Positions 1 through 64,000 of a stretch of DNA of 64,000 bases are shown here, one piece after another. The notes under the pieces are model-generated. The model saw only the letters and a program-made list of their open reading frames with translations, did not search any database and was not told the origin of the DNA. Where the stretch lies: positions 1 through 64,000 of the forward strand of contig CANLSF010000007.1 in NCBI GenBank assembly GCA_947493695.1, in the 5' to 3' direction. Every line of letters begins with the position of its first letter. Within the stretch, counting starts at the first letter, position 1. This stretch comes from an uncultured Kiloniellaceae bacterium (lineage in GTDB: Bacteria; Pseudomonadota; Alphaproteobacteria; Kiloniellales; Kiloniellaceae). The position numbers and the translations under genes were made by a program.

Positions 1-340
1 TGAAACAATACTATCCCACACAGACCGCCGACCGCGCATCCCTTCCAAATTCATATTCACTATGTCAAAGAACCGGCGGACATCAGAACGAGCCTAAGAT
101 CCGCGCAACTCCGGCTTCCCGGAGCCACAACCCAACCTACCGATGATACGGTGAAGTGAGGCCGAAGATAGTAGCGACAAGAAACCCTTTGTGCAACTGT
201 TACCAGGTGCACCTGGGACAATCTTGTCGTTTTGGATGGCCAGCTGCGTGATCCACCGGGGTGTCTGCGCTGCTGACGAGCGGGGTTATAGGCCCCCTGC
301 TCCGGGCTGTCCAGCAAGAAAATGAAAAAAAATTATCTTT
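1..340. other. Left edge, no supported gene
   Basis: I see no convincing coding region, RNA gene or repeat here. The short open frames lack a ribosome binding site and resemble no protein I know. The stretch lies downstream of the leftward gene that ends at 341 and probably holds the end of that transcript, though no clear T-rich hairpin is visible. Confidence 0.5.
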
Positions 341-763
341 TTATATCAGGCCCAATTCCTTGAGCTCTGCTCTCATTTCCTCGGGCATTTCCGCAACGCC
401 TTCAGGGGCGTCGGAAAGGTCCAGAGGCGTATCGGCAGGCTTCAGGTAGCGCCACCCCTGGAAAGGCCGGTGCGGCTGGTTGACGGTCCTGTGCAGTTCC
501 TGCTCCAGGATCAGGCGGGCGTAGCGCTGCCCCTCCTCATCATAGACCGTTTCGATGTCCAGCAACCTTTGCCGCGCCCGCACCTGCCCCTTGATCACCC
601 AATAGATCGAACCGCCTTTCAGCAGCTCGTCCTTACGCCGGGGCATCATGCGGGTCTGATGGAAGATCTGCCCGGTTTCGCGCAGGCGGTAGGCCTGCCA
701 CTCGCGCAATCCCTCCACATGCTCCGTTCCGACGGAAAGCTTGATTAGGTTCAGTTTACTCAT
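341..763 (-). CDS. DUF1489 family protein
   Basis: A 140-residue soluble protein matching my recollection of the DUF1489 family, which is largely confined to Alphaproteobacteria and has no established function. It opens with a short hydrophobic strand (LNLIKLSVG) followed by a basic, mixed-charge body (TRMMPRRKDELL) and an acidic C-terminus. There is no signal peptide or membrane segment. It is the last gene of the leftward liu operon, 76 bp after the HMG-CoA lyase gene. It may be co-transcribed without being part of leucine breakdown, since this family occurs in many genomic contexts. Confidence 0.8.
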   Translation of the reverse strand: MSKLNLIKLSVGTEHVEGLREWQAYRLRETGQIFHQTRMMPRRKDELLKGGSIYWVIKGQVRARQRLLDIETVYDEEGQRYARLILEQELHRTVNQPHRPFQGWRYLKPADTPLDLSDAPEGVAEMPEEMRAELKELGLI

Positions 764-839
764 GCCGTTCGCTTCATACCCGGTCGTATCCGGCCGCTTT
801 AAAGCGGCGGGTTTCCTGCCCTGAAGACCTCGCCATGCG

Positions 840-1745
840 CTAGACAGCTTTTGTCCCGCGCGCGAGCGCGACTTTGGAGGCGGGCCTGCGGCCCAGTTGC
901 CCCGAAATCCACCAGGCAGTCTCGATCAAATGATCCAGATCCACCCCGGTCTCCACGCCCAGCCCCTGCAGCATATAGAGCACATCTTCGCTCGCCACGT
1001 TGCCCGACGCCCCATCGGCATAGGGGCAACCGCCCAGGCCCGCAAGTGAAGAATCCACCGTGGTCACCCCAAGTTCCAGGCAACTCAGGATATTGGCCAG
1101 CGCCTGACCATAGGTATCGTGAAAGTGAAGCGCCAGATCAGCCACCGGAACGTGCGCCGCGACGGCCTCGCACATCGCCCGGGCCCTGGCCGGCGTTCCG
1201 ACGCCGATGGTATCGCCCAGGGAAATCTCGTAGCAGCCACCCCTGTAGAGCGCCTCAGCCACCTCTGCCACGGCACTAACGGCGATCTCGCCTTCATAGG
1301 GACAGCCCAAAACACAGGACACGTAGCCCCGGACCCGCAGGCCCTGCCCGCGCGCCTGCTCTATTACAGGCGCGAATCGCTCCAGGGACTCGGCAATTGA
1401 GCAGTTGATGTTCTTTTGCGTGAAGCTCTCGGAAGCCGCGCCGAACACGGCAATCTCCGCGACCTCCATGGCGAGCGCGCGCTCCAACCCCTTAAGGTTG
1501 GGAACCAGCACCGGATAGCTGACACCGGTTTTGGGCTTTATCGCCGCCAGCACCTCCGCCGAATCCGCCATCTGCGGCACCCAGCGCGGTGAGACGAAGG
1601 CTCCGGCCTCGACCACCGGCAGCCCGCAATCCGCAAGCCGATCGATCAGCTCTGCCTTGATCTGCGCCGGAACTATGTCCGATTCGTTCTGCAGGCCGTC
1701 ACGCGGACCGACCTCCACCATCTTGACGCTTGCGGGATAGGACAA
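840..1745 (-). CDS. liuE: Hydroxymethylglutaryl-CoA lyase
   Basis: Cleaves 3-hydroxy-3-methylglutaryl-CoA to acetoacetate and acetyl-CoA, the last step of leucine degradation. The 301-residue protein is a DRE-TIM (HMGL-like) barrel. It has the N-terminal metal and substrate motif EVGPRDGLQNE (residues 11-21), the metal-binding HFHDT, and the signature GLGGCPYADGASGN near residue 236 with the catalytic-loop cysteine at about 240. Length is normal for a bacterial HMG-CoA lyase (mvaB/liuE). It follows the biotin-carboxylase subunit by 45 bp in the same leftward operon, which fits the pathway order. Confidence 0.96.
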   Translation of the reverse strand: MSYPASVKMVEVGPRDGLQNESDIVPAQIKAELIDRLADCGLPVVEAGAFVSPRWVPQMADSAEVLAAIKPKTGVSYPVLVPNLKGLERALAMEVAEIAVFGAASESFTQKNINCSIAESLERFAPVIEQARGQGLRVRGYVSCVLGCPYEGEIAVSAVAEVAEALYRGGCYEISLGDTIGVGTPARARAMCEAVAAHVPVADLALHFHDTYGQALANILSCLELGVTTVDSSLAGLGGCPYADGASGNVASEDVLYMLQGLGVETGVDLDHLIETAWWISGQLGRRPASKVALARGTKAV

Positions 1746-1790
1746 GGGAACCTCTTCTTTCCAGACCAGATATAGTCTTCACGCAAAGGA

Positions 1791-3797
1791 TCAGTCTTCA
1801 GACGTCTCAAGACTCAGAAGCTCCGCCCCTTCTTCCACCAGATCTCCATCGGCATAGAAAACATTGGAGACAACAGCATCATGAGACGCGGTGATGCTGT
1901 GCTCCATCTTCATGGCCTCGAGCACCACCAGCACCTGTCCCTGCTCCACGGCTTCTCCTGCCTGGACCCGCACTGCGACGATCTTTCCGGACATGGGTGC
2001 GGTCAGTTGTCCGCCCTCATCCTCGCCCGCCAGATCGGGATTGCGCGGATCAAGGAGGTGCAGCACATGACTTTTGCCCGCATGCAACACCGTGAAATCC
2101 TGATCGTGGCGCAGGACACGCGCGCTCACAACCCGGCCATTCAGGTCGGCCCGCAGGTGACCGTCCTCTCGCAAGTCCCCCTGCAGGGTCAAGGTGTCGC
2201 CGCTAGGCATAGCCGCCTCGATGAGGGTTCCCTCCGCGTACCGTAAATCGACGGCAAAATCCTGATCGCCTTCCTGAAACAGCAGGCGCCGCTGCGTATC
2301 CCCATTGAGACGCCACCCACCGGTCTGAAACCAGGGTGAGCCGTCATCACCGGACACCGCAGCCGCCCGGGTCGCTTCCTGCTTCACCGCGGAAATCTCG
2401 GCCAGGGCCGCCAGAGCCAGTATCTGGTCATCAAGCGGCGCAGGAGCCGGCAGAAGATCCGCGGCATAGCGCTCGATAAAACCCGTATCGACACCGCCCT
2501 CGGCAAAAGCGGGATGACCCGCGACCGCAGCAAGAAAGGCCGTGTTCGTTGTCACGCCCACGATGTGCGTCCCCGTCAGCGCTGCGCGCAGACGCGCCAG
2601 CGCCGATGCCCGGTCCTCGTCCCACACGATCAGCTTCGCGATCATGGGATCGTAGTAAACGGTGACCGAGTCGCCCTGCCGGACACCGCTGTCCAGGCGC
2701 AGATGACGTGACGGCGGGGGTGTCTCGAAGTGCAGGAGGCGTCCGGTGGCCGGCAGAAAGTCCCGCTGTGGATCCTCGGCATAGAGGCGGACCTCGAAGG
2801 CATGGCCGGAGATACTCAGTTCCGACTGAGAGAGCGGCAAGGCTTCTCCCGATGCCACCCGAAGCTGCCATTCAACCAGATCCTGCCCGGTGATCATCTC
2901 GGTTACCGGATGTTCGACCTGCAGACGGGTATTCATCTCCATGAAATAAAAGTCGTCGCCTTCGGCAATGAACTCCACGGTGCCGGCGCCCTGGTATCCG
3001 ATGGCCTGAGCCGCCGCGACTGCCGCCTCGCCCATCTCGGCCCGGCGCTCCTCGGTCATGCCTGGCGCAGGCGCTTCTTCGACCACCTTCTGGTGACGCC
3101 GCTGAACCGAGCAATCCCGCTCGAAGAGATAAACCGCATTCCCAAGAGAATCCGCAAAGACCTGAACTTCAATATGGCGCGGAGCCGTCAGGTATTTCTC
3201 GACCAGAACCCGCTCGTCACCGAAGGATGAGGCCGCTTCCCGCCGGGCCGAATCCAAGGATGCCGAGAATTCCTCCGCTGTTCTGACGATCCGCATCCCC
3301 TTGCCGCCGCCACCGGCTGAGGCCTTGATCAACACGGGATAACCGATCTTTTCGGCTTCCGCCGCCAGCAGAGTAGAGTCCTGCTCCACACCGTGGTAAC
3401 CCGGCACCAGCGGGACCGAAGCCTTTTCCATCAGCGCCTTGGCTTCGCTCTTGGACCCCATGGCCCGGATCGCATCGGCGGGAGGCCCGATAAAGGTCAG
3501 GCCGGCATCGGCACAGGCATCCGCAAAGCCTGCGTTTTCCGACAGGAACCCATAGCCCGGATGAACCGCCTGCGCGCCCGTCGCCAACGCCGCCTCAATG
3601 ATCTTCTCGCCAAGTAGGTAGCTCTCCATCGCTGCTGCCGGGCCGATCCGGATGGCTTCATCGGCAGAAGCAACATGCAGAGCGTCCTGGTCCGCATCCG
3701 AATAAACCGCAACCGTCGCGATCCCCATGCGCCGGGCTGTCTCGATAACACGACAGGCGATCTCGCCCCGGTTCGCAATCAGAATTTTATCAAACAA
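1791..3797 (-). CDS. liuD: Methylcrotonyl-CoA carboxylase, biotin-containing alpha subunit
   Basis: The ATP-dependent biotin carboxylase and biotin carrier half of 3-methylcrotonyl-CoA carboxylase (668 residues). Domain order is a biotin carboxylase N-terminal domain starting FDKILIANRGEIACRV, ATP-grasp (glycine loop KASAGGGGKGMRIV), a biotin carboxylase C-terminal domain, a short linker domain, and a C-terminal biotinyl domain with EAMKMEH; the biotinylated lysine is at about residue 630. Family resemblance alone would also allow a propionyl- or geranyl-CoA carboxylase. Co-location with liuB, liuC and liuE supports methylcrotonyl-CoA. It lies 74 bp after a K+ channel gene that interrupts the expected liuC-liuD junction. 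Confidence 0.95.
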   Translation of the reverse strand: MFDKILIANRGEIACRVIETARRMGIATVAVYSDADQDALHVASADEAIRIGPAAAMESYLLGEKIIEAALATGAQAVHPGYGFLSENAGFADACADAGLTFIGPPADAIRAMGSKSEAKALMEKASVPLVPGYHGVEQDSTLLAAEAEKIGYPVLIKASAGGGGKGMRIVRTAEEFSASLDSARREAASSFGDERVLVEKYLTAPRHIEVQVFADSLGNAVYLFERDCSVQRRHQKVVEEAPAPGMTEERRAEMGEAAVAAAQAIGYQGAGTVEFIAEGDDFYFMEMNTRLQVEHPVTEMITGQDLVEWQLRVASGEALPLSQSELSISGHAFEVRLYAEDPQRDFLPATGRLLHFETPPPSRHLRLDSGVRQGDSVTVYYDPMIAKLIVWDEDRASALARLRAALTGTHIVGVTTNTAFLAAVAGHPAFAEGGVDTGFIERYAADLLPAPAPLDDQILALAALAEISAVKQEATRAAAVSGDDGSPWFQTGGWRLNGDTQRRLLFQEGDQDFAVDLRYAEGTLIEAAMPSGDTLTLQGDLREDGHLRADLNGRVVSARVLRHDQDFTVLHAGKSHVLHLLDPRNPDLAGEDEGGQLTAPMSGKIVAVRVQAGEAVEQGQVLVVLEAMKMEHSITASHDAVVSNVFYADGDLVEEGAELLSLETSED

Positions 3798-3871
3798 AAG
3801 CCTGGTCCTGTTTCTGAGAGCCGGATCGTCCTCTACGCGTTAAGCGAAAAGCGTCCACACTCTTTTGCATA

Positions 3872-4789
3872 CTAGTCTTGGCGCTCCGCACCGCGTTCTT
3901 TGGTGTAGCTCATGATCTCCGAAAAACCGAACAGCAGAAGAAGGACGCCAAATACGATCTGAACTGCCGTCAAAGCGCGCAAGGCGCCACTTTCGGGCAC
4001 GATGTCGCCGTAGCCAACCGTGCTCAGCGTAATGATGGAAAAGTAGAGACTTTCCTGAAAGGTGATGCTCCGGCTCACACCCTCAATGGCGAAGTTCGGA
4101 CCCTCCGAGAAGCGATCCAGAATCCTGTAGAAACAGGCGAAGACGATGACGTTGATCGAGTAGAAAGTCACGAAGGCGAAGGCCGGAATGGTGAGTCGCT
4201 GCACCCGCTTGAAAAAAGCTTCGAAGACCAGACCGGTATCGAGCAGAAAGGCAGCGACGTTGCTGCTGACCGCAAAGACCACAAACGAAATGACCGCCAT
4301 GGCGCCAAACAGCAGGTAGCTTTCATGGGTAGCGCTCAGGGCTTGCCCGGGGACCGCGAAGGTCGCAATCCCAACCAGCAGCAGTGGGAGCGCCCAAGGC
4401 AGGCCGCGGCGGAACTTGCTGCCCTCCTGCACACGGTGCGAAACCACGATGTCCCGAATTGCCTCCCGCCGCAGAAAGGTTCCCAGCATAAAACCGAGGA
4501 TCGGCAGGATATAGGAAGCCTCCGCCACGGATCTTTCGACAGTCGTGAAGTTGGCTTCGACGAAAACCACAAAGATGCAGGAATAGACCGCCAGGAAGTT
4601 CGCCAGGGCAATCGCAAAAAAGCGGCTGCCCGGGAAGACGGTGAAGAAAAAGGCGACGCTGGCGGAAATCGACACAAGCATCAGGAACTGGAAAAAGCTG
4701 GCGTCATCTCCGACCGCAAAAGAGATCATCAGAACCATGATCCCGGTCGCCAGCACTGCCCCCAGAAGTTTGCGGTCGCTGTCTCCCAT
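3872..4789 (-). CDS. Potassium-channel family membrane protein inside the liu operon
   Basis: A 305-residue inner-membrane protein with about six or seven hydrophobic helices and one pore loop carrying the K+ selectivity filter TVGYGD (residues 257-262), followed by a last helix (FGVLLLLFGFSEIM). It lacks a cytoplasmic RCK/TrkA domain; the C-terminal tail is only about 15 residues. The N-terminal helices have no arginine-rich S4 pattern, so voltage sensing is not evident. The start lies 5 bp after the liuC stop and liuD follows 74 bp later, so it is very probably co-transcribed with leucine-degradation genes. No link between channel and pathway is known to me; the physiological link is open. 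Confidence 0.88.
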   Translation of the reverse strand: MGDSDRKLLGAVLATGIMVLMISFAVGDDASFFQFLMLVSISASVAFFFTVFPGSRFFAIALANFLAVYSCIFVVFVEANFTTVERSVAEASYILPILGFMLGTFLRREAIRDIVVSHRVQEGSKFRRGLPWALPLLLVGIATFAVPGQALSATHESYLLFGAMAVISFVVFAVSSNVAAFLLDTGLVFEAFFKRVQRLTIPAFAFVTFYSINVIVFACFYRILDRFSEGPNFAIEGVSRSITFQESLYFSIITLSTVGYGDIVPESGALRALTAVQIVFGVLLLLFGFSEIMSYTKERGAERQD

Positions 4790-4794
4790 GACGG

Positions 4795-5586
4795 TCAGTC
4801 TTGCGCCCAGTCAGGTTTGCGCTTCTCGAGAAAGGCATTGACCCCTTCCCGGCCCTCGGGGGATTTGCGCAGACGCGCGATCCGGACTGCAGTATCTTCG
4901 ATCACGGCCTCGTCGATGGCCTTATTGCTTACGGCAAAGATGAGATCCTTGGTTTCCTGCTGGGCCCTAGGGCCGCCTGCCAGAATGACCTGAGACAACC
5001 TCTGTCCGCGGGTTTCGAGATCTTCCGCAGGCACTACTTCATGCACAAGCCCCAGCCGGTGCGCCTCACTTGCCGGGAACCGCTCCGCCGTCAGGAAGTA
5101 GCGCCGTGCTGCGCGCTGTCCCATGGCTGCAATGACATAGGGGGAAATCACGGAAGGGATCAGTCCGAGCCGCACTTCCGAAAGACAGAAGCTGGCTTCC
5201 TCTGACGCCAGGGCGATATCGCAGCAGGCCACCAGACCGACCCCGCCGCCAAAAGCAGCCCCCTGGACCAAAGCCATCGTCGGCTTGCTGAGCTCATTCA
5301 ACGTGCGCATCAGGTTCGCGAGGCCGCAGGCGTCCTTGAGGTTTTCACTCTCCTTATAGCCGGCCATCTCCTTCATCCAGTTGAGATCGGCGCCAGCAGA
5401 AAAGCTGCGGCCCCTGGCGGCCATGATCACCATGCGGACTCTCGGGTCATCATCCAGTCCCTGCAGGGCGGAGGTCAGCTCCGAAATCAGCGCGTCATTA
5501 AAGGCGTTGTGAACATCGACCCGGGTCAGAGTGATGCGTGCGACCCCATTGGGCCCGGTTTCTTCGACAAAAAATGGATTGTACAT
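4795..5586 (-). CDS. liuC: Methylglutaconyl-CoA hydratase (enoyl-CoA hydratase family)
   Basis: A crotonase-fold enzyme of 263 residues, expected to hydrate 3-methylglutaconyl-CoA to HMG-CoA. Visible features are the CoA/oxyanion segment GRSFSAGADLNWMKEM, the second oxyanion loop GAAFGGGVGLVACCD and the following SEVRLGLIPSVISPYV segment typical of crotonases. Sequence alone gives only 'enoyl-CoA hydratase'; the specific assignment rests on its position 8 bp after liuB and in an operon with liuD and liuE. It ends 5 bp before the channel gene. Confidence 0.9.
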   Translation of the reverse strand: MYNPFFVEETGPNGVARITLTRVDVHNAFNDALISELTSALQGLDDDPRVRMVIMAARGRSFSAGADLNWMKEMAGYKESENLKDACGLANLMRTLNELSKPTMALVQGAAFGGGVGLVACCDIALASEEASFCLSEVRLGLIPSVISPYVIAAMGQRAARRYFLTAERFPASEAHRLGLVHEVVPAEDLETRGQRLSQVILAGGPRAQQETKDLIFAVSNKAIDEAVIEDTAVRIARLRKSPEGREGVNAFLEKRKPDWAQD

Positions 5587-5594
5587 CCTGGCCC

Positions 5595-7202
<1,608 letters not shown>

Positions 7203-7441
7203 ACCCAGTCGATCTCCTCACACGATCTCCCGCGCCCCACGCACCGGAACTCGTTCAAAAAATACATACCTGCCCGGGCAAACACCAACCCCGCAGCCCT
7301 CAGGCGACCAGGTCCGAAACCTGACACGTCATCGCCGGAAAACAGCTACCTCCCTTCGTGCCGAAACGTGGTCGTCGGGCTTCTGATAACGTTTTTCCTT
7401 CCGGAACTGTATACCCAACAGGGACAAAGCTTACGAGACAA

Positions 7442-7470
7442 ATTTAACGTTTACGTAAACGTAAAGCAAT
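7442..7470 (-). promoter_or_regulatory. LiuR-type operator and promoter of the liuB operon
   Basis: Reading leftward, a -35-like TTGCTT (7465-7470) and a -10-like TAAATT (7442-7447) are separated by exactly 17 bp. The spacer contains the palindrome ACGTTTACGTAAACGT (7448-7463), which extends to a 22-bp dyad (7445-7466) with one mismatched pair. The same sequence stands in front of the MerR gene at 12.74 kb. MerR-family regulators bind such dyads within promoter spacers, so this is the likely LiuR site. The predicted leader before liuB is about 230 nt. The 354-bp gap 7203-7556 holds this element, the hairpin at 7504-7541, and nothing else I can support. Confidence 0.8.
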
Positions 7471-7503
7471 CACGCTTATCCGCACGTCCCTTTCCAGATG
7501 TCA

Positions 7504-7541
7504 GGGACCGTCTGCAGCCATTTATAGCTACGGACGGTCCC
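7504..7541 (-). terminator. Inverted repeat downstream of the isomerase gene
   Basis: Nine-base perfect arms, GGGACCGTC (7504-7512) and GACGGTCCC (7533-7541), around a 20-nt loop, begin 15 bp after the stop of the leftward gene at 7557. There is no T-run behind it, so it is a possible transcription end or 3' stabilising hairpin rather than a textbook terminator. Confidence 0.4.
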
Positions 7542-7556
7542 AAGCCGACTCAATCG

Positions 7557-8177
7557 CTACCAGCCCCCGCTCTCTAGCCAGGCCTCAAGCAACGCCATCC
7601 GGTCATGGCCCCAAAAAGGCTCGCCATCGACCAGGAAGAAGGGCGAGCCGAAGATCTCGCGCTCAATCGCCGACTGAACAACAACGCGCAGGCGTTCCTT
7701 GACCTCCGGGTCTTTCAATGCGGCTTCAACCTGCCCGGCATCATGTCCCAACCCTGCCGCGACCTGCACAACGGCCTGCGGGCTGGAGATCTCCCCGCCT
7801 TTCGCGAAAGCTTCCTGATACAATGCCTTTGCCAAAGCCTTGGCAGCCTCAGGATCGGTCTCATCAAGCCAGTAAAAGGCGCGGCAAGCGGCAATCGAGG
7901 CGAAGGGAAAGGGCTTTGGCATCTGCAGAGGAACGCCCAGGCGGCGGGCTGTCCGCTGAATGTCGTGCCTTGCGTAACCGGCCTTCATGGGAATATCGGT
8001 CAGGGGCCGGGCGCCGGTTTCCTTGAATACAGCGCCCAAGAGCAAAGGACGCCATTGGACACTCCGTCCGTGTCGGGCGGCAAGGTCGTCGATCTGGTGA
8101 GCGGCGAAGTAGCCGAAGGGACTGGCGAAGTCGAAATGGAACTCGATCGCCTGATTGGTCGCACTCTGGGTCATCAT
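7557..8177 (-). CDS. 2-hydroxychromene-2-carboxylate isomerase family protein (DsbA-like fold)
   Basis: A 206-residue member of the DsbA/GST-kappa group. The N-terminus HFDFASPFGYFAAHQID matches the glutathione-binding start of this family, with the conserved serine at about residue 19, and the C-terminus has the GSPFFLVDGEPFWGHDR segment. The catalytic CxxC of true DsbA is absent, as expected for isomerases. The named substrate belongs to naphthalene catabolism, but most family members have other, unknown substrates. It lies upstream of the liuB promoter on the same strand, and 77 bp after the acyl-CoA dehydrogenase gene. Confidence 0.85.
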   Translation of the reverse strand: MMTQSATNQAIEFHFDFASPFGYFAAHQIDDLAARHGRSVQWRPLLLGAVFKETGARPLTDIPMKAGYARHDIQRTARRLGVPLQMPKPFPFASIAACRAFYWLDETDPEAAKALAKALYQEAFAKGGEISSPQAVVQVAAGLGHDAGQVEAALKDPEVKERLRVVVQSAIEREIFGSPFFLVDGEPFWGHDRMALLEAWLESGGW

Positions 8178-8254
8178 TGAGTCTCTATCCTCGTTTGCGG
8201 TTGTTGGCGGCCACCGCTTAAAAACAAGGCTGCCGTCGCCGGCGTGCCTCTAAC

Positions 8255-9391
8255 TCAATCCTTCGCAATTTCACGCCCGATCAGCATCCGCTGGATGTCG
8301 GAGGTTCCCTCGTAAATCTGACAGACCCGGACATCGCGGTAAATCCGTTCGACCGGAAAGTCATTGAGATAACCGTATCCACCGTGGATCTGGATGGCGT
8401 CGGAACAAACCCGCTCTGCCATCTCCGAGGCGAAGAGCTTGGCCATTGCAGCTTCCTTCAAACAGGGTATGCCCGCGTCCCGCAGCCTTGCAGTGTCCAT
8501 AACCATCAGCTCGGCGGCGTGGATCTGTGTCGCCATGTCGGCCAGGCGGAAAGAGACCGCCTGATGCTCAACAATCGCCTTGCCAAAACTTTGGCGCTCC
8601 TTGGCGTAGCTCAGCGCCGCCTGATACGCAGCCCGAGCCATTCCAACGGATTGTGCCGCAATCCCGATGCGCCCGCCTTCAAGGTTGGATAGAGCAATGC
8701 GATAGCCTTCGCCCTCCTCACCCAAAAGATGATCAGGCGTCAGGCGGCAGGACTCCAGTGAGATCTGACAGGTGTCGGAAGCCTTCTGCCCCAGCTTCTT
8801 CTCGGTCGACGCCACCCGGTAGCCCGGCGTGTCGGTCGGCACGATGAAAGCACTGATGCCCTTCTTGCCTTTCTCCGGGTCGGTGACTGCAAAGACAATC
8901 GCAATGTCGGCATTGCGGCCGGAGGTAATGAACTGCTTCACGCCATCCAGAATATAGTGGTTACCGTCTTTGCGCGCCTTTGTCTTCAGCGCCGCAGCAT
9001 CCGAACCGGCCTGTGGCTCGGTCAGGCAAAACGCGCCCAGCTTTTCGCCGCGCGCCATCGGCTTGAGAAAACGTTCTTTCTGCTCCTCAGAACCATAACG
9101 CAGGATCGGCATGCAACCGACGGAGTTGTGCACGCTCATCACCGTGGAGCAGGACCCGTCGCCCTCGGCAACTTCCATCAGCGCCAGGGCATAGGAAAGG
9201 TTGTCCGCACCCGCGCCGTCATAGCTTTCGGGCACCAACATTCCCAGGAAACCCAGTGAGGCCATCTCTTCAATCGCTTCGCTCGGAAAGCGCGCATCCC
9301 GATCCCAGGCCGCCGCATTCGGCGCAAGGCGGTCCTGCGCAAACTGCCGGGCCGTATCACGGATCAGTCCCTGTTCTTCATTCAGCAGCAT
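8255..9391 (-). CDS. Acyl-CoA dehydrogenase (short/branched-chain type)
   Basis: A 378-residue FAD-dependent acyl-CoA dehydrogenase with the usual three domains: helical N-terminus, the beta-domain motif [19 protein letters not shown], and a C-terminal helical domain ending in [18 protein letters not shown]. The catalytic glutamate is in that YEGTS motif (about residue 361), as in butyryl-, isobutyryl- and 2-methylbutyryl-CoA dehydrogenases. This distinguishes it from the isovaleryl-CoA dehydrogenase at 10.6 kb, where that position is glycine. A role in valine or isoleucine oxidation is plausible from context but not proven. It sits 67 bp after an SDR gene on the same strand. Confidence 0.93.
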
Positions 9392-9458
9392 GGCTTCCGG
9401 GTTTCCTTTTACAAGCGCGCGAAATCCTTACGAATTAAACGCCGGGCATCGTCACGCC

Positions 9459-10139
9459 TCACCAGTCAATGGCGGAACCATCGTAGTTGAAAAAACCGCC
9501 GTTCTCCGCAGGCGCCGCGCGTTCCAGCACCGCGCGCAGACCGCTTACGGATTTGCCGACGTCGATGTCGGCATCATCTCCACCCATGTCGGTTTTCACC
9601 CAGCCCGGATGGAGGGCGATGGTCGTAATCCCGCGATCCGCCAGATCGATGGACAAGAGCTTTGTCACCATGTTCAAGGCGCATTTGGAGGTCCGATAGG
9701 GGTAACTTCCGCCCTTCTCGACCGCCGAGATCGATCCCAGGCGGCTTGAGAGATTGGCAATCACCTTGCGGTCGCTTTTGGCCACCAGGTCGGCGAAATG
9801 CTCGACCATGCGCAGCGGCGAAAGCGTGTTGACCGCCAGCATTTCCGACCAGGCCTCGTAGTCGGTCGATCCAAAGCCTTCGCGCGTGTTGAAGACACCC
9901 GCGTTGTTCACCAGAATATCGATCGGCTCGTCCGCAAGTTCCCGCGCAAGAGACTCGACCTTGAGTTTGTCGGTTACATCGAGCTTGTGGCGCGTGACGT
10001 CCCCCGACACATCCTTGAGACTTTTCGAGCGCTCCAGGTTGCGGCAACAGGCGTGGACCTTCCAGCCATCCTTGGCGAAGGATTGCACTAACGCCAGACC
10101 GATACCGCGATTGGCGCCGGTAATGAGTATTGTGGGCAC
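9459..10139 (-). CDS. SDR family oxidoreductase
   Basis: A short-chain dehydrogenase of 226 residues with a Rossmann nucleotide-binding motif TGANRGIG at the N-terminus, the NNAG motif, and the catalytic YxxxK (YPYRTSK). I chose the GTG at 10137-10139 because an AGGAGG ribosome binding site lies 4 bp upstream; an in-frame ATG at 10163 has no such site and would add eight unfamiliar residues. Substrate is unknown. It precedes the acyl-CoA dehydrogenase gene on the same strand and may be transcribed with it. Confidence 0.88.
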   Translation of the reverse strand: MPTILITGANRGIGLALVQSFAKDGWKVHACCRNLERSKSLKDVSGDVTRHKLDVTDKLKVESLARELADEPIDILVNNAGVFNTREGFGSTDYEAWSEMLAVNTLSPLRMVEHFADLVAKSDRKVIANLSSRLGSISAVEKGGSYPYRTSKCALNMVTKLLSIDLADRGITTIALHPGWVKTDMGGDDADIDVGKSVSGLRAVLERAAPAENGGFFNYDGSAIDW

Positions 10140-10378
10140 GTGGCCTCCTAAAACTTCGGGCAATGTGGCCTCGATGGCGGCAGCCTACTCTTCCAATCCG
10201 GAAACGGAAATCCGCCTTATGGGAATTTCCGGCCGGCTACAAGCTAAGGCTTTGACTCTTCTTCGTTTCAGCCAAGGAAGAAAATAATCGGCTCGCGCAC
10301 GACTCCGTGCTTATTTGTAGGCATTCCAACGTTTTAAACTCATAACCGCTGCTTTTTACACCCTGAATAACCTGCAAG

Positions 10379-10570
10379 CTAAGCAACCACAGCGGGCTCG
10401 ATCCGCCGAGGGCGACGCAGCAGCTCGCCACCACAATTCGGGCAGCGGTTCTCCATCGCTTGCGTGCAATCCGCACAAAAACTGCACTCGTAACTGCAGA
10501 TGTAAGCCTCACCATCATTCGCGAGACCGTTCCCGCAGCGCTCACACTTCGGTTTCATCATAAGGGACAA
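10379..10570 (-). CDS. DUF1272 small zinc-ribbon protein
   Basis: A protein of about 60 residues rich in paired cysteines: CERCG near the start, then C-x3-C-x2-C-x2-C and a final CPNCGG. This matches the DUF1272 family, small predicted zinc-binding proteins of unknown role. Initiation could be the TTG at 10570, which has GGGAG 8 bp upstream, or ATG at 10561 or 10558; the conserved part begins at MKPKCERCG. It lies between an SDR gene and liuA on the leftward strand. Confidence 0.82.
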   Translation of the reverse strand: MSLMMKPKCERCGNGLANDGEAYICSYECSFCADCTQAMENRCPNCGGELLRRPRRIEPAVVA

Positions 10571-10592
10571 ATAACGGCTCCCTGAAGTTTGA

Positions 10593-11765
10593 TTATGCAG
10601 TCTCGCTGAAAAGCTCGCGGCCGATCAACCAGCGCCTGATTTCCGAGGTGCCTGCCCCGATTTCGTAGAGCTTCGCGTCACGCAGCAGACGACCTGTTGC
10701 ATTGTCGTTGATATAGCCGTTTCCGCCCAGCGCCTGGATCGCTTCCAGTGCCATCCAGGTCGCCTTCTCCGCGGCGTAGAGAATAGCACCCGCGGCATCC
10801 TTACGCGTTGTCTGTCCGCGGTCGCAGGCTTTGGCCACCGCATAGACATAGGCCTTGCTGGCATTCATGGTGGTGTACATGTCCGCCAGCTTACCCTGCA
10901 TCAACTGGAACTCGCCGATCGCCTGACCGAACTGCTTGCGTTCGTGCAGATACGGCAGCACCACATCCATACAGGCCTGCATGATGCCGGTCGATCCGGC
11001 CGCGAGAACCGCGCGTTCGTAATCCAGGCCGCTCATCAGAACATTGACGCCACGTCCCGCGCCGCCCAGCAGGTTTTCTTCCGGAACCTCACAATCCTCG
11101 AAGATGAGTTCGCAGGTCGGCGAACCGCGCATCCCCAGTTTATCGAGCTTCTGCGCTGTCGAGAAACCGGCAAAATCCTTCTCCACCAGAAAAGCTGAAA
11201 TCCCGCGTGGTCCCGCGTCGGGATCGGTCTTGGCGTAGATGACCAGAACATCCGCATCTGGACCGTTGGTGATCCACATCTTATTGCCGTTCAGAACATA
11301 GCGGTCGCCCTTTTTATCCGCCCGGGTGCGCATGCCGACCACGTCGGACCCTGCACCGGGCTCGCTCATGGCCAACGCACCAACATGCTCACCGGTCATC
11401 AGCTTCGGCAGATAACGGGTCTTCTGTTCCTCATTGCCATTGCGGCGCAGCTGGTTGACGCAGAGGTTGGAATGCGCGCCATAGCTGAGTCCCACACTGG
11501 CCGAGGCTCTGCTGACTTCCTCCATGGCGACGCAGTGTTCCAGATAACCCATGCCGCTACCGCCGTATTCCTCTTCGACCGTCACCCCCAGCAGCCCGAG
11601 TGCACCCATCTCCGGCCAGAGTTCCCTGGGGAAACGGTCGTTCCGGTCAATCTCCGCTGCCAGAGGGGCGATCTTGTCGGAGGCAAAGGACATAACCGTG
11701 TCGCGCATCATCTCGGCGGTCTCACCGAGGTCGAAGTCGAGGCTGGGATATTGGTTCGGTATCAT
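10593..11765 (-). CDS. liuA: Isovaleryl-CoA dehydrogenase
   Basis: Oxidises isovaleryl-CoA to 3-methylcrotonyl-CoA, the first committed step of the leucine pathway. The 390-residue protein aligns by eye with human IVD along its whole length. The diagnostic features are [15 protein letters not shown], which carries the relocated catalytic glutamate of IVD, and [18 protein letters not shown], where the usual C-terminal glutamate is replaced by glycine. The ATG at 11765 has AGAGGAAAC upstream; an in-frame start at 11861 would add a non-homologous leader. It is last in the leftward set liuR-thioesterase-liuA. Confidence 0.95.
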
Positions 11766-11821
11766 TTGAAGTTTCCTCTGAATACGCAGACGGCAATAGA
11801 TGAAAATCGAATATCCGGGCG

Positions 11822-12283
11822 TTATCCGGCGGCACCCAGGTCCGGACGATCTCGCAGACACATCATGGTCTGCAAACCCTTCGCCACCAGTTTGGCCTGA
11901 CCATCCTTGTAGGCCATCACCTCAAGATCGCAGATGGTCAGGGTGCGCCCCGGTTTGACGACGCGCCCGGTCGCGACCAGCCGCTCGCCTTCCGCAGGCG
12001 CAAGCAGGTTCATTTTGTATTCGACAGTCAGGACCGAGGTTTCATCCGGGTTGAGACTGAAGCTCGCATAGCCGCCGGCGGAATCGGCAATGGTGCTGGT
12101 CATACCGGCATGGAAAAAGCCATGCTGCTGAGTCAGGTCTTCGCGGAACGGAAGTTCAATCTCAACCAGGCCCGGCTCGATTTTGCCCAGCGTCGCACCG
12201 ATCAGTGTCATGACTTTCTGGCGCTCGAAACTGGCCCGAAGCTTCTCTTCGAAGTCAGGATCCCGTGCGATAAATTCCGTCAT
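11822..12283 (-). CDS. PaaI-family hotdog thioesterase
   Basis: A single hotdog-fold protein of 153 residues with the characteristic [20 protein letters not shown] segment, where the HG and following D/E-type residues form the active site in PaaI/YigI-type thioesterases. It probably hydrolyses short or aryl acyl-CoA and may relieve CoA trapping during branched-chain catabolism; the substrate is not shown by the sequence. Its start overlaps the liuR stop by 4 bp (ATGA), indicating translational coupling, and liuA follows 56 bp downstream. Confidence 0.9.
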
Positions 12284-12726
12284 TTCGCTACCCCCTTGGA
12301 CTTGAGAGACTGACTTCCGGTATCCGGTGCAATCTGCGAGACCTCATCCAGATCCAGCTGTCGCAAACGTTCACGGCACTTCGCGGCGACATCGTCCAGA
12401 TCCGCCAGGGTCGCATCGATATCGCGGCGTTTGTTCTCCAGATCGTCCCGACGGCTTTCGATCTTATCGAGCAGCAGTTGCAACTGTCCCGCCTCGCCTT
12501 TGTCCGCATCATAGAGATCGATAATTTCGCGGATCTCCTGCAGGCTCAGGCCCAGCCGCTTGCCGCGCAAAATCAACTTCAGACGTACCCGGTCCCGTGG
12601 CCGGTAAATTCTGCGCTGCCCCTCTCGCAGGGGCGTCAGCATGCCTTCGGTCTCGTAAAAGCGGATCGTCCGGTTGGTAACACCGAATTCCTGCGCCAGC
12701 TCGGTAATGGAGAAGGTTCTGCTCAT
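12280..12726 (-). CDS. liuR: MerR-family regulator of leucine/isovalerate catabolism
   Basis: A 148-residue MerR-type regulator. The N-terminal winged helix-turn-helix contains ITELAQEFGVTNRTIRFYE and RIYRPRDRVRLKLILRGKRLG, followed by a long dimerisation coiled coil (residues 75-125). There is no cysteine metal-binding loop, so an organic effector is likely; in LiuR of other proteobacteria this is a branched-chain CoA intermediate. It heads the liuR-thioesterase-liuA operon. A perfect palindrome in its own promoter, repeated before liuB, suggests it controls itself and both liu operons. Confidence 0.9.
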   Translation of the reverse strand: MSRTFSITELAQEFGVTNRTIRFYETEGMLTPLREGQRRIYRPRDRVRLKLILRGKRLGLSLQEIREIIDLYDADKGEAGQLQLLLDKIESRRDDLENKRRDIDATLADLDDVAAKCRERLRQLDLDEVSQIAPDTGSQSLKSKGVAK

Positions 12727-12738
12727 GGATAGGATAGT

Positions 12739-12769
12739 AATTTACGTTTACGTAAACGTAAATATCCAA
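12739..12769 (-). promoter_or_regulatory. LiuR-type operator and promoter of liuR
   Basis: A perfect 24-bp palindrome (12740-12763) with half-site ATTTACGTTTAC. Reading leftward, -35-like TTGGAT (12764-12769) and -10-like TAAATT (12739-12744) are 19 bp apart, the stretched spacing typical of MerR-controlled promoters, with the dyad filling the spacer. The liuR start codon is at 12726, so the leader is very short. The core is identical to the one before liuB, where the spacing is 17 bp. Confidence 0.82.
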
Positions 12770-12788
12770 ATTGCACTCTGCCTCTCCT

Positions 12789-13166
12789 TCAGCCAGCGAC
12801 GAACCGCAGAAGATGGCTCTCACAACGCGCGCAGTCACTGCTCCCGAAGCCAGGCATCGCAGTCTCGAAGCGGCTGGTACCAAGCAGCCTGGCGACCAAT
12901 TCGCACTCCCTGCCATCGGGCACCGCCAAGGCGGAGATGTCTGCGGCCGCATGCGTCAGATGATCAATATGCCAATGTCGCTTCTTGTCCTTGCGAAAAT
13001 GACGCCCGACCCTCGCTGTGATTCCACCACCACCCCAGGCACTGCCCGCGTAGAGATACCAACCAGCCTCCAGTGTCGGCGCTCCGCCCAGAGCTATCGG
13101 TGTTTCGCAAATAGAGCTCAGATTCAGGGCGAGCAAGTAAGCCCCTTTGGGCTTACCCAAATCCAT
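12789..13166 (-). CDS. GIY-YIG nuclease-like protein (DUF123 type)
   Basis: A protein of about 125 residues resembling the DUF123 group of GIY-YIG-like proteins: KGAYLLALNL at the start, GWYLYAGSAWGGGGITARVGRH in place of the GIY-YIG core, then HWHIDHLTHAA and a C-terminal CELVARLL and FGSSDC segment. The family is common in archaea and scattered in bacteria; its biological role is not established. I used the ATG at 13166 because homology begins there. The frame is open to an ATG at 13250, but the extra 28 residues look non-conserved. It is divergent from ppk2. Confidence 0.75.
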   Translation of the reverse strand: MDLGKPKGAYLLALNLSSICETPIALGGAPTLEAGWYLYAGSAWGGGGITARVGRHFRKDKKRHWHIDHLTHAAADISALAVPDGRECELVARLLGTSRFETAMPGFGSSDCARCESHLLRFVAG

Positions 13167-13403
13167 GGCTCCCACTGGCTCAATCCACACACCGAAAATA
13201 TCTGCCACAGATATGTAACGTCTTAGGATATTGCGTTCTGTCTGAAGCATGGAAGCAGTCTGCTTTCATCAGTATTTCATTTACAGGATGGCGTGAAAGA
13301 AAGGGCAAAATTGATCTAAGTCAACCGTGACCGACGCTCCCAATCCTATGATGCGTTAATCGTTTTTCCCAATCAAACGCACCACAGGGGGGAGAGTTGA
13401 AAT

Positions 13404-14480
13404 ATGGCTGGCAATTCAAACGAGACCGCGACACTTGATCAGAAGCCTCAGGTGAAGAAAGCTGCGCCCGCTCCGAAAAACCCGGTGCGCGCGCCGAAGT
13501 CTGCAGCGAACGGCAAGGCTAAAGCCGCACCGGCGAAAGCGCGCAAATCCAACGGCAAGGCCACATCGCACCCACCGCTCTTTGAACCCGACCAGATGGA
13601 ACAGGCAAACCAGCCCTTCCTGAGCCGCGAAGAAGCCAAGCGTTTCTTTGAAACCGGTGAATACCCCTATAAGGACAAGATTGCGCGGAAGGAATACGAG
13701 TGGCGCAAGGCCGAACTTCAGGTCGAGCTGCTAAAGGTGCAGGACTGGATCAAGGCGACGGGTCAAAAGGTCGTCTTCCTGTTCGAAGGCCGCGACGCCG
13801 CCGGTAAGGGCGGCACCATCAAACGCTTCATGGAGCATTTGAATCCCCGTGGCGCGCGGGTCGTTGCGCTGGACAAACCCTCGGATAAAGAGCGCAGTCA
13901 GTGGTACTATCAGCGCTATATCCAGCACCTGCCCTCCGCAGGCGAGATCGTGCTCTTCGACCGTTCCTGGTACAACCGGGCCGGCGTCGAACGGGTTATG
14001 GGTTTTTGTAACCCGAGCGAATATCTGGAGTTCATGCGCCAAACCCCGCAGCTTGAGCGCATGCTCGTGCGCAGCGGAATCCTGATGTACAAATACTGGT
14101 TCTCGGTCACCCAGGAAGAACAGCACCGACGCTTCAAATCGCGCGAACGCGAACCACTCAAACAGTGGAAGCTGTCACCGATCGACCGACAATCCCTGGA
14201 CAAGTGGCAGGATTACACGGAAGCCAAGGAGGCGATGTTTTTCTATACGGATACAGCGGATGCGCCCTGGACCATCGTTAAGTCAAACGACAAAAAGCGC
14301 GCCCGCCTCAACTGTATGATGCACTTTCTCTCCTCCCTGCCCTATCCCAACAAGAACCTGGAAGTCGTGGGCGAGCCGGATCCACTGATCGTGGGCGCAG
14401 GCGAACATGCTATCGCCCGAAGCCAGCACATTCTGGGAAAAAGTCTACATCCGGATCTGCGACAGGAAAGCGCGCGTTAA
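13404..14480 (+). CDS. ppk2: Polyphosphate kinase 2
   Basis: A PPK2-family kinase (358 residues) that transfers phosphate between polyphosphate and nucleotides. The core has Walker A GRDAAGKGG (residues 129-137), the DRSWYNRAGVERVMGF segment with Walker B, and the lid region. The single kinase domain and overall length suggest the class I type acting on nucleoside diphosphates, which I infer from general similarity only. The first 55 residues form a lysine/alanine/proline-rich tail unlike the compact core. A good GGGGGGAG ribosome binding site precedes the ATG. Confidence 0.95.
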   Translation: MAGNSNETATLDQKPQVKKAAPAPKNPVRAPKSAANGKAKAAPAKARKSNGKATSHPPLFEPDQMEQANQPFLSREEAKRFFETGEYPYKDKIARKEYEWRKAELQVELLKVQDWIKATGQKVVFLFEGRDAAGKGGTIKRFMEHLNPRGARVVALDKPSDKERSQWYYQRYIQHLPSAGEIVLFDRSWYNRAGVERVMGFCNPSEYLEFMRQTPQLERMLVRSGILMYKYWFSVTQEEQHRRFKSREREPLKQWKLSPIDRQSLDKWQDYTEAKEAMFFYTDTADAPWTIVKSNDKKRARLNCMMHFLSSLPYPNKNLEVVGEPDPLIVGAGEHAIARSQHILGKSLHPDLRQESAR

Positions 14481-14517
14481 AGACCTGAAGGAATGACGAG
14501 GTTCGGCAGGGCGAAGA

Positions 14518-14835
14518 TCAGACCGAAACAAAAGGAACGAACGGCACGCGCTCCCGCTTGGCGGAAAACTCCAACAATGCGGGCAGTGCCCTTTTGAAAT
14601 GTGTTGTCTCCTGATGCTCAGCCCAGGCCGCTTCATCGCGATAGAGCTCGTAGACGAAAAAGAGCTTCGGGTCCGAGGGCGAACGGTAGGGAAGAAAGAC
14701 CTTCATTCCCGGCTCGGCATTCGAGGGTTCGGTGAGTTCAGAGAGCAGGGCCGCGAGCGCATCCGCCTTGCCCTCCTTCGCCTCGATGCTAATTGCGACG
14801 ACAAAACCCTCGTTGAGTGCCCCGGCCGTAACCAT
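14518..14835 (-). CDS. Putative quinol monooxygenase (ABM domain)
   Basis: A 105-residue single-domain protein of the antibiotic-biosynthesis-monooxygenase (YgiN-like) family, a dimeric ferredoxin-like fold. The family hallmarks are the N-terminal strand FVVAISIEAKEGKADALAALL, the central FVYELYRDEAAWAEHQETTHF and a C-terminal strand. These proteins act on quinols or aromatic substrates without a cofactor, or serve in stress responses; the substrate here is unknown. The stop is convergent with the ppk2 stop, 37 bp away. Confidence 0.85.
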   Translation of the reverse strand: MVTAGALNEGFVVAISIEAKEGKADALAALLSELTEPSNAEPGMKVFLPYRSPSDPKLFFVYELYRDEAAWAEHQETTHFKRALPALLEFSAKRERVPFVPFVSV

Positions 14836-14936
14836 GCGTTCTTCCTACTCTTGCTCATGACTGTATGACAGGAGGATACAGTAGCAGAGCGAGAGCTCGT
14901 AATGCTTCGGCCTTGACCGAAGAGTCCTACAAACGG

Positions 14937-15563
14937 TCATTCCAGCAAAAGGCTCAACGCAATCGCCCACATAAGCATACCCACACCGACCTCCAGAATG
15001 CGCCAGGCTGTCGGCTTGGCGAAAAGCGGCCGGAGCAGGCGCGCGCCGTAGCCGAAGGAAAAGAAGAAAAAGAACGACGCCGTGACGGCGCCGATCCCGA
15101 AGGCTGCCTTGTTTTCACCGTATCCCGCGGAGATCGAACCCAGAAAAACCATGGTGTCCAGATAGACGTGCGGGTTCAGCCAGGTTAGAGCAAGACAGGT
15201 CAGCAGGGCTTTGCTCAGGCTTCCCACTCCCTCCTGTGACGGCGCCAGCGCCGCGTCACTGCGAAACGCCACCATAAAACTCCGCAGACCGTAGACCAGA
15301 AGGAAGGCCGCGCCGCCGTAACGCAGCAGAGGCTCTGCCCAGGGCATCATTTGCGAAACCACTGCAAACCCGGTCACACCCGCGGTAATCAGAAGCGCGT
15401 CCGAAGCAGCGCAGGTCAGGCAGATCAAGAAGACATGTTCCTGCCGCAGCCCCTGGCGCAGAACAAATGCGTTCTGGGCCCCGATCGCGACGATCAGGCT
15501 AAGGCCCAGAAAGAAGCCCGGAACGAAACCGGCCCAAAGACCGGTTGGAAAAGCAGCAGTCAT
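14937..15563 (-). CDS. argO: LysE/ArgO-family amino acid exporter
   Basis: A 208-residue inner-membrane protein with about six hydrophobic helices and the LysE/ArgO N-terminal signature SLIVAIGAQNAFVLRQGLRQ, plus the ALTWLNPHVYLDTMVFLGS motif. ArgO exports arginine and LysE exports lysine/arginine. The gene is divergent from an ArgP/LysG-type regulator with 93 bp between them, the classical arrangement in which the regulator senses the basic amino acid and activates the exporter. Confidence 0.92.
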   Translation of the reverse strand: MTAAFPTGLWAGFVPGFFLGLSLIVAIGAQNAFVLRQGLRQEHVFLICLTCAASDALLITAGVTGFAVVSQMMPWAEPLLRYGGAAFLLVYGLRSFMVAFRSDAALAPSQEGVGSLSKALLTCLALTWLNPHVYLDTMVFLGSISAGYGENKAAFGIGAVTASFFFFFSFGYGARLLRPLFAKPTAWRILEVGVGMLMWAIALSLLLE

Positions 15564-15656
15564 GAAAAAACCTCGGCTGATAGAGCCCCTTGACTAGCTG
15601 CTTTCTGTGATTTAGGCGAATTACGTTTTCTTCACTCACATTAGTAAAATTAAATC

Positions 15657-16544
15657 ATGCTCGATTACCCGCTCCTGGCAGCCCTCGCGGCTGTAATCCG
15701 AACCGGCAGCTTTGAACAGGCAGCACAGGAACTGCACGTCACACCTTCCGCGGTTTCCCAGCGGGTAAAACAGCTGGAAGACCGCCTGGGCGCGGTTCTG
15801 GTCATTCGGGCACAGCCCTGCACCGCGACACCGGCCGGGTCACGGCTCTTCCGCCACGTCGAGGATGTCGGACTGCTCGAACATACCTTGAGAGCCGATC
15901 TCGCCGGAATCGTCCCACCGGACAGATCGCCGACGCTGCGCCTGGCGATCAATGCCGACAGTCTCGCAACCTGGTTTATCGACGTGATCGCGGCCTGCGA
16001 CGGTCTGTTGTTTGACCTGGTTCTGGACGATGAAGACTACAGCGCGGACTGGTTGCGCCGCGGTGAGGTTGTGGCCGCGATCACCGCCCAGCCCGGACCT
16101 GTTCAAGGCTGCAACTCGACAGCATTGGGAGCCCAGCGCTACATCGCAAGCGCAAGTCCGGCCTATGTCGAACGCTGGTTCCCCAATGGTGTCACAGTCG
16201 AGGCCATCGCCACAGCCCCGGCCCTGACCTTTAATATGAAGGATGATATTCAGGCCCGCTGGGTTCAGACAGTGCTTGGCAAACGGGTCCCCTTTCCGTC
16301 GCACCGCCTGCCCTCACCTCAGGCCTTCATCGCTGCCTCACTCGCCGGTGTCGGCTGGGGCATGAACCCCGAAGCGCTTGCGGGCGAGCACATCGCCGCA
16401 GGCAGGCTCGTGCCCCTGATTCCAGATACGCACGTCGATGTAGCGCTGTACTGGCAGTCGAGCCGGGTGGTGGCCGCCGCGATCAGCGACCTCAACCGGG
16501 CCGTACTGAAGGCCTCAAAGGACTGGTTGATTTCAGGCTCTTGA
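15657..16544 (+). CDS. argP: LysR-family regulator ArgP/LysG type
   Basis: A 295-residue LysR regulator. The N-terminal helix-turn-helix is TGSFEQAAQELHVTPSAVSQRVKQLEDRLG; the start MLDYPLLAALAAVIRTGSFE is characteristic of ArgP/IciA/LysG. The C-terminal two-lobed effector domain would bind lysine or arginine. Placement divergent from the exporter gene supports the role as its activator. I did not identify a precise binding site in the 93-bp gap, although it is AT-rich near 15620-15655. Confidence 0.92.
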   Translation: MLDYPLLAALAAVIRTGSFEQAAQELHVTPSAVSQRVKQLEDRLGAVLVIRAQPCTATPAGSRLFRHVEDVGLLEHTLRADLAGIVPPDRSPTLRLAINADSLATWFIDVIAACDGLLFDLVLDDEDYSADWLRRGEVVAAITAQPGPVQGCNSTALGAQRYIASASPAYVERWFPNGVTVEAIATAPALTFNMKDDIQARWVQTVLGKRVPFPSHRLPSPQAFIAASLAGVGWGMNPEALAGEHIAAGRLVPLIPDTHVDVALYWQSSRVVAAAISDLNRAVLKASKDWLISGS

Positions 16545-16652
16545 GAATCCAGCCAGCTCACGACTGCCAACGCGGAACTACTTCGGACGGGCACCAGCCA
16601 TGGAGAGGCACCGCGACATCTCCCGCGTTTTTGATCCAGCGCCCCATTGGCA

Positions 16653-17438
16653 TCAGGTTTCGTTACGAAGCCGGTCGGCATGCGCTTTCATGGCTGCGGT
16701 CAACCAACTCGAGAACCTCGGGCTCAGGGTCTCATAGCGCGCAACGAAGGCTGGATGCGATCTGTACATCTCCGCCAGTCCATCGAAAGCCTCGGCATTG
16801 CACGCTCGCCCCCACGACCTCGCAACCCAATCCCGATGCCGTTCCAGAAGGTCGTGAAGTTGATCGGATACCGGAGTGTTGCCAGCTTCGTATACGATAA
16901 CCAGATCTGTTTCGATCTCTCTTAGCTGCGCCATAGCGCCTGCCATGCCGCCGGGTTGCGCCTTGATTGACGTCTTGGACAGTGCGATGCCGTCCGCCAT
17001 CTCGGCTCCGTACTCTGCGATCAACCAGGCTTCGTACTCCGCCTGTTGTCTGGCCGAAAAAGGTTTGTATAGCTCTTCGATCTCCATGGACCTCTTTCCT
17101 TTAAGGTGATCGATCGTCGCATTCAGTGTTTCGATGACCTCTGCGGTCCGGCGACTCTGCTCCTGCAGATGGTTTCGATGCCGCACGAGCCGCTCGATCG
17201 CCGTCAAGGGCTCATCCAAAAGTCGAGCCGCCTCGGAGAGCGGTAAGCCCGCATCGCGGTAGAACAGGACCTCCTGCAGGCGCAGCCATTCGGCCCGGCC
17301 ATAGAACCTGTAACCGTTACTGCCGACATAGGCCGGTTTCAGCAGACCTATCTCGTCATAGTGATGCAGCGTCCGAACGGACACGCCGGAAAGCCGGGCC
17401 AGTTGCCCCACTGAATATTCTTCGATCTGGGTTTTCAT
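16653..17438 (-). CDS. MerR-family regulator with TipAS-like effector domain
   Basis: A 261-residue protein in two parts: an N-terminal MerR DNA-binding domain (YSVGQLARLSGVSVRTLHHYDEIGLL) with a coiled-coil linker, and a C-terminal TipAS/antibiotic-recognition domain (SARQQAEYEAWL, then helices ending YETLSPRFSSWLTAAMKAHA). TipAL-type regulators activate their own gene on binding thiopeptides or other amphipathic drugs. The ATG at 17438 has GAAGG upstream; an ATG at 17459 is also in frame. No drug pump lies beside it, so the target may be elsewhere or itself. Confidence 0.9.
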   Translation of the reverse strand: MKTQIEEYSVGQLARLSGVSVRTLHHYDEIGLLKPAYVGSNGYRFYGRAEWLRLQEVLFYRDAGLPLSEAARLLDEPLTAIERLVRHRNHLQEQSRRTAEVIETLNATIDHLKGKRSMEIEELYKPFSARQQAEYEAWLIAEYGAEMADGIALSKTSIKAQPGGMAGAMAQLREIETDLVIVYEAGNTPVSDQLHDLLERHRDWVARSWGRACNAEAFDGLAEMYRSHPAFVARYETLSPRFSSWLTAAMKAHADRLRNET

Positions 17439-17453
17439 GGAACCTTCATCGGG

Positions 17454-17475
17454 CCTCACGTTGCGTGAGGGTCAA
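17454..17475 (-). promoter_or_regulatory. Candidate MerR operator before the TipA-like gene
   Basis: A perfect inverted repeat with arms CCTCACG (17454-17460) and CGTGAGG (17464-17470) and a 3-bp centre lies 16 bp upstream of the start codon. A -35-like TTGACC (complement of 17470-17475) abuts it, placing the dyad in the promoter spacer as expected for an autoregulated MerR gene. The matching -10 is weak, so promoter details are uncertain. Confidence 0.6.
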
Positions 17476-17607
17476 GCACTTTATCGAAAAATCCGCAACG
17501 CATGAAGATGACCATTTTATGAAGATTTGATCCTCTTAACCTTCAGTTGACGAATTCAACCGTAAGTCAATATGACCGGCAGTGGAGACTCTTCAGGAAA
17601 ATAGAAA

Positions 17608-18771
17608 ATGACGCACCAGTTGGATCGGCTTGTTCTGCAGGTTCCTCCCTTATCGGAGGATTGTCCCTGCGCGGACGCGTACGATCGTTTTGCTGCTGAT
17701 GATAACCTCCTGACATTGGCAGTTGTACGTGATGGCGTTCCCGTGGGCATTGTCGACCGGAACCAGCTTATGTTTCAGCTCGCGCACAATTTCGGGCGCG
17801 CGCTCTATGGCCGCAAAGCGATATGCCAGTTAATGGACGCGGCCCCCCTGGTCGTCGACGTGGGGGTCAGCGTTTCCACTCTGAACAGAATTATCGTTCA
17901 GGAACGCCCCGGCGCTTTGCTGAAAGGCTTCATCATCACCGAACAGGATCGCTACCTGGGTGTGGGCACAGCCTTGTCGCTTCTGAACCTCACGGTCGAG
18001 CATATGACGCAACGGGCCGAGGATCTGGCGGCAGCGCAACAACGCGCACAGACCGCAAACCTCGCAAAGTCTAATTTTCTGGCCTCCATGAGCCACGAGT
18101 TGCGCACGCCCCTTAACGCGATCATCGGCTTTTCGGAACTGATCGCCCGGCAGACAGCGGGACACGAGGACACTTCAAAATACCGGGAATATGCCGAGGA
18201 CATTCATGCCAGCGGGTCACATCTGCTGGGCGTGATCAACGATGTGCTCGATGTGGCAAAGATTGAAGCCGGTCACACGGAACTGAACGAGACCCGGCTG
18301 GCGCCGCAGAACCTGATCGAGCGTTGTTTGCGCATGATAGAACCTCGCGCCCGGAAGCTCGAGATTCACATCTCGGCAAGCTGCGACGACGCCTTGCCTG
18401 TTGTCCTGGGGGACGAAACAAAACTCCAGCAGGTGCTGCTCAACCTAGTTTCCAATGCTGTGAAATTCACACCTGCCGGCGGCCGGGTTACGATTGAGGC
18501 CTGTTGCGGCCCCTCCGACGACTTGACCATCGCAATAGCCGACAGCGGTATCGGGATCTCGACGCAGGACCTTGAGCGGATCATGGAGCCTTTCGTGCAG
18601 GTGGACTGCGAACTGAACCGCAGGTTTGACGGTACCGGCCTGGGGCTTCACCTCGCCCGCAGCTTCATGACATTGCATGGTGGAAATCTTAAGATCGAAA
18701 GCCATGTCGGGATCGGTACGAGAGTCGAGTTAAGCTTGCCCAAAGAGCGCTTGCTGATCCAAGCTGCCTGA
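17608..18771 (+). CDS. Soluble histidine kinase with N-terminal CBS-domain pair
   Basis: A 387-residue sensor kinase without membrane segments. Residues 15-130 look like a tandem CBS pair (LTLAVVRDGVPVGIVDRNQL; ALLKGFIITEQDRYLGVGTA), a module that binds adenine nucleotides. A coiled coil (133-155) leads to HisKA with MSHELRTPLNAIIGFSEL, phospho-acceptor His163, and a HATPase domain with N box NLVSNAVKFTPAGG, G1 DSGIG and G2 GTGLGL. No response regulator gene is adjacent. The CBS pair suggests it reads energy charge or another nucleotide ligand; that is inference. Confidence 0.9.
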   Translation: MTHQLDRLVLQVPPLSEDCPCADAYDRFAADDNLLTLAVVRDGVPVGIVDRNQLMFQLAHNFGRALYGRKAICQLMDAAPLVVDVGVSVSTLNRIIVQERPGALLKGFIITEQDRYLGVGTALSLLNLTVEHMTQRAEDLAAAQQRAQTANLAKSNFLASMSHELRTPLNAIIGFSELIARQTAGHEDTSKYREYAEDIHASGSHLLGVINDVLDVAKIEAGHTELNETRLAPQNLIERCLRMIEPRARKLEIHISASCDDALPVVLGDETKLQQVLLNLVSNAVKFTPAGGRVTIEACCGPSDDLTIAIADSGIGISTQDLERIMEPFVQVDCELNRRFDGTGLGLHLARSFMTLHGGNLKIESHVGIGTRVELSLPKERLLIQAA

Positions 18772-18921
18772 ACGCCGCCGGATTGTTGTTTTCGTCTTCG
18801 ACCGCATCTTTTCTCTGCGCGGATTGCAGACTCATGCTTCACTCACAACATCTATAGGGCTGTGACGCCGTCCCTCGCGCCGGTGCTGGAGCCAACGAAT
18901 AGCCACAACTGGTAACGCTGT

Positions 18922-20247
18922 ATGGATGACAGAGTGAGCAGACTGGCAAGCGCAGAGGCGCAGGGTCTTCGCATTGCCATTGTCTGCCGGACCGTGGCCG
19001 TGCTTGCCTGCGCCATTTTCATCCTCGTTTCCTACCAGTCCGTGGACAGGCTACCGCGCTCCACTGGCGCCATCGCACTGTCGGTCTTCGTTCTGATCGG
19101 CATGATCTACTATCCCCTCATCGGATCGCGCTGGGACCGGCCCTGGGCAAAGTATCTGCTTTTCTCGCTGGATATTCTTTTGCTCTGCGCGTGTTTCGTG
19201 TTCATCCCCATCAGCCCGAGCCACGACGTACCTCAAATCCTCGCGTTCCGGGGCTACGGTATCTATTACCTGCTGCCCTTTATCGGGCTGGCCTGCCTTT
19301 CGCTATCCTGGGGTCTGGTCGCCTGGACGGGCGTGATCACGACCATCGGCTGGTGGTCCGCGTTCGGCTATATCGTCTCAGGAATGGAAACCACACTCAG
19401 TTGGGCCGATCTACCGAAGAAGGCCACGACGCAGGACTACGAGGACGTTTTTCTCTCGATCAATTTTATCGGGACCGGAAACCGGGTCGATGAAACCGGA
19501 TTTGTCCTGATCCTCTCGCTGATACTCTCAGTGGCGGTCTATCGCGCCAGGAGTATCTTTTTCGCCCAACTGCGCGCCGAGGACGAACGGGAAGCAGAAC
19601 GTCAGGCAAGAGAGCGGGTTTCGCATACTCTCGGTCAATACGTGCCCGAAACCATCGCCGCCCGTCTTGTTGAAGATGCGACCTCCCTGGAACCGCAGGT
19701 TCGTCACGGCGCAGTCCTGATGGCGGATATCGAGTCCTTTTCCAGCTTTGCCGAAGGCCGCGATCCCCGCGACGTCATCGAGACCCTGAACGCCTTCCTG
19801 GCTGAGTGTACCGATCTGATCAGTCAGCGCGACGGCGTCCTGGTCAGTTACCTCGGCGACGGCTTTCTGGTGACCTTCAATACACCACTCGCCGTCGCAA
19901 ACCCGGCAGCGGCAGCTTTGCAGGCCGCGCAGGACCTGATCGATCTGACAGAACGAAAAACCTATAGCGGGCACCAGGTGAAACTGCGGATCGGCATCGC
20001 GTCCGGCGACATCGCCGCCGGGATCATCGGATCTACTAAGCGGCAAGCCTTTACTGTCTACGGAGACACTGTCAATCGCGCGGCCCGGCTGGAACAGTTC
20101 AATAAGACCTGCGGCACCACTGTGCTAATGGACGCGGAGACCGAAGAGCACGCGGACGGTTTTTGCGAAACCCGCTTCCTTGGTGATCATGAACTGCGCG
20201 GCCTGGCAGAGCCCGTCGCAGTCTGGACGCCGCAGACCGCAGACTAA
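18922..20247 (+). CDS. Membrane-bound class III adenylate/guanylate cyclase
   Basis: A 441-residue protein with roughly six transmembrane helices in residues 20-205, a short coiled linker, and a class III cyclase domain (about 255-435). The metal-binding aspartates are present in VLMADIESF (Asp269) and SYLGDGFLVTF (Asp313), and the transition-state Asn/Arg lie in GDTVNRAARLE. The lysine that usually contacts the adenine base, in the pattern VKxIGD, is serine here (about residue 309), and the partner position is threonine, so substrate choice is uncertain. It follows the kinase gene by 150 bp. Confidence 0.9.
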   Translation: MDDRVSRLASAEAQGLRIAIVCRTVAVLACAIFILVSYQSVDRLPRSTGAIALSVFVLIGMIYYPLIGSRWDRPWAKYLLFSLDILLLCACFVFIPISPSHDVPQILAFRGYGIYYLLPFIGLACLSLSWGLVAWTGVITTIGWWSAFGYIVSGMETTLSWADLPKKATTQDYEDVFLSINFIGTGNRVDETGFVLILSLILSVAVYRARSIFFAQLRAEDEREAERQARERVSHTLGQYVPETIAARLVEDATSLEPQVRHGAVLMADIESFSSFAEGRDPRDVIETLNAFLAECTDLISQRDGVLVSYLGDGFLVTFNTPLAVANPAAAALQAAQDLIDLTERKTYSGHQVKLRIGIASGDIAAGIIGSTKRQAFTVYGDTVNRAARLEQFNKTCGTTVLMDAETEEHADGFCETRFLGDHELRGLAEPVAVWTPQTAD

Positions 20248-20254
20248 GCCCTAA

Positions 20255-21238
<984 letters not shown>

Positions 21239-21294
21239 TTAGTGGGTTCCTTATCGCAACGCGTAATAGTCAGCCAATGCCTCTCGAAGATAGG

Positions 21295-21352
21295 TTTCCA
21301 TTTCAGGATATATTAGTGACAATATTGGAAGTTTAATTTTCAAAAATGGAAA
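21295..21352. promoter_or_regulatory. Candidate LysR operator between AKR and LysR genes
   Basis: The AT-rich divergent promoter region contains two nested dyads: ATATT-N6-AATAT (21310-21325), which fits the T-N11-A box of LysR regulators, and an outer pair TTTCCATTT (21295-21303) and AAATGGAAA (21344-21352). The LysR start is at 21357 and the reductase start at 21238. Confidence 0.55.
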
Positions 21353-21356
21353 ATAG

Positions 21357-22262
21357 ATGTCAAAGCCAGTTCCCTCTCTGCTGTGGGACGATGCGCGGGT
21401 TTTCCTCGCTGTGGCCCGCAAGGGAACCCTGACCGCTGCCGCCCATCTGACCGGTGGCGGTATTGCGACATTGTCCCGGCGCATCGACCGGCTGGAGGCG
21501 GCACTGGGCGTCCCGCTCTTCGTGCGCCATCAGACCGGGTACCGTTTAACCGACGAAGGCAATGCCCTGCTGCCCAAAGCGGAAGCTCTGGAACACGCGG
21601 CCCAGGCCTTCGAAAGCCAGGCCGAACATGAAACCGAAGTCGCCGGTCCCGTGCGCCTTGCCACGGCGGAGAACCTCGCCAATCCCATCATCATCCCCAG
21701 CCTGCCGCGCCTGATGGAACGACATCCGCAGCTCGAGCTGGAAATCGCGACCGATGTCGCCTCGGTCAACCTGCACCGCCGCGACGCGGATCTCGCCCTG
21801 CGCATGGTCAAACCGAAGCGCGGCAACGTAACGGTTCGTCGTCTCGCCACCCTTGGCTTTGGCCTCTACGGCTCTCTTGAATATTTAAAGAAACGCGAAC
21901 GCAGCCCGGATTCCGGTCCCCACGACGATGACGCCTTCATCGGCTGGTCGGAAGCCCAGAGCCACCTGCCCGCTGCCCAGTGGATCGCCCGCAGCCTGCG
22001 TAATCGCGCGCCCGCTCTGACCACCACTACGCTCTCGGCGCAGCTCCAGGCGGCATCGGCAGGACTGGGACTGGCGATCCTCCCGCACTTTCTCGCCCGC
22101 GATGCCGGACTTCAGCGCCTCCCGGTCGAACTTGGTGTCGATCAGGCGATCTGGCTGGTGATCCACTCCGATTTGGCCCAATCCCGCCGCGTCCGCGCGG
22201 TCGCCGATCACCTTACTGAGGTTGTCCAGGGGCTGCAGGGTCGGTTGGCGGGCCGGGATTGA
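21357..22262 (+). CDS. LysR-family transcriptional regulator
   Basis: A 301-residue LysR regulator with N-terminal helix-turn-helix ARKGTLTAAAHLTGGGIATLSRRIDRLE and a C-terminal substrate-binding domain (from about residue 92). The N-terminus LLWDDARVFLAVARKGTLTAAA resembles the group that regulates aldo/keto reductases and other oxidoreductases. It is divergent from the AKR gene at 20255-21238, its probable target. Confidence 0.92.
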   Translation: MSKPVPSLLWDDARVFLAVARKGTLTAAAHLTGGGIATLSRRIDRLEAALGVPLFVRHQTGYRLTDEGNALLPKAEALEHAAQAFESQAEHETEVAGPVRLATAENLANPIIIPSLPRLMERHPQLELEIATDVASVNLHRRDADLALRMVKPKRGNVTVRRLATLGFGLYGSLEYLKKRERSPDSGPHDDDAFIGWSEAQSHLPAAQWIARSLRNRAPALTTTTLSAQLQAASAGLGLAILPHFLARDAGLQRLPVELGVDQAIWLVIHSDLAQSRRVRAVADHLTEVVQGLQGRLAGRD

Positions 22263-22357
22263 GATGTTCAACGACGGCAGAACCTTCTCCCCTAGTTGTG
22301 GCGCAATCGGGCAGTGGTGGCAGCATTGGCAACCGCCAACATGTACGTATTGAGTCC

Positions 22358-22726
22358 CTACGGTCCGCAAGTGTCGCGAAGGCTGCCACCCACCTTGGCT
22401 GCGATTGTCATCATGTCATCCGAAACCAGGAACGATCTGCCCACATCAAGGCCGTAGTTGACAAAAGGCTCACCTTCGGTCCCGTGGAAAAGCTGTCCCG
22501 AAAACCCCCAGCCTTCGAATTTAATCGCATATTTATGAGCAACAGCGCTTGTGACACCGTCCATCGCCGCGATAGCTCGATAGGCACAATCAACAGTGAT
22601 AGGGCTTTCGCTATACATGCTGATATTCGCCTCTTCCCGAATGCTGTTGGCGGCAAATCCCAACAGAACAATCAAAAACCCGCCTCCTAAAGCCGCCAAA
22701 CGGAGTGGCGTCAGTTTGAATTTCAT
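22358..22726 (-). CDS. Hypothetical protein with N-terminal membrane anchor
   Basis: A 122-residue protein of unknown function. Residues 8-27 (LRLAALGGGFLIVLLGFAAN) form one hydrophobic segment after a positive N-terminus, so it is a membrane anchor or uncleaved signal, and the remaining 95 residues would face the periplasm. The mature part has two cysteines, near residue 47 and at the C-terminal tail, possibly a disulfide. No relative is recognised. It lies alone between a LysR gene and a MarR gene. Confidence 0.6.
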   Translation of the reverse strand: MKFKLTPLRLAALGGGFLIVLLGFAANSIREEANISMYSESPITVDCAYRAIAAMDGVTSAVAHKYAIKFEGWGFSGQLFHGTEGEPFVNYGLDVGRSFLVSDDMMTIAAKVGGSLRDTCGP

Positions 22727-22822
22727 GCGTCTTTCAAATCACACCTCAACACTCCTCGATATGTAGGGTTCGTGTCTTACTTATGAAACCCCGGCCAGGT
22801 ACAAGTGGCGCGGTCGGTCAAC

Positions 22823-23380
22823 TCACGCAACCGCCTCGTGCTCATAACAGACCTCCTCAGTCTCCTCCGGCGCCAGATCGACCTGCAACAATGCACAAGA
22901 CGCACCCTTAACCCCGGCTCGATGGTGCCGGCAGGTCTTGCAGATCCCGAAACTCCGTCCTTCGCGTTCTTTTAACGCGGTCTTGAGCAAATCTTTTAAC
23001 GCCGCCGCCAGACCGGCAGCCGCCTTCTCCTCCAGCCCCGCCACGGCAGCATCAATGGCCGTACTCACTTGCAGCGCCTCCAGGCCCGGCGCCGTAACGG
23101 CATAGGACACACTGCGCCGGTCGCTCTGTGACTTGCGTTCCTCGACCAGGCCCTTTCGCGCCAGGGCTTTCAGGGTTTGCGAAACGGTTCCCCGCGTCGC
23201 ACTCAGATAATCCGCGACCTGAGAGGGCATCCGCGAATAGCGGTTGGCCCGCGAAAGGTAGGCAATCGCCGCACGCTGGGTCGGGTTCAGGCCTCCACCC
23301 CAGTCCTCAGCAGCATTCAGGCGCGAAATCCGGTCGATCAGGGCGCGGAGCTCAGAACGTTCTTCGTTTTCCATGACCAT
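22823..23380 (-). CDS. MarR-family regulator with cysteine-rich C-terminal extension
   Basis: A 185-residue winged-helix regulator. The core (residues 25-135) has the recognition region MPSQVADYLSATRGTVSQTLKAL and the wing RKSQSDRRSVSYAVT. Beyond it is an unusual tail with Cys147, Cys150, His152, His153, Cys162, Cys178 and His181, spaced like a zinc or redox site. The divergent operon encodes a thioredoxin-like and a GFA protein, so thiol or metal sensing is plausible. ATG codons at 23380 and 23374 are both possible; neither has a clear ribosome binding site. Confidence 0.88.
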   Translation of the reverse strand: MVMENEERSELRALIDRISRLNAAEDWGGGLNPTQRAAIAYLSRANRYSRMPSQVADYLSATRGTVSQTLKALARKGLVEERKSQSDRRSVSYAVTAPGLEALQVSTAIDAAVAGLEEKAAAGLAAALKDLLKTALKEREGRSFGICKTCRHHRAGVKGASCALLQVDLAPEETEEVCYEHEAVA

Positions 23381-23381
23381 A

Positions 23382-23428
23382 TAGTAGCGACTCGAAATCT
23401 CTCTTGCAATAGTTTCGACTCGCTACTA
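23382..23428. promoter_or_regulatory. Long inverted repeat between marR and its divergent operon
   Basis: Two 16-bp arms, TAGTAGCGACTCGAAA (23382-23397) and TTTCGACTCGCTACTA (23413-23428), form an inverted repeat with one mismatch around a 15-bp centre. The left arm touches the marR start codon (23380) and the right arm ends 39 bp before the GTG of the exported-protein gene. The position and symmetry make it a strong candidate for the MarR operator acting on both directions. Confidence 0.75.
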
Positions 23429-23467
23429 CTTTTTAATCACCACAAACCGACTGATTGGAGAAGTTCT

Positions 23468-24238
23468 GTGAAAACCCGGATTTTAGCCCCTCTTCTGACC
23501 GCAAGCCTGAGTTTGCTGGCCGTTTCCGGCGCCAATGCCGCAGGCGACCACGCCGACCACGCGACACATCAGGCAGACGCGGTCCGTTCGCCTGCAGACG
23601 CTGCAAAGATGGCTTCGTTCGATATTCTTGCCGCCCATGTCCATCGCAATGGCCGCACGGTGACCTTCCACATGACCACCAACGGGACGGCAGGTACGGA
23701 CAGGCCAACACCCGTCGGCGCTCTCGCCGGGGCCCCTGTCCACGCCTATGTCTGGCCGACATCGCTCGATCCTTCGAGCGTGGGTTTCGAGGGCGGGACA
23801 GGGATCCTTGCCCTGGCGGCCACCAGCCACCCGGACTTCGACGACACGCCCCTCTATGACGAAAACGGCGACGGCGACCCGGCCAACGACGGCGCGCCCT
23901 GGCACAGCCACTGGGTGGTTCTGACCCCCACGGAAGCCTGCGGCCCCGGCGCGCTGGGTGTGCGCGATATTCCCGAGGGCGAAACGCCCGCGATGCCCCT
24001 GACTTGGCCCGGCCTGCCGATCTTCATCGACAGCCCCGGCTACGCGCCACTCTTTGATGGTCCGGAGATCAAGGTGAACGTGCCTTTCTCCAACGCCGCT
24101 GCACTGGCGGGCGTATCCTATGACGGCGTGACCTCGGCGCTGCGGGTCAATGCCAACGTTCATGCGCCCCTGCTTTGCGTCACCGATGTCTTCGATGTGG
24201 CCTCGGGCGATCTCAGCCTGCCTGGCAAAATCAAGTAA
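23468..24238 (+). CDS. Exported protein of unknown function, histidine-rich N-terminus
   Basis: A 256-residue exported protein, function not recognised. The start is GTG at 23468, with GGAG 7 bp upstream, giving a textbook signal peptide (KTRILAPLLTASLSLLAVSGANA, written here in part). After cleavage at about residue 24 comes GDHADHATHQAD, a histidine-rich stretch that might bind metal. The body contains DENGDGDPANDG, a calcium-type acidic loop, and WHSHWVVL. It is first in the operon controlled by the divergent MarR gene, followed by a thioredoxin-like protein and a GFA protein. Confidence 0.72.
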   Translation: MKTRILAPLLTASLSLLAVSGANAAGDHADHATHQADAVRSPADAAKMASFDILAAHVHRNGRTVTFHMTTNGTAGTDRPTPVGALAGAPVHAYVWPTSLDPSSVGFEGGTGILALAATSHPDFDDTPLYDENGDGDPANDGAPWHSHWVVLTPTEACGPGALGVRDIPEGETPAMPLTWPGLPIFIDSPGYAPLFDGPEIKVNVPFSNAAALAGVSYDGVTSALRVNANVHAPLLCVTDVFDVASGDLSLPGKIK

Positions 24239-24243
24239 TCGGA

Positions 24244-24276
24244 ACCGGCGCAGTCTCCTGAAGTGGCTGCGCCGGT
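24244..24276 (+). other. Intercistronic hairpin
   Basis: Perfect 10-bp arms ACCGGCGCAG (24244-24253) and CTGCGCCGGT (24267-24276) with a 13-nt loop, starting 5 bp after the exported-protein stop and ending 21 bp before the next gene. There is no T-run, so partial termination or mRNA stabilisation of the first cistron is more likely than full termination. Confidence 0.6.
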
Positions 24277-24297
24277 ACCCACAGCCGGAGATTTTCA

Positions 24298-24837
24298 ATG
24301 AACGCTTTACCCGCCCCCGAGCTCGAGGTTTCACAGTGGTTCAACGCCCCTCAGGATCTCAATCTCGACGACCTGCGCGGCAGGATTGTCGTGATCGAAG
24401 CCTTTCAGATGCTCTGCCCTGGTTGCGTGAGCCACGGGCTACCGCAGGCTAAGTCCATCCAACAGGCCTTCAGCGGTGACGAGGTCACTGTCATCGGCCT
24501 GCACACAGTCTTCGAACATCACGCCGCCATGACGCCGGTCTCGCTCGAAGCCTTTCTTCATGAGTACCGCATCACCTTCCCTGTCGGCGTTGACATGGCG
24601 GGCCCCGATGCCCTGCCGAAAACCATGGCCGCATATGAAATGCAGGGCACCCCGACACTCATCCTGATCGACCGGCAAGGCCGCCGCCGCGCCCAGTACT
24701 TCGGGCAGGCCCCGGACCTGCGCCTGGGCTACGACATCGGCCTTCTGCTCTCAGAGTCCAGGATTGAAAAAAACTCGGAAAGCCCTGTGGTAAAAGAAGA
24801 AACAAGCTGCGACGAGGCCGGATGCCGGTTAGAGTGA
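24298..24837 (+). CDS. Thioredoxin-fold redoxin (TlpA/AhpC-TSA like)
   Basis: A 179-residue thioredoxin-fold protein without signal peptide. It has the redox motif CPGC (Cys40, Cys43) after the strand IVVIEAFQML, the cis-proline region MQGTPTLILIDRQG, and a C-terminal tail with two more cysteines (SCDEAGCRLE). The CPGC motif in a cytoplasmic redoxin suggests disulfide reduction or peroxide handling; the partner is unknown. It lies second in the MarR-linked operon. The extra C-terminal cysteine pair resembles a resolving or metal-binding tail. Confidence 0.85.
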   Translation: MNALPAPELEVSQWFNAPQDLNLDDLRGRIVVIEAFQMLCPGCVSHGLPQAKSIQQAFSGDEVTVIGLHTVFEHHAAMTPVSLEAFLHEYRITFPVGVDMAGPDALPKTMAAYEMQGTPTLILIDRQGRRRAQYFGQAPDLRLGYDIGLLLSESRIEKNSESPVVKEETSCDEAGCRLE

Positions 24838-24873
24838 CGACCTAACCCAGGATTGCATAATAGGACCTGAACG

Positions 24874-25239
24874 ATGATCCGTGGTTCCTGCCATTGCGGC
24901 GCCGTTACCTTTGAACTTGCCGAATCGCCAAAATGGCTTACCGAGTGCAACTGCTCGATCTGCCGCCGGATCGGTGCGATCTGGGCGCACGGCGATGTCG
25001 GGAAATTCAAGGTGACCTATAGCGAAGATGCCACCCTCGACTACCTCTGCGGCGATAAAACCCTCGTCATCAAAACCTGCAAGACCTGCGGCTGCACGAC
25101 CCACTGGGAAAACCTCGAAACACCCCGTCACCAACACATGGCGGTCAACTGCCGCATGGCCGACCCCAAAGATATCGCCGCGCTGCGCATCCGCCCCTTC
25201 GACGGCGCCGAGAAGTGGGAATACATGGACGATGAATAG
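24874..25239 (+). CDS. GFA family (glutathione-dependent formaldehyde-activating enzyme-like) protein
   Basis: A 121-residue zinc protein of the Gfa/CENP-V fold. The zinc ligands are clear: CHC (Cys6, Cys8), CNCSIC (Cys25, 27, 30) and CKTCGC (Cys69, 72, 74). The founding member speeds formation of S-hydroxymethylglutathione, but that activity is disputed for the family, so only the fold and zinc sites are secure. It is third in the MarR-linked operon, 36 bp after the redoxin gene; the shared theme is thiol chemistry. Confidence 0.9.
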   Translation: MIRGSCHCGAVTFELAESPKWLTECNCSICRRIGAIWAHGDVGKFKVTYSEDATLDYLCGDKTLVIKTCKTCGCTTHWENLETPRHQHMAVNCRMADPKDIAALRIRPFDGAEKWEYMDDE

Positions 25240-25385
25240 AAGCATGTGCTCTGGTGGGAACGCGGGCCTTTGCGCACCCAACGCGCAATAGAGCTGACGC
25301 GAATTGATAAAATTGAACCTTTTGGATCGCGAGACCGACAGATGGTGGATGAAGCCGATTCACGCGCCACCCAAAGGATCTTGCC

Positions 25386-25697
25386 ATGATGTTCGCACGC
25401 ACGCTCACCCTCGTTTTTGCAGCCGCACTCCTGACCGCACCGGCCTTGGTAAGTCCGGCTGTGGCGAATGGCCAGCTTAAGACCGAAACCAGAAGCGGCC
25501 CGGGGAAGGCGCCCAATGTCGTCCGCACCCAACCCAACAACCACAACCAGGCCGATGCTGCCGGGGGATGCCACGACAGCGTGACCCAGACCTCCTACAG
25601 CGGTCCCTGCGTCGAGAATATCAAGGCAGGTGGTTGTGAAAGCGATGGGGAAAACGCCAGCGTTCCGGGCAACTGCCCGAACAGCAGTGAACCCTAA
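25386..25697 (+). CDS. Small exported protein of unknown function
   Basis: A 103-residue protein with a signal peptide (ARTLTLVFAAALLTAPALVSPAVA, cleavage after about residue 27) and a polar mature part rich in Asn, Gly and Ser. That part contains four cysteines in the second half (GGCHDSVTQ, GPCVENIKAGGCESDG, GNCPNSS), suggesting two disulfides in the periplasm. AAAGGA lies 7 bp before the start. No family is recognised. The stop is 6 bp from the convergent mgtE stop. Confidence 0.7.
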   Translation: MMFARTLTLVFAAALLTAPALVSPAVANGQLKTETRSGPGKAPNVVRTQPNNHNQADAAGGCHDSVTQTSYSGPCVENIKAGGCESDGENASVPGNCPNSSEP

Positions 25698-25703
25698 TTC
25701 GAT

Positions 25704-27104
25704 CTAGAGCAAAAACGCCGCCGCCAATCCCAGGAAGGCGAAGAAGCCGATCACATCGGTGACCGTGGTCAGGAAGACGCTGGAGGCAATCGCCGGGTCG
25801 ACGCCGACCTTTTCCAGACCGAGAGGTATCAGAGTCCCCGATAGCCCGGCGACCACCATGTTGATCACCATGGCGGCGGCGATCACGATGCCCAGCGACA
25901 GGGATTCAAACCAGAGCCAGGTGACACCTCCGGCCAGCACCGCGAAGAGCACACCGTTGATGGTCCCGATCAGCAGCTCCTTGCCGATGAAACGCCTCGC
26001 ATTGGCTTCGGTCAGGTCTTTCATCGCCAGAGATCGCACGGCAACCGTCAGGGTCTGGGTCCCCGCGTTGCCCCCCATAGAGGCAACAATCGGCATCAGG
26101 ACCGCCAGGGCCACGATCTGCTCGATGGTCGCGTCGAAGAGACTGATCACGAGTGACGCCAGGATCGCGGTCAGCAGATTGACCACCAGCCAGCTGAAGC
26201 GGGCCTTCGTGGTGTCCAGCACGGCGCTGTAGAGATCGGGCTCGCTCACGCCGCCGAGTTTCATGATGTCGTCGCCGGCTTCCTCGTCGATGATATGCAC
26301 CACGTCATCGACCGTGATCACACCGAGCAGCCGGCCGGGGTCATCCACCACCGGCGCCGAAACCAGACCGTATTGCCGGAAGAGATAGGCAACGTCTTCC
26401 TGGTCCATAGTCAAGGGAATGGTCTTGAGGTCGGTTTCCATGAATTCAGTCAGGCGCACATGGCGCTTGGTCCGCATGACGCGGCTGAGCGGCAGGAAAC
26501 CGATCGGATGGTGTTTCGGATTGACGATGTAAATGTCGTAGAAATCGTCCGGCAGATCCTTGGCGGCGCGCATGTAATCGATGGTCTCGCCCACGGTCCA
26601 GGCCGAGGGGATTACCACGAACTCTCGCTGCATCAAGCGACCGGCAGAGTCTTCGGGGTAGGACAGCCCCTCCTCCAGGATCATCCGGTGCGCCTGCGGC
26701 AGCTGGCTCAGGATGCGGTGCTGGAACTCCTCGTCCAGATCCTCGAAAACCTCGACCGCATCATCACTGTCGAGCTCGGTAACCGCGCGGGCCAACCCTG
26801 TCGGGCCCAGCCACTCGATCACCTCTTCACGGACAGCGACGTCCAGGTTCGGCAGGATCTCCGGATCGAAGGTCGACCCCAGGATCTCGACCAGGAGCTT
26901 TCGCTCCTCCCGGTTCAGGCTTTCCAGCAGGTCGGCGGCATCCGCTTCATGCAGACCGGGAACCAGATCCTCAATCTCGATGACCCGCTCCTCCGCCAGC
27001 GCATCCTGCACCGCGAAGACGAGCTCCATCGAGAGACCGGGAGTTTCCTCGGTATCGCTCGATGGCGCGTCTTCAGCGCTGCGGGCAGGTTGCGGATCGC
27101 TCAT
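25704..27104 (-). CDS. mgtE: Magnesium transporter MgtE
   Basis: A 466-residue Mg2+ channel. The order is an N-terminal superhelical N domain (to about residue 145), a pair of CBS domains (SAGRLMQREFVVIPSAWTVG; ADLLxx-type repeats through VITVDDVVHIIDEE), a plug helix and five C-terminal membrane helices with the pore motif PIVASMGGNAGTQTLTVAVR. The cytoplasmic part closes the channel when Mg2+ is high. Length is normal for the family. It lies alone, convergent with the small exported protein gene and 63 bp downstream of the malic enzyme gene. Confidence 0.95.
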   Translation of the reverse strand: MSDPQPARSAEDAPSSDTEETPGLSMELVFAVQDALAEERVIEIEDLVPGLHEADAADLLESLNREERKLLVEILGSTFDPEILPNLDVAVREEVIEWLGPTGLARAVTELDSDDAVEVFEDLDEEFQHRILSQLPQAHRMILEEGLSYPEDSAGRLMQREFVVIPSAWTVGETIDYMRAAKDLPDDFYDIYIVNPKHHPIGFLPLSRVMRTKRHVRLTEFMETDLKTIPLTMDQEDVAYLFRQYGLVSAPVVDDPGRLLGVITVDDVVHIIDEEAGDDIMKLGGVSEPDLYSAVLDTTKARFSWLVVNLLTAILASLVISLFDATIEQIVALAVLMPIVASMGGNAGTQTLTVAVRSLAMKDLTEANARRFIGKELLIGTINGVLFAVLAGGVTWLWFESLSLGIVIAAAMVINMVVAGLSGTLIPLGLEKVGVDPAIASSVFLTTVTDVIGFFAFLGLAAAFLL

Positions 27105-27167
27105 GCGGTCACCTTAAAGCGGAAAGCCTACAAAACTGTGTCGGATGCCTGTTCCTGCGTTACTTTG

Positions 27168-29453
27168 TTACAGCACGTGCCCCAATTCATGATCCTGGGC
27201 ATCGACGACGGCCACCGCCGACATATTGACCACGCCCCGCGCGGTCACCGAAGGCGTCAGGATATGTGCAGGCGCCGCACAGCCGATCAGGATCGGTCCG
27301 ACCGACAGACCCTCGCCCATGGACTTGACCATGTTGAATGCGATGTTGGCCGCATCCAGCGTCGGCATGATCATCAGATTGGCGCGGCCCTCAAGCCGCG
27401 AATTCGGGAAGACCCGGTCCCGCAGCTCCGGCTTCAGTGCGGAATCCGCATGCATCTCACCCTCGACCTCAAGGTCGGGATATTCTTCATGCAGGATCGC
27501 CGCGGCCTCTCGCATTTTGCGCGCACTGGCGGAATCCTGTGCACCGAAGTTCGAATGCGACAGCAACGCAACCTTCGGCTCCATTCCGAAGCGCCGGACA
27601 TGAGAGGCCGCATGCACGGTCATCTCAACGATCTCGGTCACATCGGGATTTTCGCTGACATAGGTGTCGGCGATGAAGAAAGTGCCGTTTGGCACAATCA
27701 ACAGACTGAGCGCCGAGAAGTCATGGACCTCCGGCCCCTTGCCCAGAACGTTGGAAATCTGATCCAGGTGTTTGTAATAGCGCCCGTTTGCACCGCAGAT
27801 CATGGCGTCGGCATCGCCCAGGCGAACGGCAATCGACGCAATCGCCGTGTTGTTCGTGCGGATGACCGTTTTGGCAACGTCCGGGGAGATTCCCTTGCGC
27901 TGCATGATCTCGTGATAGGTCTTCCAGTAAAGGTTATAGCGCGAATCCTGTTCCGGATTGACGATCTCGAAATCCTCGCCGGCGGTAATCCGCAGTCCCA
28001 GGCGTTTAATCCGGGTCGAGATCACGTCCGGACGGCCAACCAGGATAGGTTTTGCGACCTGATCATCGACCACGACCTGCGCCGCGCGCAACACCCGTTC
28101 GTCCTCGCCTTCCGCGTAAATCAGTCGTTTCGGTTTCTGCTTCGCCCGCTCGAACACAGGCTTCATGACCAGCCCCGAACGGAAAACGAATTCCGCGAGA
28201 TTCTGACAGTAGACGTCGAAATCCTTAATCGGACGGGTGGCAACACCGCTGTCCATAGCCGCCTTGGCAACTGCCGGTGAAATCTCCAGCATCAGGCGCG
28301 GATCAAAAGGCCGCGGGATCAGATACTCCGGTCCAAAGCTGCGATCACCGTCGCCGTAAGCATTGGCGACCACCTCGGACTGCTCGGCCATGGCCAGATC
28401 CGCGATCGCCTTGACCGAAGCCAGTTTCATTTCCTCGTTGATGGTGGTCGCGCCGACATCCAGAGCGCCCCGGAAGATGAAGGGAAAACAAAGAACATTG
28501 TTGACCTGGTTCGGATAGTCCGAACGCCCCGTTGCGATGATCGCATCCGGTCGCGCCGCCTTGGCTTCTTCCGGCATAATCTCGGGCACCGGGTTCGCCA
28601 GCGCCAGAATCAGAGGATTTTCAGCCATGGACTTGACCATATCGGGCTTGAGCACGCCCGGGGCCGAAAGCCCCATAAAGACGTCGGCGCCCTCGATGAC
28701 CTCGGCCAGTGTCCGCGCATCGGTCGCCTGGGCATAGGTTTCCTTAAGCGGGTCCATCTGCTCGGTCCGGCCCTGGTAAACCACGCCGGCGATATCCGTC
28801 ACCCAGATGTTCTCACGCTTGATCCCCAGGGAGACCAGCTGATTAAGACAGGCCAGCGCCGCAGCGCCGGCTCCCGAGGTCACCAGCTTGACCTTATCGA
28901 GATCCTTCTTGACCAGTCGCAGGCCGTTATAGACCGCCGCCGCCACGATGATCGCCGTACCGTGCTGGTCGTCATGGAAGACCGGAATGTTCATACGTTC
29001 ACGCAAACGCCGTTCAATTTCAAAGCACTCCGGCGCTTTGATGTCTTCCAGGTTGATGCCGCCGAAAGTCGGTTCCAGGGCCGCGACGATGTCGACGAAT
29101 TTGTCGACGTCCAGCTCATCCACTTCGATATCGAAGACATCGATCCCGGCGAACTTCTTGAAGAGAACCGCCTTACCCTCCATCACCGGCTTCGAGGCCA
29201 AAGGACCGATCGCACCCAGCCCCAGCACCGCGGTACCGTTGGTCACAACGCCGACCAGATTGGCGCGCGCGGTGACCTCGGCGGCCACCGCTGGGTTCTC
29301 GACAATGGCGTCGCAAGCCGCCGCCACACCGGGTGAATAGGCCAGCGCCAGATCCCGCTGATTACCCAGGGGTTTGGTTGCGGTGACCTCCAGTTTGCCC
29401 GGTCGCGGATAGCGGTGATAAAACAGGGCTGCGTCGCGTAGGTTCTCGGCCAA
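27168..29453 (-). CDS. maeB: NADP-dependent malic enzyme with phosphotransacetylase-like domain
   Basis: Oxidative decarboxylation of malate to pyruvate. The 761-residue protein has an N-terminal malic domain ([16 protein letters not shown]; the metal site [15 protein letters not shown]) and NAD(P)-binding domain to about residue 430, then a C-terminal phosphotransacetylase-like domain ([16 protein letters not shown] onward) that is regulatory in characterised MaeB enzymes. I chose TTG at 29453 because GAGAGGAATAACC precedes it and homology starts with [19 protein letters not shown]; upstream in-frame ATGs add 38 residues with no resemblance to the family. Confidence 0.93.
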
Positions 29454-29796
29454 GGTTATTCCTCTCTCACTTTTTTTGTCGCGCACCGGCGGCAAGCCCC
29501 AAATGCTCTCGAACAGAACTGGCCTCAAAACCATCGCCGGTGACTCGGGCGACAATTTCGAAATCAACTTCCACCAAGCGGATAATGCCCCGTGACCCGG
29601 GCGATGGACTAGACTAAAAAGCCCCTTACAAGCAACTCGCCGTCGAATTATGTCGTTTTAGAAGCATTGTTCGGGGATAAACTGAGATTAAGTGTCAGGT
29701 TCAGCAGTCCTTTAGCAGGCAAAGTAGCCGGCTTCGGTGGCGAGTGGAAATTCAGCGGCAGGGTTGCAGACGCGCGCCCGCCGGTCAGACAATGGA
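29454..29796. other. Divergent intergenic region between maeB and lipB
   Basis: About 340 bp without a convincing gene. It contains the maeB ribosome binding site and presumably divergent promoters for maeB and lipB. I see no strong palindrome or repeat. Confidence 0.5.
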
Positions 29797-30534
29797 ATGA
29801 CTGTGATGGCGGCATCGGGTGCTCCTCAGTCCGAAAAGAAGCTTCTGCCGGTCGATTGGCGCATCGATGACGCGCCGGTCGCCTACCCCGACGCCGTGGC
29901 CTTCATGGAACAGCGGGTGGCGCAGATCCGCGCAGGCACGGCCCCGGACAGCGTTTGGCTGCTTGAGCATCCCGCCCTTTACACGGCCGGCACCTCCGCC
30001 CAGGAAAGCGACCTGATCCAGCCTGACCGCTTCCCGGTCTACAAGAGTGGACGGGGCGGGCAGTACACCTATCACGGTCCGGGCCAGCGGGTCGGATACG
30101 TCATGCTCGACCTCAGAAACCGCAAAAATGATCTCAGGTGCTACGTGCACGATCTGGAAGAGTGGATCATCCGCACCCTCGCCAGCTTCAACGTGAAGGG
30201 CGAGCGCCGCGAAGGCCGGGTTGGGATCTGGGTCGACCGCGGGCATGGCCGCGAGGACAAAATCGCCGCCATCGGCGTAAGGGTCCGACAGTGGGTGGCT
30301 TTCCACGGTATCGCCATCAACCTGGATCCCGACCTCTCCCACTTCGAGGGGATCGTGCCCTGCGGCATCGCCGAGCACGGCGTGACCTCGATGGCCGATC
30401 TCGGCCTGCCCGTGACCATGGCCGATCTCGACGTCGCCCTGCGAGTGGCCTTCGAAGAGGTCTTTGGTCGCGAGATCGCCCAACAGGATTCCGGCGATCT
30501 CAACAGCAACGCGGCAACACCCGCAACAGCATAA
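29797..30534 (+). CDS. lipB: Octanoyl-[ACP]:protein N-octanoyltransferase
   Basis: Transfers octanoyl from acyl carrier protein to lipoyl domains, first step of lipoate synthesis. The protein of about 245 residues has the family signatures [16 protein letters not shown], the lysine in [17 protein letters not shown], and the acyl-thioester cysteine in [15 protein letters not shown]. The start is uncertain: ATG at 29797 and 29806 both lack a good ribosome binding site, and an upstream ATG at 29737 adds sequence unlike LipB. It ends 13 bp before pabBC. Confidence 0.93.
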
Positions 30535-30547
30535 AAAAACCAAAGCC

Positions 30548-32461
30548 ATGACACTGGACGGTCTCGATAGTTCCGAAGCCTTCGTGCTTCTCGATGACAA
30601 CCTTGCGCCGCAGGGTCAGGCGCTTCTGTTTCAAGAGCCGGTTGAGATCCTTCGGTGCGACAGACCTGAAGAAGTGCCTGCGACGCTCGCGCGGATCGAG
30701 GCGCTCAACGCCGAAGGCTATTATCTGGCCGGTTCACTCTCCTACGAACTCGGGTATCTCTTCGAACCCCGTCTGGCGGCTCTGCTCCAGGAGCGCCTGC
30801 AAAAAGCCGGACCTTCCGCGCCCCTGATCTGGATGGCGGCTTTCAATGCACCGCGCAGCCTTGATGTGCCTGAGCTCGAGAAGCTTTTCGCGTCTGCAGG
30901 AAGCTTCAAAACCTCGACGCCAGAACTCTCCCTATCGCGCGAAGACTACATCGCCAAGATTGGACAGGTGCGCGACTACATAGCAGCGGGCGACGTCTAC
31001 CAGATTAACTTTACATTCAAGTATAACTTTAGTTTATCTGGAAACCCCATTGCTTTTTATGAAAAACTTCGCGCCAAACAATCCGTTTCCTACGGCGCGA
31101 TCCTTCATGTCCCGACCGTAGAGTGCGACACATCGCAAAATCTGGGCTTCGACCTTCTGTCACTTTCGCCCGAGCTCTTTTTCCAACGTGAAGACGACAG
31201 CATCTGGACCCGCCCGATGAAAGGCACCGCCGCCCGGGGGCTCGACAGCGCGGGCGATGCCGCCCAGGCCAGCTGGCTGCGCGACGACGAGAAATCCCGC
31301 GCCGAAAATCTGATGATCGTCGATCTGCTGCGCAATGACATCGGCCGTGTCTCGCAGGTCGGCAGTGTCGAGGTCACGGACCTCTTCACCGTCGAGACCT
31401 ATCGCACGGTCCTGCAGATGACCTCCGGCATCACCGCACGGCTGCAAGAGGGCACGGGCTTTCAGGATATCGTCCGCAAGATCTTCCCCTGCGGCTCCAT
31501 CACCGGCGCGCCGAAAGTCCGGGCCATGGAGATCATCCATGAGCTGGAGTCGGAAGCACGCGGCGTCTACACCGGTGCCATCGGCATGATCGCGCCGAAC
31601 GGCGACTGCCGCTTTAACGTGGCGATCCGCACGCTGATGATTGAAGCTGCCAAGGACGGCGCGCAAGATTCTGAGCGGCAAGGGGAAATGGGCATCGGCA
31701 GCGGGATCGTCTATGACTCCAATCCTGCCGACGAGTACGACGAGTGCCTGCTCAAGGGTCGTTTTCTAACCGACAGCATGGAAGATTTCGAGCTGATCGA
31801 AACCCTGTTGTGGCAACCCGGTCCCGGCTATCAGTTACTGAACGAGCATCTGGAGCGATTGGAGAAGTCAGCGCTCTACTTCGGTTTTCCCCACGACCGG
31901 GCCAGCGTCCAAACCGCTCTGGAAACCGCAGCCGCGGGTCTCCCCCGTCAAAGTCACCGTGTTCGGCTTCTGCTCGACTCTCGAGGCAAGCTGACGGTAA
32001 CAAGCACCGCAATCGCTGCGCCCGGTTCCACGCAAACGCTGAACTACGTTATCTCGGAGCATCGCGTGGACAGCCGCGACCCCTTCTTCCGCCACAAAAC
32101 CACGCGGCGTCAACTTTATGACGGCGAACATGCCCGTTTGAGTGCAGCCACCGGCTGCGATGAAGTCCTGTTCCTGAACGAACGCAACGAAGTCGCCGAG
32201 TGCAGCCGGACCAATGTCTTCATCGAGCGGGCGGGCCGCCTGATTACACCGCCCCTCTCCTGCGGCGTCCTCGCCGGAACCCTCCGGCAATCCCTGCTCG
32301 ACGATCCCGCCGTGGAGATCACCGAAGCCGTGTTGACGCTCCATGATCTGGAAACCGCCGACCGCGTTCTCTTCGGCAACTCAGTACGCGGCCTGCAGGA
32401 GGCAAGAATTCAGCGCCTTGTCATCCGAAAAGGCATTCAGATGGCAGAGGTCGGGGATTAG
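30548..32461 (+). CDS. pabBC: Aminodeoxychorismate synthase component I fused to aminodeoxychorismate lyase
   Basis: A 637-residue bifunctional enzyme for p-aminobenzoate (folate) synthesis. The N-terminal 400 residues are a PabB-type chorismate-binding domain with PMKGTAARG, whose lysine is the PabB nucleophile, and the FPCGSITGAPKVRAMEII block. The C-terminal 230 residues are a class IV PLP aminotransferase-fold lyase (PabC) with the PLP lysine in RHKTTRRQLYDG and LNERNEVAECSRTNVFI. Such fusions are common. The PabA glutaminase is not in this window. It follows lipB by 13 bp. Confidence 0.94.
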   Translation: MTLDGLDSSEAFVLLDDNLAPQGQALLFQEPVEILRCDRPEEVPATLARIEALNAEGYYLAGSLSYELGYLFEPRLAALLQERLQKAGPSAPLIWMAAFNAPRSLDVPELEKLFASAGSFKTSTPELSLSREDYIAKIGQVRDYIAAGDVYQINFTFKYNFSLSGNPIAFYEKLRAKQSVSYGAILHVPTVECDTSQNLGFDLLSLSPELFFQREDDSIWTRPMKGTAARGLDSAGDAAQASWLRDDEKSRAENLMIVDLLRNDIGRVSQVGSVEVTDLFTVETYRTVLQMTSGITARLQEGTGFQDIVRKIFPCGSITGAPKVRAMEIIHELESEARGVYTGAIGMIAPNGDCRFNVAIRTLMIEAAKDGAQDSERQGEMGIGSGIVYDSNPADEYDECLLKGRFLTDSMEDFELIETLLWQPGPGYQLLNEHLERLEKSALYFGFPHDRASVQTALETAAAGLPRQSHRVRLLLDSRGKLTVTSTAIAAPGSTQTLNYVISEHRVDSRDPFFRHKTTRRQLYDGEHARLSAATGCDEVLFLNERNEVAECSRTNVFIERAGRLITPPLSCGVLAGTLRQSLLDDPAVEITEAVLTLHDLETADRVLFGNSVRGLQEARIQRLVIRKGIQMAEVGD

Positions 32462-32512
32462 ACGTGACGGGACGACGCGTAGAGACGCCTCGCGTCAACA
32501 GTGGGGAACAGA

Positions 32513-32821
32513 ATGCTGTCTAAAAAGAACTCTAGGCTTATTGACGTGGAGGGGCAAAAATATCGATGGAGCGTTTCCGGTGACAGCGGCTACAACGTTG
32601 TGATTGTGCAGCATGCCGAGGCTAACGGGCAGCGGTTGGAGACGATCATTCCATTACCAGAAGGATCATCTCTAAGCGCGATAACCCCATCTACTGTCGC
32701 TCAAACGATCAAAGACGCACTTAAGCTTGGCTGGAGACCGGAACAGAAATCCTCCCCGCTGCAGCTCTCTATGAACGCAGATGAGCTGCTGGAAGTCATG
32801 CGGGGTCTTGGCACTGATTAG
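32513..32821 (+). CDS. Small hypothetical protein
   Basis: A 102-residue soluble protein I do not recognise. GGGGA lies 6 bp before ATG 32513, making this start better than the in-frame GTG at 32501. The first half looks like beta strands (YRWSVSGDSGYNVVIVQHAE), the second is helical (TPSTVAQTIKDALKLGWRPE). A small hairpin, GACGCG/CGCGTC (32474-32496), lies between it and pabBC. It may be the tail of the lipB-pabBC transcript. Confidence 0.6.
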   Translation: MLSKKNSRLIDVEGQKYRWSVSGDSGYNVVIVQHAEANGQRLETIIPLPEGSSLSAITPSTVAQTIKDALKLGWRPEQKSSPLQLSMNADELLEVMRGLGTD

Positions 32822-32843
32822 GTCCGCCCCACGAACCCAGGCC

Positions 32844-33218
32844 TCACCCCAGCGCCTCGAAATGATCCTCGCGAAGCAGGGCGGAACCATCCGGCTGAAT
32901 TGCCCAGAGTTCCCGCGTAATCACGCCGTGCGCTTTGTTCATCCGCCAGCGTGACGTCAGGAGAGCCGTGGTTTCGCTTTCTGCCGTCAGTTCAGGCTCC
33001 AGGTATTCGACATCGGAAAAGCCGTCACCGATCACCTTGGCCCACAAAGCTTCAATCTCTGAACGGCCCGTGAAGGTTCCGAAGGGCTTCGCAACGACAA
33101 CGGCAGCCTCTTCGTAGCATGCCGCACAACCAGCGGCATCACCGGCATTAAACGCCGCTTTCCATTTTTCACTGGCCGCTTTAGCAGCTGCGATCACGGC
33201 ACTGTTCTGATTAGACAT
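32844..33218 (-). CDS. NTF2-like / SnoaL-fold protein (DUF4440 type)
   Basis: A 124-residue single-domain cone-shaped NTF2-like protein: helix with KWKAAFNAGDAAGCAACYEEAAVV near the start, then strands ending ITRELWAIQPDGSALLREDHF. Such proteins are small-molecule isomerases, hydrolases or binding partners; no catalytic residue pattern lets me choose. It is divergent from a LysR gene with 120 bp between them, so the LysR product may control it. Confidence 0.78.
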   Translation of the reverse strand: MSNQNSAVIAAAKAASEKWKAAFNAGDAAGCAACYEEAAVVVAKPFGTFTGRSEIEALWAKVIGDGFSDVEYLEPELTAESETTALLTSRWRMNKAHGVITRELWAIQPDGSALLREDHFEALG

Positions 33219-33314
33219 TTTGAGTTCCTCTCATTATGGCGACCTCCCTGCGAGGAAGGCTTGCCCAGAGATATAGAGGATCGGTCACTCAGCGATAATG
33301 ACTTGTGTTTTGAC

Positions 33315-33337
33315 TATACTGTTTAATAAAATTAAAC
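33315..33337 (+). promoter_or_regulatory. Palindrome at the start of the LysR gene
   Basis: A perfect inverted repeat, GTTTAAT-AAA-ATTAAAC (33321-33337), ends one base before the LysR start codon, directly after a -10-like TATACT (33315-33320). It would overlap the transcription start, so autoregulation is likely. Confidence 0.5.
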
Positions 33338-33338
33338 T

Positions 33339-34229
33339 ATGAAACCAAACTTCAATGACATGATGTCCTTCGCCGAGGTGGTGGAGACCGGCTCCTTCAC
33401 GGCGGCGGCGGAGCGGCTCGGCCGCGGCAAGTCTTCTCTCAGTCAGTCCATCACCCGGCTGGAAGGCGACCTGGGTGTACGGCTGATCCAGCGCACGACG
33501 CGCCGCCTCTCCCTCACCGAGGCCGGCCAGAGGTTTTATCGCCACTGCGAAAACATCCGGGAGATTCATGCGCTGGCCCTTGAGGATGCGCATACGGAGG
33601 CCACAGCGCTTTCCGGGCGGCTCTGCCTCACCGCGCCCCACGCGTTGGCTGAGGCTTTCGTCCGCCCGGCGGTCACAGCGTTTCTGAGAGAGCATCCCGC
33701 AGTGGAGATCGTCTTTCACAGCGACGATGGTCAACTCAATCTGGTCGACCACGCCATCGACCTCGCCGTCCGTGTAGACATGCCGCAGGACCAGTCCCTG
33801 AAGGTTTCGAAACTGGGTGAATTTCGCGACCTGCTCTGCGCGCACAAAGATCTGGTTACGGAACATGGCGGCCTGCCCAACGACCTTGCCGCTCTGAAGG
33901 ATTGGCCTCACATCGCCAATCAATGGCAGGGACAACAGATCGCCTACCAACGTCAAGGTGAAACAGCTGTTCGGCTTAGACCTCACCTGCGCTGCAACGC
34001 CTTCCACGACGTGCTCGGCTTTGTCAGGGATGGACTTGGCGTCGCCTTGCTGCCCGATATCGCGATCCGCGAGGACCTGCGCAGCGGCGAGATCCTGTCC
34101 CTCTTCCCGAAAGACGAGATCGCACCAGTCGCGATCTACGCTGCCCATGCCTTCGACAGCTTTCCACCAAAACGCGTTGGCGCCTTCATTACCTGTCTAA
34201 GACAGCTTCTCGCGCAAAAGGTTCAGTGA
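33339..34229 (+). CDS. LysR-family transcriptional regulator
   Basis: A 296-residue LysR regulator with a canonical N-terminal helix-turn-helix (SFAEVVETGSFTAAAERLGRGKSSLSQSITRLE) and a C-terminal effector domain of the CrgA/PecT-like group (LCLTAPHALAEAFVRPAVTAFL). It is divergent from the NTF2-like gene and overlaps the convergent LysR gene by 7 bp at their 3' ends. No effector can be inferred. Confidence 0.92.
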   Translation: MKPNFNDMMSFAEVVETGSFTAAAERLGRGKSSLSQSITRLEGDLGVRLIQRTTRRLSLTEAGQRFYRHCENIREIHALALEDAHTEATALSGRLCLTAPHALAEAFVRPAVTAFLREHPAVEIVFHSDDGQLNLVDHAIDLAVRVDMPQDQSLKVSKLGEFRDLLCAHKDLVTEHGGLPNDLAALKDWPHIANQWQGQQIAYQRQGETAVRLRPHLRCNAFHDVLGFVRDGLGVALLPDIAIREDLRSGEILSLFPKDEIAPVAIYAAHAFDSFPPKRVGAFITCLRQLLAQKVQ

Positions 34230-35134
34230 CCTAACCCATCGGCCCGGCTTTGGGCGATCAGCCATTCGCGCATGCGATTGACGTGTTCGGCGTTGCGCGG
34301 GCTCCGGGGAGCGACGATGTAAAAACCCACCTCGCTTTTCATGGTCATCTTCAGAGGACGGCAAAGCCGCCCTGCCGCCAGATCGTCCTCGACCATGGGG
34401 TCGCTTGCCAGGGCGACACCCTGCCCGGCCAGCGCCGCGTCGAGCGCCAGCGAGGTCTGGCTGAACTTCAGGGCCCGGGAGATCGCCATGGGCTTGCCGC
34501 CCGCCACCTGCCCCTGCGACACCTGTTCCAGGAACAATGGCCAGAGACCGTGTGCGTCGTGCAGCAAGACATGCTGCGCCAGGTCCTCCGGTTTCTCGAT
34601 CGGATGTTTACCCGCCTGCAGTGTGGGACTGCAAACCGGGTAGACGTCAAAGGGAAACAGGAGTTCCGCGCTCAGGCCCGGACCGAATGGAGGACGCCCC
34701 TGGCGCACGGCGACATCAACGCCATCGCTTTGAAAATTGGCAAGCCCCTGCCCCGCCACCACGCGAACATCGAGATCGGGATGACCTTCCATGAATTCCC
34801 CCAGACGCGGCACCAGCCACTTACTGGCAAATGAGGGCGTGACACTGAGGGTCAGCACCGCCTGCTGGGGGCGGATCTCCTGCGTTGCACCTTCGATCAG
34901 GCGGAAGGCCCGTTGCACCGGCGCGAGGTACTTCCGGCCTTCTTCGGTCAGCGCCAGACCGCGCGGCAAACGTTCGAAGAGCTTCGCGCCCAGCGTTTCC
35001 TCCAGACCCCGCACCTGCTGCGCCACGGCGCCCTGGGTCACGCCGATCTCCTCGGCAGCCAGCCGGAAGTTGAGATGGCGCCCGGCAGCTTCAAAAGCCT
35101 TGAGCCCATTCAGCGGTGGCAAACGAGATGGCAA
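34223..35134 (-). CDS. LysR-family regulator, GcvA-like
   Basis: A 303-residue LysR regulator whose N-terminus RLPPLNGLKAFEAAGRHLNF and helix-turn-helix (RLAAEEIGVTQGAVAQQVRGLE) fit the GcvA/AmpR subgroup. The effector domain starts at about residue 92. It is divergent from the SDR gene at 35292 and probably regulates it; an imperfect dyad GTAGA/TCTAC (35169-35181) lies between them, 34 bp from the LysR start. Confidence 0.92.
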   Translation of the reverse strand: MPSRLPPLNGLKAFEAAGRHLNFRLAAEEIGVTQGAVAQQVRGLEETLGAKLFERLPRGLALTEEGRKYLAPVQRAFRLIEGATQEIRPQQAVLTLSVTPSFASKWLVPRLGEFMEGHPDLDVRVVAGQGLANFQSDGVDVAVRQGRPPFGPGLSAELLFPFDVYPVCSPTLQAGKHPIEKPEDLAQHVLLHDAHGLWPLFLEQVSQGQVAGGKPMAISRALKFSQTSLALDAALAGQGVALASDPMVEDDLAAGRLCRPLKMTMKSEVGFYIVAPRSPRNAEHVNRMREWLIAQSRADGLGH

Positions 35135-35291
35135 ATCGGTTCCTCAAAGCAGGTGCAAACTGAAGACAGTAGATTTTCTACAGTCATAGGCCTCGATTTC
35201 TGACTAGTCAATGATCCCGCTCCAGGTCACTTCTAAACAACGACACAGTCCCGTCTTCGCATCAACAAGCGGCCCAGATAAGGAAACAAAC

Positions 35292-35996
35292 ATGAGCAGC
35301 GAAAAAGTAGCCATCATCACCGCCGGCGGCAGCGGCATGGGCGCAGGCGCAGCGCGCCGACTGGCACAGGACGGCTTCAAGGTCGCCATCCTATCCTCCT
35401 CAGGCAAGGGCGAAGCGCTGGCAAAGGAACTGGGCGGCATCGGCGTCACCGGATCCAATCAGTCGGCAGAAGACCTGCAGCGCCTGGTGGATCTGACCAT
35501 GGAGAAATGGGGTCGCGTAGACGTTCTGGTGAACAGCGCCGGTCACGGTCCGCGCGCGCCGGTTCTCGAATTGACCGACGATGACTGGCACACCGGCATG
35601 GATGTTTACTTCCTGAACGCTGTGCGCCCGACCCGGTTGGTGACTCCGATCATGCAAAAACAAAAGTCGGGTGTGATCATCAACATCTCGACCTTCGCGG
35701 CCTTCGAACCCGATCCGGTCTTCCCGACTTCGGGCGTTTTCCGCGCCGGTCTCGCCGCCTTCACCAAGCTCTTCTCCGACAAATATGCCGCTGAGAACAT
35801 CCGCATGAACAATGTCTTACCCGGCTTCATTGACAGTCTGCCCGAGAAAGACGAGTTCCGCTCCCGCGTTCCCATGGAGCGCTATGGCAAGACCGAAGAG
35901 ATCGCCGCCACCATCTCCTTCCTGGCCTCTGAAGGCGGTGGCTACATCACCGGCCAGAACATCCGGGTTGATGGTGGAATCACCCGCGCTGTATAG
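35292..35996 (+). CDS. SDR family oxidoreductase
   Basis: A 234-residue short-chain dehydrogenase with AGGSGMGAGAARRLA as nucleotide-binding motif, NSAGHGPRAP, and the C-terminal GGYITGQNIRVDGGITRAV. The usual catalytic YxxxK is not evident: the corresponding segment reads PTSGVFRAGLAAFTK, with phenylalanine at the expected tyrosine position. The serine region is NISTFAAFEP. It may therefore be a divergent or non-classical SDR. AAGGAAAC precedes ATG 35292. A strong terminator follows. Confidence 0.88.
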   Translation: MSSEKVAIITAGGSGMGAGAARRLAQDGFKVAILSSSGKGEALAKELGGIGVTGSNQSAEDLQRLVDLTMEKWGRVDVLVNSAGHGPRAPVLELTDDDWHTGMDVYFLNAVRPTRLVTPIMQKQKSGVIINISTFAAFEPDPVFPTSGVFRAGLAAFTKLFSDKYAAENIRMNNVLPGFIDSLPEKDEFRSRVPMERYGKTEEIAATISFLASEGGGYITGQNIRVDGGITRAV

Positions 35997-36016
35997 CCCC
36001 GGTCGTTTCTTGAGAT

Positions 36017-36049
36017 AAGGGCCGCGCCTCATCGGGCGCGGCCCTTTCT
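36017..36049 (+). terminator. Rho-independent terminator after the SDR gene
   Basis: A perfect 12-bp stem, AAGGGCCGCGCC (36017-36028) and GGCGCGGCCCTT (36035-36046), with a 6-nt loop and a short T-rich tail (TTTCT), 20 bp after the SDR stop. Confidence 0.85.
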
Positions 36050-36137
36050 GTCGGCTGTATTCGACGAACGAAGGCTTTTGCCAGCTGCTGGCCCTTAAGT
36101 TAAGACTCTCTCCCGTCACCTTCGTTGAGAGCCCTTC

Positions 36138-37004
36138 ATGAACGATCGCAGTCTTCTGACGCTGCAGTCACTGTCCGCCACCGAAATCAACGCCATCGCG
36201 GAGCGCGCTATCGAAATGGCTCGTGATTTCGAGGCGAGACAACTAGCGCCAAGCCTTCAGGGTAAACGCATCGGCCTTATCGTCGAAGAACGCGGCTGGC
36301 GCAATACCACTGCCCTGGATCTGGGTATGCAAGTCTTGGGAGCGCATTGCACACATATCACCGCCTCACTTAGCGGCGCGGAGGCCATCGTGGATCTGGC
36401 GCGTTACTTTGAGAACTGGTTCGATCTGATCGCCATTCGCTGTCCCAGCCTGGAAAAAATGAGCGAGCTCGCGGCGGCCACGCGCCTGCCCATCCTCAAT
36501 CTGCGTACGCGGCAGAACCACCCCTGCGAAACCCTTGGCGATCTCTGCTACGTCAGGCAAATGCGTGGCAGCCTGGAAAACCTCACCGTGGCCGCCGTGG
36601 CCCCGGCGGGGAACATTCTGCATTCCTGGGCCGAAGCTGCCGAAGTCCTGCCGCTGAAGCTGATCCAGATCTATCCGCAGTCTCGCTGGATCGACCGCGC
36701 GGCTTATGCCGCACCCGGGATCGAAACCACGACGGATCTCTCGATGGCCCAGGATGCGGATATCCTGATCACCGACTGCTGGCCGGATGATGCTTCGGGT
36801 CTTGCGCTCGAAACACTGCAAATCACTGCACGCGTTCTGGACAGTCTGAAAGAGGATTGCCTCTTCATCCCCTGCCCGCCCGTCACCCGCGGCCAGGAAG
36901 TTTCCATCGACGCGATGGAGCATGGCAAGTGCCGGGCCTATGATGCGAAGGCCTTTCTGATGCACGCGCAAAATGCCGCCATTGAACGTGCCCTGATCGA
37001 TTAA
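36138..37004 (+). CDS. Aspartate/ornithine carbamoyltransferase-fold protein lacking the carbamoyl-phosphate motif
   Basis: A 288-residue protein with the two-domain layout of the ATCase/OTCase superfamily. Recognisable family positions are IVDLARYFENWFDLIAIR, the HPCE block (residues 128-131, where OTCase has HPCQ), and PCPPVTRGQEVS, matching the HCLPxxRGxEV region. The carbamoyl-phosphate loop S-T-R-T-R is replaced by ERGWRNTTAL (51-60), keeping one Arg and one Thr. True carbamoyl transfer is therefore doubtful. No arginine or pyrimidine genes are nearby; a GST gene follows after 32 bp. Confidence 0.8.
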   Translation: MNDRSLLTLQSLSATEINAIAERAIEMARDFEARQLAPSLQGKRIGLIVEERGWRNTTALDLGMQVLGAHCTHITASLSGAEAIVDLARYFENWFDLIAIRCPSLEKMSELAAATRLPILNLRTRQNHPCETLGDLCYVRQMRGSLENLTVAAVAPAGNILHSWAEAAEVLPLKLIQIYPQSRWIDRAAYAAPGIETTTDLSMAQDADILITDCWPDDASGLALETLQITARVLDSLKEDCLFIPCPPVTRGQEVSIDAMEHGKCRAYDAKAFLMHAQNAAIERALID

Positions 37005-37036
37005 CTCGCCAAAGCCGGCAGACCGCAAGGACAGCT

Positions 37037-37663
37037 ATGCCCTACATCACACTCTACGGAAACCGACACAGCGGGCATTCCTACAAGGTCAGGCTGTTTC
37101 TGCAGTTCACAGAGACGCCGCACTGCTACAAGACCATCGATCTGATGCAACTTCGTGCTGAGCGACCGGCTTTTTTTCGTGAGAATGCCCGTTATGACGA
37201 GGTTCCGCTGTTAATCTACCGGGGACAACCCCTCGTGCAGTCCAACGCAATTCTGCAGCATCTCTCGGATAAGCTTGAGGCCCTGCAAGGAGGCTCAGAC
37301 AACGCCGATCCGGCTCGCACCCAGGTTAATGAGTGGCTGATGTGGGAGCAAAGCCGCCTCGGCTTTTCGCTGCCCAACCTACGGTTCGAGCGGAAGTTTA
37401 AATCCGACTGCGACCCGGCGGTTCTCGCCTGGCTGGGAGCGCGCCTGCGCGAAGACCTGGATGTTCTGAATACCCATCTTGAGCAGGGCGACGGCTTCAT
37501 CGTCGGCGACAAACTCTCCATCGCCGACTGTTCCCTTGCCGGATACCTCTACTGGCTGGGAGACGCAGGCCTGGAGATCGCGAACTGGCCCGCGGTGGAA
37601 GCCTGGCTCACCAAGCTGAGCAGCCAGGAAGGTTGGCAACACCCTGACGACCTGATGGCCTGA
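37037..37663 (+). CDS. Glutathione S-transferase family protein
   Basis: A 208-residue GST with an N-terminal thioredoxin-fold domain (MPYITLYGNRHSGHSYKVRLF; the glutathione-contacting QSNAILQHLSD block) and an all-helical C-terminal domain with the N-capping motif LSIADCSLAGYLYWLGD. The substrate is unknown. It lies 32 bp behind the carbamoyltransferase-fold gene and is probably co-transcribed with it. Confidence 0.92.
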   Translation: MPYITLYGNRHSGHSYKVRLFLQFTETPHCYKTIDLMQLRAERPAFFRENARYDEVPLLIYRGQPLVQSNAILQHLSDKLEALQGGSDNADPARTQVNEWLMWEQSRLGFSLPNLRFERKFKSDCDPAVLAWLGARLREDLDVLNTHLEQGDGFIVGDKLSIADCSLAGYLYWLGDAGLEIANWPAVEAWLTKLSSQEGWQHPDDLMA

Positions 37664-37700
37664 TCCCGTTTCAAATTCCCGGGCGTCAAATTCAGGGTCG

Positions 37701-38357
37701 TCAGTTGGTCTTCCTCCGACGCCGTCCTACCAGAGCGAACCCGGCCAAGCCCACTGCGAGGATCGCCAGCGTGCCCGGTTCCGAAACGGCCACAGCGCCG
37801 GGGGCCGCCGCGAACCGCAGATTGTCGATAAACAAAGAACCGCTGGCTGGAAGCCCGTCAAGCATAGAGAAGCGAATCTCGGTAAAGGGCGCCATATCGT
37901 CGAACAGCCCGAAGAGGCCATTTCGGCCTCCCATCACGTCTGCAATGCCGAAGACCTCACCAGAGCCCGAAATGGTCACCTCTATCGGGAACAAAATATT
38001 CCTAAAATCGGCGATGAACCCGACCACCGGCACCGGGAAGGTCCAGACCAGATCGGCCAGGTCAAAACGGCCGCCATGCACGGTGCCTCGATAGCGTGAG
38101 GCACTGATCCCGTTGTCAATCACCGGGGTAAATCCGGAGTTTACACCGACACGCCTTGAAACCACACCGCTCTCGAAAGTGATTGAAGTCTCGCCAAAAT
38201 TCGTCGTATCGAAAGTATCGAGGGTCACAGCCGCTCCACCGGCTGCGCTGTTAAACGCGTCCAGGTCGGTCACCGCTATGGGCGCCGCTTGCGCAGCACC
38301 TGCAGTCAGACCAAGAACCAGCAGCAGACCCGCCGTAAATGATTTGGTGTCTTTCAT
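37701..38357 (-). CDS. PEP-CTERM sorting-domain exported protein
   Basis: A 218-residue secreted protein. ATG 38357 has GAGGAG upstream and gives a signal peptide (FTAGLLLVLGLTAGAAQA). The mature part looks all-beta, with the segment AVTLDTFDTTNFGETSITFESGV. The C-terminus is the PEP-CTERM tripartite sorting signal: VSEPGTLAILAVGLAGFALVGRRRRKTN, i.e. SEPGT in place of PEP, then a hydrophobic helix and an Arg cluster (shown in part). The processing exosortase is not in this window. A conserved upstream element lies at 38553-38582. Confidence 0.88.
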   Translation of the reverse strand: MKDTKSFTAGLLLVLGLTAGAAQAAPIAVTDLDAFNSAAGGAAVTLDTFDTTNFGETSITFESGVVSRRVGVNSGFTPVIDNGISASRYRGTVHGGRFDLADLVWTFPVPVVGFIADFRNILFPIEVTISGSGEVFGIADVMGGRNGLFGLFDDMAPFTEIRFSMLDGLPASGSLFIDNLRFAAAPGAVAVSEPGTLAILAVGLAGFALVGRRRRKTN

Positions 38358-38552
38358 TTGTCGCTCCTCGCCGCCACTGCCGCAGCCCGCCTGATCCTTG
38401 ATCACGCGATGGCCGCCGAACAGTGGCTATGGTTAATCTGCCTCAAAGCCCATAGGAAGCCGGACGCCTGCGCATTGCTGCTCCACTGGGCCTGAGAACG
38501 CCGCCAGCAATAAAGGCAGCTTTGCCACCTGAGTTGAAGAGGACCGATGCAC

Positions 38553-38582
38553 TTTGTCCGAAACGCGGGCAATTTTGTCCAA
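38553..38582 (-). promoter_or_regulatory. Shared GGACAAA repeat element upstream of the first PEP-CTERM gene
   Basis: Reading leftward, the 18-mer TTGGACAAAATTGCCCGC (complement of 38565-38582) is followed by a second GGACAAA (38553-38559); the two GGACAAA boxes are 21 bp apart. The same arrangement, with the identical 18-mer, lies upstream of the PEP-CTERM gene at 40956 in the same orientation. The distance to the start codon is 195 bp here and 201 bp there. It is probably an activator or enhancer site. The 312-bp gap 38358-38669 shows nothing else I can support. Confidence 0.7.
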
Positions 38583-38669
38583 AACGCAGCATTACATGGT
38601 TAAAATCGAGCGCCGATTGCGGCAGAGTCAGCGGGCTAAATCGGCCGCTATGACGCCCCGTAAGCCTTA

Positions 38670-39320
38670 TCAGGCCCCCAGTTCCGCCAACAAATCGTCG
38701 GTCGTCACCTGACGGCAGTAGCCCTTGATGGTCTGCAGTGAGTTCTCATGGCGCGCCCGGGTGATCGAGGCGCAGGCGTCGGTGACCTGGGTCACCAGAT
38801 AACCCAGATCGCAGGCGTCGCGGATGGCGCTTTCCACGCAGTGATCCGTCCTCAGTCCGCAGATCACCAACTGCTTTACCCCGAGATTGCGCATGACATA
38901 ATCAATGTTGGTTGAGATGAAGACCGAGGACGAGGATTTCGGAAAGACCATCTCGTCTTCTTCGGGCGCAAGTTCATCGATGACCTTCGCGTCCCAGGAT
39001 CCTTTCGGCACGTTAAAGCCTGAGATCTTGTAGTCCAGACTGCGATCCCGCCCGTCCCGGGTCAGGCTTTCGATGGTGGTATAGAGCACTTCGACGGACG
39101 CAGTTCGACAGGCCGTCACCAACCGCTGCATGTTGGGGACGGCGACCTCTGCCAGCTGCCCAAAGTACTCCGCATAATCACGCGCGATCTCCGCATCGGG
39201 GCGCTCTTTGAATTCCCCGCCATCGCGCCGGGCGCAGAGGTTTTGGACATCGACGATCAGCAACGCAGAGTCTTCCGGTACCAACGCCAGCTCGCGGGTT
39301 AAATTCTTCTCAGCGGGCAT
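38670..39320 (-). CDS. Isochorismatase-family cysteine hydrolase
   Basis: A 216-residue cysteine hydrolase of the isochorismatase/nicotinamidase superfamily. The catalytic triad is visible: Asp in SALLIVDVQN, Lys in MVFPKSSSSVF, and Cys in VICGLRTDHCVESAIRDA. The substrate could be an amide such as N-carbamoyl compounds or a ureide; the sequence does not decide. It starts 25 bp after an EamA-type transporter gene on the same strand, so the transporter may move its substrate or product. Confidence 0.92.
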   Translation of the reverse strand: MPAEKNLTRELALVPEDSALLIVDVQNLCARRDGGEFKERPDAEIARDYAEYFGQLAEVAVPNMQRLVTACRTASVEVLYTTIESLTRDGRDRSLDYKISGFNVPKGSWDAKVIDELAPEEDEMVFPKSSSSVFISTNIDYVMRNLGVKQLVICGLRTDHCVESAIRDACDLGYLVTQVTDACASITRARHENSLQTIKGYCRQVTTDDLLAELGA

Positions 39321-39345
39321 AACACCTCCATCCTCTCGAACAAAT

Positions 39346-40278
39346 TCAGCGCCTTCCGCCGGGTCTCCAGCCTGCGGCCAGTAGAATACCGCCCGTCGCG
39401 AGGACCAGACCCGCCCAGGCGAACGCGCTCGGCCATTCGCCCAGCAGCGGGATCGCCAGCAAAGCCGCCATGCCCGGCACCATGGCCATCATGGCGGCAG
39501 TGGACGAGGTTCCGATGGAACGCACCGCCGTGGTAAAGCACAGGATCGCGATCACGCTGGGGCCCAGTCCCTGGAATAGCCCCTGCAGCAGAATTTCCGA
39601 CCAGGGTGCCGTGACGACGGCCCTGGGCAGAACCGTCAGATAAAAGGGCGCAAACCACAGCAGGTTGAGTATGGGAATGCAAACCATGGTTTGTACCGGC
39701 GTGAGATGCCAGGCCTTGGTGGCGATCAGGAAAAAAGCCACAAAAAGTGTTGCCGCCAGGAACATCAGATGTCCGATCCAGACATCCGACTCAACGCCGC
39801 CGGTGCCCCGGTCCCATCCGATCATCGCGCAGCCGCCCAGGATCACCATCATCCCGACGATGCGCCAGCTGTCAGGCCGGTCCTTCAGCCAGATCCATCC
39901 CAGGATCGCGGCGAAGATCGGCAGCGTACCGTTCATCATGATCCCGGCGTGCGAGGCCGGGGCATACTGAAATCCACCGAAAGCAAGCAGGAGATATGGC
40001 GTCCCCTGACCGCAGGCGACCAGCGCAATCTGCCACCAGCGCAACCGGCGCGGCCAGTAGCGCCAGACAAAAGGCGAGACGGCGATGGCGGCGACGACAA
40101 AGCGCAGAGCCATCATGTCGTAGATAGTCAGGGTCTGGACCACCCCGAAGCGCGACACCACCACCCAGCCGGACCAGATCAGGACGACGGTGAAGGCAGC
40201 CAGCCAGCCATAGAGCGGTTTGACAGGACTGGAGACAGGATGAACCGCAGGTGCCGCCGCCCCGCCGCCCTCAGACAT
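39346..40278 (-). CDS. DMT-superfamily EamA transporter
   Basis: A 310-residue inner-membrane protein with ten hydrophobic helices in two EamA repeats, for example VVLIWSGWVVVSRFGVVQTL in the first and GLGPSVIAILCFTTAVRSIG in the second. EamA carriers export amino acids, nucleosides or other metabolites. It lies between an ABM-domain gene (30 bp upstream) and the isochorismatase-family gene (25 bp downstream) on the same strand, apparently one operon. Confidence 0.92.
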   Translation of the reverse strand: MSEGGGAAAPAVHPVSSPVKPLYGWLAAFTVVLIWSGWVVVSRFGVVQTLTIYDMMALRFVVAAIAVSPFVWRYWPRRLRWWQIALVACGQGTPYLLLAFGGFQYAPASHAGIMMNGTLPIFAAILGWIWLKDRPDSWRIVGMMVILGGCAMIGWDRGTGGVESDVWIGHLMFLAATLFVAFFLIATKAWHLTPVQTMVCIPILNLLWFAPFYLTVLPRAVVTAPWSEILLQGLFQGLGPSVIAILCFTTAVRSIGTSSTAAMMAMVPGMAALLAIPLLGEWPSAFAWAGLVLATGGILLAAGWRPGGRR

Positions 40279-40308
40279 GAGAGCCGATTTCGAGAGCTCT
40301 GCCGGGTT

Positions 40309-40596
40309 TCACGCGGTCTTGCTCATTTCGTTGAGCTGGAACTCGGCGACCGCACCTTCGGTCGCGGCGCGGAAGACCTCCAGATGGGGCTGGTTCATAT
40401 GGACCTGCCAGAGATCCCGGTTCTCCCAGATTTCATAGAAAACGAAGAAACCCGGGTTCCCGTTGTCCCGGTGCAGATCGTACTGCACGCAGCCTTCCTC
40501 GGCACGGGTCGGCGCCACCAGCTTTTCCAGTTCCTTGTGAAGAAACTCTTCCTTGCCGGGCGCGGCGGTGATCTGGGCGAGAATAATCAGGGACAT
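40309..40596 (-). CDS. Putative quinol monooxygenase (ABM domain)
   Basis: A 95-residue antibiotic-biosynthesis-monooxygenase domain protein: LIILAQITAAPGKEEFLHKEL, GCVQYDLHRDNGNPGFFVFYEIW and HMNQPHLEVF are typical of the YgiN-like group. I started at ATG 40596, where homology begins; an in-frame ATG at 40671 adds an unrelated leader. It heads the leftward set with the EamA transporter and cysteine hydrolase genes. It is a second ABM protein in the window, not an obvious close copy of the first. Confidence 0.87.
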   Translation of the reverse strand: MSLIILAQITAAPGKEEFLHKELEKLVAPTRAEEGCVQYDLHRDNGNPGFFVFYEIWENRDLWQVHMNQPHLEVFRAATEGAVAEFQLNEMSKTA

Positions 40597-40724
40597 GCGA
40601 GACCATCCAGTTGAAGAGTGGATTGAAGAGCGGGGAGAGGCAAATATCGGACGAAGGTCTCCGCGATGCAAGCTCGGCGATTCACCTGAACGGCAATGCG
40701 TTTTCAGACAAGCGTTGTTCCAAA

Positions 40725-40754
40725 TTGGACAAAATTGCCCGCAGATTGGACAAA
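40725..40754 (+). promoter_or_regulatory. Shared GGACAAA repeat element upstream of the tandem PEP-CTERM genes
   Basis: TTGGACAAAATTGCCCGC (40725-40742) followed by a second GGACAAA (40748-40754), with 21 bp between the two boxes. It is the counterpart of the element at 38553-38582, located 201 bp before the start codon at 40956. The 359-bp gap 40597-40955 also contains the hairpin at 40910-40934. Confidence 0.7.
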
Positions 40755-40909
40755 CTGCCGTCCGGTCCTTCCCTTTTCATTCGCAGGCGGCCATAGATCA
40801 CCGCTGAAATGAGGAAGCCCGGTCTTGGTCGTGGAAATGCCCCGGCGCTGTTTCGGCGCGGCATAGCAGCGTTATGGGAGGCGGCTTTAATAAACTAATC
40901 CATTCGCCA

Positions 40910-40934
40910 CCGACGCACGACATCGATGCGTCGG
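40910..40934 (+). other. Leader hairpin before the PEP-CTERM gene
   Basis: Perfect 8-bp arms CCGACGCA (40910-40917) and TGCGTCGG (40927-40934) with a 9-nt loop, ending 21 bp before the start codon and just upstream of the GGGAG ribosome binding site. It may be an RNA structure in the leader or an operator. Confidence 0.5.
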
Positions 40935-40955
40935 CGGCACGGCGGGAGACAGAAC

Positions 40956-41603
40956 ATGAAGATTTTTAAATCGGCGGCGGAACGTGGGGGCATGACCCTG
41001 CAGGCTTCTCTCGGAGCATTGCTGTTCGGCGGGCTGCTCACAGTCTATGCGCCAAGCGCGCAGGCGACACTGATCGGGCAGACGGTCGGCTGCTCCGCGT
41101 CAGGCGGCAGTGGCTCTATCAGTCACTTTTGCTCTGCCGAATCTGCCGTGGTTCAAAGCCCCGGAGCGGAATTCGACATTATTCGGGTCTTTCAACCCAT
41201 TCCAGAGATTAGGGATGAGACTCCGGTTTTTACGTTCGACATCGACGAGAACTCTATTCTCATCGAGTCGCTTTTACCTGGCTCGCAGACCCTCAACATT
41301 GCGCTCGACGTGTTTTTGTCCGATTTGTTCTGGCTCGGAAATCCGGACGCCATCATCACCGGTATCCTTCTCTCGGTGAACGGCGTAACGGGCTTTGACG
41401 AGACGAACATATCCTTTACTGACAATGCCATTGACGTTGCTCTCGGGGGCGGGACCCGATGGGCCCCAGGCTCGTCTGCCACCATCACACTCCTTACGGA
41501 AGACAGCAGCCCAACTCTGGCCGTGCCCGAGCCCGCAACACTGGCGCTCTTCGGTCTGGGGCTGGCCGGTCTTGGCTTCGTGCGGCGCCGAAAGTCCGAT
41601 TGA
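40956..41603 (+). CDS. PEP-CTERM exported protein, tandem copy 1
   Basis: A 215-residue exported protein. GGGAGACAGAAC precedes the ATG. The signal peptide region (LQASLGALLFGGLLTVYAPS) ends in AQA at about residue 37. The body shares ATLIGQTVGCSAS and a block of the form FWLGNPDAIITGILLSVNGV with the next gene. The C-terminus is VPEPATLALFGLGLAGLGFV plus RRRKSD, a textbook PEP-CTERM signal. Function of the mature protein is unknown. It and the following gene form a tandem paralogue pair. Confidence 0.9.
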   Translation: MKIFKSAAERGGMTLQASLGALLFGGLLTVYAPSAQATLIGQTVGCSASGGSGSISHFCSAESAVVQSPGAEFDIIRVFQPIPEIRDETPVFTFDIDENSILIESLLPGSQTLNIALDVFLSDLFWLGNPDAIITGILLSVNGVTGFDETNISFTDNAIDVALGGGTRWAPGSSATITLLTEDSSPTLAVPEPATLALFGLGLAGLGFVRRRKSD

Positions 41604-41672
41604 CCGGCACCGAACTCGAACCAAAGCCGATGCACGGCCTAACCGCATCGGCCAAACTGCAAGGTATGTATA

Positions 41673-42338
41673 GTGACCCTTATCGAATCGGCATCAAGCG
41701 GGAACCTATTCTCCAGGATTTTACTCGCAACGCTCCTGCTGGGCGGGCTGTTCGCGGCTTTTGCCTCGAGCGCACAGGCAACCCTGATCGGGCAGACGGT
41801 CGGCTGCTCCGCCTCAAGTGATCTTGGCCCCTTGACCTGCTCCTCGGAGAACGCAGAGGTTCAAACCACAGGCCCTGAATTCGTCTTGAGCCAGGCAAGC
41901 GAGGGCTTTCCTGTTGACCTGACCTGGGACATCGACATCGAGGAGTCCTCGATTCAGATCAGCTACAGCTTCCAGGGCGTCACATCAATCAACGAGCCTC
42001 AGCTCGATGTCCTCCTATCCGACTTCTTCTGGCTCGGAAATCCGGACGCTGTGATCACCGGCTTCCTTCTCTCGGTGAGCGGCGTGACGGGCTTTGACGA
42101 GACAGACATAACTCTTTTTGATAATGCCATCGGATTTGATCTCGGGGGCGGCCCGGAATCCACAAGTTGGGTCGCAGGCTCTTCCGCCACCATCACTCTC
42201 ATCACCGAAGATAGAGCGAGCATATCCGTGCCCGAGCCCGCCACGCTGGCGCTCTTCGGGTTGGGACTGGCCGGATTTGGACTGGCACGTCGGGGCATTG
42301 CGCGGCGCCGAAGGACCGCAAGACCTTCAAGCCTTTGA
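41673..42338 (+). CDS. PEP-CTERM exported protein, tandem copy 2
   Basis: A 221-residue paralogue of the preceding protein, starting at GTG 41673 with AAGG upstream. The signal peptide (LLATLLLGGLFAAFASSAQA) is followed by the shared ATLIGQTVGCSAS, and the FWLGNPDAVITGFLLSVSGV block is nearly identical. The sorting signal VPEPATLALFGLGLAGFGLA is followed by a longer, duplicated-looking arginine tail (RRGIARRRRTARPSSL) than usual. It lies 69 bp after copy 1 and overlaps the convergent CGNR gene by 12 bp. Confidence 0.88.
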   Translation: MTLIESASSGNLFSRILLATLLLGGLFAAFASSAQATLIGQTVGCSASSDLGPLTCSSENAEVQTTGPEFVLSQASEGFPVDLTWDIDIEESSIQISYSFQGVTSINEPQLDVLLSDFFWLGNPDAVITGFLLSVSGVTGFDETDITLFDNAIGFDLGGGPESTSWVAGSSATITLITEDRASISVPEPATLALFGLGLAGFGLARRGIARRRRTARPSSL

Positions 42339-42896
42339 GCTGCGATAATGCGCCGCGGCTTTTGAACGGTTGCCGCAGGTCTCCATGCTGCACCAACGCC
42401 GCTTGCTGCCGCGCGATACATCTTTAAAGATCAGCACGCAGCTTTCGTTGGCGCAGTTCTTCAGGGACTTGGGGTCAGCAGCCACCATCAGCTCTGCTGC
42501 CCGTTGCGCCAGCAGGCCCAGCACAGCCTCTGGCGCCAGGCTCTCCTGCGCCGGGGCCAGCGCATAGCCATCACCGGCCACACTAAGGCGCATCTGCCGG
42601 GCGGACTGGGCCAGATGGCGGTTGATGGTCGTGACCGCCTGAGCAGGCGCAGGCTCGCCCGCCGCCTTACTGACCAAAGCAGCACGGATTGCCTGCCTCA
42701 GCTCGCGGACCGCCGCCAGCGCCTGCTTGTTCCACACCCCCGTTACCTTGAGTTCCGCCGCCGCGCACCAAGCCGCCAGCATTTCCGGCGTCTCAATGAG
42801 ATCCTGCGTCTCGTCGCGCACAACGACACGGGTGTTGACGAAATCAATCGAGAGATCGTTGCCAACGAATTGGAAGGGAATTTTCTGCATCATCAT
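42327..42896 (-). CDS. CGNR zinc-finger regulator (ABATE domain)
   Basis: A 189-residue protein with an N-terminal ABATE domain (FVGNDLSIDFVNTRVV onward) and a C-terminal CGNR zinc finger: C-x4-C in NCANESCVLIF, then CSMETCGNRSKAAAHY. Such proteins are treated as stress-linked transcription regulators. It is divergent from an exported alpha/beta hydrolase with 136 bp between start codons; four CTAACC-type half-sites in that gap are a likely binding region. Confidence 0.9.
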   Translation of the reverse strand: MMMQKIPFQFVGNDLSIDFVNTRVVVRDETQDLIETPEMLAAWCAAAELKVTGVWNKQALAAVRELRQAIRAALVSKAAGEPAPAQAVTTINRHLAQSARQMRLSVAGDGYALAPAQESLAPEAVLGLLAQRAAELMVAADPKSLKNCANESCVLIFKDVSRGSKRRWCSMETCGNRSKAAAHYRSSKA

Positions 42897-42897
42897 A

Positions 42898-42973
42898 CTA
42901 ACCTATATAATTTAACTTGACTGGTTAGACAAGACTCCCATATCTAACCGATCAAATTGATTTAAGACGGTTA
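42898..42973. promoter_or_regulatory. Paired CTAACC/GGTTAG inverted repeats in the CGNR-hydrolase gap
   Basis: Two dyads with the same half-site: CTAACC (42898-42903) with GGTTAG (42923-42928), and CTAACCG (42944-42950) with CGGTTA (42968-42973). Left half-sites are 46 bp apart and right ones 45 bp. They lie in an AT-rich divergent promoter, so they probably bind the CGNR protein. Confidence 0.6.
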
Positions 42974-43032
42974 TATTCAAACTCTCGCCCACCGTCGGCA
43001 ATCACCTGCAACCTTTATTGGGAGATCGAAAC

Positions 43033-43992
43033 ATGAGGATATCACTCCGCAACGGCCTGATCGGCACGATGCTGGCGGCCACGGCCCTGGTTACGTCCGC
43101 CATCACGGCAAACGCCGATGACGCCAGCGTGCGCTATGGTTACGAGAAGGTCGGCGGCCACAAGATTTTCTATCGCGAAGCCGGCGATCCGGCGAAACCG
43201 AGCATCGTTCTTCTGCACGGCTTCCCCAGCTCCTCACATCAATATCGCAATCTGATTCGCGACCTGGGCGACAGCTATCATCTGATCGCACCGGACTATC
43301 CGGGTTTCGGGTCCAGCGATTTTCCGCCCGCCAACGAATATGACTACAGCTTCGACAACATCGCCGACACCATCGACACTTTCCTGGAGCAGCGCGGGAT
43401 CTCTGCCTACGCGCTGATGATCCAGGACTACGGCGCGCCGGTCGGCCTGCGCATCGCGGTCGAGCATCCCGAACGGGTCCAGGCTCTGATCGTCCAGAAC
43501 GGCAACGCCTATCAGGAAGGCATCAACGAAGAGACCTGGGCGCCGATTATTTCCTATTGGGCGGCTCGAACTCCGGAACAGGGCAAGACCATCGCGGCCA
43601 ACGTTTTCAGCCTTGAGGGCCTGAAGTGGCAGTACACCCACGGCACCCGCAATCCGGACGCCATCCTGCCGGACAACTGGCTGCTCGACTACGCCAACTT
43701 CTCACGCTCCGGTCAGCATGAGATGCAGTTGGGCCTCTTCTACGACTACCGGAATAATGTGAAGCTCTATCCGGAATGGCAGGCCTACCTGAAGACCCAT
43801 CAGCCCCCTGCCCTGATCGTCTGGGCCAAAAACGACGCCTTCTTCCCGGTCCCGGGCGCCGAAGGCTACAAGCGTGACCTCAAGGACGTCGATTACAACA
43901 TCCTCGACACCGGCCACTTCGCCCTGGAGGAAGACGGTGCGCTGATCGCCGAAAAAATCCGCGCCTTCCTGACCAAGCGCAGCATCAAGTAA
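43033..43992 (+). CDS. Exported alpha/beta hydrolase (epoxide hydrolase / haloalkane dehalogenase-like)
   Basis: A 319-residue alpha/beta hydrolase with a signal peptide (LIGTMLAATALVTSAITANA). It has the oxyanion motif LLHGFPSSSH, and the nucleophile elbow IQDYGAPVG carries aspartate, as in epoxide hydrolases and haloalkane dehalogenases, not serine. The C-terminal His is in DTGHFALEEDG. The start at 43033 has GGGAG upstream. Periplasmic location is unusual for this enzyme group. It is probably controlled by the divergent CGNR gene. Confidence 0.9.
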   Translation: MRISLRNGLIGTMLAATALVTSAITANADDASVRYGYEKVGGHKIFYREAGDPAKPSIVLLHGFPSSSHQYRNLIRDLGDSYHLIAPDYPGFGSSDFPPANEYDYSFDNIADTIDTFLEQRGISAYALMIQDYGAPVGLRIAVEHPERVQALIVQNGNAYQEGINEETWAPIISYWAARTPEQGKTIAANVFSLEGLKWQYTHGTRNPDAILPDNWLLDYANFSRSGQHEMQLGLFYDYRNNVKLYPEWQAYLKTHQPPALIVWAKNDAFFPVPGAEGYKRDLKDVDYNILDTGHFALEEDGALIAEKIRAFLTKRSIK

Positions 43993-44011
43993 GGCCGCAG
44001 AGAACACGTAG

Positions 44012-44048
44012 GACCGGCGTGTTCCTGGATAACAGGAGCGCGCCGGTC
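44012..44048. terminator. Hairpin between convergent genes
   Basis: Arms GACCGGCG (44012-44019) and CGCCGGTC (44041-44048) with an inner TCCTG/CAGGA pairing form a long stem, followed by TCTTCTGTT. It lies between the hydrolase stop (43992) and the convergent stop at 44068 and may serve both. Confidence 0.65.
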
Positions 44049-44067
44049 TCTTCTGTTCAGTCTGGAA

Positions 44068-44778
44068 TCAGGATCTGGTATCACGTCCTCTGCGTCGCGC
44101 CGCGAAGCCGAAGACAGCGAGCCCGACGGCAAAGAGCGGCAAGCCGGCTGGCGCAGGTACTGCGACCACTGCGGGAGCCTCGGTGAAATCGTAGGTCAGC
44201 GTCGCACTTCCCGAAAAGCTATTCTGCAACGCAATGCCCTCCACGCCCCCGGTCCCGGTTACGCGGGCGAAGGCAAAAAGCGGCAGGCTCACAGGTCCCG
44301 AAAGAAAATCCTCAAGCCGCAAAAGGTCGAGCAAATCCAGCTCGCGCTGATAGTCGCCGGCAATACGTCCGTTTCCGCCTGCCCCCAGTGCAAGTAACGG
44401 CGTAAATCTCGAGCCGACCGCACCGATAGAATTTATCGTGGAACGTGGAAACGCGTCGATAAGATTGATGGAGGAAATTGCGCCGACCTCGATACAGCCG
44501 GGAAGGTTCAACGGCAGCGGACCGGCACAACGGAGCGAAAAATCGGCAATCGCAATGCCTCCGACATTGATCGTCACCGCATTCAGGGTGCCCAGACTCT
44601 GGTCGAAGGAATTAAAATTCAGATCCGCCCGCAGAATCGCCGACGCCGGGGTCCCCGTCGTGTTGATGACAGAAGACTCGGCGAAATTCCGGGTTTGCGA
44701 GATAAGGGTGGCGTTGGCTGAAAGCGGTGCCGCGAGGAAGCCCGCAAGAGCGATAGTCAGAGGAAGCAGACGTTTCAT
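44068..44778 (-). CDS. PEP-CTERM-like (VPAPA variant) exported protein, tandem copy A
   Basis: A 236-residue exported protein. ATG 44778 has AGGGA upstream, and the signal peptide is LLPLTIALAGFLAAPLSANA. The mature part begins TLISQTRNFAESSVINTTGT and contains two cysteines (LRCAGPLPLNLPGC). The C-terminus VAVPAPAGLPLFAVGLAVFG followed by FAARRRGRD is a variant sorting signal intermediate between PEP-CTERM and VPLPA-CTERM. The protein is a close paralogue of the gene at 45084. Function unknown. Confidence 0.85.
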   Translation of the reverse strand: MKRLLPLTIALAGFLAAPLSANATLISQTRNFAESSVINTTGTPASAILRADLNFNSFDQSLGTLNAVTINVGGIAIADFSLRCAGPLPLNLPGCIEVGAISSINLIDAFPRSTINSIGAVGSRFTPLLALGAGGNGRIAGDYQRELDLLDLLRLEDFLSGPVSLPLFAFARVTGTGGVEGIALQNSFSGSATLTYDFTEAPAVVAVPAPAGLPLFAVGLAVFGFAARRRGRDTRS

Positions 44779-44975
44779 GACGATAATCCCTGTAAATATA
44801 ATCCGGCATGCCACCGATGTTCCGGCAGCCAGCTCAAAAATTTTAACTCGGCCCGGCTAATACAAAGGAAGTCTGCCGCGCTCTTCTCTAATAGATGTCG
44901 GGATTGCGGCCACGCGCACAATTCATCAAATGCGTATAGCCCTATACAAAAATGATGATACTCGTGCGGGTTGCG
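44779..44975 (-). repeat. Duplicated upstream region, copy A
   Basis: This 197-bp stretch matches 45807-46003 with only about six differences by eye (four next to the start codon, one each near 44880 and 44952), offset 1028 bp. It contains the dyad GTATAG-CC-CTATAC (44934-44947). It carries the promoter of copy A and shows that the gene and its control region were duplicated together. Confidence 0.85.
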
Positions 44976-45083
44976 TTGAATTGAGCAGATGTATTCGGAG
45001 GCAGAGCCAGAGAATACAGTTAAACGCGGCCTGCAATAGCATCGGTTTCTTCTGCTCAAATTGGAATCAGAATTTGGCTGATA

Positions 45084-45806
45084 TCAAAATGTGGATAGAC
45101 GTCCCCTGCGCCGCGCCGCGAAGCCGAACATTGCAAGCCCTGCGGCAAAAATCGCCAGAGTGGCAGGCGCTGGTACGGCGACCACAGCAGGCGCCGCAGT
45201 GAAGTCGTAGGTCAGTATCGCGCTTCCTGAAAAGCTGTTTCGCAACACGGTGCTTTCCACGGTTCTATCCAAGTCCCCGACACCGGTCACACGGGCGAAG
45301 GCAAAAAGTGGGAAGCGCACAGGTTCGGAGAGAAAGTCCTCCAACGGCACAAGTTCCAGCAAATCCAGCTCGCGCTGATAGTCGCCGGCAATGCGCCCGT
45401 TTCCACCCTCACCCAGCGGGAGGAGAGGCGTAAAACTTGAGCGGACCACACCAATAAAATTCAGTGGGGAACGTCGAGTCTGTTCGATAAAACTGACAGT
45501 GGAACTCGCGCCGACATCGAGACAGCCGGGAAAGTTTCGCGGCAACGGTCCGGCACAACGGAGTGAAAAAGTAGCAGTCGCGATGCCTGTGACATTGATC
45601 GTCACCGCATTCAGAGTGCCCAGACTCTGGTCGAAAGGATTAAAATTCAGGTCCGCTCGCAGAATCGCCGACGCTGGGGTCCCCGTCGTGTTGATGACAG
45701 AAGACTCGGCGAAATTCCGGGTTTGCGAGATAAGGGTGGCGTTGGCTGAAAGTGGCGCCACGAGGAAACCCGCGAGAGCGATGCCGAGCGGAAGCAGGCG
45801 TTTCAT
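45084..45806 (-). CDS. PEP-CTERM-like (VPAPA variant) exported protein, tandem copy B
   Basis: A 240-residue paralogue of copy A. The signal peptide (LLPLGIALAGFLVAPLSANA) and the first 60 mature residues are nearly identical; the middle part diverges (SFIEQTRRSPLNFIGVVRSS in place of SNLIDAF-type sequence), and it has a few extra residues near VGDLDRTVESTV. The sorting signal is VAVPAPATLAIFAAGLAMFG followed by FAARRRGRLSTF. It has its own copy of the 197-bp upstream region. Function unknown. Confidence 0.85.
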   Translation of the reverse strand: MKRLLPLGIALAGFLVAPLSANATLISQTRNFAESSVINTTGTPASAILRADLNFNPFDQSLGTLNAVTINVTGIATATFSLRCAGPLPRNFPGCLDVGASSTVSFIEQTRRSPLNFIGVVRSSFTPLLPLGEGGNGRIAGDYQRELDLLELVPLEDFLSEPVRFPLFAFARVTGVGDLDRTVESTVLRNSFSGSAILTYDFTAAPAVVAVPAPATLAIFAAGLAMFGFAARRRGRLSTF

Positions 45807-46003
45807 GGTGACAATCCCTGTAAATATAATCCGGCATGCCACCGATGTTCCGGCAGCCAGCTCAAAAATTTTAACTCGGCCCGGCTAATACAAAGGAAGT
45901 CTGCCGAGCTCTTCTCTAATAGATGTCGGGATTGCGGCCACGCGCACAATTCATCAAATGCGTATAGCCCTATACAAAAATAATGATACTCGTGCGGGTT
46001 GCG
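45807..46003 (-). repeat. Duplicated upstream region, copy B
   Basis: Near-identical partner of 44779-44975. The dyad GTATAG-CC-CTATAC is at 45962-45975. Similarity ends abruptly after GCGGGTTGCG, which marks one edge of the duplicated unit. Confidence 0.85.
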
Positions 46004-46051
46004 ATCAATCGGGTGGGTGTATCGAAACCACCCATGTTGTCGCAAAGGGGT

Positions 46052-46507
46052 TTACTTCACCTCGATATCGAAATGCAGAACCTCTTCACGCGTGCCTAGC
46101 TTCGTGTAGAGCGCGATGGCCGGTGGGTCCGTGACGTCGGCCTGGACGTAGATGACGTAGGCTCCGCATTCCGCCGCAACGCGTTTCAGCTCCGCGATCA
46201 ATGCCGTGGCAACACCCTTTCGCCGACAGCTCTCAGTGACCGCAATGTCATAGATGTAAATCTCCTTACGCGCCTGCTCGAACTTCTTCAGGACATAAGC
46301 CGCCAGACCAGCAATCACCTGCGCGTCCTGAAAAGCCGCCAGTGCGATAAAACCCGGGTCGCCAAGAAGGTCCTCCAGGTACTTCGCGCCCGGCTGCGCA
46401 GCGCAATAGGTGTTCGTGTCTTCAAAGGCGTCGCCGAAGACCCCCAGCAGCTCGCGAAACAGCTTCACGTCATCGACTGCCAATTGACGAATTGAATGCG
46501 ACTTCAT
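46052..46507 (-). CDS. AAC(3)-I-like aminoglycoside/GNAT N-acetyltransferase
   Basis: A 151-residue GNAT acetyltransferase. It resembles AAC(3)-I aminoglycoside acetyltransferases over its full length as I remember them: FIALAAF, LAAYVLKKFEQARKEIYIYD, the acetyl-CoA loop RRKGVATALI, and GAYVIYVQAD followed by ALYTKLGTREEVLHFDI. The N-terminal VFGDAFEDTNTYCAAQPG also fits. Whether it acetylates aminoglycosides or a natural metabolite cannot be told from sequence. There is no integron or transposon around it, so it looks like a native chromosomal gene. Confidence 0.85.
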   Translation of the reverse strand: MKSHSIRQLAVDDVKLFRELLGVFGDAFEDTNTYCAAQPGAKYLEDLLGDPGFIALAAFQDAQVIAGLAAYVLKKFEQARKEIYIYDIAVTESCRRKGVATALIAELKRVAAECGAYVIYVQADVTDPPAIALYTKLGTREEVLHFDIEVK

Positions 46508-46545
46508 GGCTAACCTCTAAATACCCTGGCTTATTTAAAAACTGA

Positions 46546-47442
46546 TCATAGATCCGCTGTCCGGAAGACTTCAGCAGCCCAATCAACAAACACCCGAACG
46601 CGTGGCGAGAGCTGGCGGTTTTGCGGATAGAACGCAGCCAGCGGGAGCGGCGGCGGCGGGAAGTCCGGCAGCACTTCTTGGAGACGGCCTGCCTCGAGGT
46701 CTTCGCGAAACCTGTAGCGCGGTGCCTGCACGAGTCCGTATCCCATGCGCGCGAGGTGGTGCAGGGTTTCGGCGTCATTGGCCATAATCTTCCCCGGCAG
46801 GGTGAATTCCCTTATCCCCTCAGAGGTCTGAAACTCCAGCGGCATTGCCGTGCCGGTTCTGGAGGACACAAAACCGATCATCTGATGGCCACCCAAGTCT
46901 TCGAGTGAATTGGGCGTTCCGTACTTTTCCAGATAGTCAGCGCTCGCGCAGGTCATTTCCGGGATCGGCGGCAGCTTTCGCATGATCATGCCGCTTTCAT
47001 CCGGCTCTCCGGCGCGGATCACGCAGTCCACACCTTCGCGCACCAGATCCACCAGCCGGTCTCCCTGACCGAGTTGCAATGAAATCTGCGGGTATCGCGC
47101 CAGGAATTCCGGTAAATGCGGCAACAGGAATCTTCGTGTCAGCGTGCCGTGAGCGTCGACCCGCAACAAACCTGCCGGCTCATGACCGCGCAGCGCGCCC
47201 TCGGCATCTTCGACATCAGCAAGTATGGCGATGCAACGTTTGTAATAAGCCTCGCCATCGTGTGTCGGGGCGACATGACGCGTGGTGCGCTCCAAAAGGC
47301 GCGTTGCGAGATCTTTCTCAAGCCGCCGAATGACATCCGTCGCGGTCGAGCGCGGGATCTTGAGGTCGCGCGCGGCCGCCGTAAAGCTGCCGCGCTCAAT
47401 CACGCGCACAAGCAAGCGCATTGCATCGAGGCGATCCATCAT
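46546..47442 (-). CDS. LysR-family transcriptional regulator
   Basis: A 298-residue LysR regulator of the CrgA/DsdC-like group: MDRLDAMRLLVRVIERGSFT, helix-turn-helix AAARDLKIPRSTATDVIRRLE, then the effector domain from about residue 88. It is divergent from an SDR/tautomerase operon with about 91 bp between starts and probably controls it; two GTGATTATC repeats lie in the gap. Confidence 0.93.
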   Translation of the reverse strand: MMDRLDAMRLLVRVIERGSFTAAARDLKIPRSTATDVIRRLEKDLATRLLERTTRHVAPTHDGEAYYKRCIAILADVEDAEGALRGHEPAGLLRVDAHGTLTRRFLLPHLPEFLARYPQISLQLGQGDRLVDLVREGVDCVIRAGEPDESGMIMRKLPPIPEMTCASADYLEKYGTPNSLEDLGGHQMIGFVSSRTGTAMPLEFQTSEGIREFTLPGKIMANDAETLHHLARMGYGLVQAPRYRFREDLEAGRLQEVLPDFPPPPLPLAAFYPQNRQLSPRVRVFVDWAAEVFRTADL

Positions 47443-47447
47443 TATTC

Positions 47448-47487
47448 GTGATTATCGGATTTTATTTCCGAATACAAGGTGATTATC
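47448..47487. promoter_or_regulatory. Direct repeats between LysR gene and SDR operon
   Basis: GTGATTATC occurs at 47448-47456 and 47479-47487, 31 bp apart (three helical turns), in the divergent promoter. An ATTCG/CGAAT pair (47444-47448 and 47469-47473) overlaps the first. Candidate LysR binding region. Confidence 0.45.
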
Positions 47488-47533
47488 CGGTTCATTTCTC
47501 TCCCTATCTTCCTACCAGCAAAAGGAGATTGAG

Positions 47534-48271
47534 ATGAAACAAGACCACAAGACCGCTATCGTAACCGGTGCAGGCAAAGGCATTGGCGCGGCCATCGCCC
47601 GGCGTCTCGCCGCCGACGGACACGCTGTCCTGGTCAATTACGCCAACGACAGCGTTGCTGCCCAGGAGGTCGTTGACGAGGTGGTGGCGCGCGGCGGTAA
47701 AGCCATAGCGGTACGGGGTGATGTGTCTGCCCCGCTGACAATGACCAACCTGTTCGATGCTGCCGAAGGGCGTTTCGGGCCAGTCGATATTCTAATCAAC
47801 AACGCCGGAACGATGCGCAACGCGATGGTCGCTACCGCCACCGACGAGGATTTCGACCAGCAATGTGCGATCAACCTCGGCGGCACATTTCGCGGGATGC
47901 GTGAAGCGGCGAACCGACTGCAAGACGCCGGCCGGATTATCAGTATTTCCTCCAGCGTCGTCGGTCTCTATCAGCCTTCCTACGGACTTTATGCCGCCAG
48001 CAAGGCCGCAGTCGAGGCGATGACCCATGTTCTGGCCAAGGAACTCGGCCCCCGCGGCATCACCGTGAACGCCGTGTCGCCAGGACCGATCGGGACCGAC
48101 TTTTTCATGCAGGGAAAATCGAAAGAGCTGATCCGGAACATCACCCGGACGATCCCCCTGGGACGCCTCGGCAAACCCGAAGACATCGCCGCCGTCGTAT
48201 CCTTCCTGGCGGGCGCAGATGGCGGCTGGATCAACGGACAGATTATCCGCGCCAATGGCGGCGTGATTTAA
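47534..48271 (+). CDS. SDR family oxidoreductase
   Basis: A 245-residue classical short-chain dehydrogenase with TGAGKGIGAAIARRLA, NNAGTMRNAM, catalytic Ser in ISISSSVVG, Tyr/Lys in YGLYAASKAAVEA, and a C-terminal GGWINGQIIRANGGVI. AAAGGAG lies 7 bp before the ATG. It resembles 3-oxoacyl-ACP reductase-like or glucose-dehydrogenase-like SDRs; the substrate is unknown. It is followed by a tautomerase gene after 28 bp. Confidence 0.92.
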   Translation: MKQDHKTAIVTGAGKGIGAAIARRLAADGHAVLVNYANDSVAAQEVVDEVVARGGKAIAVRGDVSAPLTMTNLFDAAEGRFGPVDILINNAGTMRNAMVATATDEDFDQQCAINLGGTFRGMREAANRLQDAGRIISISSSVVGLYQPSYGLYAASKAAVEAMTHVLAKELGPRGITVNAVSPGPIGTDFFMQGKSKELIRNITRTIPLGRLGKPEDIAAVVSFLAGADGGWINGQIIRANGGVI

Positions 48272-48299
48272 AACGCCAGGATAAAAAAAGGAGAAAGAC

Positions 48300-48512
48300 A
48301 TGCCCTTCGCAAATTACAAACTGCCCGAAGCCTCGCTCAATAGAGAACAGAAAGAAGATCTGATCCATCAAACAACGGAACTAATGGTCAGCTTCTTTGG
48401 CGAAGTCGTACGCCCGACCACCATGGTCCTGGTCGAAGAAGTCAAAGATGGCGGATACGGCCGGGCCGACGAAGTCTTCATGATGCCCGAGAAATACCGC
48501 GCAAAAGGATGA
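48300..48512 (+). CDS. 4-oxalocrotonate tautomerase-family protein
   Basis: A 70-residue small tautomerase. The protein begins Met-Pro (MPFANYKLPEASLNREQK), giving the catalytic N-terminal Pro after Met removal, and the family segment LIHQTTELMVSFFGE follows. GGAGAAAGAC precedes the ATG. The size fits 4-OT-like monomers. It is co-transcribed with the SDR gene and may act on the same keto/enol substrate. Confidence 0.88.
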   Translation: MPFANYKLPEASLNREQKEDLIHQTTELMVSFFGEVVRPTTMVLVEEVKDGGYGRADEVFMMPEKYRAKG

Positions 48513-48517
48513 ACCCA

Positions 48518-48544
48518 ACCCAGTCACGCGGGATGCGACTGGGT
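48518..48544. terminator. Hairpin between convergent tautomerase and ROK genes
   Basis: Perfect 8-bp arms ACCCAGTC (48518-48525) and GACTGGGT (48537-48544), 6 bp after the tautomerase stop. There is no long T-run, but the position between two convergent stops supports a terminator. Confidence 0.55.
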
Positions 48545-48585
48545 CAAACTGCCTCCTCAATCAAGGCTTCCAGTCCAACATCGGC

Positions 48586-49761
48586 CTAGCCCTCCGCCCC
48601 GGCCTGCAGCGCCGCGACATCCTCGGTGTCCAGACGATTGAGCGCGGCCATGGCGAGGCCCTTGAAAACCAGAGTTGCCTCATCTCCCAGGGTCTCGAAA
48701 ATCAGCTCGCCCCGCAGGTCTTCCACCAGGCTCTGTTCGAAGCCGTCGCGCAGGCCTTCCTCCAGCAGGTCGATGGCTCGGGTGCCACTGCCGGTGAAAG
48801 CAACCGGTACCGGGCCGATCAACGCAAAAAGCCGCCCGAGGCCGAAACCGATGGCGCAGCCCGCCTCCCGGTAAGCCGCACGCGCCCGTTCATCGCCATC
48901 ACGGGCCAGCTCTTCGATCCGCGCCATTTCCTCTGCCGGCGGCGGCGCGACCAGTCTGGTCGCATCGAGGCCTTTCGCCCGACGCCAGATCGCATAATCT
49001 GCGGCATAGGCCTCGACGCAGCCGCGCCTGCCGCAGCGGCAGAGCGCACCTTCGGGTACATGGTTCATATGGCCGAACTCAACGGCGGAATCCCGCAGGC
49101 CCACAAAGGGCGCACCATCGATGAAGAGCCCCATACCGACCCCATAGCCAATCAGCACCGCCGCAAAGCGTTCCCGGTAACGTGGCGGATCGATCCACTG
49201 CAGGGCCTCGGTCATGGCGGCACAGTCGTTCATCACCGAAACCGGCACACCGAAGCGCCGGGAAAATCGCCGTCCAAGATCTATTTCCCGTGCGCGCAGC
49301 ACCGGTGACCAGAGGATCTTTGCGCCCGCGCCGTCGGTGATGCCCTGGACGGAAATTTCGATCCGCGACAACGGACCCGCCGGCTGCGGAGTTTCATCGA
49401 GCAGGGTAAAGACCGCATCGCCAATGGTGCGGATGAAATCGCCGCGCTGCAGTTCCAGCGCCGCAACGTCGACGTGGTTTTCCGCGCGTTCTTCTCCCGC
49501 GTAGTCAATCAGCTTCAGGCGAATACGGTTGACCGCAATCATGACCGCAACCACGCAGCCGTGCAGTGGATTGAGGGCCAGCTTGACCTGTGGCCGCCCC
49601 CGCCCCTTCGCCGGGTCGGCCTCTGAATCGGCCTGGACCAAAAGTCCCTCCTCCAGCATGGCGGAGGTGATGCCCGAGACCGCCGCCGGGCTGAGGCCGG
49701 TCACCTGCCCGAGCGCCGTGCGCGACTGCGCCCCGCCCCGGCGCAATGCGCGCAGGATCAA
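48586..49761 (-). CDS. ROK-family transcriptional regulator (XylR/NagC type)
   Basis: A protein of at least 391 residues: N-terminal winged helix (SRTALGQVTGLSPAAVSGITSAMLEEGLL), then a ROK sugar-kinase-like domain with the zinc motif CRCGRRGCVEAY. It is divergent from xylFHG and probably represses it until the sugar binds. The frame remains open and family-like for 25 codons upstream of the TTG at 49761 (KATIDLVRENNRAL), without an ATG/GTG/TTG; an ATC at 49804-49806 with GGGAG 7 bp upstream may be the true start. Confidence 0.9.
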   Translation of the reverse strand: MILRALRRGGAQSRTALGQVTGLSPAAVSGITSAMLEEGLLVQADSEADPAKGRGRPQVKLALNPLHGCVVAVMIAVNRIRLKLIDYAGEERAENHVDVAALELQRGDFIRTIGDAVFTLLDETPQPAGPLSRIEISVQGITDGAGAKILWSPVLRAREIDLGRRFSRRFGVPVSVMNDCAAMTEALQWIDPPRYRERFAAVLIGYGVGMGLFIDGAPFVGLRDSAVEFGHMNHVPEGALCRCGRRGCVEAYAADYAIWRRAKGLDATRLVAPPPAEEMARIEELARDGDERARAAYREAGCAIGFGLGRLFALIGPVPVAFTGSGTRAIDLLEEGLRDGFEQSLVEDLRGELIFETLGDEATLVFKGLAMAALNRLDTEDVAALQAGAEG

Positions 49762-49988
49762 AGCTCTATTATTCTCACGGACAAGATCGATCGTTGCCTT
49801 GCGGATCGTTTCGCTCCCGTTTTTCGGCGCGTACCGCGTTCAATCGAACAAGAACATTCAATGGCCGGGCCAGAGAATGTCATCGAACGCAACATGCGCA
49901 GCGTGCTTTCTTTGACCTGGAACCTGACCCTCCGGCACAGAAAGATGGCTAAAGGATCAGGCTTAGGTACCAGCACTTCAGCAATACG

Positions 49989-50021
49989 TTGACACAGCGC
50001 GCATCCCGTGTCACTTTTTTT
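49989..50021 (+). other. Terminator-like hairpin in the xylF leader region
   Basis: Arms TGACAC (49990-49995) and GTGTCA (50008-50013) are followed by C and eight Ts, 84 bp before xylF. It could be an attenuator, an operator dyad for the ROK protein, or both. The overlapping TTGACA (49989-49994) resembles a -35 box. The rest of the gap 49762-50104 contains the ROK gene's leader and nothing else I can support. Confidence 0.5.
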
Positions 50022-50104
50022 TCAAGGCGTGAAATAAATAGATAACAGCGCCCGCTCGAAGAAGCGCGGCGCGTTGATCGAAGCACTAAAACGGGAGGAA
50101 ATCG

Positions 50105-51139
50105 ATGAAGAAACTTACGCTCGGCCTGGCCGCCGTGGCCATGGCAGCAGGCATCTCCGGCACGGCGATGGCTCAAGACATCACGGTCGGTGTGTCCTGG
50201 TCCAACTTCCAGGAAGAACGCTGGAAGACCGATGAGGCCGCCATCAAAGCCGCCCTCGATGCGGCGGGTGCAAAATACATCTCAGCGGACGCGCAGTCCT
50301 CGTCCTCCAAGCAGCTCTCCGATGTGGAAAGCCTGATCGCCCGCGGTGCCACCGCACTGATCATTCTGGCGCAGGACTCCAGCGCCATCGGCCCGGCCAT
50401 TGATGCCGCCGATAATGAAGGCATTCCCGTGGTCGGCTATGACCGCCTGATCGACGACGCCCGCGCCTTCTATCTGACCTTCGACAACGTCGAGGTCGGA
50501 CGCATGCAGGCCCGCGCCGTTTTCGCGGCCCAGCCCAAGGGCAACTACATCATGATCAAGGGTTCGCCGACCGATCCCAACGCAGACTTCCTGCGCGGCG
50601 GACAGCAGGAAATCATTCAGGCCGCCGTGGATTCCGGCGACATCAAAATCGTCGGCGAGGCCTACACCGATGGCTGGCTTCCCGCCAACGCCCAGCGCAA
50701 CATGGAACAGCTGCTGACCGCGAACGACAACAAGGTCGATGCCGTTGTCGCCTCCAATGACGGCACTGCCGGTGGCGTTGTCGCCGCGCTGACCGCGCAG
50801 GGCATGGAAGGCATTCCAGTCTCCGGACAGGACGGCGACCACGCGGCCCTCAACCGGGTCGCACTCGGCACCCAGACGGTTTCGGTCTGGAAAGACGCCC
50901 GTGATCTGGGCCGGGTTGCCGGTGAAATCGCGGTCGCCATGGCCAAGGGTTCAAAAATGGGTGACGTCGAAGGCGCTCAGAAGTGGACCAGCCCCGGCGG
51001 TACGGAGCTGACTTCCAGGTTCCTGGCACCGGTTCCTGTGACCCGGGCCAACCTGAATGCCGTCGTCGATGCCGGCTGGATCAAGCAGGATGCTCTCTGC
51101 GCCGGTGTACCTAAAGGCGCGGTCGACATCTGCGGCTAA
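50105..51139 (+). CDS. xylF: D-xylose-type ABC transporter substrate-binding protein
   Basis: A 344-residue periplasmic sugar-binding protein. The signal peptide [20 protein letters not shown] ends at about residue 23. The two-lobed fold follows ([65 protein letters not shown]), the set of motifs seen in XylF. GGGAGGAAATCG precedes the ATG. It is first gene of the xylFHG operon, with typical spacing and a divergent ROK regulator. Confidence 0.93.
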
Positions 51140-51237
51140 CACCCACCCGGCAAGCCATGTGACAGGCGGTTCCGATCCCCTTGCAAACCGGGGCCGGAAC
51201 CGCCGCGACCACGTCTCAATTCTCAACAGGCCCTAGC

Positions 51238-52503
51238 ATGCGCGAAACTCTGTCCCGCTCCTTTCGCACACTTCAGATCGATACGCGCCTCCTGGGCATG
51301 ATTGCAGCATTGCTGATCGTCTGGGTCGTGTTCGATCTCTTGACCGATGGGCGCTTCCTGACGCCACGGAACCTTTTTAATCTCTCGGTTCAGACCGCAT
51401 CGGTCGCGGTGATGGCAACGGGCATGGTGTTCATCATCGTCACCCGGCACATCGATCTCTCGGTGGGTGCGCTGCTGGGGTTCATCGGCATGACCATTGG
51501 CTGGCTGCAGGTCCAGGTCCTGCCGGATCTGCTTGGCATCGGCCATCCCGCCATCTGGATCATCACGGTTTTCGTCGGCGCGCTGATTGGTGCGGCAGTC
51601 GGCGCGGTCCAGGGCTATGTCATCGGCTACCTCGCGGTTCCGGCCTTCATCGTAACCTTGGGCGGTTTATTGGTCTGGCGCGGCGCAGCCTGGTGGGTGA
51701 CCAGCGGGCAGACCGTTGCCCCGCTTGATTCCACCTTTACTCTTCTGGGCGGCGGTGCCGAAGGCACACTAGGCGCGACCTGGAGCTGGCTGCTGGCGGC
51801 GGTCTGCTCCCTCGCGGCGGTCGTCCTGCTGTTCCTCTCACGCAAACGCAAAAGCGATCACGGCTTTACGGTGAAACCCTTCATCGCCGACATCGTACTG
51901 GCGGGACTCTTCGTCGCCGTGATCTTCGGCTTCACCGCGGTAATGAACGCCTACGCCATTCCTGCACGCGCCGCCGCGCGGATGTTCGAGGCCCGCGGCG
52001 AAACCATGCCCGAGGGGCTGGTCCTCGCCCACGGCATCGCCATTCCGGTGATCATCGTGCTGGTGGTCGCAACGGTCATGACCGTCATCGCCAAACGCAC
52101 CCGCTTCGGGCGTTATGTCTTCGCCACCGGCGGCAATCCCGACGCGGCGGAGTTGGCCGGGGTCAATACCAAATTGCTGACCGTCAAGGTCTTCGCCCTG
52201 ATGGGCTTCCTGACCGCCATTGCCGCCGTCATCGCCTCGGCGCGCCTGCGCTCGGCGGCAAACGATCTGGGCACTCTGGACGAGTTGCGGGTGATTGCCG
52301 CCGCGGTAATAGGCGGCACAGCCCTCTCCGGCGGCATCGGCACGATCTACGGCGCCATCCTGGGGGCTGTTGTCATGCAGTCGCTTCAGTCCGGCATGGC
52401 CATGGTCGGGGTCGACGCCCCGCTGCAGTCCATTGTGGTCGGCGTGGTGCTGGTCCTCGCGGTCCTTGCCGATATCATCTACCGCCGCAGAACGGGAGAT
52501 TGA
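51238..52503 (+). CDS. xylH: D-xylose-type ABC transporter permease
   Basis: A 421-residue inner-membrane permease with about ten or more hydrophobic helices of the ribose/xylose (BPD_transp_2) family: FNLSVQTASVAVMATGMVFI, ITRHIDLSVG-type motif as VTRHIDLSVGALLGF, and the late TALSGGIGTIYGAILGAVVM. Long permeases of about 400 residues are characteristic of XylH. I used ATG 51238; an in-frame TTG at 51181 adds an unfamiliar leader. It lies 98 bp after xylF and 3 bp before xylG. Confidence 0.93.
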   Translation: MRETLSRSFRTLQIDTRLLGMIAALLIVWVVFDLLTDGRFLTPRNLFNLSVQTASVAVMATGMVFIIVTRHIDLSVGALLGFIGMTIGWLQVQVLPDLLGIGHPAIWIITVFVGALIGAAVGAVQGYVIGYLAVPAFIVTLGGLLVWRGAAWWVTSGQTVAPLDSTFTLLGGGAEGTLGATWSWLLAAVCSLAAVVLLFLSRKRKSDHGFTVKPFIADIVLAGLFVAVIFGFTAVMNAYAIPARAAARMFEARGETMPEGLVLAHGIAIPVIIVLVVATVMTVIAKRTRFGRYVFATGGNPDAAELAGVNTKLLTVKVFALMGFLTAIAAVIASARLRSAANDLGTLDELRVIAAAVIGGTALSGGIGTIYGAILGAVVMQSLQSGMAMVGVDAPLQSIVVGVVLVLAVLADIIYRRRTGD

Positions 52504-52506
52504 GCC

Positions 52507-53310
52507 ATGACGACGCAAGCTTCTCACAGCGGTCAGACACCTCTCGTCGAGATGGAGGATATTCACATCGCCTTCGGTGGCGTGAAGGCAGTCGACGGCG
52601 TCGACGTCGATCTTTACCCCGGCGAGGTCGTCGGACTGCTCGGCCATAACGGTGCGGGCAAGTCGACCCTGATCAAGACCCTCTCCGGTGCATACCGGCG
52701 CGACAGCGGTTCGATCCGGATCAACGGCCAGGAGGTCGCGATCGAAAACCCGCGCGACGCCCGGCGGCACAACATCGAAACCATCTATCAGACGCTCGCG
52801 CTAGCGGATAACCTCGACGCGGCCTCGAACATCTTTCTGGGCCGGGAGCTGGTCTCGACCGGCGGCTTCCTCGACGACGACCGGATGGAAGCCGAAACCC
52901 GCAAGATCATGAACCGCCTGAACCCGAATTTCGAGAAGTTCTCTGCGCCGGTCAAAGCCCTCTCCGGCGGTCAGCGCCAATCCGTCGCCATCGCCCGCGC
53001 GATCTACTTCGACGCCCGCGTGCTGATCATGGATGAACCGACCGCCGCACTGGGTCCCCAGGAAACCGCGCAGGTCGCCGAGCTGATCAAACAGCTGAAG
53101 TCCGACGGCATCGGCATCTTCCTGATCTCCCACGACATCCACGACGTCTTCGATCTGGCCGACCGGGTCAGCGTGATGAAAAACGGCCAGCTTGTGGGCT
53201 CGGCCCGCACGGAAGACGTCACCAAGGACGAGGTGCTCGGCATGATCATCCTGGGCAAATGCCCTCCGGGCGCGACCCCGGGACCGGGCGCACTGGATGG
53301 GGATAGTTAA
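52507..53310 (+). CDS. xylG: D-xylose-type ABC transporter ATP-binding protein (single-domain)
   Basis: A 267-residue ATPase with Walker [13 protein letters not shown]-loop region IYQTLALAD, signature LSGGQRQ and Walker [12 protein letters not shown]. coli XylG has two fused cassettes of about 510 residues; this one has a single cassette, as in several alphaproteobacterial and actinobacterial sugar importers, so it would act as a homodimer. No xylA, xylB or xylose dehydrogenase gene is in the window, so the transported sugar is inferred from family only. Confidence 0.92.
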
Positions 53311-53331
53311 GACCTGTTGGACAGATTATGA

Positions 53332-54033
53332 ATGCGCACTAATCCAAAGTTGGGCCTGGTTTTCCTGCACGCTCTCCCGCTCGACGGAACAATGTGGTCA
53401 GGGCAGATGGATTTGCTTCCAGGCTCCAGCTATGCGCCGACTCTCTACAGTTTTGGCGACAGCGTCGAAGCCTGGGCAAAGGAAGTCCTCAGCCAGGTTG
53501 ACCATGAAAAACTGATCGTTGTTGGTTGCTCTGTTGGCGGGTCCTGTGCACTGGACCTGGCGGTCGCAGCACCGGAACGGATCGCAGCGCTCGTGCTTAT
53601 CGGCACAAAGGCAGGACAAAACACTGACCCGGCCTTCCACGCCACAGCTCTGGATGTCATCAAAAATCGGGGAATTGATAGCGCCTGGTCCAGGTATTGG
53701 GCCCCCCTGTTCTCGAAGACAGTCGATCTGGAAGTTCAGGAAGCTGCAAAGAGCATTGCTCTGTCTCAGCCACCTCACGACATCGCCCTTGGTGTGACAG
53801 CATTCCACAGACGCAAGAGTCGCGACGGGTGCCTTTCCGAGTTTCGAAGTCCTGTCATCGTGATTTCGGGAGAAGACGATATAGCCCCCGGTCCAAAAGC
53901 GAGCGCTGAGCTTGCCGCATCCGCCCCAAACGGCATCCTTCACATTATTCCTTCCTGCGGTCACTACGTTCCGCTCGAACGACCTGAGGCGCTGAACGCA
54001 ATCTTGCGTCCTGTCATCGCGCCCCTGCTTTAG
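53332..54033 (+). CDS. Alpha/beta hydrolase
   Basis: A 233-residue alpha/beta hydrolase: FLHALPLDGTMW near the start (oxyanion), nucleophile elbow GCSVGGSCAL with serine, acidic residue in VISGEDDIAPG, and histidine in SCGHYVPLERPEA. There is no signal peptide. It resembles the pimeloyl/3-oxoadipate enol-lactonase-like group; the substrate is unknown. It starts 22 bp after xylG, possibly in the same transcript; it may act on a sugar-derived lactone, but that is a guess. Confidence 0.88.
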   Translation: MRTNPKLGLVFLHALPLDGTMWSGQMDLLPGSSYAPTLYSFGDSVEAWAKEVLSQVDHEKLIVVGCSVGGSCALDLAVAAPERIAALVLIGTKAGQNTDPAFHATALDVIKNRGIDSAWSRYWAPLFSKTVDLEVQEAAKSIALSQPPHDIALGVTAFHRRKSRDGCLSEFRSPVIVISGEDDIAPGPKASAELAASAPNGILHIIPSCGHYVPLERPEALNAILRPVIAPLL

Positions 54034-54545
54034 CGCGCATCGAGCTTCGGCTGCCCCTGAAGGAAAAGAACCAGGTCTCCGACCGTCACCACCTTGGTCC
54101 ACATGGGGTTTGCCTCCACATCGTCGAGACTGCGCCCGATGCGTTCGGCGATGTCCAGAAGGCTGTCGTCCAGATCCTCTTCATCAACTCCAAGATCGTC
54201 CCAAAAGCGATCGCTCGCACGGACTGGATAGAGATAGGAAAACTCTTCATAAACCGCCCGAATGATCCAGGGGTCAATCGCACGGCGGTCAAATGAGCGG
54301 GCAAATCCGCAGATACTCTCCCCGCTCCTGCTTTCCGCTTCGCGCTTGGTACGGCGCGAGTCAATCAGCATCGGCACACCAACAGCTGCAGCCAATATGA
54401 ATAGCAACGGCCACCACACATGGACCACCAACTGGACTACCAACGAAAGCAGTCCCAGTATGATCGTAGCAATGACCGTCCACGCCAATGGCCCCAGGGG
54501 TTGACCGACAGGGGCAGCGGGCATGTTTCGCGAGAAAGTACGCAT
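54030..54545 (-). CDS. Membrane protein with a possible acyl-carrier-like C-terminal domain
   Basis: A 171-residue protein with two hydrophobic segments (WTVIATIILGLLSLVVQLVV and WWPLLFILAAAVGVPMLI) and a cytoplasmic C-terminal domain of about 95 residues. That domain ends in a four-helix pattern reminiscent of acyl carrier proteins (DFWDDLGVDEEDL-type stretch, DDSLLDIAERIG, VTVGDLVLFLQ). The DSL tripeptide is at the place of the phosphopantetheine serine, but the similarity is weak. No family is firmly recognised. It overlaps the alpha/beta hydrolase stop by 4 bp. Confidence 0.55.
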   Translation of the reverse strand: MRTFSRNMPAAPVGQPLGPLAWTVIATIILGLLSLVVQLVVHVWWPLLFILAAAVGVPMLIDSRRTKREAESRSGESICGFARSFDRRAIDPWIIRAVYEEFSYLYPVRASDRFWDDLGVDEEDLDDSLLDIAERIGRSLDDVEANPMWTKVVTVGDLVLFLQGQPKLDAR

Positions 54546-54593
54546 GAGAAAAGACTACAAGCCCATCCGACGGCTCACCAGCGCAAATTGCTC

Positions 54594-55127
54594 TCAGGAC
54601 TTAATACGAAACGCCTGAAAGACATAGCCACTGGGATAATTTTTGGTCTCGGTGCATTCAATTTCTGCGCCGGTGGACCGCTCACCAAAGAGCCTGACCC
54701 CGCTTCCCAGTAGAATGGGCGCGCGTTTGAGCCGCAGGACGTCGATCACTCCCATGTCCAGCAGCGCACCGGCAAATGCGCCGCCGCCACAGAGGTAGAT
54801 CTCGCCCTCTGCTGTTGCTTTAAGGCTCTCAAGCATCTCGTGGTCTGTATCGCGGATGACCTCAACATCACTGTTTTCAGGGCATAGCAGAGTCCGCGAA
54901 AAGACCAGTGAGCGCATCGAAGGATAGGGATTCTGTCCGGGCTCTGACCCAAAGCGATAACCGAACTCGTAAGTGGCACGCCCCATAATCGCGACACTGT
55001 AGCCGGCCATGCGGCCTTGATAGTCTTCCACAACAGGGCCGCTGTGCGCGAAGCCGGATACATCACCGTCGGGGCCTGCAATAAAGCCGTCGAGCGACAT
55101 GGCGACGTCGTAGATGATCGGATGCAT
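54594..55127 (-). CDS. Dihydrofolate reductase-family protein (RibD C-terminal-like)
   Basis: A 177-residue single-domain reductase: HPIIYDVAMSLDGFIAGPDG at the start, GRATYEFGYRF in the middle, and IYLCGGGAFAGALLDMGVID before the end, as in the YyaP/YwjB group with a DHFR fold. It binds NADPH but rarely reduces dihydrofolate; the true substrate is unknown. GGAG lies 7 bp before ATG 55127, which I prefer to the ATG at 55139. Confidence 0.9.
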   Translation of the reverse strand: MHPIIYDVAMSLDGFIAGPDGDVSGFAHSGPVVEDYQGRMAGYSVAIMGRATYEFGYRFGSEPGQNPYPSMRSLVFSRTLLCPENSDVEVIRDTDHEMLESLKATAEGEIYLCGGGAFAGALLDMGVIDVLRLKRAPILLGSGVRLFGERSTGAEIECTETKNYPSGYVFQAFRIKS

Positions 55128-55319
55128 AGGATGCTCCATGAGAAATAAGATCTGGGTTAGCCAGGCGGCTGTATGAATACGCAGGTCTTATTTGATCACG
55201 ATCGGAGCACTCTTCGTTCTGGGCTTAGTAAATTCTGATGACGTCTAGGTAGGGACGCAGAACGCGACAGTCAATATCCAAGCACTGACGGGACGGCGTA
55301 TGGCGGCCCCCACTTTCCG

Positions 55320-55760
55320 TCAATTCGCCAGATAACGGTTCCAAACCTCGTAAGCCAACAGGCCCAGTAGCGCAAAGCGAACAATCAGTCCGATCTGGCT
55401 TTGCTTCAGCCGTACCGATTCCTCCGTCATATCCAGGTTCAGGTGTTTCGCCGGATCGGCCCAGGGGTTAAACCCGAACTGAAAGCTGCGGTCCTTCGTG
55501 TCGAGCTGGAGAATCTGGTACCTGAGCAGCCAGGATTTCGTGCGATAGAGGGTGGCCTTTTCGACATCTGGAAAGGCAATAACCCAATCACCACACTGCA
55601 CATGGTCCTCAAAGACCCGAAATCTGGCCCGGCGCGAGAAAGCCCAGTTCATCGAGGCTTTCGGCTCCGCCGCTTCCTTGTCCGTTCCCTTACACCAACA
55701 GCTGTAGAGCGGCTTGGTCTGAGGTCGATCCGTGCGGTCTGTCGAAAGCATGTCACTCAC
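55320..55760 (-). CDS. Hypothetical protein, C-terminal membrane segment
   Basis: A 146-residue protein of unknown function. Residues 45-110 look like a compact beta-rich domain (FRVFEDHVQCGDWVIAFPDV, SWLLRYQILQLDT), possibly PH-like, and residues 122-142 (IGLIVRFALLGLLAYEVW) form one hydrophobic segment near the C-terminus. Two cysteines (SCWCKG) precede the domain. I cannot place it in a family. It follows the exonuclease-like gene by 20 bp on the same strand. Confidence 0.6.
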   Translation of the reverse strand: MSDMLSTDRTDRPQTKPLYSCWCKGTDKEAAEPKASMNWAFSRRARFRVFEDHVQCGDWVIAFPDVEKATLYRTKSWLLRYQILQLDTKDRSFQFGFNPWADPAKHLNLDMTEESVRLKQSQIGLIVRFALLGLLAYEVWNRYLAN

Positions 55761-55780
55761 GGTTTTGGTTTCGCCTTTTC

Positions 55781-56581
55781 CTATAATTCAAGTACGAGCG
55801 GGCAATGATCGGAAACCTCCGGATCTCTAACCACATCAAACGCGCGCACCTCATCTTCACGGTTGATGAGCATGTAATCCGCGAATTTTCCCGGCTTCGC
55901 ATAGTGGGAAGACCGCGTGCCGGTGAAACCCCGGCCCGTTACCAGTTCGACCATTCCGGCAGCCTCAAGAATGCCAAGCGTCTCACTGCCCGGTTCAACA
56001 TTGAAATCACCGCAGATCACCGCTAGGTCATCCGGCTCGGAGACCTGTTTCGACAGATCGAGAAGCCGCTGCGCCTGCGCGGCACGCTCCCGGGTGTCCA
56101 TCTTCCCATTGAGGTCACGCAGCCCATGCATATGGGTGATGCTGACAGGTCTTTTTTGCGCGTAGTCGTACAGACGAATTCCGTGGGCACTGCGCGAACG
56201 AGGATGCTCGCCGTAGCCGACAGGCGAATAACCTTTATGCACGAAGCCCTGCGCCTGGCCGATAACCGGATAAGATTTGTGAACGAAAGTCGCGAGCCCC
56301 CATTGTGAGGGGATCTGCGCATCATCATCCCACAGCACACCCTGCGCCGCGGGACAAAAGACTGCAGCGTGATCCGGCAGTACATCACAGACATTACGGA
56401 AGAAGTTGGCTCTTTGCGGCAACACATGGTCGCCATCGCGGTAGGTCAGCCAGTCCCTGTCAGTCTCCGGGCTGTGGACCACTTCCTGAAGGCAGAGAAC
56501 ATCAGGTGCCGATTCGCCAAGATATGGCAGGAGCTCTTCGTACAGCTTTCCGCCCCAGCCGTTCAAACACATGATCTGCAC
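55781..56581 (-). CDS. Endonuclease/exonuclease/phosphatase family protein
   Basis: A 266-residue metal-dependent phosphoesterase with the EEP-fold residues in order: CLNGWGGKLY, the metal Glu in VLCLQEVVHS, HMHGLRDLNGKMDT, the GDFN motif in AVICGDFNVEPGS, DYMLINREDE and the catalytic VSDHCPLVLEL at the very C-terminus. There is no signal peptide. The substrate could be nucleic acid or a phosphoester; not decidable. It is divergent from a LysE-family gene. Confidence 0.9.
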   Translation of the reverse strand: MQIMCLNGWGGKLYEELLPYLGESAPDVLCLQEVVHSPETDRDWLTYRDGDHVLPQRANFFRNVCDVLPDHAAVFCPAAQGVLWDDDAQIPSQWGLATFVHKSYPVIGQAQGFVHKGYSPVGYGEHPRSRSAHGIRLYDYAQKRPVSITHMHGLRDLNGKMDTRERAAQAQRLLDLSKQVSEPDDLAVICGDFNVEPGSETLGILEAAGMVELVTGRGFTGTRSSHYAKPGKFADYMLINREDEVRAFDVVRDPEVSDHCPLVLEL

Positions 56582-56750
56582 TTCGCAATCCTCACACTGC
56601 TATTCCGTCACCCCGCCGACCCGCTTTCTCCCGTTGGCAGGTGTCCGAGTGTTCCCTCACCAATGGCCCGAGTCACGCAACATTTCATTTATCCCTCTCA
56701 CATGCGCCCTTCCCCTCGACAGTCTGCAGAATTTCCGTTACCAGCGTGCC

Positions 56751-57341
56751 ATGCTCACATTTGCCGCTGCCGTCTTCTTCCTCCTCATCACGCCGGGTCC
56801 GGGTGTTCTCTCCACAGCGGGAGTTGGCGCGGCCTTTGGTTCGCAGCCGGGCGCGCGTTACATTTTCGGACTCTTCATCGGCACCAATCTCGTTGCCCTG
56901 GCGGTGATTTCCGGCTTGGCGGCGATCCTGCTGGCGACGCCCGAAGTGCGGCTGATCCTGCTGATCGCCTCGGGTTGCTACCTGGTTTTTCTGGCCGCAC
57001 GCATTGCGCTCTCTGGCACGAAAATAGCCTTCATCGAGGCGACGAAACCACCCGGCATCTGGGGTGGGATCACCCTGCAGGCCATCAACCCGAAGGCCTA
57101 CGCGGTCAACACCGCCCTCTTTACCGGGTTCGCCTTTTGGCCGGAAAGTCTGGCGAGCGAAACCCTGATCAAACTTCTGGTGATCAACGCAATCTGGATC
57201 CCGATCCACTTTCTCTGGCTCGGCGCCGGCGTCTGGCTGCACCGCCTCGACCTTCCGGCCCGCACTCAGTTTGCGATCAACCTGGCCATGGCCCTCTCTA
57301 TGCTGGCGGTCGTCACATTGGCCGCTTTTGCACCGAAGTAA
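56751..57341 (+). CDS. LysE/RhtB-family exporter
   Basis: A 196-residue inner-membrane protein with six hydrophobic helices and the family start FFLLITPGPGVLSTAGVGAAFG, followed by the LQAINPKAYAVNTALFTGF motif. RhtB-type carriers export homoserine, threonine or other amino acids. The start is at ATG 56751, where family similarity begins; the ribosome binding site is poor. The frame stays open well upstream, but that part does not look like an exporter. Confidence 0.88.
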   Translation: MLTFAAAVFFLLITPGPGVLSTAGVGAAFGSQPGARYIFGLFIGTNLVALAVISGLAAILLATPEVRLILLIASGCYLVFLAARIALSGTKIAFIEATKPPGIWGGITLQAINPKAYAVNTALFTGFAFWPESLASETLIKLLVINAIWIPIHFLWLGAGVWLHRLDLPARTQFAINLAMALSMLAVVTLAAFAPK

Positions 57342-57349
57342 TTTTCAAT

Positions 57350-57374
57350 CCGACCTTCCTTGGCTGAAGGCCGG
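57350..57374 (+). terminator. Hairpin after the LysE-family gene
   Basis: CCGACCTTC (57350-57358) pairs with GAAGGCCGG (57366-57374) apart from one mismatch, 8 bp after the stop; no clear T-run follows. Confidence 0.4.
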
Positions 57375-57517
57375 ATCGTTCCCCGTAACACCAGAGGTTT
57401 CCGCCTACGTTGGAAATTCAGCCTTTGATGTTGTATGGTGATTTAGACGATTGACGTTGCGGGCTCAGACCCGGGTCACTTCGTTGATCGATCTCCCCTT
57501 TCACGGAGGTGTTCAAC

Positions 57518-58474
57518 ATGCATTCAAAAAAACTACTAGCGCTCTGCTGCGTTGCTGCAACGTCGGCCTACAGTTCCGCTGCGCTGGCCGCAGATGTTGT
57601 CATTGGCGTTCCCAACTGGCCGTCGGTTCAGGCGACCGCTCACGTTTTGAAAGTCGCCATGGAGGACAAACTCGGTCTGGAGGTCGAGCTGCGGGACGGC
57701 TCCAACACGGCAGTTTTCAAGGGAATGGACGCCGGTTCGATCCATGTGCATCCGGAGGCCTGGCTGCCCAACCTGAATCATCTCAAGCGTCAATTCGTCG
57801 ATGGCAAGAAATCGATAAAAATGCATCCGAGCGGTGCGGTCGGCACGCAGGCGATGTGCGTCACAAAAGCGACCGCGGAAAGAACCGGGATCTCAGAGCT
57901 CAAAGAGCTGAAAAATTCTGATATGGCTAAGAATTTCGATAGCGACGGTGACGGTAAAGGCGAGGTCTGGATCGGCGCGGAAGGATGGGGCTCGACACCG
58001 ATTGAGAGAATTCGCGCCCGGTCTTACGGCTATGATGCCAGCATGACCCTTAAAGTTATGGACGAGACCGCGGCTCTGAGCGAAGTCGACAAGGCCGTCA
58101 AGGAAGACAAAAACATCGTCTTTTTCTGCTACACCCCTCACCACATGTTTGCCGCTCATGAACTGGTGGTTCTGAAGGAACCCGCCTACGACGCAACAAA
58201 GTGGGTGATCGTTCAACCCTCTCCCACGCCGGGCTGGCTGGAGAAATCGAGTGCCGGCGTCGCTTGGGATACCGCAATCCTGAATGTCAGCTACGCCGCA
58301 TCCTTGGAGGCGGATCAACCCAAGGCAGCGGCGATGTTGTCCAAGGTATCGCTCGACACCGATACACTGACGGCAATGACCTACGCGCTGGCTGTCGAAA
58401 AGCAGAAACCGGCCGAATTCGCAGCCAAGTGGGTTGAAGAGAATAAGGAAACCGTCGAGAGCTGGTTTCAGTAG
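57518..58474 (+). CDS. Glycine betaine/choline-type substrate-binding protein
   Basis: A 318-residue periplasmic binding protein of the OpuAC/ProX family. GGAGG lies 9 bp before ATG 57518 and the signal peptide ends SSAALAAD. Early motifs are VVIGVPNWPSVQATAHVLKV and the carboxyl-binding pattern SIHVHPEAWLPNL; later WGSTPIERIRARSYGYDASM and FFCYTPHHMFAAHELVVLKE. It may bind betaine, choline or proline betaine. No permease or ATPase gene is adjacent, so it is an orphan binding protein here. Confidence 0.9.
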   Translation: MHSKKLLALCCVAATSAYSSAALAADVVIGVPNWPSVQATAHVLKVAMEDKLGLEVELRDGSNTAVFKGMDAGSIHVHPEAWLPNLNHLKRQFVDGKKSIKMHPSGAVGTQAMCVTKATAERTGISELKELKNSDMAKNFDSDGDGKGEVWIGAEGWGSTPIERIRARSYGYDASMTLKVMDETAALSEVDKAVKEDKNIVFFCYTPHHMFAAHELVVLKEPAYDATKWVIVQPSPTPGWLEKSSAGVAWDTAILNVSYAASLEADQPKAAAMLSKVSLDTDTLTAMTYALAVEKQKPAEFAAKWVEENKETVESWFQ

Positions 58475-58519
58475 CCTACAGCGCGACCGCGTAAACAATT
58501 GAATGCAACAGTTAGTCTC

Positions 58520-58555
58520 CCTCATGTCCGGTCATACTGTTTCCCGGACATGAGG
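58520..58555 (+). terminator. Hairpin after the binding-protein gene
   Basis: Perfect 12-bp arms CCTCATGTCCGG (58520-58531) and CCGGACATGAGG (58544-58555), 46 bp after the stop. There is no T-run, but stem length and position favour transcription termination. Confidence 0.55.
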
Positions 58556-58605
58556 CATCTCCTTGAAATGCGCCATCATCTTCTGAAACCGGGTCGAAAA
58601 CCTTT

Positions 58606-59205
58606 ATGAGCGATGGCCTGGTTCCGGTCGAAATCATCGACGACCTCAAACACCGGCATGCCGAAGTTCATCGGCATTATCACACCTGGGCCCACATAGA
58701 GGCGCTCATGAGTTGGCAGGAAAAGCTCGCCGGGCAACTCAATGATCCCACCTCGGTCGAGCTCGCTGTTCTCTTCCACGATGCGATCTACGATCCCCGT
58801 GCAACAGACAACGAAGCCCGAAGCGCCGCACTCATGATGTCGACACTCGAAAGCTTTGTTCCCCGAACGACTCTCGACAGAGCGAACACACTTATTCTGG
58901 CGACCGCCGGGCACCAGTTGCCCAACACGGCAGATCACATGCTGAAGGCCGATTGCGCCTTCTTTCTCGACATGGATCTCTCAATCCTTGGCACGGCTCC
59001 AACTCTCTTCGACGCCTACGAAGAAGCGATCAGAAACGAATACGCGTTCGTTCCTGCCGAAGATTACCGCAAAGGCCGTGGCGCACTCCTGCGGGATTTT
59101 CATGCGCGTGAGAGGCTCTACTTCACCGATTACTTTCATGACCGTCTCGATCAACAGGCGAGGACCAACCTGACCCGAAGTATCGAGAAACTGAAACTGG
59201 CTTGA
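58606..59205 (+). CDS. HD-domain metal-dependent phosphohydrolase
   Basis: A 199-residue HD-superfamily protein. Metal ligands are seen in RHYHTWAHIEAL and the HD pair in AVLFHDAIYDPRATDNE, with an aspartate later in FFLDMDLSILG. It matches the group annotated as predicted metal-dependent HD phosphohydrolases, whose substrates are unknown. It stands alone between the binding-protein gene and an alcohol-dehydrogenase-family gene. Confidence 0.9.
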   Translation: MSDGLVPVEIIDDLKHRHAEVHRHYHTWAHIEALMSWQEKLAGQLNDPTSVELAVLFHDAIYDPRATDNEARSAALMMSTLESFVPRTTLDRANTLILATAGHQLPNTADHMLKADCAFFLDMDLSILGTAPTLFDAYEEAIRNEYAFVPAEDYRKGRGALLRDFHARERLYFTDYFHDRLDQQARTNLTRSIEKLKLA

Positions 59206-59351
59206 GCCCAACAGACTCTCTCGGAACATCCTGCCTGATTTCCAGATCCCCTGTTGCCAAGGCTCGGTGCGAGACAATAGGCTTTCCTATATCGGGCCGG
59301 GCGCGTTGATGGCGAACGCCCCGCCCCAAACCGGATGGAAAGCAACTGCCC

Positions 59352-60464
59352 ATGACCACGGCAAATCACGAGCGCCCCGACGCAACCATGATGGCGGTCG
59401 TGACCACCGGAAACGGCGGCTATGACAAGCTTGAATACCGTGCGGTCCCGATCCCCGTGCCGGGGCCTCATGAGGTGCTGTTGAGGGTGCTCGCGGCAGG
59501 CGTCAACAACACGGAGATAAACACCCGGCTCGGCTGGTACTCCTCGAGCGTGACCGAAAGTACGGATTCGACTGCCGGGTCTCAGTCCGGCGCGGTGGAG
59601 CAGAAAAGCGATGGCGGCTGGAACGGAGCGACGCCCTTCCCGATTATTCAAGGCACGGACTGCTGCGGCCGTGTGGTCTCGGTCGGACCGGATACTGCGG
59701 GCGACCTGATCGGCAAGCGGGTTCTCGTTCGGGCCTGCATGCGCCCCGCTGGCTACGAGAGCTTCGAGAATGTCTGGATGGCCTCCGACTTCAACGGCGC
59801 CTTTGCGGAATACGTGAAGGTGCCTGCCGGCGAGGTCTTTGCCGTCGATTGCGACTGGTCGAACGAGGAACTGGCCACGATCCCCTGTGCCTACGGGACA
59901 GCGGAAAACATGCTGCAGCGCGCGCATGTTGGCCCCGACGATCAGGTTCTGGTGACCGGCGCATCGGGCGGCGTGGGCTCGGCAACGCTCCAACTTGCAA
60001 AACGCCGGGGCGCTCACGTCACAGCATTGACGAGCAAAGCCAAGATGGATCAGCTGCATGAGCTCGGGGCTGATGCGGTTCTTGACCGGAACAGCGACCT
60101 GATAGGCGCGCTTGGTGAAAACGCGCTTGATGTGATTGTCGATAACGTCGCCGGGCCGGGCTTCCCGAAGATGCTCAAGCTGCTGAAACCCGGTGGCCGC
60201 TATGTCTCTTCCGGCGCCATCGCCGGGCCGCTTGTGAGCCTCGACATGCGCGATATGTACTTGAAAGACATCACTCTGATCGGCAGCACCGCCTGGGACG
60301 AACCGGTCTTCCCAAATCTGATTTCCTACATCGAACGCGGCGAGATCCGGCCCCTGCTTTCAAAGGTTTTCCCGCTTGCAGAAATCGCGGCGGCCCAGCG
60401 GGAATTCATGGAAAAAACGCACTTCGGCAACTTCGTTCTTGTCCCGCCCTTCCACGGAAAATAG
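59352..60464 (+). CDS. Medium-chain dehydrogenase/reductase (alcohol dehydrogenase family)
   Basis: A 370-residue MDR protein with a GroES-like N-terminal domain (VPGPHEVLLRVLAAGVNNTEI; GTDCCGRVVSVGPD) and a Rossmann domain with GASGGVGSATLQLAKRRGAHV. The VNNTEIN segment is closer to quinone oxidoreductases than to catalytic-zinc alcohol dehydrogenases; the typical catalytic zinc cysteine is not apparent at the expected place. The residue range 60-80 has an insertion (SSSVTESTDSTAGSQSGAVE). It starts the pair with the LysE-family gene 11 bp downstream. Confidence 0.9.
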   Translation: MTTANHERPDATMMAVVTTGNGGYDKLEYRAVPIPVPGPHEVLLRVLAAGVNNTEINTRLGWYSSSVTESTDSTAGSQSGAVEQKSDGGWNGATPFPIIQGTDCCGRVVSVGPDTAGDLIGKRVLVRACMRPAGYESFENVWMASDFNGAFAEYVKVPAGEVFAVDCDWSNEELATIPCAYGTAENMLQRAHVGPDDQVLVTGASGGVGSATLQLAKRRGAHVTALTSKAKMDQLHELGADAVLDRNSDLIGALGENALDVIVDNVAGPGFPKMLKLLKPGGRYVSSGAIAGPLVSLDMRDMYLKDITLIGSTAWDEPVFPNLISYIERGEIRPLLSKVFPLAEIAAAQREFMEKTHFGNFVLVPPFHGK

Positions 60465-60475
60465 ACCTTACTGCT

Positions 60476-61078
60476 ATGGAACTCACACACCTCATCGCAT
60501 TCAATATCGCGCTCTTCGCGGCGATCGCCAGTCCCGGCCCGGCTCTGCTGGTGGCGATCAGGACGACACTCAGCACCGGGCGGCAATCGGGCATTGCGGT
60601 CGGTCTGGGGCTCGGTGTCGTCGCGTCGCTTTGGACCCTGGCCGCCCTGCTGGGACTGGAGACTGTCTTTATTCTCTTTCCCTGGGCCTACACATTGGTC
60701 AAGTTCCTCGGCGCAGGTTACCTGATCTATGTGGCCTACGGGATGTGGACCGGTGCCCGCGACCCGATCAGGACCGAGGTCAAACCGGCTGCCCACGCTT
60801 TCCGCCAGGGTCTGCTGATCAACATCCTGAACCCGAAATCCGTCCTCTTCGCCGCGGCGGTGCTGGTGGTCATCTTCCCGGCAGGCATGACCTTGACGGA
60901 GAACCTCCTGATCGTCGCCAACCACCTTTTGATCGAAGCACTCTTTTACACTGCACTGGCCTTTGCCATGAGCCGCCCTGCCGTCAGCACAGGCTACATG
61001 CGCGCAAAGCTTTACATCGACCGCTGCGCGGCGGGCGTTCTCGGGCTGCTTGGGCTTCGGCTGCTGATGACCCGCTGA
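60476..61078 (+). CDS. LysE/RhtB-family exporter
   Basis: A 200-residue inner-membrane protein with six hydrophobic helices, start FNIALFAAIASPGPALLVAI, and the INILNPKSVLFAAAVLVVIF motif of RhtB-type exporters. It is a third LysE-superfamily protein in the window. It follows the dehydrogenase gene by 11 bp and is probably co-transcribed with it, which might mean efflux of a product or substrate of that enzyme. Confidence 0.9.
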   Translation: MELTHLIAFNIALFAAIASPGPALLVAIRTTLSTGRQSGIAVGLGLGVVASLWTLAALLGLETVFILFPWAYTLVKFLGAGYLIYVAYGMWTGARDPIRTEVKPAAHAFRQGLLINILNPKSVLFAAAVLVVIFPAGMTLTENLLIVANHLLIEALFYTALAFAMSRPAVSTGYMRAKLYIDRCAAGVLGLLGLRLLMTR

Positions 61079-61117
61079 GGCCGCGGGTTGAGCGGTCTTT
61101 TGTGGGACTGGCTCGGC

Positions 61118-63175
61118 CTAGGGAATGCCTTGCTGTGTCAGGGGAAGATCGAAACTTACCGTACCCTCTAACCGGTAAGGCGGGTGCGCAGGCGCGAGCG
61201 TTTGGGCCATTTCGCAACTCTCCTGTGACCCCAGGCGACAGCCCTGCTGCGCCAGCGCTGTCGCCTTTACCAGAGGAGCACGCAATCGCCGCCAGTCCTC
61301 GTTCAGCCAGGCAAGTTTCCCGCAACCGGCCCAGGTCTTCAGCGCGCAGGCAAAGACGGCGTTGTCGGCGCGGGAATCGCCGGCACTGATCTCGTTCTGG
61401 ATATGCTCGAGCTCGAGCTTTGCCTGCCCCATGCAGGCCTTTGCCTCGCCCTCGCGACAGGCAAAGACGTAAAGGGTGCTTGCGAACTTAAGATCCTGCG
61501 GCACGATCGTCGCCTCGACGTAGTGATCTGCGACCTCGCGACAGGCACCGGGGTCATTGCCGAAGCACCCGAGATAGGAAAACTGCAACGCCAGATGCTG
61601 CAAGACATCATCAGATGCGCCCGGGCCCGTGATCCGGGCATGAGGCCCCAATTCCATCAAAACGCGCGCAAGCGTTCCACAGCCCGCTGCATCTCCCAGT
61701 TTGCAGGCGGCATTGTAGCGTGCCATGACAACCTCGAGGTCGACCGGGAGATAGACACCTGTAAAGAACAGGCGGCCCAGCGACCTGCATGCCGTCGCGA
61801 CACCGCCGTCACAGCTTCTGCCCAGCAGATCGAGTGCCGTTTCCAGGTTCTCGGGCGGTGCCGCATCGCCAAGCAGCTCGCGCTGGAACACCACCACGCA
61901 TTCCGCGCTGTTGCCCCCTTCACAGGCAGCTTCGGCCGGCGCCAGCGGCAGATAGTGAAGAGCCACCTCCGAACAACCCACGAGATCGCCGCCGTCACAG
62001 GCGCCCTGCATCAGCCGCGCCATCCTGCGGGCCAGTTCCGGGCCCTCTTCCTGCGGATTTTTATCAAGACGCTCAAGCAGGTCCGGGTTCAGCCAGACGA
62101 CCAATTGACAGGCCCAGGCTTCCCCGCCCTCGCAGGCAAATTCGATCAGTTTCAGTTGACGATCGGATAACCCCAGATCCAGATCCTCCCGCGCTTCCTC
62201 CAGGTCGAGCCAGGGCCTGAGCGCCTCCAGCGCACAGTCTCCCGCAGCACCTGTCGTACAGGCCCGAAACATCAGGTTCATCTGTAATTGCTCATCGGTC
62301 GTCAGGGCAGCGACACGCGTGCAGACCCGACCCTCGAACGCCAGGCACAAGGCGTGATCGACGGGGCTCAAGCCGTCAGTCCCTTTGCGCAGTGGAACGG
62401 CGGCGCTCAGGGCGCCCACAAAAACGACTCCTCCCGTGATGGCAGCGAGTATGGCAATCGGCTTCTGCTCCACGTCCAGCCAGTGTCCCAGGTTTGAGGC
62501 TCGAGCAAGACGGAGGATCCATGTGGAGAGTACAAAAATCCAGCTCCAGAAACTGGTGAAGAAGGTCGAGAAGAAAAACACCGAGAAGACAGAGAACATC
62601 CCCAGGGTTTCGCCGAAACTCGCGGGCCCGCCTTCATAAAGCGGGCTGCGCATCAGCAGCCAGAGCGCCGCCCAGATGAGAGCGCCGGACAGGATAAGGT
62701 CAATAAGCAGGACGAGGAATTGCAGCACGGCACTTTGCAGCCGATGCAGGTGCCCCAGGAGGAAGCGCGTCTGGAGGATTGACAGGTAATCGACCAGCAC
62801 ATTTACAACGAGCCCAAAGAGCAGAGTGTTTTCGAGGGTCAGCGTCTCTTTCGCCCGCATATCAAGCGTCTGCGCACTACCCATCAGCACCCAGATAACA
62901 ACGACGGAAAGAAGCGAAGCCACCGCAGAGCGTGTGAAACACCGCAGTGAAAAATGCCGGTCCCCGAAGACGATATCAAAGAGCGCACAAAAGCGGTCGG
63001 ACCAGTCCTTATCCGAAGGCGCCCCCAGCAGCCATATGGCGATGTCTTCCTTACGCTTCGGGTTCAGTAAATTGAGGACAAGAACCATGCTTCCCGTGAT
63101 GGAAGCGGCGAGCCCGGCAGCCCAGCCCCAGTGTGTCTGAAAAAAATCCTGCAGCACCTCAAAATGCATAAACAA
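61118..63175 (-). CDS. Membrane protein with cysteine-paired Sel1/Hcp-like repeats
   Basis: A 685-residue protein in two parts. Residues 1-270 contain about six hydrophobic helices (e.g. MFSVFSVFFFSTFFTSFWSW). Residues 280-670 hold about ten helical repeats of roughly 35-40 residues, nearly all with the pattern C-x2-G-x4-C: ACEGGEAWAC, ACDGGDLVGC, ACEGGNSAEC, SCDGGVATAC, ACKLGDAAGC, ACREGEAKAC. Cysteines exactly eight positions apart are the disulfide pattern of Helicobacter Hcp-type Sel1 repeats, so this part should lie in the periplasm. Function unknown. Confidence 0.8.
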   Translation of the reverse strand: MFMHFEVLQDFFQTHWGWAAGLAASITGSMVLVLNLLNPKRKEDIAIWLLGAPSDKDWSDRFCALFDIVFGDRHFSLRCFTRSAVASLLSVVVIWVLMGSAQTLDMRAKETLTLENTLLFGLVVNVLVDYLSILQTRFLLGHLHRLQSAVLQFLVLLIDLILSGALIWAALWLLMRSPLYEGGPASFGETLGMFSVFSVFFFSTFFTSFWSWIFVLSTWILRLARASNLGHWLDVEQKPIAILAAITGGVVFVGALSAAVPLRKGTDGLSPVDHALCLAFEGRVCTRVAALTTDEQLQMNLMFRACTTGAAGDCALEALRPWLDLEEAREDLDLGLSDRQLKLIEFACEGGEAWACQLVVWLNPDLLERLDKNPQEEGPELARRMARLMQGACDGGDLVGCSEVALHYLPLAPAEAACEGGNSAECVVVFQRELLGDAAPPENLETALDLLGRSCDGGVATACRSLGRLFFTGVYLPVDLEVVMARYNAACKLGDAAGCGTLARVLMELGPHARITGPGASDDVLQHLALQFSYLGCFGNDPGACREVADHYVEATIVPQDLKFASTLYVFACREGEAKACMGQAKLELEHIQNEISAGDSRADNAVFACALKTWAGCGKLAWLNEDWRRLRAPLVKATALAQQGCRLGSQESCEMAQTLAPAHPPYRLEGTVSFDLPLTQQGIP

Positions 63176-63244
63176 AGAGGCCTTTGAAATCTCTGGATTG
63201 AGACCTCGTAAACGACGAGAATCTCAACTCAAAAAGTTTATTCC

Positions 63245-63254
63245 TGTACGTACA
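63245..63254. promoter_or_regulatory. TGTACGTACA palindrome
   Basis: A perfect 10-bp palindrome in the 175-bp gap between the GntR gene and the repeat-protein gene, 69 bp before the latter's start. It is followed by TACAAG (63252-63257) and another TACAAG near 63270. Short GTAC-type palindromes suit GntR/HutC dimers, so it may be the operator for the neighbouring GntR protein. Confidence 0.4.
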
Positions 63255-63350
63255 AGTCTACAACTTAGCATACAAGCAGGACAGAAACCCATAGCAGCAA
63301 GACGACGCACGATCGCTTGTTCTAATTTTGGCACGAGTCTCTTGAGAGGC

Positions 63351-64000
63351 TCACTCGATCTCGACGTCGGTACGAACCTGAAAACGCTCCGGGTCAAAGG
63401 TCGCGACAGAGATCTCCATCAGCGTCCCATCGCGCTGATAAAGCTCTGCTTCGATCCGCAGGACAGGCGCGCCCTTGGGCAAGCCCATAATCCGAGCCTC
63501 ATCGGCTGGACAGGCGATCGCGCGTGTGGCCTGACTGACTCTGCCGACCGAGATTCCAAAGCTCTCTTCAATCGCGCGGAACACGGAGGTATCGGTGTCT
63601 TTCAACAAAGGCTCGATCCCGGCATAGCGTGCGGGCACGTAGACAAGGTTCACGCTGAAGGGCTTTGCCGCGCCGGAGAGACTCCGCACGCCGTGCACCT
63701 CAAGCCAGTGGCCGGTTTCACTACTGTGCCCCTCCAACTGCGGCACGTCTTCGGTCTTCACCGTGCGCGTGCTGTCAATCGTCAGTTTGGTATCGCGGCC
63801 CAGGCTGAGAAGTTCGTTGATCCCGGTGGTCGCCATGCTGAAACGCTGCTTCGGCTGATCGGAGATGATTTCCGTACCGGCACGTTTGCGCCTCTGCAAA
63901 ACACCGGAGGCTTCAAGTTCAGAAAAGGCCAGACGCAAAGTCGAACGACTCACGCCAAGCTCAGCCGCATATTCAGCTTCAGGGGGCAGCCGGTCGCCGA
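63351..64000 (-). CDS. GntR-family regulator, HutC/UTRA type (partial at window edge)
   Basis: The 5' end is beyond 64000. The visible 216 residues begin inside the winged helix (GDRLPPEAEYAAELGVSRST, then LRLAFSELEASGVLQRRKRAGT) and continue into a UTRA effector domain (FSVNLVYVPARY; the C-terminal YQRDGTLMEISVATFDPERF). This is the HutC subgroup, which binds small organic acids, sugars phosphates or histidine intermediates. Effector unknown. The preferred full-length start cannot be seen. Confidence 0.9.
   Translation of the reverse strand, partial: GDRLPPEAEYAAELGVSRSTLRLAFSELEASGVLQRRKRAGTEIISDQPKQRFSMATTGINELLSLGRDTKLTIDSTRTVKTEDVPQLEGHSSETGHWLEVHGVRSLSGAAKPFSVNLVYVPARYAGIEPLLKDTDTSVFRAIEESFGISVGRVSQATRAIACPADEARIMGLPKGAPVLRIEAELYQRDGTLMEISVATFDPERFQVRTDVEIE

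Follow-up and report, generated by a model that had tools for sequence, protein, structure and literature searches.

A short sequence that stands before two surface-protein genes in an uncultured Kiloniellaceae bacterium is the core of a larger, promoter-like module, which is very probably, as judged from sequence, the on-switch of a small gene set encoding mostly exported surface proteins. The regulator of this module is very probably a membrane protein of the AraC family, predicted to combine a 7TMR-DISMED2 domain, seven helices and an AraC HTH. In the window, that is, the whole stretch of 64,000 nucleotides analysed, the 18-mer TTGGACAAAATTGCCCGC occurs exactly twice, at 38565-38582 on the minus strand and at 40725-40742 on the plus strand; no third match is found there at up to three mismatches, where shuffled sequences give an expectation of 0.06. 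At both copies a second GGACAAA follows 21 bp after the first, forming an exact GGACAAA-N14-GGACAAA, and the boxes lie 195 and 201 bp from the ATGs at 38357 and 40956, respectively. Both downstream genes encode PEP-CTERM proteins, with PF07589 ends above the curated cut-off: the predicted target of copy 1 (37701..38357, minus strand, 218 aa, start picked by heuristic) scores 28.0 bits, and that of copy 2 (40956..41603, plus strand, 215 aa), which is also above the TIGR02595 cut-off, scores 39.5 bits. BLASTP of the two proteins aligns their last 30 residues only, which correspond to the sorting signal. The original prediction was thus right about the repeat, its geometry and the absence of a close relationship between the two proteins.

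Copy 1 of the tandem operator (38553..38580, minus strand; box 1 at 38580-38574, box 2 at 38559-38553) is an exact match with a profile E-value of 1.7e-14, this site being in the training set. It is followed on the same strand by a putative -35-like block, CTTCAACT (38532..38539, index 41-48), recognised by column conservation and by a position-wise comparison with TTGACA, and by a putative TG plus -10-like TTTATT (38509..38518, index 62-71), with a predicted start near 38502. Copy 2 (40727..40754, plus strand; box 1 at 40727-40733, box 2 at 40748-40754) is likewise exact, with an E-value of 1.3e-16 that also comes from a site in the training set, and its putative -35-like block is CTTCCCTT (40768..40775, plus strand, index 41-48). 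The candidate -10-like ATAGAT of copy 2 (40793..40798, plus strand, index 66-71; predicted start near 40805) is weak, and it is the weakest part of the core-promoter reading. A second PEP-CTERM gene (41673..42338, plus strand) lies 69 bp past the gene at 40956..41603, on the same strand and without an operator of its own, and is probably co-transcribed with it. Both copies face away from the isochorismatase, EamA and ABM genes between them (38670..40599, minus strand), which were not counted as targets.

Taken across all members, the 18-mer is the core of a module of about 70 bp with fixed spacing, made of two GGACAAA boxes, a -35-like block that begins 14 bp after box 2, and a weaker TG and -10-like block, the latter 38 bp after box 2. 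The repeat unit is about CATWTTGGACAAAATTGC, and the 21 bp between the direct repeats amount to two helical turns. Near-exact boxes were the criterion by which the sites behind the profile and logos were picked, so the box columns are conserved by selection; column conservation runs on to index 71, covering the TG and -10-like block. At least four matches to TTGACA are present in the -35-like block of 19 of 44 members, and at least four to TATAAT in the -10-like block of 12 of 44, this latter block being weak in many members, window copy 2 included. The block CTTCAATT had been considered as a -10 element and was dropped, as a wider alignment shows a TG with a -10-like block some 24 bp downstream of it. 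A consensus scan for a sigma-70-type promoter around the site at C7:168789 gave none at the thresholds used, and an Rfam search of the loci L077, L138 and L178 gave no match. The proposal of an enhancer some 200 bp upstream did not survive the wider comparison: box 2 comes as close as about 70 bp to the ATG elsewhere, and core-promoter-like blocks trail the boxes at fixed spacing. Because the distance from boxes to ATG varies, with the box-to-core spacing constant, we read the module as a promoter whose activator site lies close by, and the remote enhancer was rejected. Direct repeats at 21 bp are typical of AraC-type activators such as AraC and XylS. Two direct repeats about two turns apart and adjoining a -35 region, which are the general mark of an AraC/XylS-type operator, are what we find here, the -35-like block itself being putative.

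A profile of the module recovers 41 sites in the four genomes of the genus examined, ten of them in the present genome, and one site in each of three genomes of a sister genus; genomes within one genus are not independent of each other. The profile was built from 38 sequences (the genus plus G052 and G054), which match by construction, and five sites lie outside both this profile and the scoring matrix (G000:C3:618507, G036:C12:180412, G037:C2:113021, G038:C10:94750 and the G050 site); the site G038:C5:359088, with a profile E-value of 0.001, was left out of the 41. With the matrix of 37 genus sites used for the comparison between genera, the three sister-genus sites, none of which is in that matrix, score 28.6-34.0 and the next best candidates at most -19.8. 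The other 16 of the 23 family genomes have no module site above noise among the 150 first-look candidates scored per genome (best E-value 0.011, as against 1.4e-6 or lower in the seven genomes with sites). Scanning the whole genome with the pattern GGACAAA-N14-GGACAAA, as originally proposed, gave eight exact copies and no hit with the reversed pattern as control, and the outcome originally named as refuting, many copies at random positions or in unrelated repeats with no enrichment before PEP-CTERM genes, did not arise; the four genus genomes hold 8, 9, 10 and 9, each with a control of zero. Among the other 57 genomes of the order, two have one exact match each (G010 and G020), with matrix scores of -5.1 and -29.2, and these isolated matches were dropped as chance. 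In a sample of 385 genomes of the class, which includes G000 and G038, every other genome has two exact sites at most, and no further one has many. At up to two mismatches the pattern by itself cannot be told from noise (59 matches, 55 in the control); once the internal consensus is included, the four genus genomes give 10, 10, 11 and 11 at up to three mismatches, with a control of zero in each. In the sets searched, the element is restricted to one family.

The original interpretation holds in part. Its claim of a regulatory element for a PEP-CTERM regulon is supported: a PF07589 gene follows directly after 6 of the 10 sites of this genome and after 26 of the 41 of the genus, and the remaining 15 of the 41 have none in that place (in G036, only 5 of 10 do). 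The genome has 44 PF07589 places, 42 over the cut-off, and the upstream stretches of all 44, with starts set by heuristic and three fragments of 36, 45 and 71 aa, were analysed. Six of these stretches score 39-51 bits and the remaining 38 score below 10, with a nine-site matrix that contains the six site genes. The characteristic ends (PEP, hydrophobic helix, basic cluster) are over the PF07589 cut-off in all six direct targets here and in 20 of 20 in relatives. Two of the three sister-genus sites face an RTX-repeat protein. Among the 41, five sites are without a clear target: C7:168789 and C3:618507 in this genome, and C7:16041, C8:159177 and C12:180412 in G036. Inspection by eye also placed other regulators beside single sites, namely a response-regulator-like frame at C3:618507 and LysR-, TetR- and GntR-like frames in relatives.

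The regulator had originally been left open, and a strong candidate can now be named, encoded in this genome outside the window (C7:170465-172261), with a paralogue at C4:321192-322901. By prediction, the 7TMR-DISMED2 domain of this protein lies in the periplasm and is followed by seven membrane helices and a long helical linker, which leads to an AraC HTH in the cytoplasm. The 7TMR-DISM families PF07696 and PF07695 match with 44.3 and 42.2 bits, both over the Pfam cut-offs, and the C-terminal HTH matches PF12833 and PF00165 with 64.4 and 33.1 bits, also over cut-off. A structure model (mean pLDDT 74.1) places a beta domain at 67-201, then seven helices, and the HTH helices at 487-593. Homologues of this regulator occur in 7 of the 61 genomes of the order, and presence of regulator and of sites agrees in all 23 family genomes, both being found in the same seven, although in the sister genus this agreement says little more than adjacency does. 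Denitrobaculum tricleocarpae carries two intact copies of the gene together with nine exact sites. In the class sample, with up to three candidates scored per genome at E<=1e-30, the only genomes with the regulator were the two of the genus. Every one of the ten intact regulator genes is accompanied by a site at a distance of about 70 bp to 2.7 kb: in the sister genus the site is some 70 bp upstream of that gene, and the main regulator copy lies 1.65-2.7 kb from its nearest site, thus not adjoining it. A broken copy in G036, interrupted by one TAA and not counted among the ten, lies about 0.2 kb from a weak and degraded site (score 8.2). The HTH residues KTLGRRLK and GHF[AS]K are kept in 10 of 10 intact regulators.

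A reading of the element as the PrsR activator site of the PrsK/PrsR/sigma-54 regulon, in a variant of motif 1 of Haft et al. (2006, PMC1569441), would be natural enough, since PrsR, PrsK and PrsT are all encoded in this genome over the NCBIfam cut-offs and that paper reports a sigma-54 cis element before 99 of the 167 PEP-CTERM genes of proteobacteria. There, the 17-nt motif 1 ends in TTTACA and stands 32-92 nt before motif 2; in a second source, pepA is given as RpoN-dependent (PMC9850573). However, in the 350 bp upstream, a match at up to two mismatches to the general -24(GG)/-12(GC) consensus is present in none of the six site genes and in 11 of the other 38 PEP-CTERM genes, which bears out the early doubt about sigma-54 at both window genes. 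Likewise TTTACA, the hexamer ending of motif 1 that was used in place of the full 17-nt logo, occurs in the same interval in 0 of 6 site genes, 9 of the 11 sigma-54-motif genes and 5 of the 27 others. Sigma-54-type motifs and the module therefore mark non-overlapping sets, 11 and 6 of the 44 genes. The region around prsR (C1:1079500-1099400) has no operator-like site (best score -17.6), and the confinement of the element to one family, within the sets searched, also speaks against this control of the site genes, which we rejected as highly improbable. The boxes could also be divided differently, with box 2 as the -35 of an ECF sigma promoter, the CTT block as its -10 and box 1 as incidental. 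The spacing of ECF promoters does resemble the fixed 20-bp step from GGACAAA to CTTC. However, box 2 plus CTTnnnnTT occurs at control level (19-42 matches per genome at up to one mismatch, control 25-45), only 4 of its 17 exact matches are without box 1, the three sister-genus sites keep box 1 intact and have box 2 changed, and conservation extends to index 71. With box 2 not above control when box 1 is missing, we set aside the ECF promoter as very unlikely.

It would be less surprising, though still unlikely, if the tandem operator were real but belonged to another regulator, the 7TMR-DISM-AraC gene being a mere neighbour or target. In 7 of 10 cases the site is on the opposite strand and upstream of the regulator, an arrangement expected too beside an autoregulated or co-regulated gene, and no site points toward the regulator gene at promoter distance. 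Against this, regulator and sites coincide across the family, the sister genus has a site only where the regulator is present, and the other regulators seen by eye beside single sites do not recur across loci, except that G037 and G038 both have a LysR-like gene next to the small-ORF site. Mobility or duplication, with the repeats as ends of a mobile or duplicated segment or as sequences copied along with genes, recalls the inverted orientation in which the window copies flank a 2.1-kb block, and the tandem gene copies within the clusters on C7 (G000) and C12 (G036). However, the genes that follow the sites are unrelated and spread over different contigs, the window copies enclose genes for an isochorismatase, an EamA transporter and an ABM protein, and, gene copies and orthologues aside, the common DNA ends at the module. 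Mobile-element ends were discarded on these grounds, and the whole explanation has a negligible probability.

The module, its distribution, its target genes and the way it is linked to and co-occurs with the regulator gene are seen in the sequences themselves. We consider it likely, from the sequence comparisons as a whole, that an AraC-family dimer occupies the tandem boxes beside a sigma-70-type core promoter, with the membrane 7TMR-DISM-AraC protein as the activator that switches on a PEP-CTERM subset. The two direct repeats would bind the dimer side by side on one face of the DNA, just upstream of the core promoter, so that the element would be the activator-binding half of a promoter. The activator may be the protein of C7:170465-172261, its paralogue at C4:321192-322901, or both, and a signal from the periplasm or the cell surface would turn the membrane-anchored HTH on. 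The outputs would be part of the PEP-CTERM surface proteins, together with a SulP/STAS/cNMP transporter and an 80-aa protein that is conserved.

This arrangement has relatives among known systems. The PrsK-PrsR-sigma-54 system, encoded in the same genome, likewise places promoter elements before many scattered PEP-CTERM genes, but the module lacks -24/-12 and TTTACA, stands before other genes and is found in one family only, and its predicted regulator is a one-component AraC protein of the membrane, where the known system uses a two-component enhancer-binding protein. AraC/XylS activators share the two direct repeats 21 bp apart before a -35-like block and an AraC-type HTH (HTH_18, HTH_AraC); the candidate, in contrast, carries a 7TMR-DISM sensor and is predicted to sit in the membrane, where those activators are soluble and bind a ligand, and its regulon would consist mostly of surface proteins. 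With 7TMR-DISM receptors (PF07695/PF07696) it has in common the DISMED2 domain and the seven-helix core, but its output domain is a DNA-binding AraC HTH. Its HTH region matches TIGR04094, the YSIRK-targeted surface antigen transcriptional regulator, weakly (22.4 bits, cut-off 200), so it is an analogue and not a member.

In the literature excerpts consulted, the only PEP-CTERM control described is PrsK/PrsR with sigma-54, and the papers listed on 7TMR-DISM together with AraC give no account of such a regulon. Searches on PEP-CTERM with 'AraC family' found only unrelated work, and broader ones nothing to the point among the matches listed. Haft et al. (2006, PMC1569441) expected further PEP-CTERM motifs and regulators to be discovered, and the module with its candidate regulator looks like one of them. 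We lean towards a second, sigma-54-independent control, in which a membrane-anchored seven-transmembrane AraC-type receptor would sense the envelope or matrix and activate an exosortase-dependent surface-protein set in parallel to PrsK/PrsR. For PEP-CTERM control this would mean a second motif, together with a clean list of genes and a named candidate for the regulator, and, as exosortase bacteria can carry dozens of PEP-CTERM proteins, the differential switching of subsets becomes directly testable. If true, a single protein, a 7TMR-DISM receptor whose output domain binds DNA, would lead by an unusual route from surface sensing to transcription, and the receptor-operator pair would be a portable 'surface coat' switch, which the sister genus has beside RTX-repeat proteins instead. 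Both sites and regulator are also present in the genome of Denitrobaculum tricleocarpae.

The 18-bp sequence reported upstream of two PEP-CTERM genes occurs exactly twice in the window, with no other match even at three mismatches, and its two-box form, with a second GGACAAA, is exact at 38553-38580 (minus strand) and 40727-40754 (plus strand). The distances and orientations toward both genes (starts at 38357 and 40956) agree with the original prediction, both products match PF07589, and the view that they are not close relatives is borne out by a BLASTP alignment limited to their last 30 residues. The whole source genome (G000, GCA_947493695.1; 6.46 Mb) holds eight exact copies of GGACAAA-N14-GGACAAA, and an additional one-mismatch copy precedes a PEP-CTERM gene. 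Among 61 genomes of the order, exact copies number 8, 9, 10 and 9 in the four genus genomes (reversed-pattern controls 0), and two of the 57 outside the genus have one each, with controls there of 0 to 5; among 385 genomes sampled from the class, G000 and Denitrobaculum tricleocarpae R148 included, 15 others have a match and none of these has more than two. The internal consensus at up to three mismatches gives 10, 10, 11 and 11 matches in the genus genomes (controls 0). A 65-column profile of the module formed by the boxes and the -35-like and -10-like blocks that follow recovers 41 genus sites at E<=1.6e-7, plus one weaker at 0.001, and one site in each of three sister-genus genomes (E 1.4e-6, 1.5e-9 and 7.4e-9), its best match in the other 16 family genomes being no better than E 0.011.

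Logos were made from 37 genus sites and, with weighting, from 44 sites (21.9 effective). Counted from the first G of box 1 as index 0, they give the consensus TGnTnCATWTT-GGACAAA-ATTGCsCgCRTWTT-GGACAAA-aTGC-N8-CCTTCAAAT, after which come TG (62-63) and a -10-like hexamer (66-71); within the genus T is found at 42 in 37/37 sites and at 48 in 36/37. Among the sampled positions, likeness to TTGACA peaks in the block near 41-43 (3.41 matches on average, against 1.9-2.9 at the others) and likeness to TATAAT at 65-67 (3.14 on average, against 1.4-2.5); TG falls at 61-64 in 24 of 44 sites, against 0-9 elsewhere. On account of these two blocks and the TG positions, we read the element as an activator site followed by a sigma-70-type core promoter, with predicted starts. 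This core is weak by consensus, with at least four TTGACA matches in 19/44 sites and at least four TATAAT matches in 12/44; in window copy 2 the -10 is poor, and around the site at C7:168789 no promoter passed the thresholds of a promoter scan. Box 2 with the CTT block and without box 1 is not enriched, so that the pair of boxes is the unit. What did not survive is the idea of an enhancer placed at a constant 200 bp: the module itself is rigid, but its boxes stand anywhere from about 70 to more than 200 bp from the ATG, as fits a promoter whose 5′ leaders differ in length.

PF07589 genes, present at 44 places in G000, lie directly downstream of six of its ten sites, an overlap whose chance, for scale only, would be of the order of 1e-11 (by hand, with about 5,900 genes assumed, and two of the six targets being neighbouring copies). 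A weight-matrix scan of the 44 upstream regions is bimodal, with six at 39-51 bits, themselves part of the matrix, while none of the remaining 38 reaches 10 (shuffle maximum 7.1 in 220). Throughout the genus, a PEP-CTERM gene directly follows 26 of the 41 sites (6 in G000, and 20/20 tested in relatives) and does not directly follow the other 15. Two more sites precede a 346-aa gene and then a PEP-CTERM-like gene, three orthologous ones a SulP-STAS-cyclic-nucleotide-domain protein (identified by Pfam in G000 and by gene context in the others), and three a conserved 80-aa reading frame, whose G000 copy has no Pfam match. This small frame (G000:C6:441826-442065, plus strand; L178 827-1066) can be aligned across three genomes with its frame unbroken. 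In the genus genome G036, the products encoded after sites include an Exo_endo_phos and a Peptidase_C58 protein, and three sites have no clear target. In G000, a 102-aa frame lies 297 bp downstream of the site at C3:618507. In G000:C7:168538-168816 (minus strand; L077 8539-8817), the module at C7:168789 is followed by about 250 bp in which no gene is convincing or annotatable and which end in a strong terminator-like hairpin of 11 pairs with a T run; both features suggest a short untranslated transcript, a small-RNA candidate of about 200 nt, and the region has no Rfam match.

Direct repeats two helical turns apart beside the -35 are typical of AraC/XylS-type activators, and the same arrangement here suggests an activator of this type. 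A candidate is encoded 1.65 kb from C7:168789 (C7:170465-172261): a protein of 598 aa whose 7TMR-DISMED2, 7TMR-DISM_7TM and AraC HTH domains all score above Pfam cut-offs. In its structure model (mean pLDDT 74.1, ten homologues), a beta domain (67-201) is followed by seven helices, of which the last extends to 476, and then by an HTH bundle at 487-593; the HTH helices are almost invariant among homologues. A paralogue (C4:321192-322901) and a PEP-CTERM gene lie divergently, with a site in between. Homologues occur in 7/61 genomes of the order, which are exactly the 7/23 family genomes with a site (Fisher p = 1/245157 by hand, the genomes not being independent); the sister genus has both in three genomes and neither in five, its sites scoring 28.6-34.0 with a matrix made without them and the next best -19.8 or lower. 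All intact regulator genes (10/10) have a nearby site. It lies about 70 bp away in each of the sister-genus trio and about 110 bp away in G036, whose longest regulator frame would reach into the site; in three genomes the paralogue is about 0.3-0.5 kb from a site, and in three the main copy is 1.65-2.7 kb from one. From linkage, co-occurrence and operator geometry, all at the level of sequence, we infer that the 7TMR-DISM-AraC protein binds the operator, which would work like an AraC-type tandem operator. Among the matches listed in the open-licence literature, we found neither a 7TMR-DISM AraC regulator of such kind nor an AraC-controlled PEP-CTERM set. In G036, a further 7TMR-DISM-AraC copy (C3:96537-97051) is truncated and contains a stop codon, and the operator beside it is weak and degraded. 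The receptor gene and operator of two sister-genus genomes are divergent from long RTX-repeat proteins (PF00353) and not from PEP-CTERM genes (L160 2266-7998 and L161 3-3908; frames of 1911 and 1302 aa, reaching the end of the stretch).

A sigma-54 class of PEP-CTERM cis elements is described by Haft et al. 2006 (PMC1569441), who expect more motifs and regulators to be found, and RpoN control of a single PEP-CTERM gene finds support in the Aquincola paper (PMC9850573). G000 encodes PrsR, PrsK and PrsT together at C1:1083-1092 kb, above NCBIfam cut-offs, and 11 of its 44 PEP-CTERM upstream regions have a -24/-12 match with at most two mismatches (shuffles 1.5%), nine of them also with TTTACA, often as TGTCGA-N5-TTTACA. 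The two-box system differs from this class in the features tested: its operator is found at 0/11 genes with a -24/-12 match, and the six operator genes have neither a sigma-54 match nor TTTACA within 350 bp upstream. The remaining 27 genes have neither operator nor -24/-12 match at the thresholds used, and 5/27 have TTTACA. In the window, a tandem duplication of about 1 kb (44062-46045; 76-78% identity across two long stretches) carries a pair of PEP-CTERM paralogues that contain choice-of-anchor E domains. Both have TTTACA upstream, but the two-box operator is absent from them, as is any sigma-54 match at up to two mismatches. Adjoining the prsT/prsK/prsR locus, three tandem PEP-CTERM paralogues (G000:C1:1094324-1097657; L099) have TTTACA boxes as well as -24/-12 motifs that differ from the consensus by 0-1 mismatch.
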